Assembly (NCBI RefSeq): GCF_029643245.1
Contig: NZ_CP116398.1
Location: 3,348,001 to 3,412,000 of the forward strand
Origin: Methylomonas sp. EFPC3
Lineage (GTDB): Bacteria; Pseudomonadota; Gammaproteobacteria; Methylococcales; Methylomonadaceae
Direction: 5' to 3'
DNA: 64,000 bases
Below, piece after piece: positions 1 through 64,000 of this stretch. The notes beneath the pieces were generated by a model. That model saw only the letters and a list, made by a program, of their open reading frames with translations, did no database searches and was not told the DNA's origin. How positions within the stretch are numbered: position 1 is the first letter of the stretch; every line of letters begins with the position of its first letter. The position numbers and the translations under genes are program-made.

Positions 1-543
1 AATTTCCCGGTCGCGCTGGTTCAGCGGCGAATTTTGCCGAATGTGGCTGATCAGGTCTTCCAATTCGGTGGTGTTCGGCTGCGGCTCTTGCTCGCGGCCG
101 GCCAGTTCGCCGCTAAAACGCATCGCAGCCATTTCTTCGGCCCATTCCGGCAGGCGGCCGTTACAGCTGCGATAACTGGCTTCGTGAAACAGCTCGTGGC
201 GCAGGTACGCCCGTGCGGGGAAATCGGGCTGGGTTCGGTCGCGTAAATAGATGCTGCCGGGCCGCCAAGCCCCGGCATGGCGGCCGCTGAACTCGGCGTC
301 GGTCAGTGCCGGGAACACCCTTAACGGCGCCTCCGCGCTGGGGATACGGTAGCCGAGTGCCGCCAGCTCCTGGATTGCTTGATAAGCATCGCTTTGCAGC
401 GCCGGCTGCTGCGCCAGCGCGCCGAAAAATAAAATCGCCGCGCCGGCGTCGAAACAACAGCGGCTGCGAAAAGTTCGGTCGAGAACTCGGCGTATCGACG
501 CGATGACCGAAACCAGCGCAGCCAAACCGGAAACCCTGCTCAT
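1..543 (-). CDS. Putative zinc metallopeptidase-like protein (3' end outside window)
   Basis: An open frame of 181 codons runs from an ATG at 543 to the window edge without a stop, so the C-terminus is missing. Near residues 124-128 it has HELFH, an HExxH zinc-site motif, followed by PEWAEEMAA, where a glutamate could be the third ligand as in gluzincins. This suggests a metal-dependent peptidase or a catalytically derived relative. The first 50 residues contain a hydrophobic stretch (AAILFFGALA) that could be a signal or anchor. I do not recognise the family, and the substrate is unknown. The ABC exporter genes lie upstream on the same strand, 18 bases away, so co-transcription is possible. 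Confidence 0.6.
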   Translation of the reverse strand, partial: MSRVSGLAALVSVIASIRRVLDRTFRSRCCFDAGAAILFFGALAQQPALQSDAYQAIQELAALGYRIPSAEAPLRVFPALTDAEFSGRHAGAWRPGSIYLRDRTQPDFPARAYLRHELFHEASYRSCNGRLPEWAEEMAAMRFSGELAGREQEPQPNTTELEDLISHIRQNSPLNQRDREI

Positions 544-561
544 CTTCGCGGCCGATCGGCG

Positions 562-1323
562 TCAGTTTCTGATCTTATAACCGGTTCTGAATGCCCACCA
601 GACGAAGGCCAGACAGGCTAGCAAGAAGCCGAAGGTCATCCCCAGGCTGATGGCCACGTCCACATCGGCAATGCCGTAAAAGCTCCAGCGGAAACCGCTG
701 ATCAGGTAGACCACCGGATTGAACAAAGTGACTTTCTGCCACAGTGGCGGCAGCATGTTGATCGAATAAAACGCGCCGCCGAGAAAGGTCAGCGGCGTCA
801 CCACCAGCATCGGCACCACTTGCAGTTTCTGAAAGCTGTCCGCCCACAGGCCGATGATGAAGCCGAACAGACTGAAGCTAACGGCAGTCAGTAATAAAAA
901 CGCCACCATCCAGCCGGGGTGGGCGATTTGGTAGGGCACGAAGACTCGGGCGGTCCCCAGAATCAGCAGACCCAGCATCACCGATTTGGTGGCGGCCGCG
1001 CCGACGTAGCCGAGCAGTACTTCGATCCACGACACCGGCGCCGACAGCAATTCGTAGATCGTGCCGGACCATTTCGGCATGTAGATGCCGAACGAGGCGT
1101 TGGAGATGCTCTCGTTCAGCAGATTCAGCATGACCAGGCCGGGAATGATGAAGGCGCCGTAACCGACATTGTCGATCTCCCCCATCCGCGAGCCGATGGC
1201 GCGGCCGAAGACGATGAAATACAGCGAAGTGGTAAGCACCGGCGCGGCGATGCTTTCCGCCAGCGTTCGAAAGGTACGGGCCATTTCGAAATGGTAGATG
1301 GCGCGGATGCCGTAAAAATTCAT
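562..1323 (-). CDS. yadH: ABC-2 type transporter permease, YadH-like
   Basis: A 253-residue integral membrane protein with about six hydrophobic segments. It matches the ABC-2 permease family, and the pattern [11 protein letters not shown]...LPPLWQKV...[11 protein letters not shown] is typical of the E. coli YadH group. It would form the membrane channel of an exporter with the ATPase encoded just upstream. Its ATG overlaps the ATPase stop codon by four bases (ATGA, 1320-1323), which implies translational coupling. The substrate of YadGH-type exporters is not firmly established, so no substrate is assigned. Confidence 0.88.
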
Positions 1324-2348
1324 GGCTTAGCTCCTTTGGCTTGCTGTACCAGGCTGACGAAGATGTCTTCCAGCGAACTTTCGCTGGAGCGCAAGTCTTT
1401 GAAATCGATGCCTTGTTGGTTCAAAGCTCGTAACAATTCGGCGATACCGGTTTCCTCGGTCTGGCTGTCGAAGGTGTAAGCCAAGGTTTGGCCGTCGGCG
1501 GACAAGTTCAGCGGCCAAGCATTCAGCTCTGCCGGCAATGCGGTCAACGGTTGCCGCAAGGTCAAGGCCAGTTCCTTCTTGCCCAGTTTGCGCATCAACG
1601 CGGTTTTGTCTTCGACCACGACCAGTTCGCCTTTGTTGATCACGCCGATCCGGTCGGCCATATCCTCGGCTTCTTCGATGTAATGCGTGGTCAGGATGAT
1701 GGTGGTGCCCTGCTCGCGCAGTTCGCGCACCAGCCGCCACATGTCGTGGCGCAATTCGACGTCGACGCCGGCGCTGGGTTCGTCGAGAAACAGGATTTCC
1801 GGTTCGTGAGACAAGGCTTTGGCAATCAGCAGTCGGCGTTTCATGCCGCCGGACAGCGCCATGATTTTGGCGTCGCGTTTATCCCACAGCGACAAAGCCC
1901 GCAGAATCCGCTCCAGGTAATCCGGATTCGGCGCTTTGCCGAACAAGCCGCGGCTGAAACGGACGGTAGCCCATACCGATTCGAACGCGTCGGTATGCAA
2001 TTCCTGCGGCACCAGACCGATCGCCGCCCGTGCGGCGCGGTAATCTTTGCGGATGTCATGGCCGGCGGCGACCACGGTTCCCGAGGAAGGATTGACGATG
2101 CCGCAGATAATGCCGATCAGCGTGGTCTTGCCGGCACCGTTCGGCCCGAGCAATGCGAAAATCTCGCCGCGCCGGATCTCCAGATCGATATTGCGCAAGG
2201 CCTGAAAACCGCCGGCGTAAGTTTTGTGTACGCCGCGCACCGAGATAATCGTTGTGCTTTGGCTTCCCGGCGTGCGGTCAGAGGTGGCGTCTGTGGTCAC
2301 GGTTATGTTCCTGCATGTTGCCTGTTTGGGGGGAGGCGTATTCGCCAC
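1320..2348 (-). CDS. yadG: ABC transporter ATP-binding protein, YadG-like
   Basis: A 342-residue ABC ATPase. Visible motifs in order are Walker [11 protein letters not shown]-loop GLVPQE, signature LSGGMKRR, Walker [13 protein letters not shown] and the H-loop histidine in [10 protein letters not shown]. The roughly 80-residue C-terminal extension after the nucleotide-binding domain is usual in drug and lipid exporter ATPases. The listed start is the first ATG. The homologous part begins about 35 residues later, and a GTG at 2300 preceded by AGGAA is a plausible true start. It forms an exporter with the downstream permease. Confidence 0.9.
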
Positions 2349-2453
2349 TCTTGTCTATTCAACCGGCCCTGAAATGCCGTAATTAAGGGTACTAAGGCGG
2401 CGAAGGGCCCTTGCTGTCATACGCGGGTAGGCGTTAAATCTGGCAAAGCCCGT

Positions 2454-5400
2454 TTATCCTCCAGTGTGAGGAATGCTCTGGAAAATCACCTTAGACAAAA
2501 CCGCAAACGCCGCATCTTCGAAGGCTTTGTCATCCATGTATCGCGTCACAATCTTGTCGTTCTCATTCATCCGTTGAATCATCAGATCTTCCAACACTTG
2601 GCGTAAACCTAGCTGAAATTTATCAAACGGATTCGCTTGCCGTAACCGAATCACCTCTGGCGAATTGGTCGCTTTTTCTCTGATTTGTTCGAAGAACAAG
2701 CGGTCTTCTTCGGTAAAGTTCGTACCAAAGCGGTTGTTTAATATCTCGATGATTTCCGATAATGGGGCTTTTTCGTCCTTGGCTTTGCCGGTGCCGACAT
2801 CGGTCGGACTTTTAACCGTGTACTCGCCTTGCTCATCCGCCAGATCAATCGCACCGGAAAACACCCGTTGCAGCCGGTAATACTGCAAATCGACTTCGTC
2901 GCCCAGCTTGACGTTGGTGTTATCTCGATCCAGCGGCAAATGCGGCAATAAAAAACGGCCAAAGCTATACAGCATTTCCAGATCAGGATCGGCATAAGGC
3001 ATGATCTGGCTCAAAAAAGCATACACATTGACATAGCCGCTTAACTTGTCCCGAAACACAAAGCGCTGCTCTTCATCGCTTATCGCCTTGAACCGGTCCA
3101 CTGCCGGTTGCAAATGGCGTTGCAAATGGGCGTGATCAGCCGGATTTTGCTTATTGGGTGATCGGTAGAAAATACGGGCAAACGCTTCCACTTCGTTCCA
3201 GTAATAAACCTGCATACTGTCCAAGTCATGCTTGACCTGTTCTAGCAAAGCCGGGTCGGACGTTTCCTGTAAGCTGGTGGCGTCGTAATAAGGTTTGAAT
3301 GCGCGGTAAATGTCATCAGCTTCATTGACAAAATCCAGCACGAACGGCGCTTCCTTGCCCGGCAGCATGCGATTCAGGCGCGACAGGGTTTGCACCGCCT
3401 GCACGCCATCCAGGCGTTTATCGACATACATCGCCATCAACTTCGGCTGATCGAAACCGGTTTGGTACTTGTTAGCCACCAGTAGCACTTGATAATCGGG
3501 CGAATTAAAACGCTCCGGCAATTGCTTTTCGCCGATCGCTTTACCGGTCACGCTGTCGGTATTCATGCCTGGTTCAGTGTATTCCTGGCCGCTTTCAGGG
3601 TCGAGCACCGTACCGCTAAACGCTACCAAGGCCTGTACATCGTGGTAAGCGTGTTGCTCGATATAGGCCTGAAACGCCTGCATGTATTTGACGGCGTGCA
3701 GGCGTGAGCCGGTCACCACCATCGCCTTGGCTTGGCCTCCCAAATGATGTTTAACGTGGTTGCGAAAATGTTCGACGATGATTTCGATCTTTTGCGAAAT
3801 ATTGGTCGGATGCAGCACCAGGAATTTCGCCAAGGCCCGCGCTGCCTTTTTCTTTGGCAGGTTCGGGTCTTCCTCCATGGCTTTGACCAATTTGAAATAG
3901 GTTTTGTAGGTCGTGTAATTCTGCAACACGTCCAGAATAAAACCTTCCTCAATGGCTTGGCGCATGCTGTACAGATGAAACGGTTCCGGTTTGCCGGTAT
4001 GGCCGATACGACCGAACAGCTCCAAGGTCTTGCCCTTCGGAGTGGCGGTAAAGGCAAAAAAGCTGATGTTGGGCTGACGGCCGCGTGAAGCCATGACCTG
4101 ATTCAGTTGGTCTTCCCAATCCGGTTCTTCTGTTTCACCTGATTCCCGTTTACCCGAGCCATACAAGACGGTTCCTTCTCCCTCCGGGAGAAGGTTAGGA
4201 TGAGGGGATATAAAACTAGACGTTGGTTGGTTGTCTCCCCTCACCCCAGCCCTCTCCCGGAGGGAGAGGGAGCTTTCTGCATCGATTTCAGAACGATCAA
4301 CAGGAGACGATCTGCCCAAAATTGATTTGAGTTCTCTGGCGGTTTCCCCGGTTTGCGACGAGTGCGCTTCATCGACGATCACCGCGTAACGACGCTTGGC
4401 TATCTCTTGCTCCCAGGCTTTGGCCTGCTTTTTGGCCATCTCATCCGCTGCGTCGATATTATCCGCGCCAGCGGCATGCAATAAGCCGCGCAACACAAAC
4501 GGAAACTTCTGCAAGGTGGTAATCACGATATTGGTGCCATCAATCAGTGCCGCCGCTAATTGCTTGGAATCCTGATCAATGGCCTTGACCACCCCTTGCG
4601 CGTGTTCGATTTGATAAATCGCGTCCTGCAATTGCCTGTCCAGCACTTGCCGATCGGTAATCACAATCACGCAATCGAACACCTTGTGATCGTTGCCGTC
4701 ATGCAAACTGGCCAAACGATGCGACAGCCAGGAAATTGAGTTAGTTTTGCCGCTACCGGCTGAATGCTGGATCAGATAATTCCGGCCGGGGCCTTCCACT
4801 TGTGCAGCAGCGACCAATCGCCGAGTGGCATCGAGCTGGTGATAGCGCGGAAAAATCACCGCTTCTTTTTGCATCAATCGGCTGCCGCCCTTGCCGTCGT
4901 CGACTTTCTCTTCCTTACGCTCGATAAAAATAAAATTACCGAGAATGTCCAGAAACTGCTCGCGCTCAAGGACTTCTTCCCAGAAATAACCGCTGCGGTA
5001 ACCGGACGGATGCTGCGGGTTGCCCGCTCCGCAGACTACTTCGCCGGGATGGCTGCCACGATTAAACGGCAGGAAAAATGTCTTTTTGCCCGCCAGCCGA
5101 GTGGTCATATAAACTTCGTCCGGGTCGGCGGCAAAATGCACCAGCGCCCGTTGTTTGAATTCAAACAACGGCGCGCGCGGATTACGGTCGTTGCGGTATT
5201 GATTTACTGCATGCCGCCAGTTTTGCCCCGTCCAAGGGTTTTTTAGCTCGCAGCTTGCCACCGGTAAACCATTAACCGCAAACAACATGTCCAGCGTACT
5301 GTGGTCGCCCGGATGGCAAGGCACTTGCCGGGTCACCGTCAGCCGGTTTTGCTGATAATGCGCGAGCACCTCGGCATTCAAACCGTGCGCCGGTTTGAAA

Positions 5401-5699
5401 TAGGCCAGCCGAAAGGTTTTGCCGTAAAACTTGAAGCCGTGGCGTAACACATGCAAAGAACCTTTGATTGCCAGTTCCTTGGCCATCTCCTTGATTAACA
5501 GGGTTTCCAGATTGGCACCGTGCTGCGCGCGCATGCCGTCCCAAAGTGGCTTTTGGGTGGCGGCGATAAATTCGAGAATTTGTGAAGGGAATAAGGCCAG
5601 CTCCTTATCCCAGTCCTTTACCGAACCTGCTTGCCAGCCGTTGGCTAACAGCATTTGCTCAATGTAGCTTTCGAAAGCCTTTTCGCTGGTTTGACTCAT
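2454..5699 (-). CDS. hsdR: Type I restriction enzyme endonuclease subunit HsdR
   Basis: A 1081-residue HsdR, the motor and nuclease subunit that translocates and cuts DNA unmethylated at the HsdS recognition sequence. The N-terminal nuclease fold shows D137 and E151-x-K153. The helicase part shows Walker A AGSGKTN (about 314-320), the DEAH box in VDEAHSS (about 442-448) and FTATPKGKT (about 550-558). Residues about 476-513 are extra. They are encoded by a 93-bp inverted-repeat element (4176-4268) that keeps the frame open between the DEAH and TAT motifs, so the protein may still fold. Its ATG overlaps the stop of the upstream RAYT gene (ATGA, 5696-5699). It is the last gene of the hsd operon. 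Confidence 0.95.
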   Translation of the reverse strand: MSQTSEKAFESYIEQMLLANGWQAGSVKDWDKELALFPSQILEFIAATQKPLWDGMRAQHGANLETLLIKEMAKELAIKGSLHVLRHGFKFYGKTFRLAYFKPAHGLNAEVLAHYQQNRLTVTRQVPCHPGDHSTLDMLFAVNGLPVASCELKNPWTGQNWRHAVNQYRNDRNPRAPLFEFKQRALVHFAADPDEVYMTTRLAGKKTFFLPFNRGSHPGEVVCGAGNPQHPSGYRSGYFWEEVLEREQFLDILGNFIFIERKEEKVDDGKGGSRLMQKEAVIFPRYHQLDATRRLVAAAQVEGPGRNYLIQHSAGSGKTNSISWLSHRLASLHDGNDHKVFDCVIVITDRQVLDRQLQDAIYQIEHAQGVVKAIDQDSKQLAAALIDGTNIVITTLQKFPFVLRGLLHAAGADNIDAADEMAKKQAKAWEQEIAKRRYAVIVDEAHSSQTGETARELKSILGRSSPVDRSEIDAESSLSLRERAGVRGDNQPTSSFISPHPNLLPEGEGTVLYGSGKRESGETEEPDWEDQLNQVMASRGRQPNISFFAFTATPKGKTLELFGRIGHTGKPEPFHLYSMRQAIEEGFILDVLQNYTTYKTYFKLVKAMEEDPNLPKKKAARALAKFLVLHPTNISQKIEIIVEHFRNHVKHHLGGQAKAMVVTGSRLHAVKYMQAFQAYIEQHAYHDVQALVAFSGTVLDPESGQEYTEPGMNTDSVTGKAIGEKQLPERFNSPDYQVLLVANKYQTGFDQPKLMAMYVDKRLDGVQAVQTLSRLNRMLPGKEAPFVLDFVNEADDIYRAFKPYYDATSLQETSDPALLEQVKHDLDSMQVYYWNEVEAFARIFYRSPNKQNPADHAHLQRHLQPAVDRFKAISDEEQRFVFRDKLSGYVNVYAFLSQIMPYADPDLEMLYSFGRFLLPHLPLDRDNTNVKLGDEVDLQYYRLQRVFSGAIDLADEQGEYTVKSPTDVGTGKAKDEKAPLSEIIEILNNRFGTNFTEEDRLFFEQIREKATNSPEVIRLRQANPFDKFQLGLRQVLEDLMIQRMNENDKIVTRYMDDKAFEDAAFAVLSKVIFQSIPHTGG
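4176..4268. repeat. Imperfect inverted-repeat element inserted in frame in hsdR
   Basis: Two 33-base arms (4176-4208 and 4236-4268) are inverted copies matching at roughly 28 of 33 positions around a 27-base spacer. Each arm carries its own CTCCCTCCGGGAG palindrome. The whole would fold into a cruciform or a strong RNA hairpin. In hsdR it encodes LSLRERAGVRG and PHPNLLPEGEG. From memory, these peptides occur where this type of repeat is translated in other proteobacterial proteins. No stop codon is introduced. Confidence 0.85.
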
Positions 5700-6436
5700 G
5701 GTTTTTCACAAGGTGTAGGGGCGAAAGATTTTTCGCCCCTACCTGTGCACCGGTTATTAATGTGCAAACTGTCTAGCTCCCATTGCGCAGGGTTATTGAA
5801 GATATATTCCCGAATCAGGCTTAACTGCTGCTCGTTGCGAACGATGTGCTCCCAATAATTGCGCTGCCAAACGGTTCCAATTTGAGTATTGCCTTTTGCC
5901 CATTTGCTGACACCAATTTTGAAACCCCGAATTATCGAGCCCAGGGTTTTCGATGTGCCACGAGGGCGATGGTAAACATCAACAACCGTCGATGCCGTCT
6001 GTAGGGGTGAAAAATTTTTCGCTTGTACGGGCGAAAGATTTTTCGCCCGTACGCCCCACGAACAATCATTTTCCCCCACGTTAATCACCAAAATTCCATG
6101 AACGTGATTGGGCATCACCACAAACGCATCGGATTCTACGTTTGGAAAATGCGCCGGAATTTCGTTCCAGCAACATTCAACTATCCGGCCTAAAGCATTC
6201 TTCACCATCGCACCATTCCGGATAGCGCCGAATAAACAGGCTTTTTGATGCGTGCAAACGGTTACGAAATAAAAGCCCGCCTGTGCATAATCGTAATTTT
6301 TCAACCGAATCGAACGACGGTTTCGTTTTGGTTGGGTTTGTAGGGGCGAATCATCTTTCGCCCGCTTGGGCGAAAAATCTTTCGCCCCTACCGGCAAAAC
6401 GTCATTCGCCCCTACGAATTCATCATCTTGACTCAT
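5696..6436 (-). CDS. REP-associated tyrosine transposase (RAYT)
   Basis: About 246 residues from the ATG at 6436. It belongs to the Y1/HUH single-strand transposase family related to IS200/IS605 TnpA. The HUH motif is in MPNHVHG, the probable nucleophile tyrosine is in REYIFNNPAQW, and VWQRNYWEHIVRN is typical of RAYTs. RAYTs bind and cleave REP-type palindromes. This gene contains such palindromes: at codons 10-30, in the middle (GVRAKNLSPVQAKNFSPLQ) and at the C-terminus (GRGEKSFAPT), all read in frame. A longer upstream open frame exists, but it overlaps hepT. Here the start overlaps the hepT end by 14 bases and the stop overlaps the hsdR ATG. No IS ends are visible, so it looks resident rather than a complete insertion sequence. 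Confidence 0.9.
   Translation of the reverse strand: MSQDDEFVGANDVLPVGAKDFSPKRAKDDSPLQTQPKRNRRSIRLKNYDYAQAGFYFVTVCTHQKACLFGAIRNGAMVKNALGRIVECCWNEIPAHFPNVESDAFVVMPNHVHGILVINVGENDCSWGVRAKNLSPVQAKNFSPLQTASTVVDVYHRPRGTSKTLGSIIRGFKIGVSKWAKGNTQIGTVWQRNYWEHIVRNEQQLSLIREYIFNNPAQWELDSLHINNRCTGRGEKSFAPTPCEKP
5715..5742. repeat. RAYT-type palindrome, unit 1 (in RAYT 3' end)
   Basis: A 28-base near-perfect palindrome with arms GTAGGGGCGAAA and TTTCGCCCCTAC. It is translated as RGEKSFAPT in the RAYT C-terminus, 16 bases before the hsdR start. Confidence 0.92.
6001..6052. repeat. Two fused RAYT-type palindromes (in RAYT)
   Basis: Units at 6001-6028 and 6025-6052 share a GTAC at the junction. The second has GTACGGGCGAAA/TTTCGCCCGTAC arms. 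Both are translated within RAYT as RAKNLSPVQAKNFSPLQ without a stop. Confidence 0.9.
6340..6415. repeat. Cluster of RAYT-type palindrome arms (in RAYT 5' end)
   Basis: A 76-base cluster starts with GTAGGGGCGAA, ends with TTCGCCCCTAC and has degenerate internal copies (GGGCGAAAAATCTTTCGCCC). It encodes the repetitive N-terminus of the RAYT (GANDVLPVGAKDFSPKRAKD). Confidence 0.85.
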
Positions 6437-6857
6437 GAATATCCTTGGCATCGCGCAATAGCAATACGCGGCTGTATTCCAGAAATTCGTCCAGATGCCG
6501 GGTGATGATGCTGACGGTAATCGGCAGATGCAATTGCTGATAATCATGCACGGCGATATTGCGAAAACCGACCATGTGCTTCAGCGACGCAGCCAAATCG
6601 GCAGTGATCCAGCCGCCGCGCGCCAGCAACTCGAACACGTCGCGGGCGCTTTGCGGCACGCCGAGTTTTTCGCGGCGAATCAGATGCTGGCCCATGTCCA
6701 GCGCTGCCTCGCAAGCGCGCTGGATGTTTAAAATCGCCGCATCCTGACGGGTGAAATCGCTCGCAAAGCCGTCCGGGTTGGCGGCGTATTCCTCGCGCGC
6801 CCTCGCCACGCAACGCTCAATGCTGGCGGCTTTGTTGATTAACACGTCATCGGCCAT
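6423..6857 (-). CDS. hepT: HepT-like ribonuclease toxin (DUF86)
   Basis: A 144-residue HEPN-fold protein. The HEPN nuclease motif is RNIAVHDY, which fits the R-x4-H-x-Y pattern of HepT. In the characterised HepT/MntA pairs the tyrosine is modified with AMP by the antitoxin. The gene starts within the last 11 bases of mntA and ends 14 bases inside the RAYT start, so the pair sits tightly inside the hsd operon. By family knowledge the active toxin is an RNase that arrests growth. Toxicity here is inferred from motif and gene pair. Confidence 0.9.
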   Translation of the reverse strand: MADDVLINKAASIERCVARAREEYAANPDGFASDFTRQDAAILNIQRACEAALDMGQHLIRREKLGVPQSARDVFELLARGGWITADLAASLKHMVGFRNIAVHDYQQLHLPITVSIITRHLDEFLEYSRVLLLRDAKDIHESR

Positions 6858-7245
6858 ACACGCTGCCTCGTTGGGAAATATCGGCTAACAGCCCGGCGCG
6901 GGCGCTATCCAGTTCGGTTTTCTCGCTCAAAATTGCCGCTTCGTAAAGTGCTGCTTGCGCGTCGCGCGCCCACCAGCGTTGGCCCTGAGTGATGACCTGA
7001 TATTGCATCACCGTCGAGGCCGCACGCAAATCGAGCAAGTCCACCGGGCAACCGGCCAGATCGGCCAGTTCGCCGGCCAGCGCCCATAAGCTTTGCGGAT
7101 CGGCATAACCCGCCACCAGCACGGCCAAGTCCAGATCGCTGTCCGGCCCGGCGGTGCCTTGAATGCGGCTGCCGAAGGCATAAACCGCCAGCAGATTGCC
7201 CAGTTCGGCGCGCAGTTTGGCGACGATGGCATCGTTGTTCATCAA
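6847..7245 (-). CDS. mntA: MntA-like nucleotidyltransferase antitoxin
   Basis: A 132-residue minimal nucleotidyltransferase. The signature GS-x10-D-x-D is complete (GSRIQGT...DSDLD, about residues 25-39), with a further acidic residue in CPVDLLDLR. In this family the enzyme neutralises HepT by adding AMP to its HEPN tyrosine. Its ATG overlaps the hsdS stop by four bases (7242-7245), and its 3' end overlaps hepT. Antitoxin first and toxin second is the usual order. Confidence 0.88.
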   Translation of the reverse strand: MMNNDAIVAKLRAELGNLLAVYAFGSRIQGTAGPDSDLDLAVLVAGYADPQSLWALAGELADLAGCPVDLLDLRAASTVMQYQVITQGQRWWARDAQAALYEAAILSEKTELDSARAGLLADISQRGSVYGR

Positions 7246-8672
7246 GCCTCCCGCACGTCGATTTTGCCGGTCACGGCGGCGGTGATCAGCGCGCTGCGGT
7301 ATTCCTGCAGGCGGTTAATAGCGGTTTCGACTTTTTCCACCAATCGGTCGATTTTGGCGGTTTCGCGGTCGAGGTAGGCGGCGATGACGGTTTGTTCTTG
7401 AAAAGGAGGTTTTGGGAAACGGTATTTCCTTAATTGCTCGCCGGTTAAGTGCGCAATGGTTGATATTCCGCCGGAACTAAATACACCGGTTTTATTTGCC
7501 CAGTACATTAAGTAATACATATATCTGGGGCATTCCATCAGTGAATTAATGGCACGCATGCGATGTAACGCTTTTTGAAAACCAATTTTCGATTCTAGTT
7601 TGCCTACTATGGCCGACCTTCCAACTTCGCCACCTTCGCATACAAGAAGATCACCTTCTTTAAGTGTATAGCGAGAATATTCCGGTTCGGGAATGTCCAT
7701 TTCAGGTAAATCAATGAAATTGATTGAATCCCATTGAACATCAATATTCCTCAAATAAGGCAAAAGGTGCTTTCCAGTAATTTTGCTTTCATTCAACATC
7801 TTACCTAGCTCTATTGAATAACGAGAATATAGGGGTGGCGTTACCCAATCTACTGGAATTTCACCTAACCACTCAACTCCGGAATCCTTGAATTTTTCGG
7901 GGGTGCCAGCGCCCTCCGTAGGGGCGAAAAATTTTTCGCCCCTACACCTACCATACGCGCCGGGCGCTTCATGGACGGCGGCGTTGCCGGTGACCAGGCC
8001 AAATTCCCGCGCGGCGTTGGCGGGTAGGCCGCGGGTGACGGTGCGGGAAATCAGCGCGCTGCGTTTTTCCTTGAGCAATTCCACCAGCTTGCGTTTTTTC
8101 GCCACCAGCGTATCAATCCGCCCGGTTTCCCTATCCAGAAAGTCGGCGATGGCGGTTTGTTCATCTAAAGGTGGACAAGGAAATTCAGCAGGATTGATAT
8201 GCTTGTTGTTAATTTGTGGCACTGTGGAAACATCTGCAAGATCGTCCAGTCGCCGAGAAATTAGACAAAATGCGACAAATTTTAAATTAAATGATGGATA
8301 GATTTTCCACCCCATTAAATTTGTATCAAATAACATTGGCTGTTGAACCACTGCAACTTTATTAGTAAAAATCGCCGCACCTCTTTTTGGGAAAACCAAG
8401 TAGTTCCCTTTTTGGGGGTTGTGCCCAATCACTCTGGCTTTAGTACGATTTAATACAAGAGTTCCATCGATCTGGTTCAGATCATCCACCTTCGCATAAG
8501 GAAGGCCTTCGTCGGCATTAGCTTCATTATCAATAAAATCAGTCTCCGATGGTGTGACACTACCAAGCAACTGCCCAACGTAACGACCTTTTTTAACCAT
8601 CCACTTTTCAGGCAACGCTCCCAACCACTCAAAGCCGCTGTCCTTGTATTGCGGATAAGCCGGGTATTTCAT
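7242..8672 (-). CDS. hsdS: Type I restriction enzyme specificity subunit HsdS
   Basis: A 476-residue HsdS with two target-recognition domains. The start of each half is marked by a near repeat (YKDSGFEWLG at 10-18 and FKDSGVEWLG at 261-270). The end of each half is marked by the conserved-region pattern PPLDEQTAIADFLDRETGRID / PFQEQTVIAAYLDRETAKID. It defines the bipartite DNA sequence read by the methylase and nuclease. Residues about 243-252 (CRGEKFFAPT) are the translation of a RAYT-type palindrome at 7918-7945, in the linker between halves where an insertion is likely tolerated. Codon use in the recognition domains is more AT-rich than in the flanks, as is common for exchanged HsdS domains. 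Confidence 0.95.
   Translation of the reverse strand: MKYPAYPQYKDSGFEWLGALPEKWMVKKGRYVGQLLGSVTPSETDFIDNEANADEGLPYAKVDDLNQIDGTLVLNRTKARVIGHNPQKGNYLVFPKRGAAIFTNKVAVVQQPMLFDTNLMGWKIYPSFNLKFVAFCLISRRLDDLADVSTVPQINNKHINPAEFPCPPLDEQTAIADFLDRETGRIDTLVAKKRKLVELLKEKRSALISRTVTRGLPANAAREFGLVTGNAAVHEAPGAYGRCRGEKFFAPTEGAGTPEKFKDSGVEWLGEIPVDWVTPPLYSRYSIELGKMLNESKITGKHLLPYLRNIDVQWDSINFIDLPEMDIPEPEYSRYTLKEGDLLVCEGGEVGRSAIVGKLESKIGFQKALHRMRAINSLMECPRYMYYLMYWANKTGVFSSGGISTIAHLTGEQLRKYRFPKPPFQEQTVIAAYLDRETAKIDRLVEKVETAINRLQEYRSALITAAVTGKIDVREA
7918..7945. repeat. RAYT-type palindrome in hsdS
   Basis: A 28-base fully symmetric copy (arms GTAGGGGCGAAAAA and TTTTTCGCCCCTAC). It lies between the two recognition halves of HsdS and is translated in frame. 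Confidence 0.92.
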
Positions 8673-8698
8673 TGCCGACCGCCTTTTTCCAGCTGGAA

Positions 8699-8723
8699 GG
8701 TGGATGCGCTGCGCTTATCCACC
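8699..8723. repeat. Second REP-like palindrome between hsdS and the DUF1016 gene
   Basis: The sequence GGTGGAT, then a GCGCTGCGC core, then ATCCACC forms an interrupted palindrome. It lies in the only real intergenic gap of the operon (8673-8805). Its sequence differs from the GTAGGGGCGAA family and resembles the common GGATAAGCGCAGCGCATCC type of gammaproteobacterial REP. Confidence 0.7.
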
Positions 8724-8805
8724 CTACAGACTTTACCGTCGGCGCCAGTTGTCCGGAATTTCCGGATAGTTGCAATCCAGCTTTTATCTCGCTTGAATTT
8801 TCCGT

Positions 8806-9906
8806 TCACCCCTGCAACTCCCGCAATTGTCGGTCGATAAATTGCTGCATGGTCGCTTTGTCCGGCATTTCCAGCAAATATTTGGATACAAACAATTGGT
8901 TGTCCATACCGGCCAGGGCGTATTCAACCAGAGCGTGATTTTTCTCGGTGCACAGCAAAATGCCCACCGGCGGGTTGTCGCCGGCGCTCATCATGTGTTG
9001 CCGGTACCAATTGACGTAGGTGTTTAGCTGGCCGATGTTTTGGTGGCTGAAGGCTTCCAGTTTCAGCTCGACCAATACATGGCACTTGAGGATGCGGTGG
9101 TAGAACACCAGATCGACGAAAAAATGTTCGTCGCCAATCAGGATGCGTTTCTGGCGGGCTTCGAAGCAAAACCCATGACCAAGTTCGAGCAGAAACTCCT
9201 GCAACTTGCCAAGCAGTTGGTCTTCCAGTTGCGATTCGCTCATCACTTCGGCGGGTTTTAAGCCGAGGAATTCAAAGATGTAAGGATCGCGGATATTGAA
9301 TAGCGCTTGCGATTCGGCGCTCTGTTGGGCCAGTTCCGCCAGCTTGTGTTTATCGTGCGATAAACCGGAGCGTTCGCAATACAGGCTGCCGATCTGGCGT
9401 TTTAATTCCCGCACCGACCAGTTGCCGCGCAGACATTCTATTTCGTAGAAGCTGCGCTTGGTTGGATTTTCTATGTCTGTCAGTAGTTTCAAGTGACTGT
9501 AGGATAAGCGAGTCAGCAGTTTTTCGGACGACTCGGATAATTGTGCCGACGCTGTCGGCACTTTTTCCGTATCGATGTTTACACCCGGCGGCAACAAGGT
9601 TTGAAATTGTGCCGACAGTGTCCGCACTATGGTGGGGTAGGTACGATAAAAGCCCAGATAATCATAAAGTTGGCGACGCTTGCAATTGCTGTAACCTGTG
9701 AGTTCGGCGGCCAAATTATCCAACAGTTTTTCGCCATACGCGGCGCGATCTCCACCACTCAATTGATATTCGGCAATGTAAAATCCGATCAGCCAATTGC
9801 GTAGCGTTAAACTGAGATTAACCGCTTTTACGGCTTGCGCGGTCAATTCACGATGCACACCTTGGATGCTATCGACTAATTGTTTGAATGTGGTTACATG
9901 ACTCAC
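8806..9906 (-). CDS. DUF1016 / YhcG-type PD-(D/E)xK nuclease domain protein
   Basis: A 366-residue protein with an N-terminal DUF1016 domain (about 10-170; LRNWLIGFYIAEYQLSG...YGEKLLDNLAAEL) and a C-terminal YhcG nuclease-like domain. The pattern FFVDLVFYHR...VLVELKLEAF supplies the D and E-x-K residues of a PD-(D/E)xK site. Such proteins are often encoded among type I restriction genes, and their role is not well defined. Its ATG overlaps the hsdM stop by four bases (9903-9906), so it is translated with hsdM. It could be an accessory nuclease or a structure-specific partner. Confidence 0.9.
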   Translation of the reverse strand: MSHVTTFKQLVDSIQGVHRELTAQAVKAVNLSLTLRNWLIGFYIAEYQLSGGDRAAYGEKLLDNLAAELTGYSNCKRRQLYDYLGFYRTYPTIVRTLSAQFQTLLPPGVNIDTEKVPTASAQLSESSEKLLTRLSYSHLKLLTDIENPTKRSFYEIECLRGNWSVRELKRQIGSLYCERSGLSHDKHKLAELAQQSAESQALFNIRDPYIFEFLGLKPAEVMSESQLEDQLLGKLQEFLLELGHGFCFEARQKRILIGDEHFFVDLVFYHRILKCHVLVELKLEAFSHQNIGQLNTYVNWYRQHMMSAGDNPPVGILLCTEKNHALVEYALAGMDNQLFVSKYLLEMPDKATMQQFIDRQLRELQG

Positions 9907-12074
9907 GCCGTCACCTCCCTCAATAAGTCGAGTATCTCGCCTTCCAGGGTTTTGATTTCGGCTTCGATGACTTCCAGTTCGCGCGGTGCTTCGTAACGGT
10001 AAAAATGACGGTTCAGCGGAATTTCGTAGCCGATTTTGGTTTTGCCGTGATCTATCCAGGCGTCGGGGACGTGCGGCAGCACTTCGCGTTGAAAATAAGC
10101 TTCGATGCTTTCCTTGAGCGGCACGGTTTCGGTGTCGCGCAAGTCGGCATCCGGCTCCGGGTTGCCTTGTTTGTCTCGACAGATTTCTGCTTTTTCATCC
10201 CGTTCTCCCAAAGCCGAAAGCACCACTTTCAGTTCGGAGGCCGATAAGCGGATGCCAGTTGCCTGTTCGGTTTGGCGCAGGGCATTTAGGAACACTGTCC
10301 GATCCAGGCATGTAGGGGCGAAAGATTTTTCGCCCGTTCTGGCGAAAGATTTTTCGCCCCTACGAGCAAAAGCGGCCAGGAAATCGCGGATTTGTTGTTG
10401 GCGGGCGCGGCCAGCTTCGATTTCCTGCTGGCGGACGGTTTCGTTCTTTTTACTGCTACTGGCGAGGTTAATAAATGCGGTTTGCTCTTCCAGGCGGGCT
10501 ATACGTTCGGCGCTAGCTTGAAAATTGAGTCTGAGCGGACGCTCGACGGTAATCTTGTGATAACCAAAGTCTTCGTTATCGAACACTTTGCTGACAATCA
10601 GCGGCTTGTTGGGAGTTTCGTCATCGTAGGGGCGAAAAATTTTTCGCCCGTACAGTTCGCCATCCTGAAAGTTGGCATAGATGCGGGTAATTTCGCCGAT
10701 ATGGTCTGGGTCTTTGGCTTTGTCGCTGGGGTCGCCAATGCGGCGGCGTTTGTTGCCCAGGGATTTTTCCATCGGCACCCAGAAATTGCGGGCGTCGATC
10801 AATTGCACTTTGCCTTTGCGCCGCAGCTCCTTGCGGTTGCTGATGATCCAGATGTACGTGGAAATGCCGGTGTTGTAGAACAGTTGGTCCGGCAAGGCGA
10901 CGATGGCTTCCAGCCAGTCGTTTTCGATAATCCAGCGACGGATTTCGCTTTCGCCGCTCCCCGCATCGCCGGTAAATAAAGGCGAACCATTAAACACAAT
11001 GCCGATGCGGCTGCCACCCGCCGCGACTGGGCGCATTTTGGCAATCATGTGTTGCAGAAACAGGAATGCACCATCGTTGATGCGCGGCGTGCCGGCACCA
11101 AATCTACCGGCAAAACCCAAGGTATCGGCTTCTTGCTGGATGGTTTTCTGTTGCTGTTTCCATTCCACACCAAACGGCGGGTTGGCCAGCATGTAATCAA
11201 ACGTCCATTTGTTGCCGTCGCTGTCGCGGTCAAAACCGTCGCGGGTGAAGGTGTCGCCGAGGATTATGTTGTCGGCGTCTTCGCCTTTGATCAGCATGTC
11301 AGATTTACAAACCGCCCAAGCTTCGTCGTTAAAATCCTGGCCAAAGAGTTTTGGCTGAGCATCTGCATTGAGCTTGCGGATGTATTCCTCGGCTACCGAT
11401 AGCATGCCGCCGGTGCCGCACGCCGGGTCGTAAATGGTTTTAACCACATGACTTTGCGCCAAGTCATGTTCAGGGTCCAACAATAAGTTAACCATCAATT
11501 TGATGACTTCACGCGGGGTGAAATGCTCTCCGGCTTCTTCGTTCGATTGCTCGGCACCGATACGGATGAGTTCTTCGAAGACATAACCCATCTGGACGTT
11601 ATCGACCCGTTGCGGAGACAGGTCGATAGCGGCAAAGGCCTTGACCACTTCGAACAGGATGTTCTTTTCCGCCATGTGGGCGATTTGCTCGCTGAATTTA
11701 AACTTCTCCATGATGGCGCGGACATTCGGCGAAAAACCGTTGATGTAGCTATTTAGATTGGGCGCCAGATTGTTCGGATCGTTGAGCAGGGAATGATCGG
11801 CGTTTTTGTCGAACTGCATCCGCGACAGATTGTAGAAGCGGTGACCGGTTAGCGATTGCAATCTAGCCTGGATGACGCGCTCGGGCTTGCCTTGTAGCTT
11901 TTGGGATTCGACAAATACGACATCCTTGCTGGGCGCCAGCAGGCAATCGAAGCGCCGCAATACAGTCAGCGGCAGAATCACTTTGCGGTATTCGTTGCGC
12001 TTGTAAGGGCCGCGCAGCAGGTTGCAAATGCTCCAAATAAAATTGGCCAGTTGGCTATGGGTTTCGCCGTTCAT
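9903..12074 (-). CDS. hsdM: Type I restriction-modification DNA methyltransferase subunit HsdM
   Basis: A 723-residue N6-adenine methyltransferase and first gene of the operon. The N-terminal HsdM helical domain is followed by the SAM-binding motif YDPACGTGGML (about 215-225) and the catalytic NPPFG (about 298-302). It methylates the host copy of the HsdS target sequence. Two RAYT-palindrome insertions are translated: residues about 474-484 (ELYGRKIFRPY) and about 571-588 (RRGEKSFAR then TGEKSFAPT). Both lie after the catalytic core. The C-terminus is long compared with E. coli HsdM (about 530 residues). The start at 12074 lies about 130 bases after tRNA-Thr on the same strand. Confidence 0.95.
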   Translation of the reverse strand: MNGETHSQLANFIWSICNLLRGPYKRNEYRKVILPLTVLRRFDCLLAPSKDVVFVESQKLQGKPERVIQARLQSLTGHRFYNLSRMQFDKNADHSLLNDPNNLAPNLNSYINGFSPNVRAIMEKFKFSEQIAHMAEKNILFEVVKAFAAIDLSPQRVDNVQMGYVFEELIRIGAEQSNEEAGEHFTPREVIKLMVNLLLDPEHDLAQSHVVKTIYDPACGTGGMLSVAEEYIRKLNADAQPKLFGQDFNDEAWAVCKSDMLIKGEDADNIILGDTFTRDGFDRDSDGNKWTFDYMLANPPFGVEWKQQQKTIQQEADTLGFAGRFGAGTPRINDGAFLFLQHMIAKMRPVAAGGSRIGIVFNGSPLFTGDAGSGESEIRRWIIENDWLEAIVALPDQLFYNTGISTYIWIISNRKELRRKGKVQLIDARNFWVPMEKSLGNKRRRIGDPSDKAKDPDHIGEITRIYANFQDGELYGRKIFRPYDDETPNKPLIVSKVFDNEDFGYHKITVERPLRLNFQASAERIARLEEQTAFINLASSSKKNETVRQQEIEAGRARQQQIRDFLAAFARRGEKSFARTGEKSFAPTCLDRTVFLNALRQTEQATGIRLSASELKVVLSALGERDEKAEICRDKQGNPEPDADLRDTETVPLKESIEAYFQREVLPHVPDAWIDHGKTKIGYEIPLNRHFYRYEAPRELEVIEAEIKTLEGEILDLLREVTA
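10312..10363. repeat. Double RAYT-type palindrome in hsdM
   Basis: Two palindrome copies are fused over a GTTCTG-like junction, with outer arms GTAGGGGCGAAA and TTTCGCCCCTAC. They are translated in HsdM as a tandem GEKSFA repeat. Confidence 0.92.
10626..10653. repeat. RAYT-type palindrome in hsdM, read in the third frame
   Basis: A 28-base copy whose arm at the 5' side of the gene is GTACGGGCGAAA instead of GTAGGGGCGAAA. hsdM reads it as LYGRKIFRPY. The usual GTAGGGG arm would give a TAG stop in this frame. Confidence 0.9.
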
Positions 12075-12204
12075 TTTTGTTAATCCGTGATCGATTGGCG
12101 GATGCCGTTGGCCCGGAAACCGAATCCTTGCGTTTTCCGCCGCAAGCGCTTACTCAGGCTGAAGCCGGCAAAATAGGCTATTGAACGGGTATTGGCAAAT
12201 CAAA

Positions 12205-12280
12205 TGGTGCCGGCAATAGGAATCGAACCTACGACCTTCGCGTTACGAGTGCGCTGCTCTACCTGCTGAGCTATGCCGGC
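12205..12280 (-). tRNA. thrW: tRNA-Thr (anticodon CGT)
   Basis: The complement folds as a complete 76-base tRNA with encoded CCA. The acceptor GCCGGCA pairs with TGCCGGC, the anticodon loop is CTCGTAA, and the T-arm is GGTTCGATTCC. It closely resembles E. coli thrW. The hsd operon begins about 130 bases downstream on the same strand. A tRNA 3' end is a common integration point, but I found no copy of this 3' end beyond hsdR. Confidence 0.97.
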
Positions 12281-12593
12281 TTGTGGATGTTTGGGGCTGA
12301 GTTCCTCTGGAGGAGGAATGTCGTTGGAGGTTTTGATTGCCCCGCACTGCCGGACAATTTTAATCAAAATAACGTCTATCCCGCAACGTAATGCACACTG
12401 AGTTGGCTGCTCGGGCTTGGCGCCGCTAAATTTTAGCGTGTTCAGCTAAGTCCCGAAGTCGCTGAACCGGTTGATTTCGTTCGCGGTTGGTCAGTCACGC
12501 CATGAGTGGAGGCAAACAGATGTCCTTAGGCTTGTTGTTGTCGCAGGATTTAGTTGGAGTTTGCTTTCAGCGGCTGAGTAACTGACTGCATCG
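12281..12593. other. Intergenic stretch, no gene recognised
   Basis: About 310 bases between the tRNA-Thr 5' side and the terminator of the next gene. It probably contains the tRNA promoter near 12290-12340. I see no reading frame with a credible ribosome site and no repeat. Confidence 0.5.
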
Positions 12594-12670
12594 AAAAAAA
12601 ATCTCCAGCCTTTGGTCGCGGGTCGTCGCGTAGGGGAGGCACGAATTCGCGAGGCCTGGAAAGGCTGGAG
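12594..12670 (-). terminator. Long structured terminator / 3' UTR
   Basis: On the minus strand an 11-bp stem (CTCCAGCCTTT with AAAGGCTGGAG) encloses a 46-base loop. The loop can form inner hairpins (AGGC...GCCT and CGCG...CGCG). An eight-U run follows. It lies 10 bases after the stop of the small exported protein gene. Confidence 0.75.
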
Positions 12671-12680
12671 GGAGAGCGTA

Positions 12681-12926
12681 TTAGTTTCCGCCTTTGAAGG
12701 TGATTTCTAGCGCATGCAGCGCATTCGCGCAATTTTCACTGCTTTGATTGCTCGGGCTATCGTGGCAGGCTTGGTTTTGAGCTTTGGCTTCCTGGATATT
12801 AGCCACGTACCAAGCTACCGATTTTGCGTCTTTGCCCGACTCATTGGCAACGGTCACGTTTAGAGCAGCGGTTGACCCCAGCAGAACCACTGCGGCGGTT
12901 ATCAGCATCACGTGTGTTTTTTTCAT
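12681..12926 (-). CDS. Small exported protein with an EexN-like C-terminus
   Basis: 81 residues from the ATG at 12926, chosen because AAGGAG lies 5 bases upstream. A longer frame to 13004 lacks such a site. The N-terminus (MKKTHVMLITAAVVLLGS) is a signal peptide or anchor. The mature part has WYVANIQEAKAQNQAC and ENCANALHALE, which resembles the short EexN family (W-Y...C...NC-x-NA). It lacks the lipobox cysteine usual in EexN lipoproteins, so it is probably periplasmic and may use its two cysteines as a disulphide. The function is unknown. Confidence 0.75.
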   Translation of the reverse strand: MKKTHVMLITAAVVLLGSTAALNVTVANESGKDAKSVAWYVANIQEAKAQNQACHDSPSNQSSENCANALHALEITFKGGN

Positions 12927-13138
12927 AAAGACTCCTTGGCTGTGTAGATTATCGGGAATGATTCCGCTCATGCGTACCTGCATGAGGTGGCGATAATCTA
13001 GCAAAGACGCCTAACGTTTAAAATGTGGCCTATTGCCGCGCGACAATATGTCTCTACCCTGCGTGATATCACGCACTTATGGAAAAATCGTGGGCTCTTT
13101 GACTTGGTTTTCGCGTTAGTTTTGGCGCGAAGGGGGTG

Positions 13139-13166
13139 AAGCGCAATAAGCTTGGTTATTGCGCTT
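13139..13166 (-). terminator. Hairpin after the 133-residue exported protein gene
   Basis: An 11-bp perfect stem (AAGCGCAATAA / TTATTGCGCTT) with a 6-base loop lies 12 bases after the stop at 13178. There is no clear U-run, so termination is likely but not certain. Confidence 0.5.
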
Positions 13167-13177
13167 TGCGCTGGGGC

Positions 13178-13579
13178 TTATTTGATTTTCAACAGCTCTT
13201 TGCCGTCGCTGGAGAAGTGGCAAATACCGGCAGCGAAGTAGGTGCATTCTTCGGATTGGTCGAGTTTGGCACCGTTGGGGGTAAGATGAACTTTGACGGT
13301 GCAGGAACGCGCTTCGCCTTCGATGTGCTTTTTCAAGACCAATTCATTCTCGCCGGCCGCTTTGGCATCACCTGTAATCTGCGCGGAACAGGCGTGTTTG
13401 CCCACTTCATCCGGATTCGGTTCGAAATCCACATCGGCGGTTACGCTATATTCGTTGCCCAGTTTGGTGATTTTCAAATGTTGAACATGATTGCCGTCGC
13501 GCAAGATGTAATGGTCGGTAGCAGCAAACGCAGAGCCGGACGCCAGTAGAGCGGCGGCCAAAATCAAACCTTTTTTCAT
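13178..13579 (-). CDS. Exported protein of unknown function
   Basis: 133 residues with a clean signal peptide ending in SGSAFA-AT (about residue 20). The mature protein is about 113 residues, likely beta-rich, with four cysteines (HACSAQ, RSCTVK, EECTYF, GICHF) that could form two disulphides in the periplasm. GAGGT lies just upstream of the ATG. I do not recognise the family. It stands alone between the small EexN-like gene and the divergent metG. Confidence 0.8.
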   Translation of the reverse strand: MKKGLILAAALLASGSAFAATDHYILRDGNHVQHLKITKLGNEYSVTADVDFEPNPDEVGKHACSAQITGDAKAAGENELVLKKHIEGEARSCTVKVHLTPNGAKLDQSEECTYFAAGICHFSSDGKELLKIK

Positions 13580-13835
13580 GGTGTAACCTCATCTCTTTTT
13601 AAAATTATTCAAGCTGTGGCGCAATCGGACCGGTTTATGGGTCAGCAAACCGGCGCAACGCTTGAGCGGAAAGCCCTGGCGATTGTACCGCACGGTTTGG
13701 CATAACCAAAAGCTGGAAAACCCAGGCTGCGGCAGCCGATGCAGGAAACGCCGTCTGGCCGCGGGCGGGCATTCCATGAAACCCCCGGCGTTTTATGCCA
13801 TAATCCGCCCTCATTTTTTCCGGCCGATTTTCCCC

Positions 13836-15884
13836 ATGTCCAAGCGAAAAATCTTAGTTACCAGCGCCTTGCCTTACGCCAACGGCCCGATTCATTTGGG
13901 CCATCTGGTGGAGTACATACAGACCGATATTTGGGTGCGCTTTCAAAAACAACGCGGCCACGACTGCTTTTATGTCTGCGCCGACGACACCCATGGCACG
14001 CCGATAATGCTCCGCGCCGACAAGGAAGGCATCACTCCGGAACAGCTGATCGCCGACATCGAAAAGCAACACCGCGCCGATTTCGCCGAATTCGGCGTCG
14101 CATTCGACCATTACCACAGCACTCATTCGCCGGAAAACCGGGAGTTTTCGGCCTTGATTTACCAGCGTCTGCGTGCCGGCGGCCATATTAGCCAACGCAG
14201 TATCACCCAGGCCTATGACCCGGTGAAAAACATGTTTCTGCCGGACCGTTTCATCAAGGGCGAATGCCCTAAATGCGGCGCGCCGGATCAATATGGCGAC
14301 AGTTGCGAAGCCTGCGGCGCTACGTATTCGCCGACCGAGCTGAAAAACGCCGTTTCCGCCATTTCCGGCGAACGGCCGATCGAAAAAGAATCGGAACATT
14401 ACTTCTTCGAATTGGGCCATTTCGAGCAAATGTTGCGGGATTGGACCACCGCCGGCCACTTACAGTCGGAAGTCGCCAACAAAATGGCGGAATGGCTGGA
14501 GAACGGCTTGCAGCAATGGGATATTTCCCGCGACGCCCCGTATTTTGGGTTCGAGATACCCGATGCGCCCGGCAAATACTTTTACGTCTGGCTGGATGCG
14601 CCGATCGGTTACATGGCCAGCTTCAAGCATTTGTGCGACCGGCAGGGCTTGAACTTCGACAGCTTCTGGCAAAAGGACAGTGACGCCGAGCTTTACCATT
14701 TCATCGGCAAGGACATCATTTATTTTCATGCCTTGTTCTGGCCGGCGATGCTGACCGGCGCCGATTTCCGCACCCCGAGCGCTATTTTCGCCCACGGTTT
14801 CCTGACGGTTAACGGCGAAAAAATGTCGAAATCGCGCGGCACCTTCATCAAAGCTCGCACCTATTTGGACCATTTGAATCCCGAATATTTGCGTTATTAC
14901 TTCGCCGCCAAACTCGGTGCCGGCGTCGACGACATCGATTTGAACTTCGACGATTTCTGTCTGCGCGTCAATTCCGACGTGGTCGGCAAGGTGGTCAATA
15001 TCGCCAGCCGCTGCGCCGGTTTTATCCACAAGCGTTTCGATGGCGTGCTGTCCGACACCTGCGCCGAACCGGCTTTGTTCCAGCAATTCGTCGATGCCAA
15101 CTCTGCGATTGCCGAGCTTTACGAGCGGCGCGAATTCGGTAAGGCGATGCGGGAAATCATGGCGCTGGCCGACAAAGCCAATCAGTACATAGACGAGAAG
15201 AAGCCTTGGGTCATCGCCAAGGAAGAAGGCAAAGACGCCGAATTGCATGCCGCTTGCAGCATGGGTATCAACCTGTTCCGGATGTTGGTGGTTTATCTGC
15301 GGCCGGTGATTCCAACCTTGGCCGCCAACGCCGAGGGCTTTTTGAATATTCCGCCACAGGCCTGGCCGAACAAGGTCGAGCCGTTGCTCGGCCACAAAAT
15401 CAACGCCTTTACGCCGTTGATGACCCGGGTCGAGCCGGACAAAATCGCCTCCATTGTCGAGGCGTCCAAGGAGAACCTGGAAAAAACGCCACCGGCCAAA
15501 GCCAAGCCGGCAAAGGCCGCATCTCCCGCGCCGGCCGCCGGCATCGAGCCGATCGCCAGTCCGATTGAGATCGACGACTTCGCCAAAATCGATTTGCGCG
15601 TCGCTCGAATCGTCAAAGCCGAGTCGGTCGAAGGTGCTGAAAAACTGCTGCAACTGACCGTCGATTTGGGCAACGAAACCCGCAATATCTTCGCCGGCAT
15701 CAAATCGGCTTACACGCCGGAACAACTGGAAGGCAAGCTCACCGTGGTTGTGGCCAACCTGGCGCCGCGCAAAATGCGTTTCGGCACCTCGGAAGGCATG
15801 GTGCTGGCGGCCGGTCCAGGCGGCAAGGATATCTTCGTGCTATCGCCGGATCAAGGCGCGCAACCGGGCATGCGGATTAAATAA
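13836..15884 (+). CDS. metG: Methionyl-tRNA synthetase
   Basis: 682 residues from the ATG at 13836 ([17 protein letters not shown]). The frame is open further upstream, but that part has no homology. It charges tRNA-Met for initiation and elongation. The class I HIGH motif is PIHLGH (about 18-23), the zinc knuckle is CPKCGAP...CEACGATY, and the second class I motif is KMSKSRG. After a proline/alanine-rich linker the C-terminus carries a tRNA-binding domain ([18 protein letters not shown]), which serves dimerisation and tRNA binding. The length is normal for the dimeric bacterial type. The RnfB-like gene follows 10 bases later. Confidence 0.98.
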
Positions 15885-15894
15885 AACCAAGCGC

Positions 15895-16467
15895 ATGACG
15901 GCAATCGAAACTACGCTAGCCGACCGCATCGACGCCGTTCTGCCGCAAACCCAATGCGGCAAATGCGGCTACCCCGGTTGCCGGCCGTATGCGGAAGCCA
16001 TCGGTAACGGCGAAGCCGATATCAATCAATGTCCGCCTGGCGGGGCCAAGGGCATCCAGTTGCTCGCCGACTTGCTTGGGGTTGACGTCAAGCCGTTGAA
16101 TCCGGCATTTGGCATGGAACGTCCGCGGTTGGTAGCGGTGATTAACGAAGCCGAATGTATCGGCTGTACCAAATGCCTGCCGCCGTGTCCGACCGATGCC
16201 ATCCTGGGCGCTAACAAACATATGCACACCGTCATCACCGATTTATGTACCGGCTGCGAATTGTGCGTTGCTCCGTGTCCGATGAATTGCATCGCTATGG
16301 TTCAGGCAGCAAATCCCGAGTGGACGACAGCAGATGCGGAACGTGCCCGCCTGCGCTATCAAGCCCACAACCGGCGTGTAGCCAGGCTGGAAGCAGAAAA
16401 AGCCGAACGTCAACTTCGGCAAAAACAGATGCTGGCAAAATTGAGATCGGCAAAAAATTCTGCGTAA
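15895..16467 (+). CDS. RnfB/RsxB-like polyferredoxin without membrane anchor
   Basis: 190 residues starting at [18 protein letters not shown]. The Fe-S domain CGKCGYPGC (about 20-28) and two 4Fe-4S ferredoxin clusters, [12 protein letters not shown] and [12 protein letters not shown], match RnfB/RsxB. The roughly 25-residue hydrophobic N-terminus that anchors RnfB to the Rnf complex is absent. The C-terminus is instead a charged helix ([13 protein letters not shown]). No other rnf gene is nearby. It is probably a soluble electron carrier. A role as Rnf subunit is less likely. Confidence 0.9.
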
Positions 16468-16650
16468 GCGCAAGCGGTCCATGACTTTGCCGGCTTTTGC
16501 CCGTATAATTGCCGGCTGTAAACAAGGTCCCATAGCCGCTGCTAGATCGGGACTGGCCCACCGGAAACGACAGTCAGCCGGTTTAGGGTTATAGAGAACG
16601 TTCAAGACCGTTTGCCAAAGTGACTGTAACGTTAGACCGCAAATCACATT

Positions 16651-16727
16651 GCGCCCGTAGCTCAGCTGGATAGAGCGCAGCCCTCCGGAGGCTGAGGCCA
16701 GAGGTTCGAATCCTCTCGGGCGCGCCA
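16651..16727 (+). tRNA. tRNA-Arg (anticodon CCG)
   Basis: A 77-base cloverleaf with encoded CCA. The acceptor is GCGCCCG/CGGGCGC, the D-arm AGCTCAGCTGGATAGAGC, the anticodon loop CTCCGGA and the T-arm GAGGTTCGAATCCTC. The sequence is close to E. coli tRNA-Arg(CCG). An AT-richer accessory stretch follows it. Confidence 0.97.
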
Positions 16728-16910
16728 TTTTGACATCTTCCCCCAAACCGCATTTTTGGCTCTGTGCCCTGGATGTGCCTTAACTGTGCCACACATTTAA
16801 AGTCCATTACGCGCATTGACGCTAAACGACCTTCGCCCTCAAATCGGTAGAAATTTAAAATTTTGAATATTCAGCCCGATAAGACATAAAGACCAGTTAC
16901 ATTCGGTAGT

Positions 16911-17435
16911 TCAATTTACCGACGTATTTTGAAGGGAACCTACAGCGTCATATAGCGCGTCGAACAACTGCACCGTGGTAAAGATCATCGTTTTGGCTAA
17001 GCGCACCGCGTCTGTCGAGCGACACGGTTGTTGGTCGATGGCGGCATGCAAAAACCTCACCAGTCCCGTTTGATGTTCCTGATCAAACGTATGGTCTGGA
17101 TCGTTTGGCTTTGCCTGCTTGATCGCCATATTCATCTCTCGATCCAGCCGTTCGGCGCGCTCTTCAAACCAGCGATTGCCGACCAGACGATGATCCGGGA
17201 CTTTGCCAAATGCCTGCTCATAAACGGCGATAACATCAAAACACAGATCCATGAACAAATGGGCCATTGCTTGATCCATGTCGACCATCACCGATGGAAA
17301 CACATTCAAGATCGTTTGTGCAAAGGCCGGTTGACGGGTTTGGAATCGTTCCAAAATGGCCCGGCCTGACTGTTCGTCTTGGCTTCTGGCGTATTGAAGG
17401 GCTGCAAAGAGTTGCTGGTCGGAGAGTTCTTGCAT
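16911..17435 (-). CDS. Hypothetical protein
   Basis: 174 residues from the ATG at 17435 (MQELSDQQLF). The frame could extend to 17498. It is predicted soluble and largely alpha-helical, with WFEERAERLDREMNMAIKQ and no signal peptide. I do not recognise the family. It lies alone in the accessory stretch after tRNA-Arg, and no strong ribosome site is visible at either start. Confidence 0.6.
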   Translation of the reverse strand: MQELSDQQLFAALQYARSQDEQSGRAILERFQTRQPAFAQTILNVFPSVMVDMDQAMAHLFMDLCFDVIAVYEQAFGKVPDHRLVGNRWFEERAERLDREMNMAIKQAKPNDPDHTFDQEHQTGLVRFLHAAIDQQPCRSTDAVRLAKTMIFTTVQLFDALYDAVGSLQNTSVN

Positions 17436-17853
17436 GATGATGGTTAGCTTAAAACGGCTTATCAAATCATCACCGGCTCGGCGATGCAAGCCAAGCAATA
17501 ACGGCTACCGATAACAAGCAGCCGCGCGGTTGCAGTTGGCCCACGTTAACCGTCCAGTGACAGTCTACTGTCCGACAAGATGCAGCGCCCATGTGTGTTG
17601 GATTAGCTGGAATCTTGCATGGGGTTTCGGCGGCTATCAACCGGTTGAGGGGGCTGAAACTGCTGAGCGTGATGTGCGGCGGTGGCTTTTTTGGCGGCGA
17701 TCCGACTGTGCTTGTAGAGAGAAAACCATGCCCCCATCCGATGTTAATTATGGAATGTGCGTCAGGGAGGAGGGGACCGAAGGCATGATTTGTATGGTGT
17801 TCGCGTCTTTTCCTCGAGTCGTCAGACTCGATTAAATAAACACGTAGCGACCC
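17436..17853. other. Intergenic stretch of unknown nature
   Basis: About 420 bases. Short plus-strand frames exist (17530-17835 and 17591-17788), but neither has a good ribosome site or recognisable domains. A 7-bp stem hairpin at 17814-17831 (TCGAGTC/GACTCGA) lies just beyond the autotransporter stop and may help end its transcript. The stretch may be the remnant of an older insertion. Confidence 0.4.
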
Positions 17854-19635
17854 CTAAAATATGATCTTTAAGCCAATCTGCCCCGTGTAGCCTTGATTGG
17901 TTGAAGAAACAACAGTGTTGCCCGATGCGAAGAACACAAACCCATCTTTATTGGTAACTTGCAAGCTAATCCCTAGGTCTGCTGAATCTGAAGCGGCACT
18001 GGCGCCATTGACAGTCCAAATCCCTGTCGGTAACGCTTGAAACGATCCCGTCAGAGTGCGGTCGGTTTGGAATTCATGAATCCATGCCATTCTGAGTAAT
18101 GGGTATAGAGACCACTCTTTGTTGATGTTGTACGCCTTGTCGACTTGAACGCCTAAACTGCCTTGCTCGGACATAACGTTCTTGCTCTGAACCGATAGAC
18201 CCAAGTGATTTGTGTTCGATTCGTTGTAATGGCCCATTTGTAACGAAGTAGCCTGAATTGCGATGAAAGGCATCATGTTTGCTAATGGGTTTTCAATCCG
18301 ATATCCCGCCTCCAGCCTACCTGTAAATGCATTGCTGTTAGTGTGGGAGCTTATCTCGGTCGTTGGTCCAATACCAGCGACATACCTCGTCGATGAGTTA
18401 CTGAAATAGCCGAAATCAAAGATGCTGTTTAGGTAAAACTTATTCCATTTAGCGACGCTATATAGGCCAAACTGACCTGATACGGCTGAACCGGAAGATG
18501 CGAGCGCGGATACATTGTAGCTAGTCGATGTGGCTCCTGCCATGGCACCCACCAAGAGGTTAGGGCCAATCTCGTAATCGAATCCAATAAGACCGCCGCC
18601 TGTTTGTGTTGATACAGAAGCTGAGCCAACGATTGAAGAGCCGCTCAACGAATTTGATCCGCCCACACCAGCCGCCCAGCTTCGGAACTGGCTGTTGTCG
18701 TTATTTGCGCAGGAATGGCCGATAACCAGGTCGAATTGTGCTTTGTTCTGTTTAGCCCCGGCACCTGCTTGGCATTCATCCATGAGCCAGTAAGCACCTT
18801 GTCTTCTTACTGTATCCACAGTGATATTCGTTGCATCAAAGCTGGCAGTTTGTTGTGCAGAAATACCTTCGCCGGATATTGAATCAAAAACAGCCTGCAC
18901 TTGTGGGACTGTCATTGTAACAAAGCGATTTAGAATGCTTTGGCCAGCAGTTGATGCTGGAGTAATTAAGGCTGTGTTTAAGCCGGTAGCGACCGCCAGC
19001 TGATTTTGATTGGTTGCCGTAGATATGAAGTTTGGTTGTTGGTACACATAAATTACCACGGCATTTAGTTCACCAGCCGAGGTCCAGACGCCATTTGAAT
19101 AAGATTTCAAGCCAAGATAGGTGTAACCATTAAACCCAGATGGTTGCGTGCCGGCTGGCGCGTTTCCGGTATTTCCCCATCTGAAATTGAAAAGCCCAGG
19201 AACGTTTGAGTCTGATTTAAGTACAAGTGCATAAGCAGTATTCGCTGTCAGTAGCCAATTTGGTATCGCAAATGTATACATTTGCTGACCACTTGACAGG
19301 GTTATTGGCTGGAGAGGGAGGCTATTGAGCTGGGTATTTGGAAGCTCAGACGCAACCGAGTAAAGGTCAATTTGGATATTGGTCGACTGCGGATATCCGC
19401 ATCCAACCCCTGAGCAATTCAGTCCTAGCTGAATGGAACTTATTTCACTGGTAGCCCATGAGGGAGTAGAAAAGATAAGCCCCTTCCAATCATTCGCGCT
19501 TATACCAGAGCCGCCATTGGTCGCGTTTGGGGTATTTGTAATCGCGACAACAGGGGTTGCTAGTACATTATTAGCTACCAGAAAATGACAGTTAAATGTC
19601 AAGCATATTGCTAATTTGGAAAGCTTTCTTTTCAA
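17854..19635 (-). CDS. Autotransporter-type outer-membrane protein
   Basis: 593 residues. The signal peptide ends near LATPVVA. A passenger of about 200 residues resembles a choice-of-anchor or carbohydrate-binding-like beta domain (IQIDLYSVASELPNTQLNSL...TAYALVLKSD). A linker containing VQAVFDSISGEGI follows, as seen just before autotransporter barrels. The last roughly 270 residues form a beta-barrel (FRSWAAGVGG, GLIGFDYEI, TGRLEAGYRI) ending in GQIGLKIIF with a terminal phenylalanine. It should be displayed on or released from the cell surface. Its base composition is more AT-rich than the flanks, which suggests transfer. Confidence 0.85.
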   Translation of the reverse strand: MKRKLSKLAICLTFNCHFLVANNVLATPVVAITNTPNATNGGSGISANDWKGLIFSTPSWATSEISSIQLGLNCSGVGCGYPQSTNIQIDLYSVASELPNTQLNSLPLQPITLSSGQQMYTFAIPNWLLTANTAYALVLKSDSNVPGLFNFRWGNTGNAPAGTQPSGFNGYTYLGLKSYSNGVWTSAGELNAVVIYVYQQPNFISTATNQNQLAVATGLNTALITPASTAGQSILNRFVTMTVPQVQAVFDSISGEGISAQQTASFDATNITVDTVRRQGAYWLMDECQAGAGAKQNKAQFDLVIGHSCANNDNSQFRSWAAGVGGSNSLSGSSIVGSASVSTQTGGGLIGFDYEIGPNLLVGAMAGATSTSYNVSALASSGSAVSGQFGLYSVAKWNKFYLNSIFDFGYFSNSSTRYVAGIGPTTEISSHTNSNAFTGRLEAGYRIENPLANMMPFIAIQATSLQMGHYNESNTNHLGLSVQSKNVMSEQGSLGVQVDKAYNINKEWSLYPLLRMAWIHEFQTDRTLTGSFQALPTGIWTVNGASAASDSADLGISLQVTNKDGFVFFASGNTVVSSTNQGYTGQIGLKIIF

Positions 19636-19704
19636 TGGGATTGGACGCTATCTTTAAGGGCAGGAAAATTTTTTATCCTACCTAGTGATAGAGATTTCGA
19701 AGGA

Positions 19705-20103
19705 TTATGCTTCCGACTCGCAAAATAATAATGTTCGAACCCGGCGGCAATTGGTTGGTCGCGGTCCTTGACTTTCAAGCCCCCTTTCCTCGCCAATTAA
19801 TTTACCGCAGAATTGTAGATCAAATTTCTCCCGATATTGGAGTAGCTCTAGTTCCAGGGTAGCGTCCTTTGTTAGCGATGCCTTATCAACCTGCGTCGAA
19901 GTGTTATCAGGAATTGCAAAAACTGGCAAAACTTGTCCGCCGTTTAACAATTCGGAAGTTAACAAATCCAACGTCGCCAAAATCTCGCTTCTCAATGCCC
20001 CCACATCTGCAACCTTTGTACCCAGGCTGTTTGCCGGAATCGCAGCCATTTCCTGAACTGCCAGCAAGTATTCCTGTTGATCGAATTCAAAAACTGGATT
20101 CAA
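19705..20103 (-). CDS. Hypothetical protein, possibly with a scrambled C-terminus
   Basis: 132 residues, acidic and helical at the N-terminus (MNPVFEFDQQEYLLAVQEM). The last 25 residues (GLESQGPRPTNCRRVRTLL) change abruptly to basic, unlike the rest, as if the original end had been lost or shifted. No domain is recognised. It may be a damaged gene of the accessory stretch. Confidence 0.45.
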   Translation of the reverse strand: MNPVFEFDQQEYLLAVQEMAAIPANSLGTKVADVGALRSEILATLDLLTSELLNGGQVLPVFAIPDNTSTQVDKASLTKDATLELELLQYREKFDLQFCGKLIGEERGLESQGPRPTNCRRVRTLLFCESEA

Positions 20104-20278
20104 ACGGGTAATAGGCTTTTTTCTCGGACAATTTGATGGCAGGAACCAGCAGCCGGGTTTTTAGTGCACCGAGAAAATCGCTCTGCAAATTTAGGAGCAG
20201 TAGGGCTAACGTCGATTTGCATCACTATGCCTTGCGTATTTTTATGCACAATCAAATGCTTTGCCTAGTCAAGCTAAC

Positions 20279-20406
20279 AGGTTGGTGAAAAACCATATTT
20301 GAGACGCTAATTTTGCTCAATCGAACCAACTTGTAGTAGGAAATCGGCTTCATCATCACTAAATATAGAGTCATTCAAAGCCAAAAAAGAGTTTTTCACC
20401 AACCTG
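20279..20406. mobile_element. 128-bp MITE with 16-bp perfect terminal inverted repeats
   Basis: The ends are CAGGTTGGTGAAAAAC (20279-20294) and its exact complement (20391-20406). The element is flanked on both sides by CTAA (20275-20278 and 20407-20410), a 4-bp target duplication. The 4-bp YTAR-type target fits IS5-family transposition. No transposase frame fits in the 96-base interior. Confidence 0.85.
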
Positions 20407-20410
20407 CTAA

Positions 20411-20769
20411 GCCAGTGATTTAGAAATTCTCATTGCTAGACGGTTGTAGGCCAGCCTCGTTCTGTTGATTTGGCAACAGCTATCTTGCATCCATTGTTTC
20501 GGTCGGCGCGTGGCGTTGGATCAGACCCTTTGGGAGGCCATATGCAAGCATTGTACTGACTGGGTTTGCATTCCCAAGGCCTGCGCCACTTGGTTGGGTG
20601 CAGGAAATGCTGAAATCAGGAAAAGCAGGCCGCAGGGGCAGGGATGTGGCCTTACCCTTGACAGCTTACGCGATAGGCAAGCAGGGCTATTTTTGGTCGA
20701 AAATGCCAACAGTTGAACTTGGGCGAATGCCTTAGTATTGGTTGCTATATTCGAGAAACCTTGGGGCAA
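20411..20769. other. Intergenic stretch, no gene supported
   Basis: About 360 bases. A plus-strand frame at 20465-20716 has CxxC pairs but no ribosome site, and its composition looks random. I see no repeat here apart from the adjoining MITE and terminator. Confidence 0.4.
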
Positions 20770-20770
20770 C

Positions 20771-20804
20771 AAAAAAGGCCTAGGTCGTTAAACCTAGGCC
20801 TTTT
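20771..20804 (-). terminator. Rho-independent terminator of tRNA-fMet
   Basis: A 13-bp perfect stem (AAAAGGCCTAGGT / ACCTAGGCCTTTT) with a 6-base loop, continuing into TTTTTT on the minus strand. It starts 8 bases after the tRNA 3' end. Confidence 0.9.
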
Positions 20805-20811
20805 ATTTGTC

Positions 20812-20888
<77 letters not shown>

Positions 20889-20902
20889 ATTGATAGTGCC
20901 GC

Positions 20903-20930
20903 ATTATACTGGTCGCCAAAAAAATAGCAA
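20903..20930 (-). promoter_or_regulatory. Promoter of tRNA-fMet
   Basis: On the minus strand TTGCTA (20925-20930) is followed after 16 bases by a perfect TATAAT (20903-20908). This places the start about 10 bases before the tRNA 5' end. Confidence 0.7.
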
Positions 20931-21159
20931 GCAATAAACATGCAAAATCATTTGCTGCCGCCGCGTTCGTACCTTCATTTCCTTAAAGTTCGTAGTCGCT
21001 GAATAGATCAGGATGCGTTGGCTGGCGCGCAGGGACCGAATTCTCGGTTCTCTATGCATCAAGGATAGCCGGGCTAGCGTTCGGCTGTTGCCAGCGGCCA
21101 TGGCTTCGTTCGAGCTCAGAACGAACTATTTCCCGGTGTAACCTGTATAATCCCCGCCA

Positions 21160-21504
21160 GAGTTGGCCGAACAGTCGCCGTTCCGCGCAAGCGGGAGGGA
21201 GGAAAGTCCGGGCTCCATAGGGCAGGGTGCCAGGTAATGCCTGGGAGGCGCGAGCCTACGGAAAGTGCCGCAGAAAATATACCGCCTGGTTCGTATCGGA
21301 CCCGGTAAGGGTGAAATGGTGCGGTAAGAGCGCACCGCGCAACTGGTAACAGGTGTGGCAGGGTAAACCCCACCCGGAGCAAGATCAAATAGAGGAGCAT
21401 TGGCGTGGCCCGCGCTGCTCCTGGGTAGATTGCTTGAGCGCTTGGGTGACCAAGCGCCTAGATGAATGGCTGTTCACGACAGAACCCGGCTTACAGGCCA
21501 ACTC
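21160..21504 (+). ncRNA. rnpB: RNase P RNA (class A)
   Basis: About 345 bases. The terminal helix pairs GAGTTGGCC at the start with GGCCAACTC at the end. Conserved core blocks are GGGAGGGAGGAAAGTCCGGGCTCC, shown here only as GAGGAAAGTCCGGGCTCC, then GGTAAGGGTGAAA, GGTAAACCCCACCCGGAGC and the 3' GACAGAACCCGGCTTA. It is the catalytic RNA that trims tRNA 5' ends. A TATAAT lies at 21146-21151, just upstream. There is no obvious terminator before mtnB, 38 bases downstream. Confidence 0.97.
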
Positions 21505-21542
21505 TTCCATTCCCCTATTCTTTTGCCTTCCGCAAAGACTCC

Positions 21543-22166
21543 ATGACCTTAAAATCCGACGAATTTTTCCTGAAGGCCGAGCAACTGATCGCTGCCGGCC
21601 GCTTCATCGACAGCAAGGGCTGGGTGCCGGCCACCAGCGGTAATTTTTCGGCGCGATTGGCGGACGGCAATATTGCGATTACGGTTTCCGGTCGGCACAA
21701 AGGTCGCTTGCAAGCCGACGACATCATGCTGATCGACCCTCAAGGCCGCTCGCTGGACGGCAAGAAGCCGTCGGCCGAGACCTTGCTGCACACCTCGATT
21801 TATCAGCGTTACCCTGATGTCCAAGCCGTGTTGCATCCGCATTCGGTCAACGCCACGTTGACCGCCCGGCTGTTTCAAGACGAAATCGTCCTGGAAGATT
21901 ACGAACTATTGAAGGCTTTGCCCGGCATCGATACCCACGAAAGCCGCATCGTGGTGCCGATCTTTGCCAACGACCAGGATATCGCGCGTCTGGCGGCCAA
22001 GGTCGAGGGCTATTTGGACACCCACGGCGACATTCACGGTTACATCATCGCCGGCCACGGTTTTTACACTTGGGGCGCTTCGGTTGACGACGCGTTGCGG
22101 CATCTGGAAGCCCTGGAGTTTTTGTTCGATATTGAAATTCGTCTGCATGGAGTAAAACGCTTATGA
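21543..22166 (+). CDS. mtnB: Methylthioribulose-1-phosphate dehydratase
   Basis: 207 residues from the ATG at 21543 (MTLKSDEFFLKAEQ). It is an aldolase II-fold zinc enzyme that dehydrates methylthioribulose-1-phosphate in methionine salvage. Visible are ATSGNFSAR, the SAET motif (catalytic glutamate) and HPHSVNAT with two zinc histidines, plus GHGFYTWG with a third. It overlaps mtnD by four bases. MtnA and the methylthioadenosine-cleaving step are not in this window. Confidence 0.95.
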   Translation: MTLKSDEFFLKAEQLIAAGRFIDSKGWVPATSGNFSARLADGNIAITVSGRHKGRLQADDIMLIDPQGRSLDGKKPSAETLLHTSIYQRYPDVQAVLHPHSVNATLTARLFQDEIVLEDYELLKALPGIDTHESRIVVPIFANDQDIARLAAKVEGYLDTHGDIHGYIIAGHGFYTWGASVDDALRHLEALEFLFDIEIRLHGVKRL

Positions 22167-22720
22167 GCGCATTGACTACTTATCCCGCCAACCAACCCGG
22201 CCAAGGCCAAACCTGGCGCGATTTTGACGCGATTGCCGGCCAACTGAGCGGACTGGGCGTGCAATTCGAGCGCTGGCAGGCCGAGCAAACCTTTGCCGCC
22301 GATGCGCATGCCGACACGATATTGGCGGCTTACCGGAGTTCGATCGACAAATTGAAGCAGCAATACGGTTTTCAATCGGTCGACGTGATCAGCCTGAACG
22401 CCGAGCATCCGAATAAGGATGCGTTACGGCAAAAATTTCTGGCCGAGCATACCCACAGCGACTTCGAAGTGCGCTTCTTTGTCGAAGGCAAAGGCTTGTT
22501 TTACCTGCACGTCGGCGATCAGGTCCACGCCGTGTTGTGCGAACAAGGCGATTTGATCAGTGTGCCCGCCGACACCAAGCATTGGTTCGATATGGGGGAA
22601 AATCCGGCTTTCAAATGCATCCGCCTGTTCACGACCGAAGACGGCTGGGTAGCGGATTTTACCGGCGATAAAATCGCAGATAGCTTCCCGACGCTGGACC
22701 AATACCTCGCTGCATTATGA
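22163..22720 (+). CDS. mtnD: Acireductone dioxygenase
   Basis: 185-residue cupin. The metal site is [12 protein letters not shown] (H-x-H-x4-E, about 95-103), with the fourth ligand histidine in [10 protein letters not shown]. It converts acireductone to the methionine 2-oxo-acid precursor with Fe, or to an off-pathway product with Ni. It is coupled to mtnB and mtnC by 4-bp overlaps at both ends, which fits stoichiometric translation. Confidence 0.95.
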
Positions 22721-23391
22721 TCGAAGCCATCGTTACCGACATCGAAGGCACAACGTCGTCGCTTTCGTTCGTCAAGGACGTACTGTTCCCTTACGCCCGC
22801 CAACACCTGCCCGCCTTCGTCGCCGAGCACTGTGCCGATCCCGAGATAAAAGCCTTGCTGGACGATGCCAATCGGCTCGCGGGAGGCCAACTCGAACAAG
22901 CGGCATTGATCGAACAATTTATTGCTTGGATCGATGCCGACCAGAAAATCACGCCGCTGAAAGCCCTGCAAGGCTTGATCTGGTTGGACGGTTATCAAAG
23001 CGGAGACTTTACCGGCCACGTTTACCCGGATGCGGTGCGCAATTTGCGGGCTTGGCAGGAGCGCGGCTTGAAATTGTACGTTTATTCTTCCGGCTCGGTG
23101 CAGGCGCAGAAATTGTTGTTCGGTTACAGCGATTTCGGCGATTTGACGCCGTTATTCTCCGGCTATTTCGACACCCGCATCGGCGGCAAACGCGAAGCCG
23201 AGTCTTATCGAAAAATAGCCGAAGAACTCGCATTGCCCGCTGCGCAGATTCTGTTTCTGTCCGACATCAAAGAAGAACTGGATGCGGCGCGGGCCGCCGG
23301 CTTTGCTACCCGCTGGCTGGTGCGGGACCAAACGGCGGATGCCGGCGCCGACCATCCGCAAGCGGCCGATTTCGATGCGATACGGTTCTGA
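22717..23391 (+). CDS. mtnC: Enolase-phosphatase E1
   Basis: 224-residue HAD-superfamily phosphatase. The nucleophile motif is TDIEGTTSS near the N-terminus, followed by YSSGS (motif II), a lysine in GGKREAESY and [12 protein letters not shown] (motif IV). It performs both enolisation and dephosphorylation of the diketo intermediate in methionine salvage. It is the last gene of the mtnBDC set. rimK follows 18 bases later. Confidence 0.95.
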
Positions 23392-23409
23392 TCCGGCTCC
23401 GCAAGGCCT

Positions 23410-24300
23410 ATGAAAATCGCCATCTTGTCGCGTGACCCGGCGCTGTATTCCAGCGTACGGCTGATGGAGGCCGCCAGAGCGCGCGGCCATGACGCGCGCA
23501 TATTCGATCCGACCCATTGCTACATGAACATCACGTCGATGAAGCCGTCGATTCATTACATGGGCGAGGATTTGCTGGGTTACGACGCGGTGATTCCGCG
23601 TATCGGTGCGTCGATTACCTTCTACGGCACGGCGGTGTTGCGCCAGTTCGAAGTGATGGGCGTCTATACCTTGAACAAGTCGGCGGCGATCAGCCGCTCC
23701 CGCGACAAAATGGCTTCCAGTCAGCTGCTGGCCCGCAAAGGCATCGATTTGCCGATCACTGCGTTTGCGCATAATCCCGACAACATCGAAGATCTCATCG
23801 CCGAAGTCGGCGGCGCGCCGTTGGTGATCAAGCTGGTGGAAGGCTCGCAAGGCATCGGTGTGGTACTCGCAGAAACTCACAACGCGGCGCATAGCGTGAT
23901 TCAGGCTTTCATGGGCTTGAACGCCAACATCATGGTGCAGGAGTTCGTTCAAGAGGCGGCCGGCAGCGACATTCGCTGTTTCGTGATCGGCGACAAAGTG
24001 GTCGCGGCCATGAAGCGCCAAGGCCGCGAAGGCGAATTCCGCTCGAATTTGCATCGCGGCGGCACCGCAACACTGATCAGGCTCGCGCCGGCAGAACGCG
24101 CCGCAGCGGTTCAAGCGGCGAAAATCATGGGCTTGGACGTGTGCGGTGTCGATTTACTGCGATCCAAACGCGGACCGTTGGTGATGGAAGTGAATTCGTC
24201 GCCGGGGCTGGAAGGTATCGAAAAGACCAGCGGCAAGGATATTGCTGGATTGATGATCGAATATATCGAGAAAAACGCCGGAAAGGCCAAGTCCGCGTAA
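23410..24300 (+). CDS. rimK: RimK-type alpha-L-glutamate ligase
   Basis: 296-residue ATP-grasp enzyme of normal RimK length. Visible are the N-terminal [18 protein letters not shown], the ATP-binding [35 protein letters not shown] and the metal site [14 protein letters not shown]. RimK adds glutamates to the C-terminus of ribosomal protein S6. Relatives make poly-glutamate or modify cofactors, so the exact acceptor is inferred. It lies just downstream of the mtn genes and may be co-transcribed. Confidence 0.92.
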
Positions 24301-24303
24301 CAA

Positions 24304-24326
24304 GAGCCCGGCACAAAACCGGGCTC
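24304..24326. terminator. Hairpin between convergent rimK and exbD
   Basis: An 8-bp GC-rich stem (GAGCCCGG/CCGGGCTC) with a 7-base loop lies three bases after the rimK stop. It can act in both directions. The U-run is poor on both strands. Confidence 0.65.
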
Positions 24327-24338
24327 GGAATAAAGTCG

Positions 24339-24749
24339 TTACTGTTCCAACGTGACGAAAGCCAGCTTCGAGATGCCTGCGTGTTGCACGGTGGCCATCA
24401 CTTCCGCCACTTTGCCGTAGTTGACGCCTTGATCGGCATAGATATGGATGATCAGTTCGGGGTTGGCGGCCAGTTCGCTTCTCAGCGTAGTGTCCAGCGC
24501 GGCCAGATCGGCGACCGAATTCTTGTTCAGAGTCACCGCGCCCTGGGCGTCGATACCCAGTTGCATCGGCTGTTTTTCGGTATCCGGGGTGGTGGAAGCC
24601 GTTTTCGGCAGCGCTACGTTTACCGATTGGGTTAGCAAAGGTGCGGTTACCAATAAGATGATCACCAGCACCAGCATGACATCGACTAACGGCGTGACGT
24701 TTATTTCACTGACCGCCTCGTCGTCTTCCGAATTCGTTTTAAATCCCAT
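24339..24749 (-). CDS. exbD: Biopolymer transport protein ExbD
   Basis: 136 residues. A single N-terminal membrane segment (PLVDVMLVLVIILLVTAPLL) carries the proton-relay aspartate in VDVMLV, followed by a periplasmic domain. With ExbB it uses the proton gradient to energise TonB. It is the third gene of tonB-exbB-exbD, four bases after exbB. Confidence 0.95.
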   Translation of the reverse strand: MGFKTNSEDDEAVSEINVTPLVDVMLVLVIILLVTAPLLTQSVNVALPKTASTTPDTEKQPMQLGIDAQGAVTLNKNSVADLAALDTTLRSELAANPELIIHIYADQGVNYGKVAEVMATVQHAGISKLAFVTLEQ

Positions 24750-24753
24750 TTAT

Positions 24754-25422
24754 TTACTCCTTGTTTTTACCGTTGTCGCCAAAGGCGATATGCAGAAAGC
24801 CGTCCACGAAATTCTCCAGCGACGCCCGATGGTGCTTGGCGCGCCTCAGGAAAAAATTGTAGGCCAAGACTGCCGGAACCGCCACTGCGATACCGATGGC
24901 CGTGGCGATCAAGGCGTCGCCGATCGGGCCGGCCACGACATCCAGGCTGGCCGAGCCGCTGGCGCTGATGTCATGCATTGCGTGCATGATGCCCAATACC
25001 GTACCGAATAAGCCGACAAACGGCGCCGTGCTGCCGATGCTGGCGAGCATGGTCAGACCGCTTTCCATCCGGCGTTGCTCGTCCTGGGTTTGTTTGCGCA
25101 GGGTCTGCTCCAGCAAATCCTGCGGCGAACCGCGGAATTTCAGACTGGCGCAGGTCTCCGGGTGACTCATTTCCGCCAGCCAGGCGAAACCGCATTGGGC
25201 AATGCGCGCTTTCGGGCCGCGCGCGGTCTCGGTGGGCAATTGTTCAGCGGCTTTCAAATCGACCGAGTCCCAAAAAGCGGCGTTGTATTTTTTGTTGTAG
25301 TAGTTGTTTTTGGCGAATTGCCAAATTTTGAACAGAATCAGAGTCCAGGTTATCAGCGAAAACACCACCAGTGTGTACAGGGTGGCGTCGATAACAGCTT
25401 CTGGGGCTATATGGTAAGGCAT
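24754..25422 (-). CDS. exbB: Biopolymer transport protein ExbB (MotA/TolQ/ExbB family)
   Basis: 222 residues with three membrane segments: near residues 12-32, around GSTAPFVGLFGTVLGIMHAM, and around GDALIATAIGIAVAVPAVLAYN. The conserved GLFGTV...ALIATAIG pattern forms the proton channel with ExbD. It lies 18 bases after tonB. Confidence 0.95.
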   Translation of the reverse strand: MPYHIAPEAVIDATLYTLVVFSLITWTLILFKIWQFAKNNYYNKKYNAAFWDSVDLKAAEQLPTETARGPKARIAQCGFAWLAEMSHPETCASLKFRGSPQDLLEQTLRKQTQDEQRRMESGLTMLASIGSTAPFVGLFGTVLGIMHAMHDISASGSASLDVVAGPIGDALIATAIGIAVAVPAVLAYNFFLRRAKHHRASLENFVDGFLHIAFGDNGKNKE

Positions 25423-25440
25423 TACTCTCTCCGAGTTTTA

Positions 25441-26226
25441 TTATTCACGTAGTGTAAAAATGATTGGCACGATCACCGAACTGGCCACCGGCGTTTCACC
25501 GCGCTTGGCCGGAATGAATTTCCATTTTTTAACGGCCTCCACCGCCGATTCGTCCAGTATTTCGTGGCCGCTGCTCTGATCCACCGCGACCGCTTCGCTC
25601 AGGCCATCCGCGGAAACTTGGACTTTTAGCAGCACCTTACCCTGCCAGCCGCGGCTCTTCGCGATCATCGGATATTCCGGTTTCGGATTGTGGGCGTAAT
25701 TGGCGCGATAATTTGCTTCAGTAAACTGTTCGGCGCGGGTCGGCACGCTGCTCGTACTGGTGGCCGGAGCGCTGGGGGCGCTCGGCGCGCTCACCGGTGC
25801 CGGCTGCGGCTCGGCCGGAGCTTCTACCGGCGCAAATTCCGGGGCTTTTTGCACAATGGGCGGCGCCTTTTTCGGCAGCGGTTTCGGTTGCGGTTTTTTG
25901 GGCGGCGGTTTTTTTTCCGGCGGCGGTGCAGGCGGTGGCGGAGCCGCAGCAGGTTTGGGGGCGGACATTGCGATCATCGAGACTTCCATGATCAGCGGTT
26001 GGGCCTCGGTCAGTTTCTCTTCGGGCTTTAGCAATTGCTGCAGGCCCCAGATGTGCAACAGTAATACCAAGACCGCCAATAATCTGAGCATACTGGCGGG
26101 CCGTTCCTCGCCGAATAAGCCTCGCCAAAACCAATGTTGACCGCGCCCCCCTGTCTGTCCCACGCCGCCGAACGATACCAAGTGATTTTCCGGCAAAGCA
26201 TCCTCGTGGTTTTTAAATAAAAACAT
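25441..26226 (-). CDS. tonB: Energy transducer TonB
   Basis: 261 residues. It has one membrane segment (MLRLLAVLVLLLHIWGLQ), a long Pro/Lys-rich periplasmic spacer (PPPPAPPPEKKPPPKK) and a C-terminal TonB domain (YPMIAKSRGWQGKVLLKVQV ending in VPIIFTLRE). It transmits energy to outer-membrane receptors. The stretch before the membrane segment is unusually long, so the ATG at 26091 (MLRLLAV) is an alternative start. Neither has an ideal ribosome site. Confidence 0.92.
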   Translation of the reverse strand: MFLFKNHEDALPENHLVSFGGVGQTGGRGQHWFWRGLFGEERPASMLRLLAVLVLLLHIWGLQQLLKPEEKLTEAQPLIMEVSMIAMSAPKPAAAPPPPAPPPEKKPPPKKPQPKPLPKKAPPIVQKAPEFAPVEAPAEPQPAPVSAPSAPSAPATSTSSVPTRAEQFTEANYRANYAHNPKPEYPMIAKSRGWQGKVLLKVQVSADGLSEAVAVDQSSGHEILDESAVEAVKKWKFIPAKRGETPVASSVIVPIIFTLRE

Positions 26227-26268
26227 ATAAGCAGTTCAGTACAAAAATATGCGCGATTGGTTTTTAAT

Positions 26269-26281
26269 CATACATTGTATG
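26269..26281. promoter_or_regulatory. Small perfect inverted repeat upstream of tonB
   Basis: CATACATTGTATG is perfectly symmetric about a central T. It lies 43 bases before the tonB start, in the shared intergenic region with kup. It could be an operator. It does not match a full Fur box. Confidence 0.3.
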
Positions 26282-26450
26282 TTATTACCTCCCCCTCGTC
26301 AGCCACCACCTCGCGGACGGCAGTGGGGGCCGAATAAAGACTAAGACGTTTCAGAACCTCAAATCCCCCCTCCCGACCTTTGCGGTTGGCGGCAAAATCG
26401 CGATCTGTGGCATAATTTTCCGGCCCGTCCCTAATCTTCCGCTATTTTCT

Positions 26451-28334
26451 ATGTCCGCAAAACTTTCCCAGACCAAGGAGCAAATCGCTGCGTTGGCGTT
26501 TAGCGCCATCGGCGTCGTCTTCGGCGACATCGGCACCAGTCCGCTGTATGCCGTAAAAGAGGTTTTTCACGGTGGCTTGCCTACCGATACGGTCCACGTA
26601 CTGGGCGTGTTGTCGTTGATTTTTTGGGCCATCACTCTGGTGGTTACCACCAAATACGCCATCTTCATTATGCGCGCGGATAACAAGGGAGAAGGCGGCA
26701 TTATGGCGCTGATGGCGCTGGCGATGCATGGCTCGAAGGATAATCCGGAACGTAAACTGTTCATTGTCACGATAGGTTTGCTGGGCGCCGCGCTGTTCTA
26801 CGGCGATAGCATGATTACCCCAGCCATCTCGGTGCTTAGCGCCGTCGAAGGCTTGCAGATCGTTGCGCCGCGGTTGGGAAACTTCATTTCGCCGATCACC
26901 ATTTCGGTGCTTGCGGTGTTGTTTGTCATCCAAGCCAAAGGCACGGGTCGAGTCGGGCGCATGTTTGCGCCGGTGATGTGCGTTTGGTTTGCTGCATTGG
27001 CTCTGCTCGGGATCTTTAACATCCTGCAGCACCCTGACGTGTTGATGGCGCTCAACCCTTACTATGCCTTTAGTTTGCTGCTCGAAATCGGCTGGAAGGG
27101 CTTTGTCATCATGGGCGCGGTGGTATTGGCGATTACCGGCGCCGAGGCGCTGTATGCCGACATGGGCCATTTCGGGTTGAAACCGATCCGCTACGCCTGG
27201 TTCGGCTTCGTATTCCCGGCGCTGTTGTTGAACTATCTGGGCCAGGGCGCCTTGTTGATCGGCAATCCGAAAGCGGTGGAAAATCCGTTCTTTCTGATGG
27301 CGCCGCAGTGGGCATCTTTTCCGCTGCTGGTATTGGCTACCCTATCCACCGTAATCGCTTCGCAAGCCGTGATTTCCGGGGCTTTTTCGGTGACCCGCCA
27401 AGCCATCCTGCTGGGCTATTGCCCACGCATGAACATCCGCCATACTTCCGGCGACGAAATGGGCCAAGTGTTCGTGCCGGCTATCAACTGGCTGTTGATG
27501 GCATCGGTGTTCATATTGGTACTGAGCTTTAAATCCTCGTCCGCACTCGCTTCCGCTTACGGCATCGCAGTGACCGGGACCATGATCGTGGACACTATAC
27601 TGGCCTTCATCGTGATTCAGGGTTTGTGGCAATGGAACAAGCCCACCAGCATTCTGTTTTTATCCACCTTTTTGATCATCGACTTACTGTTTCTGTCCTC
27701 CAACAGCCTGAAAATTCCGCACGGCGGCTGGCTGCCGCTAGTGGTCGGCACCGTGTTGTTTTTGGTGATGACTACCTGGATCAAGGGCAAGCAGTTGTTG
27801 GCCCGCTACCTGGACGAACGCCGAGTATTGTTCGAAGACTTGGAGGAACGCTTGCGCGACCAGCCGCTGGCTACCGTACCCGGTACCGCGATTTATATGG
27901 CGCGTAGCGTACATGGTGTTCCGCAGGTTTTGCTGCATAACCTGGAGCATAACCATGTGATTCACGAGAAGGTGATCGTATTGACCATCGTCACCCGCGA
28001 GGAACCTTACGTGGAAGAGGCGCAGCGGGTCAAAATCCGTTCGTTTGGCGACAGCGGCAACTTTTACCGAGTCAAACTGTATTTCGGCTTTCAGGAGGAA
28101 CAGGACGTCCGCCGTGCGCTGCAGCTTTGTTGCCACGAAGGTCTGGATATCAACCAGAAAACCGTATCGTTTTTTATTGGTAGCGAGCGCCTGTCATTCC
28201 GCCGTAAAAGTCCGATGCCGAAATGGCGGCGCTCCCTGTTCAGTTTCCTGACTCACAATTCCAGCAGTGCGATCGAATATTTCAAAATCCCGGTCGATCG
28301 GGTCATCGAGCTAGGTATTCGGATCGAGTTGTAG
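26451..28334 (+). CDS. kup: Low-affinity potassium transporter Kup
   Basis: 627 residues with about 12 membrane segments and a cytoplasmic C-terminal domain, the usual KUP/HAK length. The hallmark N-terminus is ALAFSAIGVVFGDIGTSPLYA, followed by GEGGIMALMALA and ALFYGDSMITPAISVLSA. It imports K+ with protons. It is divergent from tonB. The start ATG at 26451 is the first in the frame. Confidence 0.96.
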   Translation: MSAKLSQTKEQIAALAFSAIGVVFGDIGTSPLYAVKEVFHGGLPTDTVHVLGVLSLIFWAITLVVTTKYAIFIMRADNKGEGGIMALMALAMHGSKDNPERKLFIVTIGLLGAALFYGDSMITPAISVLSAVEGLQIVAPRLGNFISPITISVLAVLFVIQAKGTGRVGRMFAPVMCVWFAALALLGIFNILQHPDVLMALNPYYAFSLLLEIGWKGFVIMGAVVLAITGAEALYADMGHFGLKPIRYAWFGFVFPALLLNYLGQGALLIGNPKAVENPFFLMAPQWASFPLLVLATLSTVIASQAVISGAFSVTRQAILLGYCPRMNIRHTSGDEMGQVFVPAINWLLMASVFILVLSFKSSSALASAYGIAVTGTMIVDTILAFIVIQGLWQWNKPTSILFLSTFLIIDLLFLSSNSLKIPHGGWLPLVVGTVLFLVMTTWIKGKQLLARYLDERRVLFEDLEERLRDQPLATVPGTAIYMARSVHGVPQVLLHNLEHNHVIHEKVIVLTIVTREEPYVEEAQRVKIRSFGDSGNFYRVKLYFGFQEEQDVRRALQLCCHEGLDINQKTVSFFIGSERLSFRRKSPMPKWRRSLFSFLTHNSSSAIEYFKIPVDRVIELGIRIEL

Positions 28335-28350
28335 TCAGTCTTACTGCGGA

Positions 28351-28812
28351 TTATTGATCGCGGCGCCCGCGCCAGCCGCCGGGCCGGCGATCGTCGCCAT
28401 CACCGCCGCGCTCGCGCCAAGCCCTGCGGCCACCGGCTTCGGCCGGCTCCGGTCGCGCCATCAAAGAATATCCCCGCCACGCAGACCGGTCCGGTTGATG
28501 AGCGTCCCGATCATGATCCGGCGAGCGGCCGCGCCAATCGCCGCGACGGTCGTCGTGGCGATCGAAATCCGGCCGCCGCCAGTCGTGGTGGTCATGGTGG
28601 TCGTGAATCCGGCCTTGCGGCAGGTAGTAGCGACCGTAAGTTATCGTCGTACCTGGGCTGTAATAGCTGCCGCCGCCGTAACTGCGCGAATAGGTCGGGG
28701 ACGAATAATAGCCATTGCCGTAACCCGAATAGCCACGTTGGTAGTAGCCCGTCGCACAACCCGACAGGGCGATAGCTGCGATGGAAAAAATGGTGACTTT
28801 CAAGGTTTTCAT
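28351..28812 (-). CDS. Lipoprotein with Gly/Tyr- and His/Asp/Arg-rich regions
   Basis: 153 residues. The signal peptide ends in the lipobox ALSGC (Cys19), so the product is lipid-anchored. Residues 21-60 are rich in Gly, Tyr and Ser (YYQRGYSGYGNGYY). Residues 68-110 are rich in His, Asp and Arg (HDHHDHHDWRRPDFDRHDD), which could bind metal or polyanions. No fold family is recognised and most of it is probably disordered. It is convergent with kup, 16 bases away. Confidence 0.75.
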   Translation of the reverse strand: MKTLKVTIFSIAAIALSGCATGYYQRGYSGYGNGYYSSPTYSRSYGGGSYYSPGTTITYGRYYLPQGRIHDHHDHHDWRRPDFDRHDDRRGDWRGRSPDHDRDAHQPDRSAWRGYSLMARPEPAEAGGRRAWRERGGDGDDRRPGGWRGRRDQ

Positions 28813-28884
28813 GACTGCCTCTTGGCTTTGCGGCCCTCTTGGATTAAGTTGGCTACAGCGTATCGAGGCAGACTTAATCGGCGC

Positions 28885-29760
28885 TTAAACTCCGGGCTGC
28901 ACCAAAAACCCCGCCGGTTCGGCAATCACCGGATTGATCAGGTCGCCAATCCCCTCGATTTGGATACGCACGGTTTGTCCCGGCTTTAAATAACCGCGCG
29001 GCTTCATCTTCACGCCGACGCCGGCCGGGGTGCCGGTGCTGATCACGTCGCCCGGCTCCAAGGTCATGACCTGGCTCAGATAGGCGATCAATTCGTAACA
29101 ATTGAAAATCATCTCGCCGGTATTGGCGTTTTGGCGCAATTCACCATCCACCCAGGTTTTCAGACTCAGGTTGTGCGGGTCGGCGATTTCGTCGGCGGTA
29201 ATCAACCAGGGACCCAGCGGGCCGTGGGTGTCGAAGGATTTACCCAGGGTCCAGGTCGGCGTACGCGCCTGCCAGTCGCGCACCGTCACATCATTGCCGA
29301 TCGTATAGCCGGCAATCACTTCGACGGCGCGTTCGGCGGGGACATTTTTGCAGCGCTGGCCGATGACGATGGCCAACTCGCCTTCGTAATCGACTTTATC
29401 CGAGATTGGCGGAATATGGATTGCCGCGGCGGGCCCGATGACGCAGGTGCTTTGCTTGGTGAAAAACGTCGGGTATTCCGGTTTTTCCAAGCCGGTTTCG
29501 CCGATGTGGTCGGCATAATTCAAACCCACGCCCAGCAATTTGCCCGGCCGTGGGATCGGCGCCAACAGCGTCACATCCGTCAGCGCGATGCGCGGCGCAT
29601 CTGCATTGATCAAGGCTTGCAACGCCTGTCGTGCCGAGTCGCCCGCCGCCAAAAACGCCAGCATGTCGTTCGGCGCCTCCGCGCCGGCGGCCACCACCGC
29701 ATCGCCCACCACCGCGCCGATTTTGCGCACGCCGTTGTCCAGAAAAGTCGCCAATTTCAT
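28885..29760 (-). CDS. Fumarylacetoacetate hydrolase family protein
   Basis: 291 residues. The family's metal-binding E-x-E appears in KVDYEGELAIVIGQ, with a distant aspartate in YTIGNDVTVRDWQ. The C-terminal ISTGTPAGVGVKMKP is also typical. Members hydrolyse or decarboxylate acylpyruvates or 2-oxo-acids. The substrate cannot be told from sequence. It is divergent from trpE and has no pathway neighbours. Confidence 0.9.
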   Translation of the reverse strand: MKLATFLDNGVRKIGAVVGDAVVAAGAEAPNDMLAFLAAGDSARQALQALINADAPRIALTDVTLLAPIPRPGKLLGVGLNYADHIGETGLEKPEYPTFFTKQSTCVIGPAAAIHIPPISDKVDYEGELAIVIGQRCKNVPAERAVEVIAGYTIGNDVTVRDWQARTPTWTLGKSFDTHGPLGPWLITADEIADPHNLSLKTWVDGELRQNANTGEMIFNCYELIAYLSQVMTLEPGDVISTGTPAGVGVKMKPRGYLKPGQTVRIQIEGIGDLINPVIAEPAGFLVQPGV

Positions 29761-29911
29761 ATAGTCCGCTCAGTTCCAAAAAGCGGGCATTCTAGCCGAT
29801 CGGCCGCAAATTGGCGGCAAGTGGGCGTTGGCGTTCGCCGCTCGGTGCGTTGTGGGGTACAATCGCCGCTTGATTGTTCGCGGCCCGGCCGCCCCATTTT
29901 GAGTTCCACCG

Positions 29912-31392
29912 ATGACACCCGCCCAATTTGCCGACTATGCCCAACAAGGCTATAACCGCATCCCGGTCTGGCGCGAAGTTTTAGCCGACCTGGACACGCC
30001 GCTCAGCGCTTATCTCAAGCTGGCCGACGGCGCGTATTCTTATCTGTTCGAATCGGTACACGGCGGCGAACAATGGGGGCGCTATTCGATCATCGGCCTG
30101 CCCTGTCATACCCGGATCAAAATCAGCGGTCAGAGCATAACCGTCGAAAACGACGGTACCGAGACTCAGGTGTTCCAGCACCAGCAACCGTTGCAGTGGA
30201 TAGAGGAATTCCGCCAGCAATACAAGGTGCCGGATGTGCCCGGCTTGCCGCGCTTCAACGGCGGCCTGGTCGGTTATTTCGGCTACGAAACCATCGGTTA
30301 CATTGAGCCGCGCCTGCAACCCAGCGGCAAACCCGATCCGATTGGCGCGCCGGATATCCTGTTGATGGTGTCGCAGGATTTGCTGGTGTTCGACAACCTG
30401 TCCGGCAAGATGCTGCTGCTGACCCATGCCGATCCGGCCCAGGACAATGCCCATCACAACGCCAAGGCCCGGTTGGATCGGCTGGTGGAGAAATTGCGCA
30501 AGCCGCACGCCCACCCGCAACCGCACGCGGCCGGAAAACAGGTCAACGAAGCCGATTTCGTCTCCGGATTTACCCAGCAGGGCTACGAGGACGCGGTACT
30601 GAAAGTCAAACAATACATCACCGACGGCGACTGCATGCAGGTGGTATTGTCGCAGCGCATGTCGATTCCGTTTAATGCCGCGCCGCTGGATTTATATCGG
30701 GCACTGCGTTGCCTGAACCCGTCGCCGTACATGTTTTTCATGAACCTGGGCGATTTGCACGTGGTCGGCTCGTCGCCGGAGATTCTGGTGCGACTGGAAG
30801 ACAACGAAGTCACGGTCAGGCCGATTGCAGGCACTCGCCGCCGCGGCGAAACCCACGAACAGGATCTGGCGCTGGAACAGGAACTGCTGGCCGATCCGAA
30901 AGAAATTGCCGAACACTTGATGCTCATCGACCTGGGCCGCAACGATACCGGCCGCGTCGCCAAAATCGGCAGCGTCAAACTTACCGATAAGATGATCGTC
31001 GAGCGCTACTCGCACGTGATGCACATCGTTTCCAACGTCACCGGCGAATTGCAGGACGGCAAGAACGCCTTCGACGTGTTGGCGGCGACCTTTCCGGCCG
31101 GCACCGTCAGCGGCGCGCCAAAGATTCGGGCGATGGAAATCATCGACGAACTGGAGCCGGTCAAACGCGGCATTTATTCCGGTGCGGTCGGATACATTTC
31201 CTGGTCCGGCAATCTCGATACCGCGATCGCGATCCGTACCGCCGTGATCAAGGACCAAACTTTACACATTCAAGCCGGCGCCGGCATCGTCTACGATTCG
31301 ATCCCGCGCAACGAATGGGATGAAACAATGAACAAGGGCCGCGCGGTATTCCGCGCCGTCAGCATGGCCGAAGCCGGCCTCGGAGGCAAAGC

Positions 31393-31396
<4 letters not shown>
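29912..31396 (+). CDS. trpE: Anthranilate synthase component I
   Basis: 494 residues. The chorismate-binding domain has [28 protein letters not shown] and [19 protein letters not shown]. It makes anthranilate from chorismate using ammonia supplied by TrpG, the first step of tryptophan synthesis. LLESVEGGE-like feedback residues appear as [15 protein letters not shown] near the N-terminus. The stop overlaps the trpG start (ATGA, 31393-31396). I see no leader peptide or attenuator upstream. Confidence 0.96.
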
Positions 31397-31983
<587 letters not shown>

Positions 31984-32022
31984 TCATTCCCGACGCGGCG
32001 CATATTCTCCAATCTCTCGTAG

Positions 32023-33255
32023 TCAGGGGTTGGTGAGGGCCGTCGGCAGTTCCAGCAGATTGGCCGTGGCCGCATTGTTCCCCAGCCGTCGCTTGATCTC
32101 TGCAGCGCTCCACTCCGGATGCAACTGCAACAATAGGGCTGCCACGCCCGCAACGTGCGGCGCGGCGAAAGAGCTGCCGCTCATAAAGTCGTAGGCTTGG
32201 TGCGGTACGGTAGTCAGAATATCGCGGCCGGGCGCGCCGACTAGCCGCGGGTCCCCGTTCTGTTCCGGACTGACCGCGATTACACCCTCCATATTTGCCG
32301 GAAAGCCGCCGCTTTGCTCGGAGCCCGGTGCCGCGGCAACGACGACGGTACCTTGCGCCAAGGCTTTGCCGATCAGCCGTTGCAATAAGGGGTCCTCCGG
32401 GCCGCTAAGACTCAGATTAATGATGTTGCTACCCATGCGCAGGGCCTGGTTCAACGCCAAAGCCAAGGTAAAGCTGTTGCAGTGGGCGGCCAGAGCGCCA
32501 GGGGCCTCCGGCCAGCAGGCGCGAAAGGCCAGAATCTCGGCGTGGGGCGCAATACCGGCGATGCCTATGCCGTTGTCCGGATGCGCGGAGAGTATGCCCG
32601 CCACGGCAGTACCGTGAAATTCGCCCGCATAGCGGTTGCCGGGTGTCGGCGCCGTGTTTTCCGAATATTGGATTTGGCCTTTTAAGTCCGGGTGCTCGGT
32701 ATCGATTCCGGTATCGATAACGGCGATACGCGTGCCGCGGCCGGTGGCAACCTTATGCAACTCGGCGATGTGCAGCGATTGAAATCCCGCTTGTAAATGC
32801 AGATATGGGTCGCTGTAGCCTTGCGTAGCGGGCGGCGTTTCGGCCAAAACCCGGTAACTGTGCATCGGTTGCACCGACTCGACTTCACGATCCTGTTGCA
32901 GACTGCGAATGGTTTCTTCTAGGGTGCGACTATCCGCTAACCGGTATACCACGCAACTGACGCCGAGCTCGGTCACCGGCCATTGCGCCACAAACTCCAG
33001 GTGGTGTCTGGCTGCCATGTCGTAAGCCTGACGCTCGCTCCAGTCGGAATTATCGTAACGGCTGCGAGAACTGTAGTCGTCCAGGACGTTTGCGGCCAGA
33101 ACGCGGTTAATGCCGCGATCGACAAAGGTCACCAGCAAACGCCGCTCTTCGGCGGTTTGGCTATCGCCCAATTGCGATAAATCGGGAGTGTTGCCGGCGC
33201 AAGCTGCGAGTATCAGCAGTAAACCCAGCGCCAGAGTGAAGCGTGATCTGTTCAC
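32023..33255 (-). CDS. Subtilisin-like (S8) serine protease lipoprotein
   Basis: 410 residues. The lipobox LILAAC (Cys19) predicts a lipoprotein. A propeptide-like region (about 30-135) precedes the S8 domain, with the triad Asp181 (AVIDTGID), His214 (FHGTAVAG) and Ser362 (GSSFAAPH). At the usual oxyanion-hole position, where subtilisins read AAAGNE, this protein reads AAAPGSE, so the asparagine is replaced. It follows the sigma and anti-sigma genes 5 bases after the latter, which suggests it acts in that pathway or is its target. Confidence 0.92.
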   Translation of the reverse strand: MNRSRFTLALGLLLILAACAGNTPDLSQLGDSQTAEERRLLVTFVDRGINRVLAANVLDDYSSRSRYDNSDWSERQAYDMAARHHLEFVAQWPVTELGVSCVVYRLADSRTLEETIRSLQQDREVESVQPMHSYRVLAETPPATQGYSDPYLHLQAGFQSLHIAELHKVATGRGTRIAVIDTGIDTEHPDLKGQIQYSENTAPTPGNRYAGEFHGTAVAGILSAHPDNGIGIAGIAPHAEILAFRACWPEAPGALAAHCNSFTLALALNQALRMGSNIINLSLSGPEDPLLQRLIGKALAQGTVVVAAAPGSEQSGGFPANMEGVIAVSPEQNGDPRLVGAPGRDILTTVPHQAYDFMSGSSFAAPHVAGVAALLLQLHPEWSAAEIKRRLGNNAATANLLELPTALTNP

Positions 33256-33260
33256 GACGG

Positions 33261-33893
33261 CTAGGGTTGGACGATGGGTTCGGCCAACACCACGTCGCGC
33301 CTGCTGCGTAGCGCGGACAACACCTGGTCTGCCGCGGCCGTCACAGAAACGGTGTAAGCGCCGACACTGTTTGGCCCACCGTTCCGGGTAGCGCCGATTT
33401 GGCTAAGCAAGGCGTCTATATCCTGTATCTGCAGACTTTCGGCGAACACGACGCGTAGCTGGCCGGCCGGATTCGCAACCGGTTTCGCGGCGGACAGCGT
33501 TTGGTATTCGGCGACAGGATGCGGCTGGTACCTGAGCGTAGCCGCCAATGCCAACAAAAAAATCGAGGCGCAGACGGCCAGCTCGCGCTGGAATAGTCGC
33601 CGCGGCCGGCGCTGATTCGGCGTAGTTGGCGCGGCGGAGCGCGGCGTTAAGCTCAGGCCGGCATGCATACGCACCCAAGAGGCTTCTGCCGCACCGTCCA
33701 GATCTGCGGCCTGTTGTACGGCAATCGCCAGTTGCTCCAAGGCCGATAATTCGCGGCGGCAGATCAGACAAGTTTTCAGATGGTTTTCAACGGTTTGCCG
33801 TTCCCGAGCTGCCAGGGTACGGTTGGCATACCAGGGTAATAACAATACGACTTCGGCATGGCCATCGACGGAGTTTGCGTGGTGTGGTTTCAT
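33261..33893 (-). CDS. Anti-sigma factor with zinc-finger and propeptide-like periplasmic domain
   Basis: 210 residues from the ATG at 33893, four bases after the sigma factor gene. The N-terminal ZAS motif H-x3-C-x2-C is HLKTCLIC. One membrane segment follows (LAVCASIFLLALAATL). The last 75 residues (LRVVFAESLQIQDIDALL...VLSALRSRRDVVLAEP) look like the inhibitor I9 / subtilisin propeptide fold, a match seen by eye only. That fits control by the adjacent S8 protease. A longer start at 33944 overlaps the sigma gene and is less likely. Confidence 0.82.
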   Translation of the reverse strand: MKPHHANSVDGHAEVVLLLPWYANRTLAARERQTVENHLKTCLICRRELSALEQLAIAVQQAADLDGAAEASWVRMHAGLSLTPRSAAPTTPNQRRPRRLFQRELAVCASIFLLALAATLRYQPHPVAEYQTLSAAKPVANPAGQLRVVFAESLQIQDIDALLSQIGATRNGGPNSVGAYTVSVTAAADQVLSALRSRRDVVLAEPIVQP

Positions 33894-33897
33894 GGTT

Positions 33898-34494
33898 TCA
33901 AGTCTCCTGCCGGGCGGCAAAATCCTGCAATTTTTTGCGGGCATGAAACATACGGGTTTTCACGGTGTTTTCCGGGCAATCCAGAATCCTGGCGACTTCC
34001 TGGTAAGACAAGCCGTTGTAAAAAGTCAATTCGATCACGGCGCGCTGGTCCGCCGACAGGGTTGCCAATGCCCGCTTCAGCCAGTCGGCGTGTTCCCGCT
34101 GCCCGGCCGGATTCGCCGCCGGGTCGCCGATACTGTCTGCCAGATCGGCAATGTCGAGTTCGTGCTCGTGCCGATTTTTTTGGGCCAATACCTTCAAGGT
34201 TTTGCGGTAGGCGATACCGAATACCCACGTCGAGATTTGGCTTGAGCGATTGTAAGCATCCGCTTTTTGCCAAACCACCAGCAAGGTTTCCTGGATTAAC
34301 TCCTCCACCAGTTCCGGTTGCCGGGTTGTCCTCAAAATAAACCGGAACAGGCGCGGATAGTACTGTTTGTAAAACGCTTCGAAGGCCATTGCATCGCCTT
34401 CTGCAATCCGTTTCAGCAACGCATATTCGTCCGGACAGATGTTGGGCCGGTCGCAGGCAGGAGGGCTGTGGCGGTTAGGTATTAAGCGCAGCAT
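33898..34494 (-). CDS. ECF-type RNA polymerase sigma factor
   Basis: 198 residues. Region 2 (AFEAFYKQYYPRLFRFILR...ELVEELIQETLLVVWQ) and region 4 (LSADQRAVIELTFYNGLSYQEVARILDCPENTVKTRM) are complete. It should direct RNA polymerase to promoters upstream of its own operon and others. It is held by the anti-sigma factor encoded next. The stimulus is unknown. Confidence 0.95.
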   Translation of the reverse strand: MLRLIPNRHSPPACDRPNICPDEYALLKRIAEGDAMAFEAFYKQYYPRLFRFILRTTRQPELVEELIQETLLVVWQKADAYNRSSQISTWVFGIAYRKTLKVLAQKNRHEHELDIADLADSIGDPAANPAGQREHADWLKRALATLSADQRAVIELTFYNGLSYQEVARILDCPENTVKTRMFHARKKLQDFAARQET

Positions 34495-34614
34495 GGTTTG
34501 AACCGGGAACTCTGACGATTGGTATGTACCTCGGTGAATTCCGCCATCGGCGGCAAAAGTTCAAACGCCCTGAAATGTTGGGTTGCCGATCCCTGGTCTC
34601 CCGGAGCCATGGCT

Positions 34615-35337
34615 TCAAAAACCAATGCTGAGCGAAAACAGGAATTTATTGTCCTGCAGGCGCGGATAAAACCCTTGGCTGCGGTGGAAACGCCACTCGT
34701 CATCAAGATTAACGTCCGCGTAGCGCAGGTCCAGCGCCAGATAAGAAACCGGAAACCAGGAAATGCCGGCGTTCCAGTAGAAATAGTCTGCAGCGAGCAA
34801 CTGCTCGGCCTGATGATAGCCCAGGCCGGCGGAGAATTGCAGATTGTCCAGCAGGTCGCGGCGATAATTCACCGCGTAATTCAATACGTCGGCGCCGCGC
34901 CTATAGGCGTCGGGTGCTACTGACGCGCTAAAGCTTAGCCAGTCGCGGTAGTGCAGCGCGCCGAAAATCTCGGCATAGTCGGCCCGTTTACCGAAGAGTT
35001 TGCCGTCGTAAACGTAACCGGCTGCCGACAATTCGGCCTGCCAACCTGAGCCCAAGGCTTGGCGCCAGCCCAGATAAGGTTTGAGTTCTATTTCGGCGCG
35101 GTCTCGGTACCAGCCGTCGTCGAAGCCGACTTTCGACAGGCCCAGGCCGCCGAACCAAGGTCCCGGAGCCTGATAATCGATCCGGGCCTGCACCACCGGA
35201 TTACCGCGGGATTTGGAATATCCCCGATAAAGGTAGTCGCTGGCTAAAATCAATTGACCATGCCATTCTGCGCCGGCTGCCGAGGCGATTAACGTTCCTA
35301 CTCCGGCGACGTATGACAACAAACCGTGGCGGACCAT
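34615..35337 (-). CDS. TorF-family putative porin (Gcw_chp)
   Basis: 240 residues from the ATG at 35337, with GGAA about 10 bases upstream. A longer frame starts at 35385. The signal peptide ends at ASAAGA-EWHG. The mature protein is a beta-barrel with the family pattern LASDYLYRGYSKSRGNPVVQ and alternating strands ending in FLFSLSIGF, with a terminal phenylalanine. It is probably an outer-membrane protein. It lies 120 bases upstream of the sigma factor gene on the same strand. Confidence 0.82.
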   Translation of the reverse strand: MVRHGLLSYVAGVGTLIASAAGAEWHGQLILASDYLYRGYSKSRGNPVVQARIDYQAPGPWFGGLGLSKVGFDDGWYRDRAEIELKPYLGWRQALGSGWQAELSAAGYVYDGKLFGKRADYAEIFGALHYRDWLSFSASVAPDAYRRGADVLNYAVNYRRDLLDNLQFSAGLGYHQAEQLLAADYFYWNAGISWFPVSYLALDLRYADVNLDDEWRFHRSQGFYPRLQDNKFLFSLSIGF

Positions 35338-35496
35338 ATTTTCGGATTCCATTTGGGTGGCAATTAGGCGGGTGCCGGTAAACATCGAGCGGCCGTTGCC
35401 ACAGCATTATTTCCGGTTTGGATTGAGCGTTCAACTGCCTGGCGGTTTGAAGTGGGTAAACCTGGGCTGGCTGCTGCCACAAGCCGATGGCGCCTA

Positions 35497-35970
35497 TTAA
35501 ACTGCCGCAGCGATAGCAAACGCCGTCTTGTCGACGACTCGTCTCAATACAAAGCTGGAATGCACGCCGCTGACGCCGGGAATGCCGGTGATGCGTTTCA
35601 GCAGCAACTCCTGGTAAGCGTCCAAGTCCTTGACCGCGACCTTGAGCTGGTAATCGGCGGCCTGGCCGGTAATCAACAGACACTCCATCACCTCCGGGAT
35701 CTCGGCGACGGCCGCCTCGAAAGTGGCAAAGCGCTCCGGCGTGTGCCGATCCATCGAAATCTGCACCAACGCGGTCAGACTCAAACCCAAAGCCTTGGCA
35801 TCCAATAGCGCCCGGTAGCCGACGATCAGGCCGGCTTCCTCCAGCGCCCTTACCCGGCGCAGACACGGCGACGGCGACAGGCCGATGCGGTCGGCCAGTT
35901 CCTGATTGCTGATCCGGCCGTCGGTTTGCAGCACGGTCAAAATTTGCCGATCGTAGCGGTCGAGCTCCAT
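35497..35970 (-). CDS. Lrp/AsnC family transcriptional regulator
   Basis: 157 residues from MELDRYDRQIL at 35970. An ATG at 35988 adds six residues. The winged helix (RISNQELADRIGLSPSPCLRRVRALEEAGLI) is followed by the ligand-binding RAM domain (ECLLITGQAADYQLKVAV). Such proteins sense amino acids. It is divergent from leuA with about 160 bases between them, so it probably controls leuA and itself. Confidence 0.93.
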   Translation of the reverse strand: MELDRYDRQILTVLQTDGRISNQELADRIGLSPSPCLRRVRALEEAGLIVGYRALLDAKALGLSLTALVQISMDRHTPERFATFEAAVAEIPEVMECLLITGQAADYQLKVAVKDLDAYQELLLKRITGIPGVSGVHSSFVLRRVVDKTAFAIAAAV

Positions 35971-36129
35971 AAATTGCCTATATCGCATTAATCAAGGCAA
36001 TAAATTTAATTAAAAAGATAATATCCAGCAATATTAATTTAATTCTACCGCCAATCTTCGCTATAAACGCAATCGCCTGTCTGCCGCTTCGGCGTATCGT
36101 ATCGCCAACTCGAATACAGGAGACCGACC

Positions 36130-37794
36130 ATGTTAGCCAACCCTTCCGTGAAATACCGGCCGTTTCCGCCGCTGGCGTTGCCGGACCGGCGGTGGCCGAA
36201 CCGAACCATAGCTCACGCCCCGATCTGGATGAGTACCGATCTGCGTGACGGCAACCAGGCCTTGTTCGAGCCGATGAACGCGGCACGTAAACTCCGCTTG
36301 TTCGAAACCTTGTGCGGCATCGGCTTCAAGCAAATCGAAGTGGCGTTTCCGTCCGCCTCGCAAACCGATTTCGACTTCGTCCGCCAATTGATTGCCGAAC
36401 AGCGGGTTCCCGACGACGTGACGATAGAAGTGCTGAGCCATGCCCGCGCGCCGTTGTTGCGCCGCACGGTCGAAAGCTTGCACGGCGCCCGCAGCGCCAT
36501 CGTCCATATCGTCAACGCCACCTCGCAACCGTTCCGCGAGTTGGTGCTGGGCATGAGCAAAGCTCAAGTCTTGGCGATGGCGGTCGACGCGGTGTGTTTG
36601 GTCAAGGAATTGACCGCCGCGCTACCCGCTACCGACTGGCAGTTGCAATACAGCCTGGAAACCTTCACCGCCACCGAACTTGATTACGCGCTGGAGGTAG
36701 CCGACGCCGTCGTCGAAGCCTGGGGTGCGACGCCGGACAACAAGCTCATTTTGAATCTGCCGTCGTCGGTGGAACACGCGACGCCGAACGTCTACGCCGA
36801 TCAGATCGAATGGATGCATCGCCGCATCGCCCGCCGCGACAGCGTGGTGTTGAGCGTGCATCCGCACAACGACCGCGGCACTGCGGTGGCAGCCGCCGAA
36901 CTGGCGTTGATGGCCGGCGCCGAGCGGGTCGAAGGTTGCTTGTTCGGCAACGGCGAACGCACCGGCAACGTCGATCTGGTCACGTTGGCCTTGAATTTGT
37001 ACACCCAGGGCATCGCGCCGGGTCTGGATTTTTCCGACATCGACGCGGTCGCGCGCAGTTTCGAGGCTTGCACCGGCTTGAGCGTACCGCCGCGCCAGCC
37101 TTATGCCGGCGATTTGGTGTTCACCGCATTCTCCGGCTCGCACCAGGATGCGATCAAGAAAGGCTTTGCCGCCCAGAAGACTGGCGGCTTGTGGAATGTG
37201 CCCTATCTGCCGTTCGATCCGGCCGACGTCGGCCGCGGTTACGATGCGGTGATCCGGGTCAACAGCCAATCCGGCAAGGGCGGCATTGCCCATTTGCTGG
37301 AAAGCCATTATGGCATGGTCTTGCCGCGCCGCTTGCAGGTCGAATTCGCTCAAGTGGTGCAGCAACAGGCCGACGCCGGCGGCGGCGAGATCGGCCATGC
37401 GCAAATCTGGCGCTTGTTCAACGCGACTTATTTGGCGGATGCTGGGCCGCTCCGTTACCTCGGCCACCGTTTAGCCGAAATCGATGGCGGCCAACGGATC
37501 GAATTGGAACTGCAATGGCACGGCGCAACGCGCTGTGTGGCCGGCGACGGCAACGGTCCGCTGGATGCGGCGGTCGCCGCGTTGGCGGTGTTGGATTACG
37601 CTGTGACCATCCGCAATTACGAAGAACGCTCGCTCGGTCCCAGCCGCCACGGCGGCGATGCCCGCGCCTGCGCCTTCGTCGAACTGGCCGGGCCGGATGG
37701 CCAGCCGCCGCGTTACGGCGTCGGCATCGACGATAATTTGCTGACGGCGTCGATCAAGGCGCTGATCAGCGGCGTCAATCGCTCGGCCGAATAG
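36130..37794 (+). CDS. leuA: 2-isopropylmalate synthase
   Basis: 554 residues of the long LeuA type. The N-terminal extension (RPFPPLALPDRRWPNRTI) resembles that of actinobacterial LeuA. The TIM barrel carries STDLRDGNQAL and the metal histidines in LSVHPHNDRGTA. The C-terminal regulatory domain spans about 430-554. It condenses acetyl-CoA with 2-oxoisovalerate in leucine synthesis. Its last 20 bases overlap the end of the convergent uracil-DNA glycosylase gene. Confidence 0.95.
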   Translation: MLANPSVKYRPFPPLALPDRRWPNRTIAHAPIWMSTDLRDGNQALFEPMNAARKLRLFETLCGIGFKQIEVAFPSASQTDFDFVRQLIAEQRVPDDVTIEVLSHARAPLLRRTVESLHGARSAIVHIVNATSQPFRELVLGMSKAQVLAMAVDAVCLVKELTAALPATDWQLQYSLETFTATELDYALEVADAVVEAWGATPDNKLILNLPSSVEHATPNVYADQIEWMHRRIARRDSVVLSVHPHNDRGTAVAAAELALMAGAERVEGCLFGNGERTGNVDLVTLALNLYTQGIAPGLDFSDIDAVARSFEACTGLSVPPRQPYAGDLVFTAFSGSHQDAIKKGFAAQKTGGLWNVPYLPFDPADVGRGYDAVIRVNSQSGKGGIAHLLESHYGMVLPRRLQVEFAQVVQQQADAGGGEIGHAQIWRLFNATYLADAGPLRYLGHRLAEIDGGQRIELELQWHGATRCVAGDGNGPLDAAVAALAVLDYAVTIRNYEERSLGPSRHGGDARACAFVELAGPDGQPPRYGVGIDDNLLTASIKALISGVNRSAE

Positions 37795-38380
37795 TTTGCC
37801 AGGCCGGATGGCGTTCGATTGCGGCCAGGGCCTCGGCCAGCAAGCCGATCCCTGGCTCAGTCCGATGCCAGGTCGAGGCGCCGGACGGGTGCGGCAGTGG
37901 GATCAGGTCGGCAGCGCGGCCGTAGGCATCGATCCGAAATTGCCGGCCGATCACCTCGCTGAGTTTGTCGGCCTTCAGCCATTGCTGGATCGCCAGCTTG
38001 CCGACCGGGATGATCAGTTGCGGTTGCAAGATCTCGATTTCGTCGCGCAGCCAGGCCGAGCAGTTTTCGATTTCGGCCGGGCTCGGCACCCGATCGCCGC
38101 CGCCGACCTGCTTGCCTGGGAAGCAGCGGCACACCGCCGCCATATACACCCGTTGCCGGAATTGTTCTTCGTCCAGGCCCAATCGGGCGAACCAGCCGAA
38201 CAGCGTCTTGCCGGCGGTCCAGGCGAACGGTTTGCCGAACTGGCCTTCCTTGCCGCCCGGCGCCTGACCGATCAGCAGCACTTTCGACATCACCGGTTGA
38301 CAGCAAACCACCGGACCGACCATGTCCGGACAACGCCGGCAGGCCAGCAAGGCGGCCCGATGCTGGTGCAGCGCGCTCAA
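37775..38380 (-). CDS. Uracil-DNA glycosylase family protein (4Fe-4S type)
   Basis: 201 residues from a TTG start at 38380, whose last two bases overlap the exonuclease III stop (TTGA). The frame extends to an ATG at 38542, but that part lies inside the neighbour gene and has no homology. The motif GQAPGGKEGQFGKPFAWTAG and the HPSGAS motif are typical of family 4/5 uracil-DNA glycosylases. Cysteines in CRRC and VCRC plus ENC could hold a 4Fe-4S cluster. It removes uracil from DNA, and exonuclease III cuts the resulting abasic site. Confidence 0.88.
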   Translation of the reverse strand: MSALHQHRAALLACRRCPDMVGPVVCCQPVMSKVLLIGQAPGGKEGQFGKPFAWTAGKTLFGWFARLGLDEEQFRQRVYMAAVCRCFPGKQVGGGDRVPSPAEIENCSAWLRDEIEILQPQLIIPVGKLAIQQWLKADKLSEVIGRQFRIDAYGRAADLIPLPHPSGASTWHRTEPGIGLLAEALAAIERHPAWQTIRPSD

Positions 38381-39144
38381 GCGATTTGAATGTCGATGCC
38401 GACCGGACAGTGGTCCGAACCGGTGATCTCCGGCAGGATGAAGGCGCTTTGGATGCTCGGCACTAGCGGTTCGCTGGCCAACAGGTAATCGATCCGCCAA
38501 CCGATGTTCTTTTCGCGGGCGTTGGCGCGGTAACTCCACCAACTGTACGCCACTTGGTCAGGGTGGAAATGGCGGAAGCTGTCGATCAGGCCGCGCGCCA
38601 GAATACTGTCGAAGCCGTCGATCTCGGCCTGGGTGTAGCCGGCCGATTTGTTGTAATTGGCCTTGGGCCGGGCGATGTCGATGGCTTGGTGGGCGACGTT
38701 GAAATCGCCGCCGACGATCACCGGTTTGCGGCTTTGCAGATCGGCCAGATAATCGCCGAAGGCCTGGTCCCAGGTTTGCCGGTAATCCAGTCGGGACAGG
38801 CCGTCGCCGGAATTCGGCACATACACGTTCACCACGTAAAACCCCTCGTACTCGGCGGCGATGACTCGGCCTTCCAGATCGTGGTCGGCTTGGCCGATGT
38901 CGCGCAGAATTTGCAACGGCTCTTGCCGGCACAGCAGCGCGACGCCGGAATAACCCTTGCGCTCGGCCGAGTTGGCGTGGACATGGTAACCGTCGATGCC
39001 GTTCAGCGCCTGCGCCACCTGGTCTTCCTGAGCCTTGGTTTCTTGCAGCAATACGCAGTCGGCGTCGATTTGGGCCAGAGTTTCGGCAAAACCTTTGCCT
39101 TGCACGGCGCGGATGCCGTTGACGTTCCAGGAGACGATTTTCAT
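38377..39144 (-). CDS. xth: Exodeoxyribonuclease III
   Basis: 255 residues of the exonuclease III/AP endonuclease family. Visible are SWNVNGIRAV at the N-terminus, LQETKAQ with the metal glutamate, VGGDFNVAH and GSDHCPVG with the catalytic His. It is coupled to the downstream glycosylase gene, which gives a base-excision repair pair. Confidence 0.95.
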   Translation of the reverse strand: MKIVSWNVNGIRAVQGKGFAETLAQIDADCVLLQETKAQEDQVAQALNGIDGYHVHANSAERKGYSGVALLCRQEPLQILRDIGQADHDLEGRVIAAEYEGFYVVNVYVPNSGDGLSRLDYRQTWDQAFGDYLADLQSRKPVIVGGDFNVAHQAIDIARPKANYNKSAGYTQAEIDGFDSILARGLIDSFRHFHPDQVAYSWWSYRANAREKNIGWRIDYLLASEPLVPSIQSAFILPEITGSDHCPVGIDIQIA

Positions 39145-39230
39145 TGCGGTAGTCGGGATGCGGTTGAAGACCCGGCTATTCTAAGCGTTGCCGGTCGCAA
39201 CGGCATAGTGCGGCCGGCCGGAGGCTGGCG

Positions 39231-39980
39231 TCACTTAGTCGTGCCGATATTGATTCTTTGGAAATATTTACCCAAATCGATCCGGATCGGCATGAAATAG
39301 ACGTGCAAACCGGTCTCGGCCGCCGTCGCGATCAGATTGTTGGCGAACTCGACGTTCCAGTCGTAATCCGGACGGAAATTTTTCGGAAATTTGACCCGAT
39401 TTTTCACTTCCCAATAATTCTGCGAGGCCTGCGTCGTGATCGGACTGATGCCGATATAGGTTTCCAGCCCTTGCATATGTTCGGCATAAATCTCGACCAT
39501 GCGCGGATCGTAAAACGGTTGCGAGAAAAAGCCGGTGGCGCCGGCATCGGCCTTGCGCCAGATATAGTCGCACTCGTCCTGCAAACCCTGGCGATGCGGG
39601 TCGAAACCGGCGTAAATGTTCAACTCCGGAAAGCGGCGGCGCACGGCGCGGATCAAATCCACCACGTCGGTATTGTAAAACGCCCGTTTCAAACCCTCCG
39701 GCGGATCGCCGGTCACCAGCAACACGCTATCCAGGCCGTAGTCTTCGATGATGCGGAACAATTCGCCGCCGTCGATTTTAAAGTCAATGGCCCGGAAATG
39801 CGGGATGAAGCGGAAACGGCTGCGGTCCACCCGGCTTGCCAATTGCCAACTGCGGGTGTCGAAGCGCTGGATATCCGGCACGTTGATGATGTTGATGCCT
39901 TGGTTCAGGGTTTGCACAAAGGCGTATTGTTCGTCGAAAGCCTGTAGGCTTCTGGGTACGATTTCGAAAGAAATATTCAT
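39231..39980 (-). CDS. Methylenetetrahydrofolate reductase family protein
   Basis: 249 residues from the ATG at 39980 (MNISFEIVPRS). A longer frame reaches 40040. It shares the MetF TIM-barrel features: the glutamate in SFEIVP, LLVTGDPPEG for folate/flavin binding and FFSQPFYDP. It is about 45 residues shorter than E. coli MetF and has the unusual SFEIVPRS where MetF has SFEFFPP. It could be the cell's MetF or a specialised one-carbon enzyme. A ModE-type regulator gene lies just upstream. Confidence 0.88.
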   Translation of the reverse strand: MNISFEIVPRSLQAFDEQYAFVQTLNQGINIINVPDIQRFDTRSWQLASRVDRSRFRFIPHFRAIDFKIDGGELFRIIEDYGLDSVLLVTGDPPEGLKRAFYNTDVVDLIRAVRRRFPELNIYAGFDPHRQGLQDECDYIWRKADAGATGFFSQPFYDPRMVEIYAEHMQGLETYIGISPITTQASQNYWEVKNRVKFPKNFRPDYDWNVEFANNLIATAAETGLHVYFMPIRIDLGKYFQRINIGTTK

Positions 39981-40023
39981 GGATGGTGTAACGAATGGAA
40001 GTGTATTCGGTCTGGGGCTGGGT

Positions 40024-40452
40024 TCAACCGGCGCTGGCAAGTTTGGAATCGGTATCGTCTGCCGGGGTTTGCTGCGGTTGGGCCATCAACCCGGAGAACA
40101 GTTGCAGGTAGTCATCCGCGGAATGATTAACCGCTTCGACCATCTTGCTATATTGCGCCAGCACCTGCTGCCCTAGCGGTGTCAGTACCGTGCCGCCGCC
40201 GTGGCGTCCACCTTTCGCGGCGTGCACCAATGGCTCGGCAAAGCTACGATTCATCACGTCCACCAACATCCAGGCCCGGCGATAGCTCATATTCATGGAT
40301 TTACCCGCTGCCATGATGGAACCGGTTTTTTGAATGGCGGCCAACAGCTCGGCTTTGCCCGGCCCCATCGCAATTTCCTGGTTATGGAGTAGACGCACCG
40401 TAATTTTTAACTTCGGAAGCAGGGCATCCGTATCGGTTTTGGTTGATGTCAT
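40024..40452 (-). CDS. ModE-type winged-helix transcriptional regulator
   Basis: 142 residues from MTSTKTDTD at 40452. Its single domain matches the ModE N-terminal helix-turn-helix (MGPGKAELLAAIQKTGSIMAAGKSMNMSYRRAWMLVDVMN...GGRHGGGTVLTPLGQQVLAQY). There is no C-terminal molybdate-binding (TOBE) domain, so it may respond to another signal or to a partner. It ends 43 bases before the MTHFR-family gene. Confidence 0.9.
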   Translation of the reverse strand: MTSTKTDTDALLPKLKITVRLLHNQEIAMGPGKAELLAAIQKTGSIMAAGKSMNMSYRRAWMLVDVMNRSFAEPLVHAAKGGRHGGGTVLTPLGQQVLAQYSKMVEAVNHSADDYLQLFSGLMAQPQQTPADDTDSKLASAG

Positions 40453-40708
40453 GGCTTGGTAACGGACGAAAACGGCTAAGGTAGGCATGATACATCGCTA
40501 GCCGGGTTAATTCGACATGCTAGCCGATCAATCCCGATCTCAGGCGGATGACGGCGCTGTTTACCAAGTCGGGGTATTGCGCCGATGGGGGCATTTCCGG
40601 GCGATCTCTCGGGTATCGGCTGCCGAATAGCCCGCCAAATCGCTTGCCTGGTCCGCATTGCGGCTACTATATCGGCTTTTTAATCAGTTCAGTACGCAGG
40701 AGCACCGT

Positions 40709-41776
40709 ATGAATCCATTGTTCGACCCCATCCGTATCGGCGACCTCGAATTGCCCAACCGTATCGTCATGGCGCCGTTAACCCGCTGCCGCGCTGGTGC
40801 CGGCCGGGTACCGAACGCGCTGATGGCGCAATACTACGCGCAACGCGCCAGTGCCGGGTTGATTCTTAGCGAAGCGACGTGCGTCAGTCCGCAAGGCGTC
40901 GGTTATCCGGATACGCCGGGCATCTGGTCGGAGGCGCAGATCGAAGGCTGGCGCGGTGTTACCGAAGCGGTCCATGCCGCCGGCGGCCGCATGTTTTTGC
41001 AACTGTGGCACGTCGGGCGGATATCCGATCCGTTTTATCTGGACGGCGAGTTACCGGTTGCGCCTAGCGCGATTGCTGCGCAAGGCCATGTCAGCCTGTT
41101 ACGGCCAATGCGCGATTTTGTCACTCCGCGCGCGTTGGCGCTGGATGAGATGCCGGCCATCGTCGAGGCGTTTCGCCAGGGGGCTGCTAACGCCAAATTG
41201 GCCGGTTTCGACGGCGTCGAAATCCATGCCGCTAACGGTTACCTGTTGGACCAATTTCTGCAAGACAGTACCAACCGCCGCGACGACGCCTACGGCGGGC
41301 CGGTGGCAAATCGCGCCCGCCTATTGTTGGAGGTTACCGATGCGGCGATTTCGGTATGGGGTGCCGGCAGGGTCGGCGTGCATTTGGCGCCGCGCTGCGA
41401 TATGCACAGCATGGGCGACTCCGATCCGCTGACTACCTTTGGCTATGTCGCCGAACAATTGGGCAAACGTCGGCTGGCCTTTATCTTCACGCGCGAAGCC
41501 CAGGGCGCCGACGCCATCAGTCCGGCTTTGAAACGCCGCTTCGGCGGCGAGCTGATCGCCAACGAAAATTTCAGCGCCGAAACTGCAGCGCAAGCAATCG
41601 CCAGCGGCGATGCCGACGCGGTGTCGTTTGGCAAGCACTTCATCGCCAACCCCGATCTGCCGCACCGCTTAAAGACCGGTGCGGCATTGACGCCGTTCGA
41701 CGCCTCGACGTTTTACCTGTACGGCGAGGCCGGACCGAGCGAGGGGTATACCGATTATCCATTGTCGGCGGATTGA
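40709..41776 (+). CDS. nemA: Old Yellow Enzyme family alkene reductase
   Basis: 355 residues from MNPLFDPIRIG at 40709, with AGGAG 7 bases upstream. It is an FMN-dependent TIM barrel with MAPLTRCRA near the N-terminus, the substrate-binding pair H-x-x-N in EIHAANGYLLDQFL and GGPVANRARLLLEV. It reduces activated C=C bonds with NADPH. The symbol is by family resemblance to NemA. Confidence 0.93.
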   Translation: MNPLFDPIRIGDLELPNRIVMAPLTRCRAGAGRVPNALMAQYYAQRASAGLILSEATCVSPQGVGYPDTPGIWSEAQIEGWRGVTEAVHAAGGRMFLQLWHVGRISDPFYLDGELPVAPSAIAAQGHVSLLRPMRDFVTPRALALDEMPAIVEAFRQGAANAKLAGFDGVEIHAANGYLLDQFLQDSTNRRDDAYGGPVANRARLLLEVTDAAISVWGAGRVGVHLAPRCDMHSMGDSDPLTTFGYVAEQLGKRRLAFIFTREAQGADAISPALKRRFGGELIANENFSAETAAQAIASGDADAVSFGKHFIANPDLPHRLKTGAALTPFDASTFYLYGEAGPSEGYTDYPLSAD

Positions 41777-41935
41777 GTATCTGGCAGCCGAGTTACCTAT
41801 CATTCGGAAAAAGCGGAGGGCAACCATGATGTCCGCCTTTCCCGGGCGGTATCCGGCGGAAGTTAGCAACAACACGGTGCGCGGCTATACTCAATTTCCG
41901 GAGGACGCATGAATGATACCGATTTTTAACCAGCC

Positions 41936-43090
41936 ATGGCCGCTTCAGGCGTGAGCGAAGTAATTCGTTACCGCTACCGGCTGCCTAGTCGTATCGCCGC
42001 GTCACTGCTGTTTGCGGCGCTTGCGCCGACCAGCGGCTTGGCCTATCTCGCCGTCAGCGCGCCGTTGTCCCAGTATGCCAGTCTGATAGGCCTGTTGACT
42101 GTTGCCAGCGGTATATGCGCCGTTTTGCTGGGTTGGATCGTTGCCAGAGCGTCGTTTAAACCGCATTACATCGAATTACGGGAGGAAGAAGCCTTGTTGC
42201 CTAAGGCATCTTTGACGTTGCCGATTATCTGTATGCCCTATTCGGCAATCGAACAGGTCAAGCGGCTTAAGGTGTCCGGCCATACCGTGGCCGTGGTGGT
42301 TTCGGCTTTCGGCGAAGCTCGGGTCAATTCCGGTTGGTTCACGGCACCGGGGGAATTTGCCGAATTTCTCGAGCAGGTCGAGCGGCGGCGCCTGCAACAC
42401 GCCAAGACCAAGTTGCCGGCCTTCGAGTCGTTACTCGCTGCGATTCGTGAGCGCAGTCAGGAGGATCCGCTGGCGGGTGCCAAAATCGCTGCGCAAGAGG
42501 TCTTCCATCGCTTGACTGCGGCGATGCAGAACGATAAAGGCGTACATGCCGAATCGCTGTTGTGCGCGCTGGGGGCTTTGGCCGGTTACGCTTGCCAGGC
42601 CAGCGTCAGGCAGCGCAATTTGGCGGAAGGTTTGGCTGCCGAGGCCGGTTTCGTTGTGATTGAAGGTACCGATGGCAACCGCTATTTTTACGGAGACGCT
42701 TTAAACTCGCCGTTGGCGGAGTCGCAGTATTCGGTGTGGGGTTTGGCGGCAGCGGCGGCGCAAAAATCCGGCTGCCAAGCGTTGCTGGATGTTGGCGAAC
42801 TATTCCGCCACAGCGCAAATACTTTGGGCAGTGCCGAATTCGGCGTGTTGCGTCTGCCGTTACGGCAATCTCCGGCCGATAAACCGTTGAATTACTTAAA
42901 GGCCTTGTGGCCTAACCTGCTGCCGACGGTACAGCTGCTGTGTCCGGCTGCGGCACATTGGCCGATTCTGTTCGGTTTGGCGATACAGGATGCGATTCAT
43001 GGCGGAAAAACCGTGATCGACCCGTGCATTGCGCTTAAAATTGTCATGGAAAGCGCTATCACGATGTCCAAGGTAGACCTCGGCGGCTGA
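41936..43090 (+). CDS. Hypothetical membrane protein
   Basis: 384 residues. Two membrane segments near the N-terminus (about 20-42 and 48-70) precede a cytoplasmic or periplasmic part. A PH-like stretch (PHYIELREEEALLPKASLTLPI...IEQVKRLK) follows, then a mainly helical C-terminal half (LLCALGALAGYACQASVRQ). I do not recognise a family. It stands alone between nemA and trmB. Confidence 0.75.
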   Translation: MAASGVSEVIRYRYRLPSRIAASLLFAALAPTSGLAYLAVSAPLSQYASLIGLLTVASGICAVLLGWIVARASFKPHYIELREEEALLPKASLTLPIICMPYSAIEQVKRLKVSGHTVAVVVSAFGEARVNSGWFTAPGEFAEFLEQVERRRLQHAKTKLPAFESLLAAIRERSQEDPLAGAKIAAQEVFHRLTAAMQNDKGVHAESLLCALGALAGYACQASVRQRNLAEGLAAEAGFVVIEGTDGNRYFYGDALNSPLAESQYSVWGLAAAAAQKSGCQALLDVGELFRHSANTLGSAEFGVLRLPLRQSPADKPLNYLKALWPNLLPTVQLLCPAAAHWPILFGLAIQDAIHGGKTVIDPCIALKIVMESAITMSKVDLGG

Positions 43091-43153
43091 TCGTTACGAT
43101 CTTCTGTCTTAGCGGCGGCCTTTCGCATTTTTCTGTTCTGACTTTTTGAATCA

Positions 43154-43843
43154 ATGACCGCACCGCAACGTATCGACCCGTCCAAAATCCGAAGTTTCAT
43201 CCGCCGCCAGGGCCGCGCCACTGCCGGCCAAAAATTCGCGCTGGAGCACCATTGGCAGAAATACTGTCTGGCGCCGGAACAGATGTTCGATCCAGTGTCA
43301 GCCTTTGGTCGGCAGGCGCCGCTGATCGTCGAGATCGGTTTCGGTAACGGCGACAGTCTGGCGGCGATGGCGGCAGCCAATCCGCATTTGAATTATTTGG
43401 GGATTGAAGTGCATAGGCCGGGCGTCGGCCACTTGATGATGTTGCTGGAGCAGCGCGGCATCGACAATGTCAGGATCTACCATCACGATGCGATCGAAAT
43501 CCTGGAACAAAAAGTCGCCGACCACAGTTTGGCCGGCGTACATTTGTTTTTTCCCGACCCTTGGCAAAAACGCCGACACCACAAGCGCCGTATCGTCCGC
43601 CCTGGTTTTGTCGAATTGCTGAATAAAAAATTGGTGGTCGGCGGTTATTTTCACGCGGCGACCGATTGGGAGCATTACGCCAAGGATATGCTGACGATTT
43701 TGGCCGCAGGCGCGGGATTGAAGAATAGCAGTCCGAGCGGGGATTTTTGTCCGCGGCCGGATTACCGGCCGTTGACCAAATTCGAGAATCGCGGTTTAGG
43801 CTTGGGCCACGGCGTTTGGGATTTGATTTTCACCAAGCTTTAA
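43154..43843 (+). CDS. trmB: tRNA (guanine-N7-)-methyltransferase
   Basis: 229 residues. The SAM-binding motif is VEIGFGNGDSL, and the TrmB signature is FPDPWQKRRHHKRR. It methylates G46 in the variable loop of tRNA. It is convergent with the glutaredoxin-like gene. Confidence 0.96.
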   Translation: MTAPQRIDPSKIRSFIRRQGRATAGQKFALEHHWQKYCLAPEQMFDPVSAFGRQAPLIVEIGFGNGDSLAAMAAANPHLNYLGIEVHRPGVGHLMMLLEQRGIDNVRIYHHDAIEILEQKVADHSLAGVHLFFPDPWQKRRHHKRRIVRPGFVELLNKKLVVGGYFHAATDWEHYAKDMLTILAAGAGLKNSSPSGDFCPRPDYRPLTKFENRGLGLGHGVWDLIFTKL

Positions 43844-43858
43844 CACGTCGCGGCTACA

Positions 43859-44098
43859 TTAGGCCTGGGTTTGGGCGACAAGCCAAAGCACCTGTTCCGG
43901 GCCAAACGGCCAGTGCAGTTCCAGGCCGCGACCGGGGTGTGCCAAGACCGGAATCTTAATCCCATAGCGCTGCAGCAAGGCTTGGTCGTCGATGATGTCC
44001 TGCGTGTCGAAGCTCAAGCCGGCCAGTCTGACTATTTCTTCGGCTTCTTCGCATAAGTGGCAGCCGTCGGTGCCGTACAAAATAAAATCCGCCATCAA
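43859..44098 (-). CDS. Glutaredoxin-like protein (DUF836 type)
   Basis: 79-residue thioredoxin fold with the active-site pair in GTDGCHLCEEAE (CHLC) near residue 13 and the cis-proline in IKIPVLAH. It is of the small YbjQ/DUF836 glutaredoxin kind and probably a thiol-disulphide carrier. It lies 11 bases upstream of the end of metH on the same strand. Confidence 0.85.
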   Translation of the reverse strand: MMADFILYGTDGCHLCEEAEEIVRLAGLSFDTQDIIDDQALLQRYGIKIPVLAHPGRGLELHWPFGPEQVLWLVAQTQA

Positions 44099-44109
44099 TC
44101 TTGGCCTGA

Positions 44110-47782
<3,673 letters not shown>

Positions 47783-47859
47783 GCGGGCAGTTGATCGAAG
47801 AGTGATATTGGAACGGCGGCTGATCGGAAATTTTGGCAAATCAAGATTTGAGGGAAACC

Positions 47860-48051
47860 ATGTCTAAACCCAGTCTGTTGCACGTCGTAAAAAGCGTGAT
47901 AGCCGCCGCGATTGGCGTACAAAGCAACAAGAACAGAGAGATCGATTTTCAGCATGGCTCGCTGCCGGCCTACGTGATCGTCGGCTTGATTGCGACGGTA
48001 CTGTTTATTTTGGCGATAGTCAGTATCGTGTCGGCCGTCGTTGGCGGTTGA
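47860..48051 (+). CDS. DUF2970 small membrane protein
   Basis: 63 residues from the ATG at 47860, with GAGGG upstream. It has an amphipathic N-terminus ([25 protein letters not shown]) and one membrane segment ([20 protein letters not shown]), as in the DUF2970 family. The function is unknown. It is divergent from metH. Confidence 0.85.
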
Positions 48052-48062
48052 ATGATTGCCGT

Positions 48063-48090
48063 GGTAAGCCCAAGTTGCCTTGGGCTTACC
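48063..48090. terminator. Hairpin between convergent genes
   Basis: An 11-bp perfect stem (GGTAAGCCCAA / TTGGGCTTACC) with a 6-base loop lies 11 bases after the DUF2970 stop and 13 bases from the next gene end. It may act in both directions. No strong U-run. Confidence 0.65.
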
Positions 48091-48103
48091 GAATCGGAAC
48101 GGC

Positions 48104-48526
48104 TTAGCTGCCGGACGAGGTTTTAAAGCTGTCTTTAATGCTGATAAACATCTCTTTGACGCCGCTGAACAGGTTTGCCGGAGTCAACGCTTCTTTCAAA
48201 ATCACCAAGGTGCGGACGACAGCGACGACGAGGAAGCCGGCTATCGAGGGAAATAATTCGCACAAGCTGTTGACGAAGAAACCGCCGGCGTTTTCCTGGG
48301 TTCTTCTGTCGCTGACGCTGGCCAAATCGCGGTCGTAAGTGTCGCCGATGTCTTTGCCGCCCAGGGCATCGATGATCTCGATGCAGAAAATTTGGGCGAT
48401 GAATTCCACTGCGAAAAATGCTGCAGCGCACGCGGCCACCCACATCAAAACATTGGATTTTTTAGCCTTCATCATGCTCTGGTAAACCCAGATAGCGGTC
48501 AAAACCATTACAATGCCACCGATCAT
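48104..48526 (-). CDS. Hypothetical membrane protein
   Basis: 140 residues with two N-terminal membrane segments (IVMVLTAIWVYQ and LMWVAACAAAFFAVEFIAQIF) and a third around IAGFLVVAVVRTLVIL. The polar loop between them (DIGDTYDRDLASVSDRRTQ) is charged. I do not recognise the family. Confidence 0.75.
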   Translation of the reverse strand: MIGGIVMVLTAIWVYQSMMKAKKSNVLMWVAACAAAFFAVEFIAQIFCIEIIDALGGKDIGDTYDRDLASVSDRRTQENAGGFFVNSLCELFPSIAGFLVVAVVRTLVILKEALTPANLFSGVKEMFISIKDSFKTSSGS

Positions 48527-48642
48527 ATTTATTCCCCTTGTACTTTTTTATTGTTCTAAAAATTCAGGTTGAAATGGCATACTACCATATTCGGTCCGGA
48601 TAGCAATTGTGCCGCTATCTTTATCGGACAGCCACGAATTGC

Positions 48643-48670
48643 TTGACTTTGAGGGTGGCTAAAGTAACAT
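48643..48670 (+). promoter_or_regulatory. Sigma-70 promoter of the 42-residue protein gene
   Basis: TTGACT (48643-48648), a 16-base spacer, then TAACAT (48665-48670). This gives a leader of about 60 bases before the ATG at 48736. Confidence 0.7.
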
Positions 48671-48735
48671 ATGAACTTCGACCGCCAACGAAATGGCACA
48701 TTTTATAACAACTAACTTTAAGGTAGGAGGCACCC

Positions 48736-48864
48736 ATGGGAGCGATCTTAGATTTAACAGAAATGCTGAAAGAACCATCTGGCATGATCGGCGCGGTAGT
48801 AATCATCGCTGCTGGCTATTTCTTCGTAAAATGGGTTTTCGCTGAACCTAAAGACGAAGAATAA
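48736..48864 (+). CDS. 42-residue membrane protein of unknown function
   Basis: The frame starts MGAILDLTEMLKEPSGM and has one membrane segment (GAVVIIAAGYFFVKWVF) and an acidic tail (AEPKDEE). A strong ribosome site (TAGGAGG) lies 6 bases before the ATG. It has its own promoter and a strong terminator, so it is a single-gene, probably highly expressed unit. It is too short for the usual gene-length cut-offs. It may be a regulator or a small subunit of a membrane complex. No family is recognised. Confidence 0.85.
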   Translation: MGAILDLTEMLKEPSGMIGAVVIIAAGYFFVKWVFAEPKDEE

Positions 48865-48901
48865 GCAACGTTTCCTGCTCGCGCTTACAAAGCTTTTCTG
48901 G

Positions 48902-48942
48902 AAAAAGCGGCTACGGACAGATCCCGTAGCCGCTTTTTTTTT
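48902..48942 (+). terminator. Strong rho-independent terminator
   Basis: A 15-bp perfect stem (AAAAAGCGGCTACGG / CCGTAGCCGCTTTTT), a 7-base loop and a run of nine T. It lies 37 bases after the stop of the 42-residue protein. Confidence 0.95.
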
Positions 48943-49009
48943 CGCCCTCTGAGCCGGCTTTTCGGCAAAATCCCTTATAATCGGTAGTCTTTTGGCCTGC
49001 CGATCCATC

Positions 49010-50917
49010 ATGTACAAATCGTTAGTTCTAAAAATCAATAGGCTTTATTCGGAAAGGGTTCCGGCAACCGGCATCGGCTTGTTTCGGCTGCTGTTTGGTT
49101 TGGTAACGTTGCAGGAAGTGTTGTTTCTGCTGTATTTCAACCATCTGATTTTCGATCCGATTCCGTTCCTGGATGTCGAATTTCCGATGATTCCGTTCTT
49201 TCTCTGGCTGTGGGCAGTAGTGGCCATATGTCTGGCCGCGGGTTACCGTTGCCAAGTCAGCAGTATTGCTAACTATCTGTTCTGGCTGGTTTTCGTCAAT
49301 TTCACCCCGATGCAACGCGATTTTGACGGCGGCTTCGATTTGTTCATGACCGGTGCCAATTTCTGTTTGATCTTCATGCCGCTGGACCGGGCATTCGCCA
49401 TCGACGGATTACGCCGCAAATTGCGTAATCCGTTCGTTCAGTATTCCGCCTACGGACCGGAAACCGTCTCGGCCTTGACATACCATTTACCGGTCATCGT
49501 CTGCCTCGGCTTTTTATATTTCGATTCGGCGATTCACAAAATGTTCGCCGAGCATTGGCGCAACGGCCTTGGCGCCTGGCTACCGTCTTCCATGCCTTAC
49601 TACATATCGGCGCTCGATATGTCCTGGCTGCTGAACATCGAGATCCTGCAACAGACCATCGGTTACACCATCATCGTTTTCCAGTTCAGTTTCTTGTTTT
49701 TGTACTTCCGCCGGAATTTCAGGTGGTTGTACTTTCTGCTGGGATTGTCGCTGCATTTGGGCATCGCCCTCTCGTTGAATATCTATCCGTTCGGTATGGG
49801 CATGTTGATTTTCTATGCACTCATGATGCCGTTTGGTTGGTACCGTTTTATCGGAGCGCGGCTTTGCGCCAAACAGGCGGTTTTGACCGTGTTTTACGAC
49901 CAGCAATGTCCTCTGTGCAATCGCACGGTGTTGACCTTGAACCATTTCGACATATTGCGCCGTATCGATTTCAAGCCCGCGCAAATCCATGCTGCCGAAT
50001 ATCCGGCTTTGTCGCATTTGGGGCAGGAACAACTGATGAAGGATCTTTACGCGGTCGACGGTCAAGGCCGGGTCTATGCAGGTGTCGACACTTATTCGCA
50101 AATTCTGGTGGCGATGGGCTACCCGGCGCTGGCAGGCTGGACAATGCGCTTGCCGTTACTCTACGGATGGATTTGTAAGCGCTATCGGGCGATAGCCGAC
50201 AATCGGCAACGTCTAGTCTGCGACAGCAGTTGCGCTCCGCCGGTTGCCGACGCAGCCGAAAATAGTCTTTACCATCGAATTTTCGAGGCTGAGCATGCGA
50301 TCTCGGCCAGAAGTTGCGTCCACAAGATCAGTAAAGTGTTGTTGGTATTGATCTTGTTTCAACTCAACAGCAGCATACATTACGGTTTGCTTTACCGCTT
50401 GCACGTCGACACCCGGCAAACGCCGGTGACCAGCATGCTGAACAATATGAGCAATGCACTGTTGATGATGTCGCATACCTTTCTCGGCATCACGCCGCAT
50501 GCTTTGTATCTGCACGACCATTTCGAAGGCTACGACCATATTTTGGCGATTACCTATCTCGACGCGGATGGTACCGAGCGCTGGTTACCGTTCGTCGACC
50601 AGCAGGGCCGGCTGTTGGCGCCCAACTGGGGGCGGGTGCATTCGATGTGGGCCAATATCGCCGTTACGCCGAATATCGACGAATTGCGGCTGAAAAAATT
50701 CATCATGAAAATCACTGCTTTCTGGGGTATCAAAGGCGGTTTGGACCTGGATAACACCCAGTTCATCATCAAAATGAAGAAAATCAGGGCGCCGTTTACC
50801 TGGGAGAAAGATTTAAGAAACAATAATTTATCCGGTAGCTGGCAAACGATAGGCTCGGCACGCTGGGTCGGTAGGGAAATCAAAATCAGCCTGCCTATGG
50901 ACATCGACGCAATATGA
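49010..50917 (+). CDS. HTTM and DCC-type thioredoxin fusion membrane protein
   Basis: 635 residues from MYKSLVLKINR at 49010. The first roughly 290 residues form an HTTM domain (related to vitamin K-dependent gamma-carboxylase) with several membrane segments and RLLFGLVTLQEVLFLL and FDSAIHKMFAEHW. Residues about 300-400 are a DCC1/DUF393 thiol-disulphide domain with FYDQQCPLCNRTV (C-x2-C). A further membrane segment and a beta-rich C-terminus follow. It could oxidise or modify exported proteins. The natural partner is not known. A promoter and a small lipoprotein gene follow directly. Confidence 0.88.
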   Translation: MYKSLVLKINRLYSERVPATGIGLFRLLFGLVTLQEVLFLLYFNHLIFDPIPFLDVEFPMIPFFLWLWAVVAICLAAGYRCQVSSIANYLFWLVFVNFTPMQRDFDGGFDLFMTGANFCLIFMPLDRAFAIDGLRRKLRNPFVQYSAYGPETVSALTYHLPVIVCLGFLYFDSAIHKMFAEHWRNGLGAWLPSSMPYYISALDMSWLLNIEILQQTIGYTIIVFQFSFLFLYFRRNFRWLYFLLGLSLHLGIALSLNIYPFGMGMLIFYALMMPFGWYRFIGARLCAKQAVLTVFYDQQCPLCNRTVLTLNHFDILRRIDFKPAQIHAAEYPALSHLGQEQLMKDLYAVDGQGRVYAGVDTYSQILVAMGYPALAGWTMRLPLLYGWICKRYRAIADNRQRLVCDSSCAPPVADAAENSLYHRIFEAEHAISARSCVHKISKVLLVLILFQLNSSIHYGLLYRLHVDTRQTPVTSMLNNMSNALLMMSHTFLGITPHALYLHDHFEGYDHILAITYLDADGTERWLPFVDQQGRLLAPNWGRVHSMWANIAVTPNIDELRLKKFIMKITAFWGIKGGLDLDNTQFIIKMKKIRAPFTWEKDLRNNNLSGSWQTIGSARWVGREIKISLPMDIDAI

Positions 50918-50926
50918 AAAAGGGTG

Positions 50927-50955
50927 TTGCATGCGCAGATTGGTCATGCTATAAA
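50927..50955 (+). promoter_or_regulatory. Promoter of the first small lipoprotein gene
   Basis: TTGCAT (50927-50932), a 17-base spacer, then TATAAA (50950-50955), 62 bases before the ATG. Confidence 0.7.
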
Positions 50956-51017
50956 TTTTGCGTGCTTCGTTTAAGTACACTCAAAATTATAAAAACCCAT
51001 TAAATCTGGAGGATGTT

Positions 51018-51155
51018 ATGAAAAAAGTATTTTCTGTTTTGGCTATGGTTATGGTTATGGTGAGCTTGGCCGGTTGCATGGACGATCCAGACCAAGGCAA
51101 CCCAAAACCAAAAGGTTACGGTTCTACCAACCAACAAGGCAGCGGTATAAAATAA
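51018..51155 (+). CDS. Small lipoprotein A
   Basis: 45 residues from the ATG at 51018, with GGAGG upstream. The signal peptide ends in the lipobox SLAGC (Cys20). The mature part has only about 26 residues (CMDDPDQGNPKPKGYGS). Aspartate at +3 (C-M-D) does not give a clean avoidance signal, so the destination membrane is open. A close paralogue lies 180 bases downstream. Confidence 0.85.
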   Translation: MKKVFSVLAMVMVMVSLAGCMDDPDQGNPKPKGYGSTNQQGSGIK

Positions 51156-51189
51156 TCGTAGCCGTTACAGGATTTCAGACTCCTGATGT

Positions 51190-51215
51190 AAGGCCCGCAT
51201 TTGCGGGCCTTATTC
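51190..51215 (+). terminator. Terminator of lipoprotein A
   Basis: Stem AAGGCCCGCA / TGCGGGCCTT with a short loop, followed by ATTCGTTT. It lies 35 bases after the stop. Confidence 0.8.
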
Positions 51216-51335
51216 GTTTAAGGGCTTGACAATTTGATAATAACCCTGAATTTGCGTATCTGTTTTTAGCCGTGTTATAAAACCTTCCGTGTTCGATTGA
51301 CGAGCACGTAAAAATTAAAATTTTTTGGAGGAATT

Positions 51336-51458
51336 ATGAAAAAAGTACTGTCTTTATTGGCTATGACACTGATGATTGCCGGCTTGAGCGGATGCATGGA
51401 CGATCCAGATGCGTCAAAACAAAAAGTTTCCAGCGCTACTTCATCAGTACAGCTGTAA
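51336..51458 (+). CDS. Small lipoprotein B, paralogue of A
   Basis: 40 residues, too short for usual gene cut-offs. It starts MKKVLSLLAMTLMIAGLSGC, with the lipobox cysteine at 20 followed by MDDPD exactly as in lipoprotein A. The rest is unlike A (ASKQKVSSATSSVQL). GGAGG lies 7 bases before the ATG. The unit has its own terminator. Its leader is rather long (about 130 bases from the previous terminator). Confidence 0.85.
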   Translation: MKKVLSLLAMTLMIAGLSGCMDDPDASKQKVSSATSSVQL

Positions 51459-51473
51459 ACAAACCTGCTTAAC

Positions 51474-51504
51474 AAAAAGGCCCGTTGAATCCGGGCCTTT
51501 TTTG
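51474..51504. terminator. Terminator shared by lipoprotein B and plsC
   Basis: Stem AAAAAGGCCCG / CGGGCCTTTTTT, with T-runs on both strands. It lies between the convergent lipoprotein B and plsC. Confidence 0.88.
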
Positions 51505-51517
51505 TGTCAAACGGTTA

Positions 51518-52282
51518 CTAAACCTTGGTTTTTTCCGCTTCGATTTCTGCCATGGCCTGAGAAATCCAGGCTTCGGCTTCAGCATTGATATCTTTCGATT
51601 TCTTATTGACCGTAGTTATTGGCGGGCCGATTTTTACCTTAATTACGCCGGGATACTTTAAAAAGCTGTTGCGCGGCCAAAATTCGCCGGCGTTGTGCGC
51701 CAAAGGAATCACCGGGAAGCCGGATTTCTGGGCCAGCATAGCGCCGCCGGCATTAAATTTTTTGTGCGCGCCTGGCGCGACCCTGGTGCCTTCCGGAAAC
51801 ACCACGACGAACAAGCCCTCCTGTAAGCGTTCGATACCTTGATCGATCAACATTTTCAGCGCTTCTTTCTGATTTTGCCGGTCGATGGCGATTGGCTTCA
51901 ATGTCGCCAAAGCCCAGCCGCCGAACGGAATCTGTAGCAGGGATTTCTTTAAAACCGCGGTTTGCGGCCGAATAAACTGTCTCAACGCCACCGTCTCCCA
52001 GGCCGATTGGTGTTTGCTCAGCACGATCGCCGCCCGGTCTTGCGGGATGTGCTCCCGGCCCTCCACCTCGTAGCTCAGGCCGCAGCACAGCTTTAACATA
52101 TGAAGCAGGCAGTCTATCCAGATGTCGGCGAATTTGTAGCGCAAATGAAACGGCAGGAAAAACCCGCCCAGGATCGCCACCCCGACGATCAGCGTCGAGA
52201 TCACGATGTAAATGAATAGCAGGGTAGAGCCCAGATAAACTCTAAAGTCGGCTTTCGGAGACGATGTATGTCGCTGCGTCAT
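51518..52282 (-). CDS. plsC: 1-acyl-sn-glycerol-3-phosphate acyltransferase
   Basis: 254 residues. The N-terminal membrane segment is LLFIYIVISTLIVGVAILGGF. The acyltransferase site is SKHQSAWET (the catalytic His, with Glu where many PlsC have Asp), and FPEGTRVAPG is present. It makes phosphatidate for membrane lipids. Its ATG lies 41 bases inside the gmhB end. The start is the first in the frame. Confidence 0.93.
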   Translation of the reverse strand: MTQRHTSSPKADFRVYLGSTLLFIYIVISTLIVGVAILGGFFLPFHLRYKFADIWIDCLLHMLKLCCGLSYEVEGREHIPQDRAAIVLSKHQSAWETVALRQFIRPQTAVLKKSLLQIPFGGWALATLKPIAIDRQNQKEALKMLIDQGIERLQEGLFVVVFPEGTRVAPGAHKKFNAGGAMLAQKSGFPVIPLAHNAGEFWPRNSFLKYPGVIKVKIGPPITTVNKKSKDINAEAEAWISQAMAEIEAEKTKV

Positions 52283-52790
52283 AAAGATTGTCGAAAACGG
52301 GAACGTCTAGTTGTGGATTGTCGTTAAGGGTTTGCATGCCTTTACCGGTCTTGACCAACACCGGTCTGGCGCCGGCTGCTTGGGCGGCCTGTATGTCGCG
52401 CAACGCATCGCCGACGGCAAAAGTAGCGCATAAATCGATTTGTTTGTCTTGCGCCAATCGGCGAAACAAGCCGGCTTTGGGTTTGCGGCAATCGCATATG
52501 TCGCCGGGGCCGTGCGGGCAGTAATAGATTGCCTCGATTTCGCCGCCGGCAGCACGGGTCAGTTGCAACATTTTGGCGTGGATTGCGTCCAGCGTTGCCA
52601 AATCGAACAAGCCTCGGGCAATGCCGGACTGGTTGCTGATCACCGCTACGTGAAAGCCATGGCGGTTCAGCATGGCTATGGCTTCCAGGCTACCCGGTAA
52701 GGGCAGCCATTCAGCGGCGGATTTGATGAACTCGTCGGAATCGACGTTGATGGTGCCGTCCCGATCCAGTATCACGTAACGCCCGCTCAC
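52242..52790 (-). CDS. gmhB: D-glycero-beta-D-manno-heptose-1,7-bisphosphate 7-phosphatase
   Basis: 182-residue HAD phosphatase. The nucleophile motif is LDRDGTINVD, and the zinc loop CPHGPGDICDC (C-x-H...C-x-C) marks GmhB. It makes a heptose precursor of lipopolysaccharide. It overlaps glyS by four bases at its start and plsC at its end, the usual gammaproteobacterial order. Confidence 0.95.
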   Translation of the reverse strand: MSGRYVILDRDGTINVDSDEFIKSAAEWLPLPGSLEAIAMLNRHGFHVAVISNQSGIARGLFDLATLDAIHAKMLQLTRAAGGEIEAIYYCPHGPGDICDCRKPKAGLFRRLAQDKQIDLCATFAVGDALRDIQAAQAAGARPVLVKTGKGMQTLNDNPQLDVPVFDNLYDAATYIVSESRL

Positions 52791-54856
52791 GCTTGCAGCT
52801 TGGAAATGTCGGCGATTCGCAAGAATTGGTTGGACAATTTGGCCAGCAGCGCCAAGCGGCTGTTACGCAGTGCCGGATCGTCGGTATTGACCATCACGTC
52901 GTCGAAAAAAGCGTCGACGCTGTCGCGCAGCTGCGCCAGGCGGCTTAGCGCCAGCGCATAATTTTGTTCCGCCAATAACGGCCCGATATCGGCCTCCGAC
53001 TGTTCGGCGGCGATAAGCAGGTTTTTCTCCGCCGCTTCGACTAATGTCCCGATCTGCTCGGCCGGCGCTTGCTCGGACTTTTTCAGGATATTGCTGATCC
53101 GTTTGTTGGCTGCCGCCAAACTTTCCGCTTCGGGCAGAGCGCGGAAATTCTGTACGGCGCGGATGCGTTGCCAAAAATCGAACGGCCGGGTCGGATTAAC
53201 CGCCAATACTGCCTCGAATTCGTCGCTGGAAAAGCCCTGGTCCAGGCAATAGCCTTTCAGGCGGTCGAAAACAAAGCCGACCAATTTCTGCCGGATTTCG
53301 GCCTTGTCGAAAGCGTGGCTGAATTGCGTCAGCGCCGCATCCAGCAATTCCGCAACGTCCAAGGCCAAACCGTTTTCGACCAGTATCCGCAAGATACCTA
53401 TCGCGGCACGGCGTAAGGCATACGGATCCTTATCGCCGGTCGGAATCAGGCCAACGCTGAAAATACCGGCCAGCGTGTCGATTTTTTCCGCCAACGCCAG
53501 CGCAATGCTGATCGGCGCCTGCGGAATTTCGCCACCGGATTGTTTCGGGAAATACTGTTCTTCCAGCGCGTGGGCCACCGCCAAATCTTCGCCGTCGGCC
53601 GCGGCATAATAGCGCCCCATCGTGCCTTGCAGATTGGCGAACTCGCCGACCATATTAGTTATCAGATCGGTTTTCGCCAGTAGGGCTGCGCGCTTGGCCA
53701 AGCCCGTGTCGGCGCCGAGTTGTTCAGCAATCAGGCCGGCCAGATTGGCGACACGTTCGGTTTTGTCGAACAAGGTGCCCAGGTCTTTCTGGAATACGAT
53801 GGTTTTCAGGCTTTCCACCCGTTCGGCCAGCGACTGTTTTCTATCCTGCTTCCAGAAAAATTCGGCATCGACCAAGCGCGGCAGTACCACCCGCTCGTTG
53901 CCGGCCCGAATCGAATCCGGCCGCGAGCTTTCGATATTGGCGAAGGTAATGAAATGCGGCAGCAAACCGCCTTGCGCATTCTTCACCGGGAAGTATTTCT
54001 GGTTGGCCTGCATCGTCGTGATCAATACCTCCTGCGGCAATTCTAGAAAACGGGAATCGAAATTGCCCACCACCGGCACCGGCCATTCGTTCAGCGCAGC
54101 AACCTCTTCCAGCAGGTCCGCCTCGATATGGGCGACGCCGCCGACTTTTTCCGCCGCTTGGTTCGCCGCATCGCGAATCACCGCCATCCGTTCCTCGAAA
54201 TCGGCCAGCACCTTGCCCTGCAGTCTTAAAACCTCCAGATACTCGTGCGGATCGTGAATGCTCAAATCCTGCGGCGAGTGAAAGCGGTGGCCGCGGGTGA
54301 TCCGGCCGGTAGTGCGGCCGAGGATGTCGGTAACGATGATTTCGCTGCCGAACAATAGCACCGCCCAATGTACCGGTCGGGCGAATTCGGCGTCGAAACT
54401 GCCCCAGCGCATGCGCTTGGCGATCGGCAGATTGGCCAAGGCCTTGCGGATGATGTCCGGTAATAATTCGGCGGTGGCCTGACCTTTTACGGCCTGCTTG
54501 AAGATCAGCCAGGAGCCTTTGTCGGTCTCCAGTTTTTCCAATTGCTCGAAACTGGCGCCGCAACTGGCCGCGAAGCCCAAGGCCGCCTTGCTGGGCGCGC
54601 CGTCCGGCCCGTAAGCCGCTTGCAGGGCCGGGCCGCGTTTCTCGACCACCTTGTCGGCCTGAAAGGTTTGCAGATCGTCGATCAATACCGCGAGTCGGCG
54701 CGGAGTGGCATAGGCGCGGGCCAAGTCGTAACTCAACCCGGCATCCTGCAGACCGGCCAGGATGTTGTCCAGCAAGGCCTGGCTCAGGCGTTTCAGAGAC
54801 TTCGGCGGTAATTCCTCGCAGCCCAATTCGAATAGAAAATGATTGGTCGCAGTCAT
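52787..54856 (-). CDS. glyS: Glycyl-tRNA synthetase beta subunit
   Basis: 689 residues, normal length for GlyS. The N-terminus FLFELGCEELPPKSL is the family hallmark. The C-terminal part carries the anticodon-binding region. It forms an alpha2-beta2 enzyme with GlyQ, which is encoded two bases upstream. Confidence 0.97.
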   Translation of the reverse strand: MTATNHFLFELGCEELPPKSLKRLSQALLDNILAGLQDAGLSYDLARAYATPRRLAVLIDDLQTFQADKVVEKRGPALQAAYGPDGAPSKAALGFAASCGASFEQLEKLETDKGSWLIFKQAVKGQATAELLPDIIRKALANLPIAKRMRWGSFDAEFARPVHWAVLLFGSEIIVTDILGRTTGRITRGHRFHSPQDLSIHDPHEYLEVLRLQGKVLADFEERMAVIRDAANQAAEKVGGVAHIEADLLEEVAALNEWPVPVVGNFDSRFLELPQEVLITTMQANQKYFPVKNAQGGLLPHFITFANIESSRPDSIRAGNERVVLPRLVDAEFFWKQDRKQSLAERVESLKTIVFQKDLGTLFDKTERVANLAGLIAEQLGADTGLAKRAALLAKTDLITNMVGEFANLQGTMGRYYAAADGEDLAVAHALEEQYFPKQSGGEIPQAPISIALALAEKIDTLAGIFSVGLIPTGDKDPYALRRAAIGILRILVENGLALDVAELLDAALTQFSHAFDKAEIRQKLVGFVFDRLKGYCLDQGFSSDEFEAVLAVNPTRPFDFWQRIRAVQNFRALPEAESLAAANKRISNILKKSEQAPAEQIGTLVEAAEKNLLIAAEQSEADIGPLLAEQNYALALSRLAQLRDSVDAFFDDVMVNTDDPALRNSRLALLAKLSNQFLRIADISKLQA

Positions 54857-54858
54857 GA

Positions 54859-55785
54859 TTACGCTCCTTGTCTGGCCAGAATCGGAAAGCCCAGCGCTTC
54901 CCGGCGGTTGTAATAAGCTTCGGCGACCGATTTGGCCATATTGCGGACCCTGAGGATATAGCGTTGGCGCTCGGTCACGGAAATGGCGTGGCGGGCGTCG
55001 AGCAGGTTAAACGAATGCGAGGCTTTCAACACCATTTCATAGGCCGGCAGCGGCAGATTTTTTTCCAACAACATCAGGCATTCGCGTTCGTAGGTGTCGA
55101 AGCAGTTGAACAGGAAATCGACGTTGGCCAGATCGAAGTTGAACTCCGACATTTCCACCTCGTTCTGGTGAAATACGTCGCCGTAAGTGACCACGCCCTG
55201 CGGGCCCTGAGTCCAGACCAGATCGAATACGGACTCGACGCCTTGCAGATACATCGCGATCCGTTCCAGACCATAAGTAATCTCGCCGGTTACCGGCCGG
55301 CATTCCAAACCGCCGACTTGTTGGAAATAGGTAAATTGCGTCACTTCCATACCGTTCAACCACACTTCCCAGCCCAAGCCCCAGGCGCCCAGGGTCGGCG
55401 ACTCCCAGTTGTCCTCGACGAAGCGGATGTCGTGTTCCAACAGATCCAGCCCCAAATGGCGCAACGATCCCAGGTAAAGCTCCTGGATGTTGTCCGGCGA
55501 CGGCTTCATGATCACCTGGAATTGGTAGTAGTGCTGCAAGCGGTTCGGATTTTCGCCATAGCGGCCGTCGGTCGGCCGACGCGAAGGCTGCACGTATGCC
55601 GAGTTCCACGGTTCCGGACCGATCGCGCGCAAAAACGTGGCCGGATGGAAGGTGCCGGCGCCGACTTCCTGGTCCAAAGGCTGCAACAACACACACCCCT
55701 GATTCGACCAGTATTCCTGCAAAGTCAGAATCAGGCCCTGAAAAGTTGAGACATCGTTTTTGCTAGTCGACACGTTGAGAGCCAC
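54859..55785 (-). CDS. glyQ: Glycyl-tRNA synthetase alpha subunit
   Basis: 308 residues. Class II core with [17 protein letters not shown] near the N-terminus, [20 protein letters not shown] and [11 protein letters not shown]. It activates glycine. It is the first gene of glyQ-glyS-gmhB-plsC. The upstream intergenic stretch (55786-56018) is shared with the divergent ubiA and must hold both promoters. Confidence 0.97.
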
Positions 55786-56018
55786 TCGTTTGGTAAAAAT
55801 GCCCCGATTATATCCGAAATCGCTACGCAGGGCGGAAGGGCGCCGGGCCGCCGATACCCGACAAAGCTTGCTGGCGACGGGCGGGCCGCCGCAAAATCCA
55901 GAGTGAATTCGGCTGCGGTTAGACTAGTCGACAACTCGGTTAAAACCGCCGGTTTTGGATTAGAATGCCCGGCCATGGCCCGCAATCGCCCTTGTAACTT
56001 CCCAACCCGTGCCCAGCG

Positions 56019-56879
56019 ATGAATAAAATTACCGAGCGCCTTCGCCAATACTGGCTTCTCGCCCGCTTCGACAAACCCATAGGCATTTTCATTTTGCTGT
56101 GGCCTACCTTATGGGCGTTATGGATTGCCGGCAACGGCAGGCCTGACGGACTGGTGTTGACGGTATTCGTTGCCGGCGTGGTTTTGATGCGCGCGGCCGG
56201 CTGCGTCATCAACGATTATGCCGACCGCGATTTCGACCCGCATGTCGACCGCTGCAAGCAACGGCCGATCGCCGCCGGCCGCGTCACGCCCAAAGAAGCC
56301 TTGCTGGTATTTGCAGCACTGTGCCTGACCGCGTTCGGCCTGGTGTTATTAATGAACTGGTACACTATAGCGCTGTCCTTCGTCGGCGCTTTTCTGGCGG
56401 CCAGCTATCCGTTCATGAAACGCTATACCCATTTGCCGCAAGCCTATCTGGGCGCGGCATTCGGTTTTGCGGTACCGATGGCGTTTGCCGCCCAAACCAA
56501 CAGCATCCCGTTGGTGGGCTGGGTTTTATATCTGGCGGTTTTGCTGTGGGCGCTGGTGTACGACACGATGTATGCGATGGTTGATATCGACGACGACTTG
56601 AAAATCGGCGTTAAATCCACGGCAATTTTATTCGGCAGCCGGGTGCGGGAAATCACCGGCGGTCTGCAAGTCGTCATACTGGGCTTGTTAGTCTGGATCG
56701 GCACGCGACAGCAATTGGCCTGGCCCTATTACGCCGGTTTATTGGCCGCGACCGGTTTTGCGGTTTACCAGCAAACGCTGATCTTCCATTTCGACAAACC
56801 CAATTGTTTCAAAGCGTTTTTGAACAACAACTGGTTTGGTCTGGCCGTATTTGCCGGGCTGGTACTGGCATACCTGTAA
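56019..56879 (+). CDS. ubiA: 4-hydroxybenzoate octaprenyltransferase
   Basis: 286 residues with about eight membrane segments. The two aspartate-rich motifs are NDYADRDFDPHVDR and DIDDDLKIGVKST, which bind the prenyl diphosphate and Mg2+. It attaches the isoprenoid tail in ubiquinone synthesis. ubiC is not adjacent. Confidence 0.95.
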   Translation: MNKITERLRQYWLLARFDKPIGIFILLWPTLWALWIAGNGRPDGLVLTVFVAGVVLMRAAGCVINDYADRDFDPHVDRCKQRPIAAGRVTPKEALLVFAALCLTAFGLVLLMNWYTIALSFVGAFLAASYPFMKRYTHLPQAYLGAAFGFAVPMAFAAQTNSIPLVGWVLYLAVLLWALVYDTMYAMVDIDDDLKIGVKSTAILFGSRVREITGGLQVVILGLLVWIGTRQQLAWPYYAGLLAATGFAVYQQTLIFHFDKPNCFKAFLNNNWFGLAVFAGLVLAYL

Positions 56880-57089
56880 CCGGACAGACTGGGTTGACGC
56901 CGGATTTTTTGCGTTACCGGCGGTCCTCCCAAGCGGATGCGTTTGCCAGGCGGCGGTGATGCTTTTATTACCGCAACTGAATTTTGGCAAGCCGCGGCTG
57001 TTGGCCGCGGACTTGGCGAGGTAGAACCCGTAGCGCGGCTATTTGGATGCGGGATGTTCGCTGGTTTCAAGGCATATGGTGGGCTCGCG

Positions 57090-57138
57090 TTGACAATCAA
57101 TCGATTGATTGATATTTTCTAAATCAATCGATTGATTT
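57090..57138 (+). promoter_or_regulatory. Promoter with double palindromic operator of the TetR gene
   Basis: TTGACA (57090-57095), a 17-base spacer, then TATTTT (57113-57118). The palindrome AATCAATCGATTGATT fills 57095-57110 within the spacer. A second copy, AAATCAATCGATTGATTT, lies at 57121-57138 over the probable start site. The centres are 27 bases apart. Repressor binding would block the promoter. Confidence 0.85.
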
Positions 57139-57159
57139 CTTGCTTGGATATTCGGCGGC

Positions 57160-57840
57160 ATGACTAAAACCACCCCCTACGACACCGATACTCATGATTC
57201 CCGCAGCAGACTGGTCAGCGCTGCACTGCGCCTGTTTGCCGAAAAAGGTTACGAAGGCGCCTCCACCCGCGAGATCTGCGAGGCGGCAGGCGTCAACATT
57301 TCCGCGATCCGCTATTACTTCGGCGACAAAGCCGGCTTGTACCGCGCCGCGTTCACCGAGCCGATGGGTGAATCCCCGTGCGGTGCGAACATAGCCGAAT
57401 ATGCCGATTTGCCGTTGCCCGAAGTGTTTTACCGCTTCTTCAGCGAATTTCTGGAGCCCCTCAAAAAAGGCGAAGAGCTCGGGCTGGTGATGAAGCTGCA
57501 TTTTCGGGAGATGATCGAGCCGACCGGGGCTTGGCAGCAAGAGATCGATGCGGAGATCAAGCCGCAGCACGATGGCTTGGTGGCGTTGTTGCAAGCCCAT
57601 TTTGGCCTGGCTGAAATCGACGACGATTTGCATCGGCTGGCGTTCTCGATCACCGGCATGGCCGTGCATTTTTATGTCGGGCAAGACGTCATCGCCGCGG
57701 TTTCGCCGCCGTTGTTGAATACGCCCGACGCAGTCGACATCCTGGCGGAACGTTTGGCCGGCTACGCGACGGCTATGGTTGCCGGGGAGGCGGCACGGCG
57801 TCGGCTGCCCGTTGTAGCCCAGGTTTGGCATTCGCATTAA
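57160..57840 (+). CDS. TetR/AcrR family regulator (CecR-like, DUF1956)
   Basis: 226 residues. The N-terminal helix-turn-helix is RLFAEKGYEGASTREICEAAGVNISAIRYYFGDKAGLYRAAF. The C-terminal domain of DUF1956 type (PEVFYRFFSEFLEPLKKG) is as in E. coli CecR. It probably represses itself and the downstream efflux genes through the two palindromes before its start. The RND adaptor gene begins 28 bases later. Confidence 0.92.
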   Translation: MTKTTPYDTDTHDSRSRLVSAALRLFAEKGYEGASTREICEAAGVNISAIRYYFGDKAGLYRAAFTEPMGESPCGANIAEYADLPLPEVFYRFFSEFLEPLKKGEELGLVMKLHFREMIEPTGAWQQEIDAEIKPQHDGLVALLQAHFGLAEIDDDLHRLAFSITGMAVHFYVGQDVIAAVSPPLLNTPDAVDILAERLAGYATAMVAGEAARRRLPVVAQVWHSH

Positions 57841-57868
57841 ATCAGATCTATTTCACTGGAGGAAAACC

Positions 57869-58978
57869 ATGACCCACGGAAAAATCATTGCATTGGTCGT
57901 TGCCTTGCTGTCGATGATCGGGCTCGGTCTGGCGGTTGGCAGCGCTAAGGAACCTGCGCCCGCCGCATTACCGGCCGCCAACCCGGCGCTTAGCGTCACC
58001 ACGGTGCAGCCGCAAATGGTGGACATGCCGATTGCCCTGACCGCCAACGGTTCGATCGCGGCGTGGCAGGAAGCGGTGATCGGTGCCGAAATCGGCGACT
58101 TGCGGCTCAACGCCGTTAACGTGCAAGTCGGGGAAACCGTGAAGAAAGGCCAGGTGTTGGCAACCTTTGCCGACGAAAGCGTGTTGGCCGACATTGCGCA
58201 AAGCCGCGGCATCGTTGCCGAAGCCGAAGCCAATCTGGCGGAAGCGCGGGCCAATGCCGAACGCGCGCGCAAAGTGCTGGAGAAAGGTGCGTTGAGCGCC
58301 CAGCAGGTCGACCAATACTTGACCGGCGCCAAAACCGCCGAAGCCAAACTGCAATCGGCCAAGGCGCAACTGGAGGTGCAATTACTGCGCTTGAAGTACA
58401 CCAAGGTTCTGGCCAGCGACGATGGCGTAATCTCGTCACGCAGCGCGACATTGGGCGCCGTCGCGGCCAAAGGCCAGGAGTTATTCAAACTGATCCGGCA
58501 GAACCGGTTGGAATGGCGGGGTGAAGTCACTGCTGCCGAAATGACGCAACTGCGGCCCGGCGTCGCGGTGACGGTCGAAGTGCCGAATGTCGGCAGCATC
58601 CGGGGAAGTGTGCGTTTCCTGGCACCAACTTTGGACGAACAAAGCCGTAACGGCCTGGTTTACGTCGATCTGCCTAACGCGGCGCAAAGCGGTTTGCGGG
58701 CCGGCATGTTCGGTCGCGGCGAATTTCATCTCGGTTCCAGCGCCGGCCTGACCGTACCGCAAGACGCACTATCGCTGCGCGAAGGTTTCAGTTACGTGTT
58801 CCGCCTGACCGAGCAGAGCGGCGAGCGGGCCAAGGTCGAGCAGGTCAAAGTCCAATTGGGCCGCCGCGCCGGAGATAAACTGGAAGTGCTGGCAGGCCTG
58901 AACCCCGGCGATCGCCTGGTGGCCAGAGGCGCATCCTTCCTGGCCGACGGCGACAGCGTCAGAGTGGTGGCGCCATGA
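57869..58978 (+). CDS. RND efflux periplasmic adaptor (HlyD/MexE-like)
   Basis: 369 residues. The N-terminal membrane or signal segment is IIALVVALLSMIGLGLAVGS, and no lipobox cysteine is seen. The lipoyl-like half (AEIGDLRLNAVNVQVGETVKKGQVLATF) flanks a coiled-coil hairpin (about 120-165). The beta-barrel and proximal domains follow. It links the inner-membrane pump to an outer-membrane channel, which is not encoded here. GGAGG precedes the ATG. It overlaps the pump gene by four bases. Confidence 0.93.
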   Translation: MTHGKIIALVVALLSMIGLGLAVGSAKEPAPAALPAANPALSVTTVQPQMVDMPIALTANGSIAAWQEAVIGAEIGDLRLNAVNVQVGETVKKGQVLATFADESVLADIAQSRGIVAEAEANLAEARANAERARKVLEKGALSAQQVDQYLTGAKTAEAKLQSAKAQLEVQLLRLKYTKVLASDDGVISSRSATLGAVAAKGQELFKLIRQNRLEWRGEVTAAEMTQLRPGVAVTVEVPNVGSIRGSVRFLAPTLDEQSRNGLVYVDLPNAAQSGLRAGMFGRGEFHLGSSAGLTVPQDALSLREGFSYVFRLTEQSGERAKVEQVKVQLGRRAGDKLEVLAGLNPGDRLVARGASFLADGDSVRVVAP

Positions 58979-61900
58979 ACGTATCGGCTTGGTGCATCCG
59001 CAACCCGATCCCGGCGCTGATGCTGTTCGTGCTGCTGTCGTTCGGCGGCGTGCACAGCTTCAAAACCATGAAGATTCAGAATTTTCCGGATCTGGATTTA
59101 CCCACGGTTACGGTCACGGCAAAGCTGCCCGGAGCCTCGCCGGCGCAACTGGAAACCGAGGTGGCGCGCAAAATCGAAAACGCCATTGCCACCTTGCAGG
59201 GTTTGAAGCACATCATGACCAAAGTCCAGGACGGCAGTGCGACCATCACCGCCCAATTTCGCCTGGAAAAGCCGGTGCAGGAGGCGGTGGAGGATGTGCG
59301 TTCCGCCGTGACCAAGGTGCGCACCGATTTGCCCAGCGATCTGCGCGATCCTATCGTCAATAAACTCGATCTGGCCGGCTCGCCGATTCTGGCGTTTACC
59401 GTGCGCTCCGACCAGCGCGACGACGAAGCCTTGTCCTGGTTCGTCGAAGACACCGTCGCCAAGCGCTTACTGGCTGTAAACGGCGTTGGCGCCGTGACGC
59501 GGGTCGGCGGCGTCAGCCGGGAAGTGACGATTGCGCTCGATCCGGTCAAATTGCAGGCTTTGGGTGCGACTGCGGCCGACATTTCCCGCCAGTTGCGCGA
59601 AATGCAGCGCGAAAGCGCCGGCGGCCGTACCGATCTGGGCAGCGGCGAGCAGCCGGTGCGCACCTTGGCCAACGTGCTCTCGGTGGATGAGATGCGGCCG
59701 CTGCAATTGGCGTTGCCGGACGGTCGTCATATCCGTCTGGATCAGGTCGCCACGGTCGAAGACTCGGTGGCCGAACGCCGGGCTGCGGCGTTTCTGGACG
59801 GGAAGCCGGTGGTGGGTTTCGAGGTCACCCGCAGCCGCGGCGCCGGTGAAGTCGAGGTCGGCGCCGGCGTTAAAAAAGCGTTAGACGAGCTTTTGGCCGC
59901 GAATCCGGACATCGAATTCAGCGAGGCTTTCAATTTCGTCGATCCGGTTGCGGAAGAATTTGAAGGCTCAATGGCCATGCTCTACGAAGGCAGTTTGCTG
60001 GCGGTGCTGGTGGTCTGGCTGTTTCTGCGCGACTGGCGCGCTACCTTCATCTCGGCGGTAGCCTTGCCCTTGTCGGTGGTGCCTGCCTTCATCGGTATGG
60101 ACCTGTTCGGGTTTTCGTTGAACGTGATCACCTTGCTGGCCTTGTCGCTGGTGATAGGCATCCTGGTCGACGACGCTATCGTTGAAGTGGAAAACATCGT
60201 CCGCCATTTGCGGATGGGCAAGACGCCGTACCAGGCAGCAATGGAAGCCGCCGACGAAATCGGTCTGGCCGTGGTCGCCACCACCTTTGCCCTGGTCGCG
60301 GTGTTTTTGCCGACCGCGTTCATGAGCGGCGTTGCCGGCCGCTTTTTCAAACAATTCGGTTGGACGGCGGCGTTGGCGGTGATGGCCTCGCTGGTGGTGG
60401 CGCGGATGCTGACACCGATGATGTCCGCCTATCTGTTGAAAGGCACCGGCCACCAGGAAATAGCCGAAGGACCGTTGATGCGCTGGTACATGCGTGCTGC
60501 CGCCTGGTGCCTGAGGCATCGCCTGCTGACGATCAGCGGTGCGGCGGCGTTTTTCGTCGGCTCGCTGATGCTGATTCCCTTATTGCCGACCGGTTTCATT
60601 CCAGCCGACGATAATCCGCAAACCCAGGTGTTCGTCGAATTGCCGCCGGGGGCCAGCTTGAACCAGACCCAAGCCTTGGCGGAAGCCGCCCGGCTTCTGG
60701 TGGCCGACATTCAATACGTGAAGACGGTCTATACCACGATAGGCGCCGGCTCGGCCGGTAGCGATCCGATGGCCGGCGATCAGGGTGCCGGCGAAGTGCG
60801 TAAAGCCACGTTGACCATTACCTTGGCCAGCCGCCGCGACCGACCGGTCCGAAAACAGGTTATCGAACAACAGATTCGGCAAGCCTTGGAAAAATTACCC
60901 GGGGTGCGTACCAAAGTCGGCTTGGGGGCGTCCGGCGAGAAATACGTGCTGGTGTTAAGCGGCGACGATCCGCAAGCCCTGTATAGCGCAGCCCGCGCCG
61001 TCGAGCGCGATCTGCGGACGATTCCGGGCCTGGGCAGCATTGCCTCCAGCGCTGCGCTGGTCCGGCCGGAAATTGCCGTAAGGCCGGATTTCGCCCGCGC
61101 CGCCGACCTGGGCGTCACCACCGCCGCATTGGCCGAAACCTTGCGCATCGCCACGGTCGGCGATTACGACTGGTCGCTGTCCAAGCTGAATCTGGCCCAG
61201 CGCCAAGTGCCGATGGTGGTGAAGCTGGCCGCCGAAGGCCGCCGCGATCTGGCGGTGCTGGAACGGCTGGCGGTGCCGTCGGCAAAAAGCGGTAGCGGTA
61301 CGGTCTTGGTCGGCCAGGTGGCGAAACTGGAACTGTCCAGCGGCCCGGCCGTGATCGACCGTTACGACCGTTCGCGCAACGTCAATTTCGAGATCGAACT
61401 GTCCGGCCAGCCGCTCGGCGAAGTCACCGCCGCGGTCGCCAATCTGCCCAGCATCCGCAATCTGCCGGCCGGCGTCAAACGCATCAGCATCGGCGACGCC
61501 GAGATGATGGAAGAGCTGTTTTCCAGTTTCGGTTTGGCGATGCTGACCGGCTTGCTCTGCATCCTGGTGGTGCTGATCCTGCTGTTCAAGGATTTCATCC
61601 AGCCGATCACGATCCTGGCCGCGCTGCCATTATCGTTCGGCGGCGGTTTCGTCGCCTTGCTGTTGACCGGCAAGGCCTTCTCGATGCCCTCGTTGATCGG
61701 TTTGGTGATGTTGATGGGCATCGCCACCAAAAACTCGATTCTGCTGGTCGAATATGCCATCGTCGCCCGCCGCGATCATGGCATGAGTCGCGCCGATGCG
61801 TTGCTGGATGCCTGCCGCAAACGGGCCCGGCCGATTGTGATGACCACCATCGCGATGGGCGCCGGGATGCTGCCGATCGCACTCGGTACCGGCGATGCCG

Positions 61901-62088
61901 ATGCCTCGTTCCGCAGCCCGATGGCAATTGCGGTGATCGGCGGCCTGATCACCTCGACCTTGCTCAGTTTGTTGGTGATTCCGGTGGCGTTTACTTATCT
62001 GGACGACGGTAAGCAATGCGCGCTGCTACTGTGGCGGCGTTGTTTCGGCGGCAAAACCGCCGGGGCCCAGGCGCCGGTTCCGGATTGA
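58975..62088 (+). CDS. RND family efflux pump (AcrB/MexF type)
   Basis: 1037 residues, normal for the HAE1-like pumps, with 12 membrane segments. Visible are LDLPTVTVTAKLPGASP at the N-terminus, GILVDDAIVEVENIVRH with the proton-relay aspartates in TM4, and LMGIATKNSILLVEYAI in TM11. It exports drugs or other toxic compounds with proton influx. The substrate is not predictable. A TolC-like channel must come from elsewhere in the genome. Confidence 0.95.
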   Translation: MNVSAWCIRNPIPALMLFVLLSFGGVHSFKTMKIQNFPDLDLPTVTVTAKLPGASPAQLETEVARKIENAIATLQGLKHIMTKVQDGSATITAQFRLEKPVQEAVEDVRSAVTKVRTDLPSDLRDPIVNKLDLAGSPILAFTVRSDQRDDEALSWFVEDTVAKRLLAVNGVGAVTRVGGVSREVTIALDPVKLQALGATAADISRQLREMQRESAGGRTDLGSGEQPVRTLANVLSVDEMRPLQLALPDGRHIRLDQVATVEDSVAERRAAAFLDGKPVVGFEVTRSRGAGEVEVGAGVKKALDELLAANPDIEFSEAFNFVDPVAEEFEGSMAMLYEGSLLAVLVVWLFLRDWRATFISAVALPLSVVPAFIGMDLFGFSLNVITLLALSLVIGILVDDAIVEVENIVRHLRMGKTPYQAAMEAADEIGLAVVATTFALVAVFLPTAFMSGVAGRFFKQFGWTAALAVMASLVVARMLTPMMSAYLLKGTGHQEIAEGPLMRWYMRAAAWCLRHRLLTISGAAAFFVGSLMLIPLLPTGFIPADDNPQTQVFVELPPGASLNQTQALAEAARLLVADIQYVKTVYTTIGAGSAGSDPMAGDQGAGEVRKATLTITLASRRDRPVRKQVIEQQIRQALEKLPGVRTKVGLGASGEKYVLVLSGDDPQALYSAARAVERDLRTIPGLGSIASSAALVRPEIAVRPDFARAADLGVTTAALAETLRIATVGDYDWSLSKLNLAQRQVPMVVKLAAEGRRDLAVLERLAVPSAKSGSGTVLVGQVAKLELSSGPAVIDRYDRSRNVNFEIELSGQPLGEVTAAVANLPSIRNLPAGVKRISIGDAEMMEELFSSFGLAMLTGLLCILVVLILLFKDFIQPITILAALPLSFGGGFVALLLTGKAFSMPSLIGLVMLMGIATKNSILLVEYAIVARRDHGMSRADALLDACRKRARPIVMTTIAMGAGMLPIALGTGDADASFRSPMAIAVIGGLITSTLLSLLVIPVAFTYLDDGKQCALLLWRRCFGGKTAGAQAPVPD

Positions 62089-62271
62089 CCGTCCAGCGGG
62101 GCCGGCCGTTTCGGTCCCGCGACTCCAAATGGTGCATAGCGGGTCAGCACGGCGGGCAAACGGTCCAAACCGGTGCGGTGCCGGACGCTGACCAACGGTA
62201 TTTTCGAGTCGATAAGGCTGGCGAGAAATTTGCTGCACACAAAGCCAGTCTCCACTTTCGACGAGTACCCC

Positions 62272-63444
62272 ATGCCCGCTTCGTTGCTTTCCGCCGTTCT
62301 CGGCAACTATCGGCTTCACCATCAATTCCTGTTCCTGTCCGGCCTGATCGCGCTGCCGGCAATGCTTAGTGCGGCCGTGGTCGCCAACGGCTACCCCGGC
62401 CTGTCGCCGGAGCTGTGGCTGGCGGCGACTGCCGGCCAATTGCCCTGGATGATCGCGCTGTACGCCCTCTACGCCGGATTGCGTAACGGGCTGCAAAGTC
62501 TGCTTGCTGCACAGCGCCAACTTGCGAACGGCGATTTCGACGTGCGCTTGCAGGTCGTCGGCCGCGACGAGTTGGCTGAACTGGGCGTTGGCTTTAACGA
62601 TACGGTACGCGAACTGGGCCGGCGGATGAACAAGGTGCAGGCGTCGATCCAGGAAGTGACCTACGCCGCCGACCAGTTGCACCAAGGCTCCGGCCAGGTT
62701 GCCGACCAACTCGACCTGCAGCGGAAGAGCACGACGATGATGGCGGCGGCCATCGAGCAAATGTCGGCCAGCATCCTGGGCGTGGCCGGCCAATGCCGGG
62801 AAACCGAAAAGATTTCCTCGACCACGCAACAACTGTCGCTGCAAGGCCAGCATTCGATCGATAGTTTTATTGCCGATATCAAGCAACTGTTCCTGGAAAT
62901 AGAGGAGCTGGCCGGTTTGATGCGCAACCTGGAACAGCATTCCCAGCAGGTCTCGCAAATCTCGGAGATGATCAAGGCCATTTCCGAACAGACCAATCTA
63001 CTGGCGTTGAACGCGGCGATCGAAGCGGCGCGGGCCGGCGAATACGGCCGCGGTTTTGCCGTCGTGGCCGACGAAGTGCGGACGTTGGCGCAACGGGTCA
63101 GGCTGTCGGCCGAGGAGATCACCGGCACCACCCAAGCGGTGCGCGAGCAAATCGATCGCGCCGTGCGTTCGATCGACGCCACGCAGCAACGCACCGAGCA
63201 GGGTATAGACAAGGCTTACAGCGTGGAGCGCGTGCTGGCCGGGATCAAGGAATATGCCGACAGCGCCTTGGACAACGTGTCGATGATCGCCACCAGCACC
63301 GAACAGCAAAGCCAAGTCAGTCTGGAGATCGGTCGCAACGTGGAAAGCATCGCCCAGCATGTCGAAGAAAACAGCAAAGCCGCCCAGGAATCGGCGGCGA
63401 TCGCCCGCCACCTGTCGAAACTGGCGCAAGTCGCAGCCCATTAA
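62272..63444 (+). CDS. Methyl-accepting chemotaxis protein without a sensor domain
   Basis: 390 residues from the ATG at 62272 ([19 protein letters not shown]). A frame open to 62173 adds no homology. Two membrane segments (about 17-35 and 49-72) are separated by only about 15 residues, so there is no periplasmic ligand domain. A HAMP-like region ([18 protein letters not shown]) precedes the signalling domain, with [19 protein letters not shown] and [14 protein letters not shown]. Signals may come from the membrane or from a partner. The next gene, 20 bases downstream, may supply it. Confidence 0.92.
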
Positions 63445-63464
63445 CCCGCACCGCACATATTCCG

Positions 63465-64000
63465 ATGGCCAATACCTTAATTTTATTATGCGCGGCCGCC
63501 GGCTCGGCCGGCTCGGTGTTTGCCGCGATCTGGCATTGCCGCAACCGAAGCCGACTCGCTCACTTGGCCGGCCAACAAACCAGCATCGCCATCAACCGCC
63601 AACTAAAGCAATTACTCGGCAAAATACAACAGCACCGCGGTATGGTCAGCGGCTATCTGAACGGCGATGCCAGTTTCAAATATAAAATTTCGGCATTGCA
63701 GGCCGAAATCGACCGCGAAGCCGAACAAATCGCCGCCAGCTTGCAGGCCTTGCCGGCCCATCGTGCCGGATTCGAGTCGATTCAATCCCGCTGGCGCGCA
63801 TTGAGCCCGACCGTACTGCACGGCACCCGCGAGCAAAGCTTCGACAATCACTGCCAATTGATCTCGGCCGTACTGGATTTGATACGCGACATCGCCGAAC
63901 GCAGCCAATTGCACTGCGATAGCGCCTGCCCGTTCGGATTCGTCGAGATTGTTTGGCATTTGTTGCCGGACACTGCCGAAGCGATCGGCCAAACCCGGGC
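63465..64000 (+). CDS. Probable membrane sensor protein, 3' end outside window
   Basis: 178 codons from the ATG at 63465, open to the window edge. A short N-terminal hydrophobic stretch (LILLCAAAGSAGSVFAAIW) is followed by a helical domain with QLLGKIQQHRGMVSGYLNGD. This resembles the start of nitrate/nitrite-sensing or similar four-helix sensor domains (QQHRG...NGD). It may partner the adjacent chemotaxis protein. The family is not certain. Confidence 0.6.
   Translation, partial: MANTLILLCAAAGSAGSVFAAIWHCRNRSRLAHLAGQQTSIAINRQLKQLLGKIQQHRGMVSGYLNGDASFKYKISALQAEIDREAEQIAASLQALPAHRAGFESIQSRWRALSPTVLHGTREQSFDNHCQLISAVLDLIRDIAERSQLHCDSACPFGFVEIVWHLLPDTAEAIGQTR

Follow-up and report, generated by a model that had tools for sequence, protein, structure and literature searches.

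The window analysed here, a stretch of 64,000 nucleotides from Methylomonas sp. EFPC3, holds at positions 48736-48864 of its forward strand a gene for a predicted single-pass membrane protein of 42 amino acids, MGAILDLTEMLKEPSGMIGAVVIIAAGYFFVKWVFAEPKDEE, the presence of which tracks that of particulate methane monooxygenase (pMMO), the membrane-bound enzyme of methane oxidation. Its promoter (48643-48670, forward strand) was placed by a consensus scan, with a -35 box TTGACT at 48643-48648 and a -10 region TAACAT at 48665-48670, 16 bp apart, the latter within a conserved block, TAAAGTAACATA. By itself such a scan performs at chance level (2 found, against 2.8 expected). It is the conservation of the upstream sequence in 18 congeneric Methylomonas-type loci, where CTTGACttt.aa....gcTaAAGTAAcATAt ranks among the best-conserved blocks, that makes us accept the promoter, rather than the scan alone. 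The Shine-Dalgarno sequence AGGTAGGAGG (48721-48730, forward strand) is invariant in the genus, being identical in the same 18 loci, and AGGTAGG is retained in most other genera. Downstream, at 48902-48942 on the same strand, lies an intrinsic terminator with a 15-bp stem (48902-48916 paired with 48924-48938), a 7-nt loop and nine T at 48934-48942. It was missed by a simple terminator scan; its region folds at -30.4 kcal/mol, with a z-score of -3.94 and none of 200 shuffles as good, and relatives have terminators in the equivalent position, with a different sequence. The promoter, TAGGAGG ribosome site and nine-T terminator that a sequence-only reading had proposed around the 42-codon gene all stand. 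A conserved leader hairpin (GCCA...TGGC), hinted at by the alignment, is not claimed, its folding z-score being near 0.

The open reading frame is real and translated, and purifying selection on it is strong: 31 distinct Methylomonas-type sequences give a mean pS of 0.42 and a pN of 0.029, a pN/pS ratio of about 0.07. A chance, non-coding frame might be suspected from a length of just 42 codons and from the poor discrimination of the promoter scan, but the pN/pS ratio within the genus, conservation in two bacterial classes and the invariant ribosome site have already refuted this idea, and its probability is practically nil. The sequence-only reading had been staked on conservation of the amino-acid sequence, and this conservation is strong across methanotrophs.

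The protein is also probably made in large amounts. The codon usage of its gene is nearer to that of pmoCAB in the same genome than is that of any window gene of at least 200 aa (41 genes), and 0 of 5000 random 41-codon fragments reached the same likeness to pmoCAB. A bias of this strength, on a par with pmoCAB, suggests near-stoichiometric amounts of the small protein. Together with the invariant ribosome site and the conserved promoter, this fits the earlier surmise of an abundantly made small protein.

Gene neighbourhood and linkage to pmoCAB

Description of the gene as an independent unit needs to be qualified. It is plausible for transcription, but the gene belongs to a conserved neighbourhood and sits, in some lineages, beside pmoCAB. 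In Methylomonadaceae the order is a divergent 141-aa gene, the 42-aa gene, a DCC1-like gene of about 635 aa, and metH beyond. In the window the divergent neighbour, a membrane protein of about 140 aa (48104-48526, reverse strand), has no Pfam or NCBIfam family; it is conserved beside the 42-aa gene in 54 loci. The downstream neighbour, of about 640 aa (48992-50917, forward strand, with a start possibly at the ATG at 49010), adjoins the 42-aa gene in 59 loci. Its product carries a DCC1-like thiol-disulfide oxidoreductase domain (PF04134, residues 300-410, E = 5e-19) after an N-terminal multi-pass region that is HTTM-like by inspection only. This gene lies near pmoCAB in several lineages and is possibly also linked to pMMO. 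Further on come two tiny lipoproteins, MKKVFSVLAMVMVMVSLAGCMDDPDQGNPKPKGYGSTNQQGSGIK (51018-51155, forward strand), conserved in the cluster, and MKKVLSLLAMTLMIAGLSGCMDDPDASKQKVSSATSSVQL (51336-51458, forward strand), both with pmoCAB-like codon usage. The DCC1 cluster does not include Methylococcus-type loci, those of family f6 or the alphaproteobacterial ones.

The tiny lipoproteins form a family of 35-45 aa (MKKVLSLLAMTLMIVGLSGC.DDPDGSKQKVSSSTSSIQL) found in one to three copies 3' of the DCC1 gene, and they recur in many related loci (L074, L078 and L105 are examples). In a Methylococcus capsulatus-like genome, one of them (L203:882-1004) is located about 250 bp upstream of the 42-aa gene.

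Physical linkage to pMMO genes differs from one lineage to another. In four loci (L074, L076, L093 and L102) a convergent pmoB follows at about 3-4 kb from the 42-aa gene, with pmoA beyond it where the locus extends that far; the distance to pmoCAB is about 8 kb in a genome of family f2 (G044). The genome of the window has both its pmoA-type genes some 500 kb from the 42-aa gene. Usually the 42-aa gene is outside the pmo operon, and it is single-copy where pmoCAB is duplicated. No promoter motif common to the 42-aa gene and pmoC was found, the region upstream of pmoC having its own TTGACA box.

Other small genes were also noted. In the f2 lineage, a gene of about 120 aa, MNKWVLMMVCFVFFILVGVATIIISDPTAEE..., is placed directly 5' of pmoC (L159:5056-5412 and L161:4900-5283). 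The M. capsulatus-like genome encodes two small single-helix proteins that are alike, MNDAKEEKDYFWFYIAGLVIAVVVTLAMV... and MEQEKDNFWLYIGGLIVFVIALVFVF... (L253:18586-18759 and L255:8200-8370), for which no match was found in the PDB.

Occurrence in genomes with and without pMMO

In methanotrophic Methylococcales the 42-aa gene is single-copy and near-universal. All 36 same-genus genomes examined, that of the window included, have it, and many of the proteins are 100% identical. A strong match, usually in one copy, is present in about 261 of the 301 Methylococcales genomes, a figure obtained by subtracting nine weak matches from the 270 retained at a loose threshold. Among named genomes, a scan identified hosts in Methylomonas, Methylotuvimicrobium, Methylobacter, Methyloprofundus, Methylococcus and Methylocaldum, as well as in Methylothermaceae and methanotrophic endosymbionts. 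Two families of the same order, f7 (Cycloclasticus-like) and f8, lack the protein, and in the tree their pmoA-like genes group apart from canonical pMMO. We note that f7, like the Beijerinckiaceae-like f53 and the Nitrosomonadaceae f21 discussed below, was assigned by gene content.

Exceptions go in both directions. The 42-aa gene was undetected in some genomes with pmoA, namely two Methylococcales drafts of 99% completeness (G197 and G209), G038 and several less complete drafts, all of them fragmented assemblies. Conversely, no pmoA was found in six drafts that have the gene (G010, G017, G029, G030, G047 and G051). Drafts of this kind are expected where duplicated pmo operons break assemblies, and pmoA is known in other members of the genera concerned, as it is in that of a further draft, G710, to which we come now.

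The most telling comparison comes from another class. In the alphaproteobacterial family f53, a profile search found the protein in 12 of 149 genomes, in genera g217, g316 and g314, as MGAILELTSYAATPVGMIAIIVIGAAAYFAARWVFTD and variants, with MGAILELTSYAATPVGMIAIIVIGAAAYFAARWVFSD-type sequences among the alpha versions. Weak matches in three further genomes of the family were within long open reading frames and were taken as chance. The pmoA gene (PF02461) is present in 11 of the 149, and all 11 also carry the 42-aa protein (Fisher p = 9e-16, a value that overstates independence because the genomes are related). This leaves one carrier, G710, a draft in 70 contigs from a genus that otherwise bears pmoA. 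As for soluble MMO, its marker PF02964 occurs in 11 genomes of the family, of which five have both pmoA and the 42-aa protein and six have neither. Three of these six belong to g314, and the pmoA-bearing member of g314 (G813) has the protein, so that inside one genus the 42-aa protein goes with pMMO. This contrast between congeners, and the fact that the protein recurs in a second class, carry more weight than the p-value.

In a phylum-wide sample of 397 genomes, matches with E < 1e-10 were restricted to the three genomes with pMMO, and the ammonia oxidiser in this sample (G404) had none at that threshold. In f21, to which G404 belongs, a family of AMO-bearing, Nitrosomonadaceae-like ammonia oxidisers, 0 of 61 genomes has it; the weak matches in f7 and f21 were mostly within open reading frames of about 160-400 aa and were set aside as chance. 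No relative was found in viral contigs. A role as a general CuMMO subunit, serving AMO and hydrocarbon monooxygenases too, does not fit the absence from f21, f7 and f8. The pattern is what would be expected of an accessory subunit: the gene is present wherever canonical pMMO occurs, some fragmented drafts excepted, and absent without pMMO, even in methanotrophs, save in a few drafts. Its presence thus follows canonical pMMO in two bacterial classes, and what it tracks is true pMMO, not methanotrophy or copper monooxygenases generally.

Soluble-MMO methanotrophs share the remaining methane-to-CO2 pathway. This bears on the idea that the protein belongs to some other membrane complex needed by pMMO users, in quinol or electron supply for example. 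The same occurrence would be expected, and the DCC1-like oxidoreductase next door could hint at redox chemistry; against this, soluble-MMO-only methanotrophs are without the protein, and the DCC1 cluster leaves out the Methylococcus-type, f6 and alphaproteobacterial loci. We give this explanation very little weight.

An observation of another kind was made in two alphaproteobacterial methanotrophs (L182:8469-8588 and L183:6563-6682). A 39-aa open reading frame, MCDGEGLGLIQMAMTPxGLA...F.RWV.A[DE], lies there between a MerR-like gene and mercury-resistance-like genes and resembles the second half of the 42-aa protein. It may be a relative captured by the mer cluster, or a product of chance.

Predicted structure and possible role

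AlphaFold, given 39 relatives, predicts a short N-terminal helix (residues 3-12), a break at P14 and one membrane helix (residues 14-34), the two helices having a mean pLDDT of 89, followed by a loose acidic tail; the single helix and acidic tail of the sequence-only reading are recovered. In all homologs read, with the alpha and f2 sequences aligned gap-free by inspection, the constant residues are M1, G2, L5, [DE]6, P14, [KR]32, W33 and V34. Apart from these end motifs the alpha and gamma versions have diverged. The Methylocystis-like alphaproteobacterial version has R32 as its sole basic residue, which by the positive-inside rule weakly suggests a C-terminus in the cytoplasm. Family members are 37-46 aa long and have no conserved His or Cys, nor any conserved Met after the start. 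We have therefore discarded a copper-binding role, the protein being unlikely to carry copper itself.

That the protein had no name recognised from its sequence has been borne out: no family of Pfam or NCBIfam covers it at curated cut-offs. The PDB, searched with both the gamma and alpha versions and with a profile, has no chain that matches it, in a copy that includes many pMMO entries (9cl1-9cl5 and 11ll, for example) and excludes chains of fewer than 20 residues or made entirely of unknown residues. A joined query of 14 small membrane open reading frames (13 besides the 42-aa one) from about 58% of the M. capsulatus-like genome likewise gave no PDB chain. The literature searched on the peptide motif, on small proteins of methanotrophs and on extra pMMO helices does not name the protein. 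A protein family with this tie to pMMO appears not to have been described before, with a reservation for the 2025 study of helices in native membranes considered below.

What might such a protein do? Occurrence, signature of abundance, linkage to pmoCAB and shape lead us to the view that it is probably an abundant single-helix accessory subunit serving pMMO. The earlier suggestion of a complex subunit gains support in this way, and occurrence now indicates pMMO as the partner. The short N-terminal helix (MGAIL[D/E]L...) would precede the proline break at P14; the membrane helix, at about residues 14-34, would end at the membrane surface with the invariant [K/R]WV, the loose acidic tail coming after. 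As a 'supernumerary' accessory helix packed on the pMMO trimer, the protein might stabilize either the trimer or the ordered arrays that it forms in intracytoplasmic membranes. Co-occurrence does not show contact with pMMO, and the association is what we infer from it. Several facts count against a subunit: many pMMO entries were searched and yet no PDB chain matches; the gene mostly lies outside the pmo operon and stays single-copy where pmoCAB is duplicated; the alpha and gamma versions differ beyond the end motifs; and some fragmented drafts have pmoA without a detected copy. To these we must add that the work on M. capsulatus by tomography of native membranes describes PmoA, PmoB and PmoC only.

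The main rivals are membrane shaping and pMMO assembly. Methanotrophs with pMMO make intracytoplasmic membranes, while their soluble-MMO-only relatives are mostly without them, so that occurrence fits both readings equally and cannot separate a subunit from a protein that shapes or stabilizes the membranes housing pMMO but does not itself bind the enzyme. For this purpose an amphipathic N-terminal helix followed by a membrane helix, in high copy, would be suitable, and the predicted helix-break-helix layout and the abundance deduced from codons agree with it. Ammonia oxidisers, however, have internal membranes and no 42-aa protein, and the specific end motifs look more like those of a protein contact than of unspecific bending of the membrane. 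We consider membrane shaping rather unlikely. Little credence is likewise given to a transient factor for the assembly, insertion or copper loading of pMMO. The occurrence data would be the same, and such a factor would agree with the protein components proposed as missing when activity is lost on purification (PMC6189053), but a codon bias equal to that of pmoCAB speaks for near-stoichiometric amounts, and no conserved His, Cys or internal Met is available for copper.

Comparison with known systems

Biological oxidation of methane is mainly the work of pMMO, and the loss of its activity outside the membrane is a long-standing question. Tucci and Rosenzweig reportedly described, in PNAS in 2025, supernumerary helices associated with pMMO and AMO in native membranes. 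The crystal of pMMO from Methylocystis sp. Rockwell (4PHZ) also holds an unidentified helix (PMC8098663). In both cases the extra element is, like the 42-aa protein, a single membrane helix outside PmoA, PmoB and PmoC. Alphaproteobacterial genera with pMMO, similar to that of the Rockwell crystal, carry the family, and the 42-aa protein is a candidate for the extra helix of this crystal. No named PDB chain matches the family, so either the extra helices were modelled as unknown residues or another protein accounts for them, as may also be the case in the published identification. A bolder proposal would see in the 42-aa protein a fourth subunit of pMMO in both classes of proteobacterial methanotrophs, the long helix of the alphaproteobacterial crystals, belonging to the working enzyme or its arrays and lost or unnoticed in purified preparations, most of whose activity is gone. 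We hold this to be doubtful, if worth keeping in mind.

Missing protein components have been proposed to account for the loss of pMMO activity (PMC6189053). The 42-aa candidate, which has homologs in the two proteobacterial classes of methanotrophs and is cleanly linked to pMMO but not to soluble MMO or AMO, makes this idea directly testable. It is also relevant to the building of pMMO in other hosts, into which usually only pmoCAB has been moved.

Among accessory proteins already described, PmoD/AmoD is a membrane protein of organisms with pMMO or AMO, and the likeness ends there. PmoD carries a signal peptide and, besides a C-terminal helix, a periplasmic copper domain in which two Cys are conserved, and its curated members are at least 150 aa long (PMC6189053); at 37-46 aa and with no conserved Cys, the present family is not PmoD/AmoD. 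In archaeal AMO the extra subunits AmoX, AmoY and AmoZ (PMC10030591) are small CuMMO membrane subunits found partly by co-occurrence with the enzyme, as was the link of the 42-aa protein with pMMO. They have the support of blue-native gels and crosslinks and are archaeal, and we liken them to our protein by description only. Finally, CcoM, a subunit of 36 aa, is a tiny part of a large membrane oxidase (PMC10433244). This is an analogy, no sequence relation being claimed; very small accessory subunits of membrane oxidases are known as a kind.
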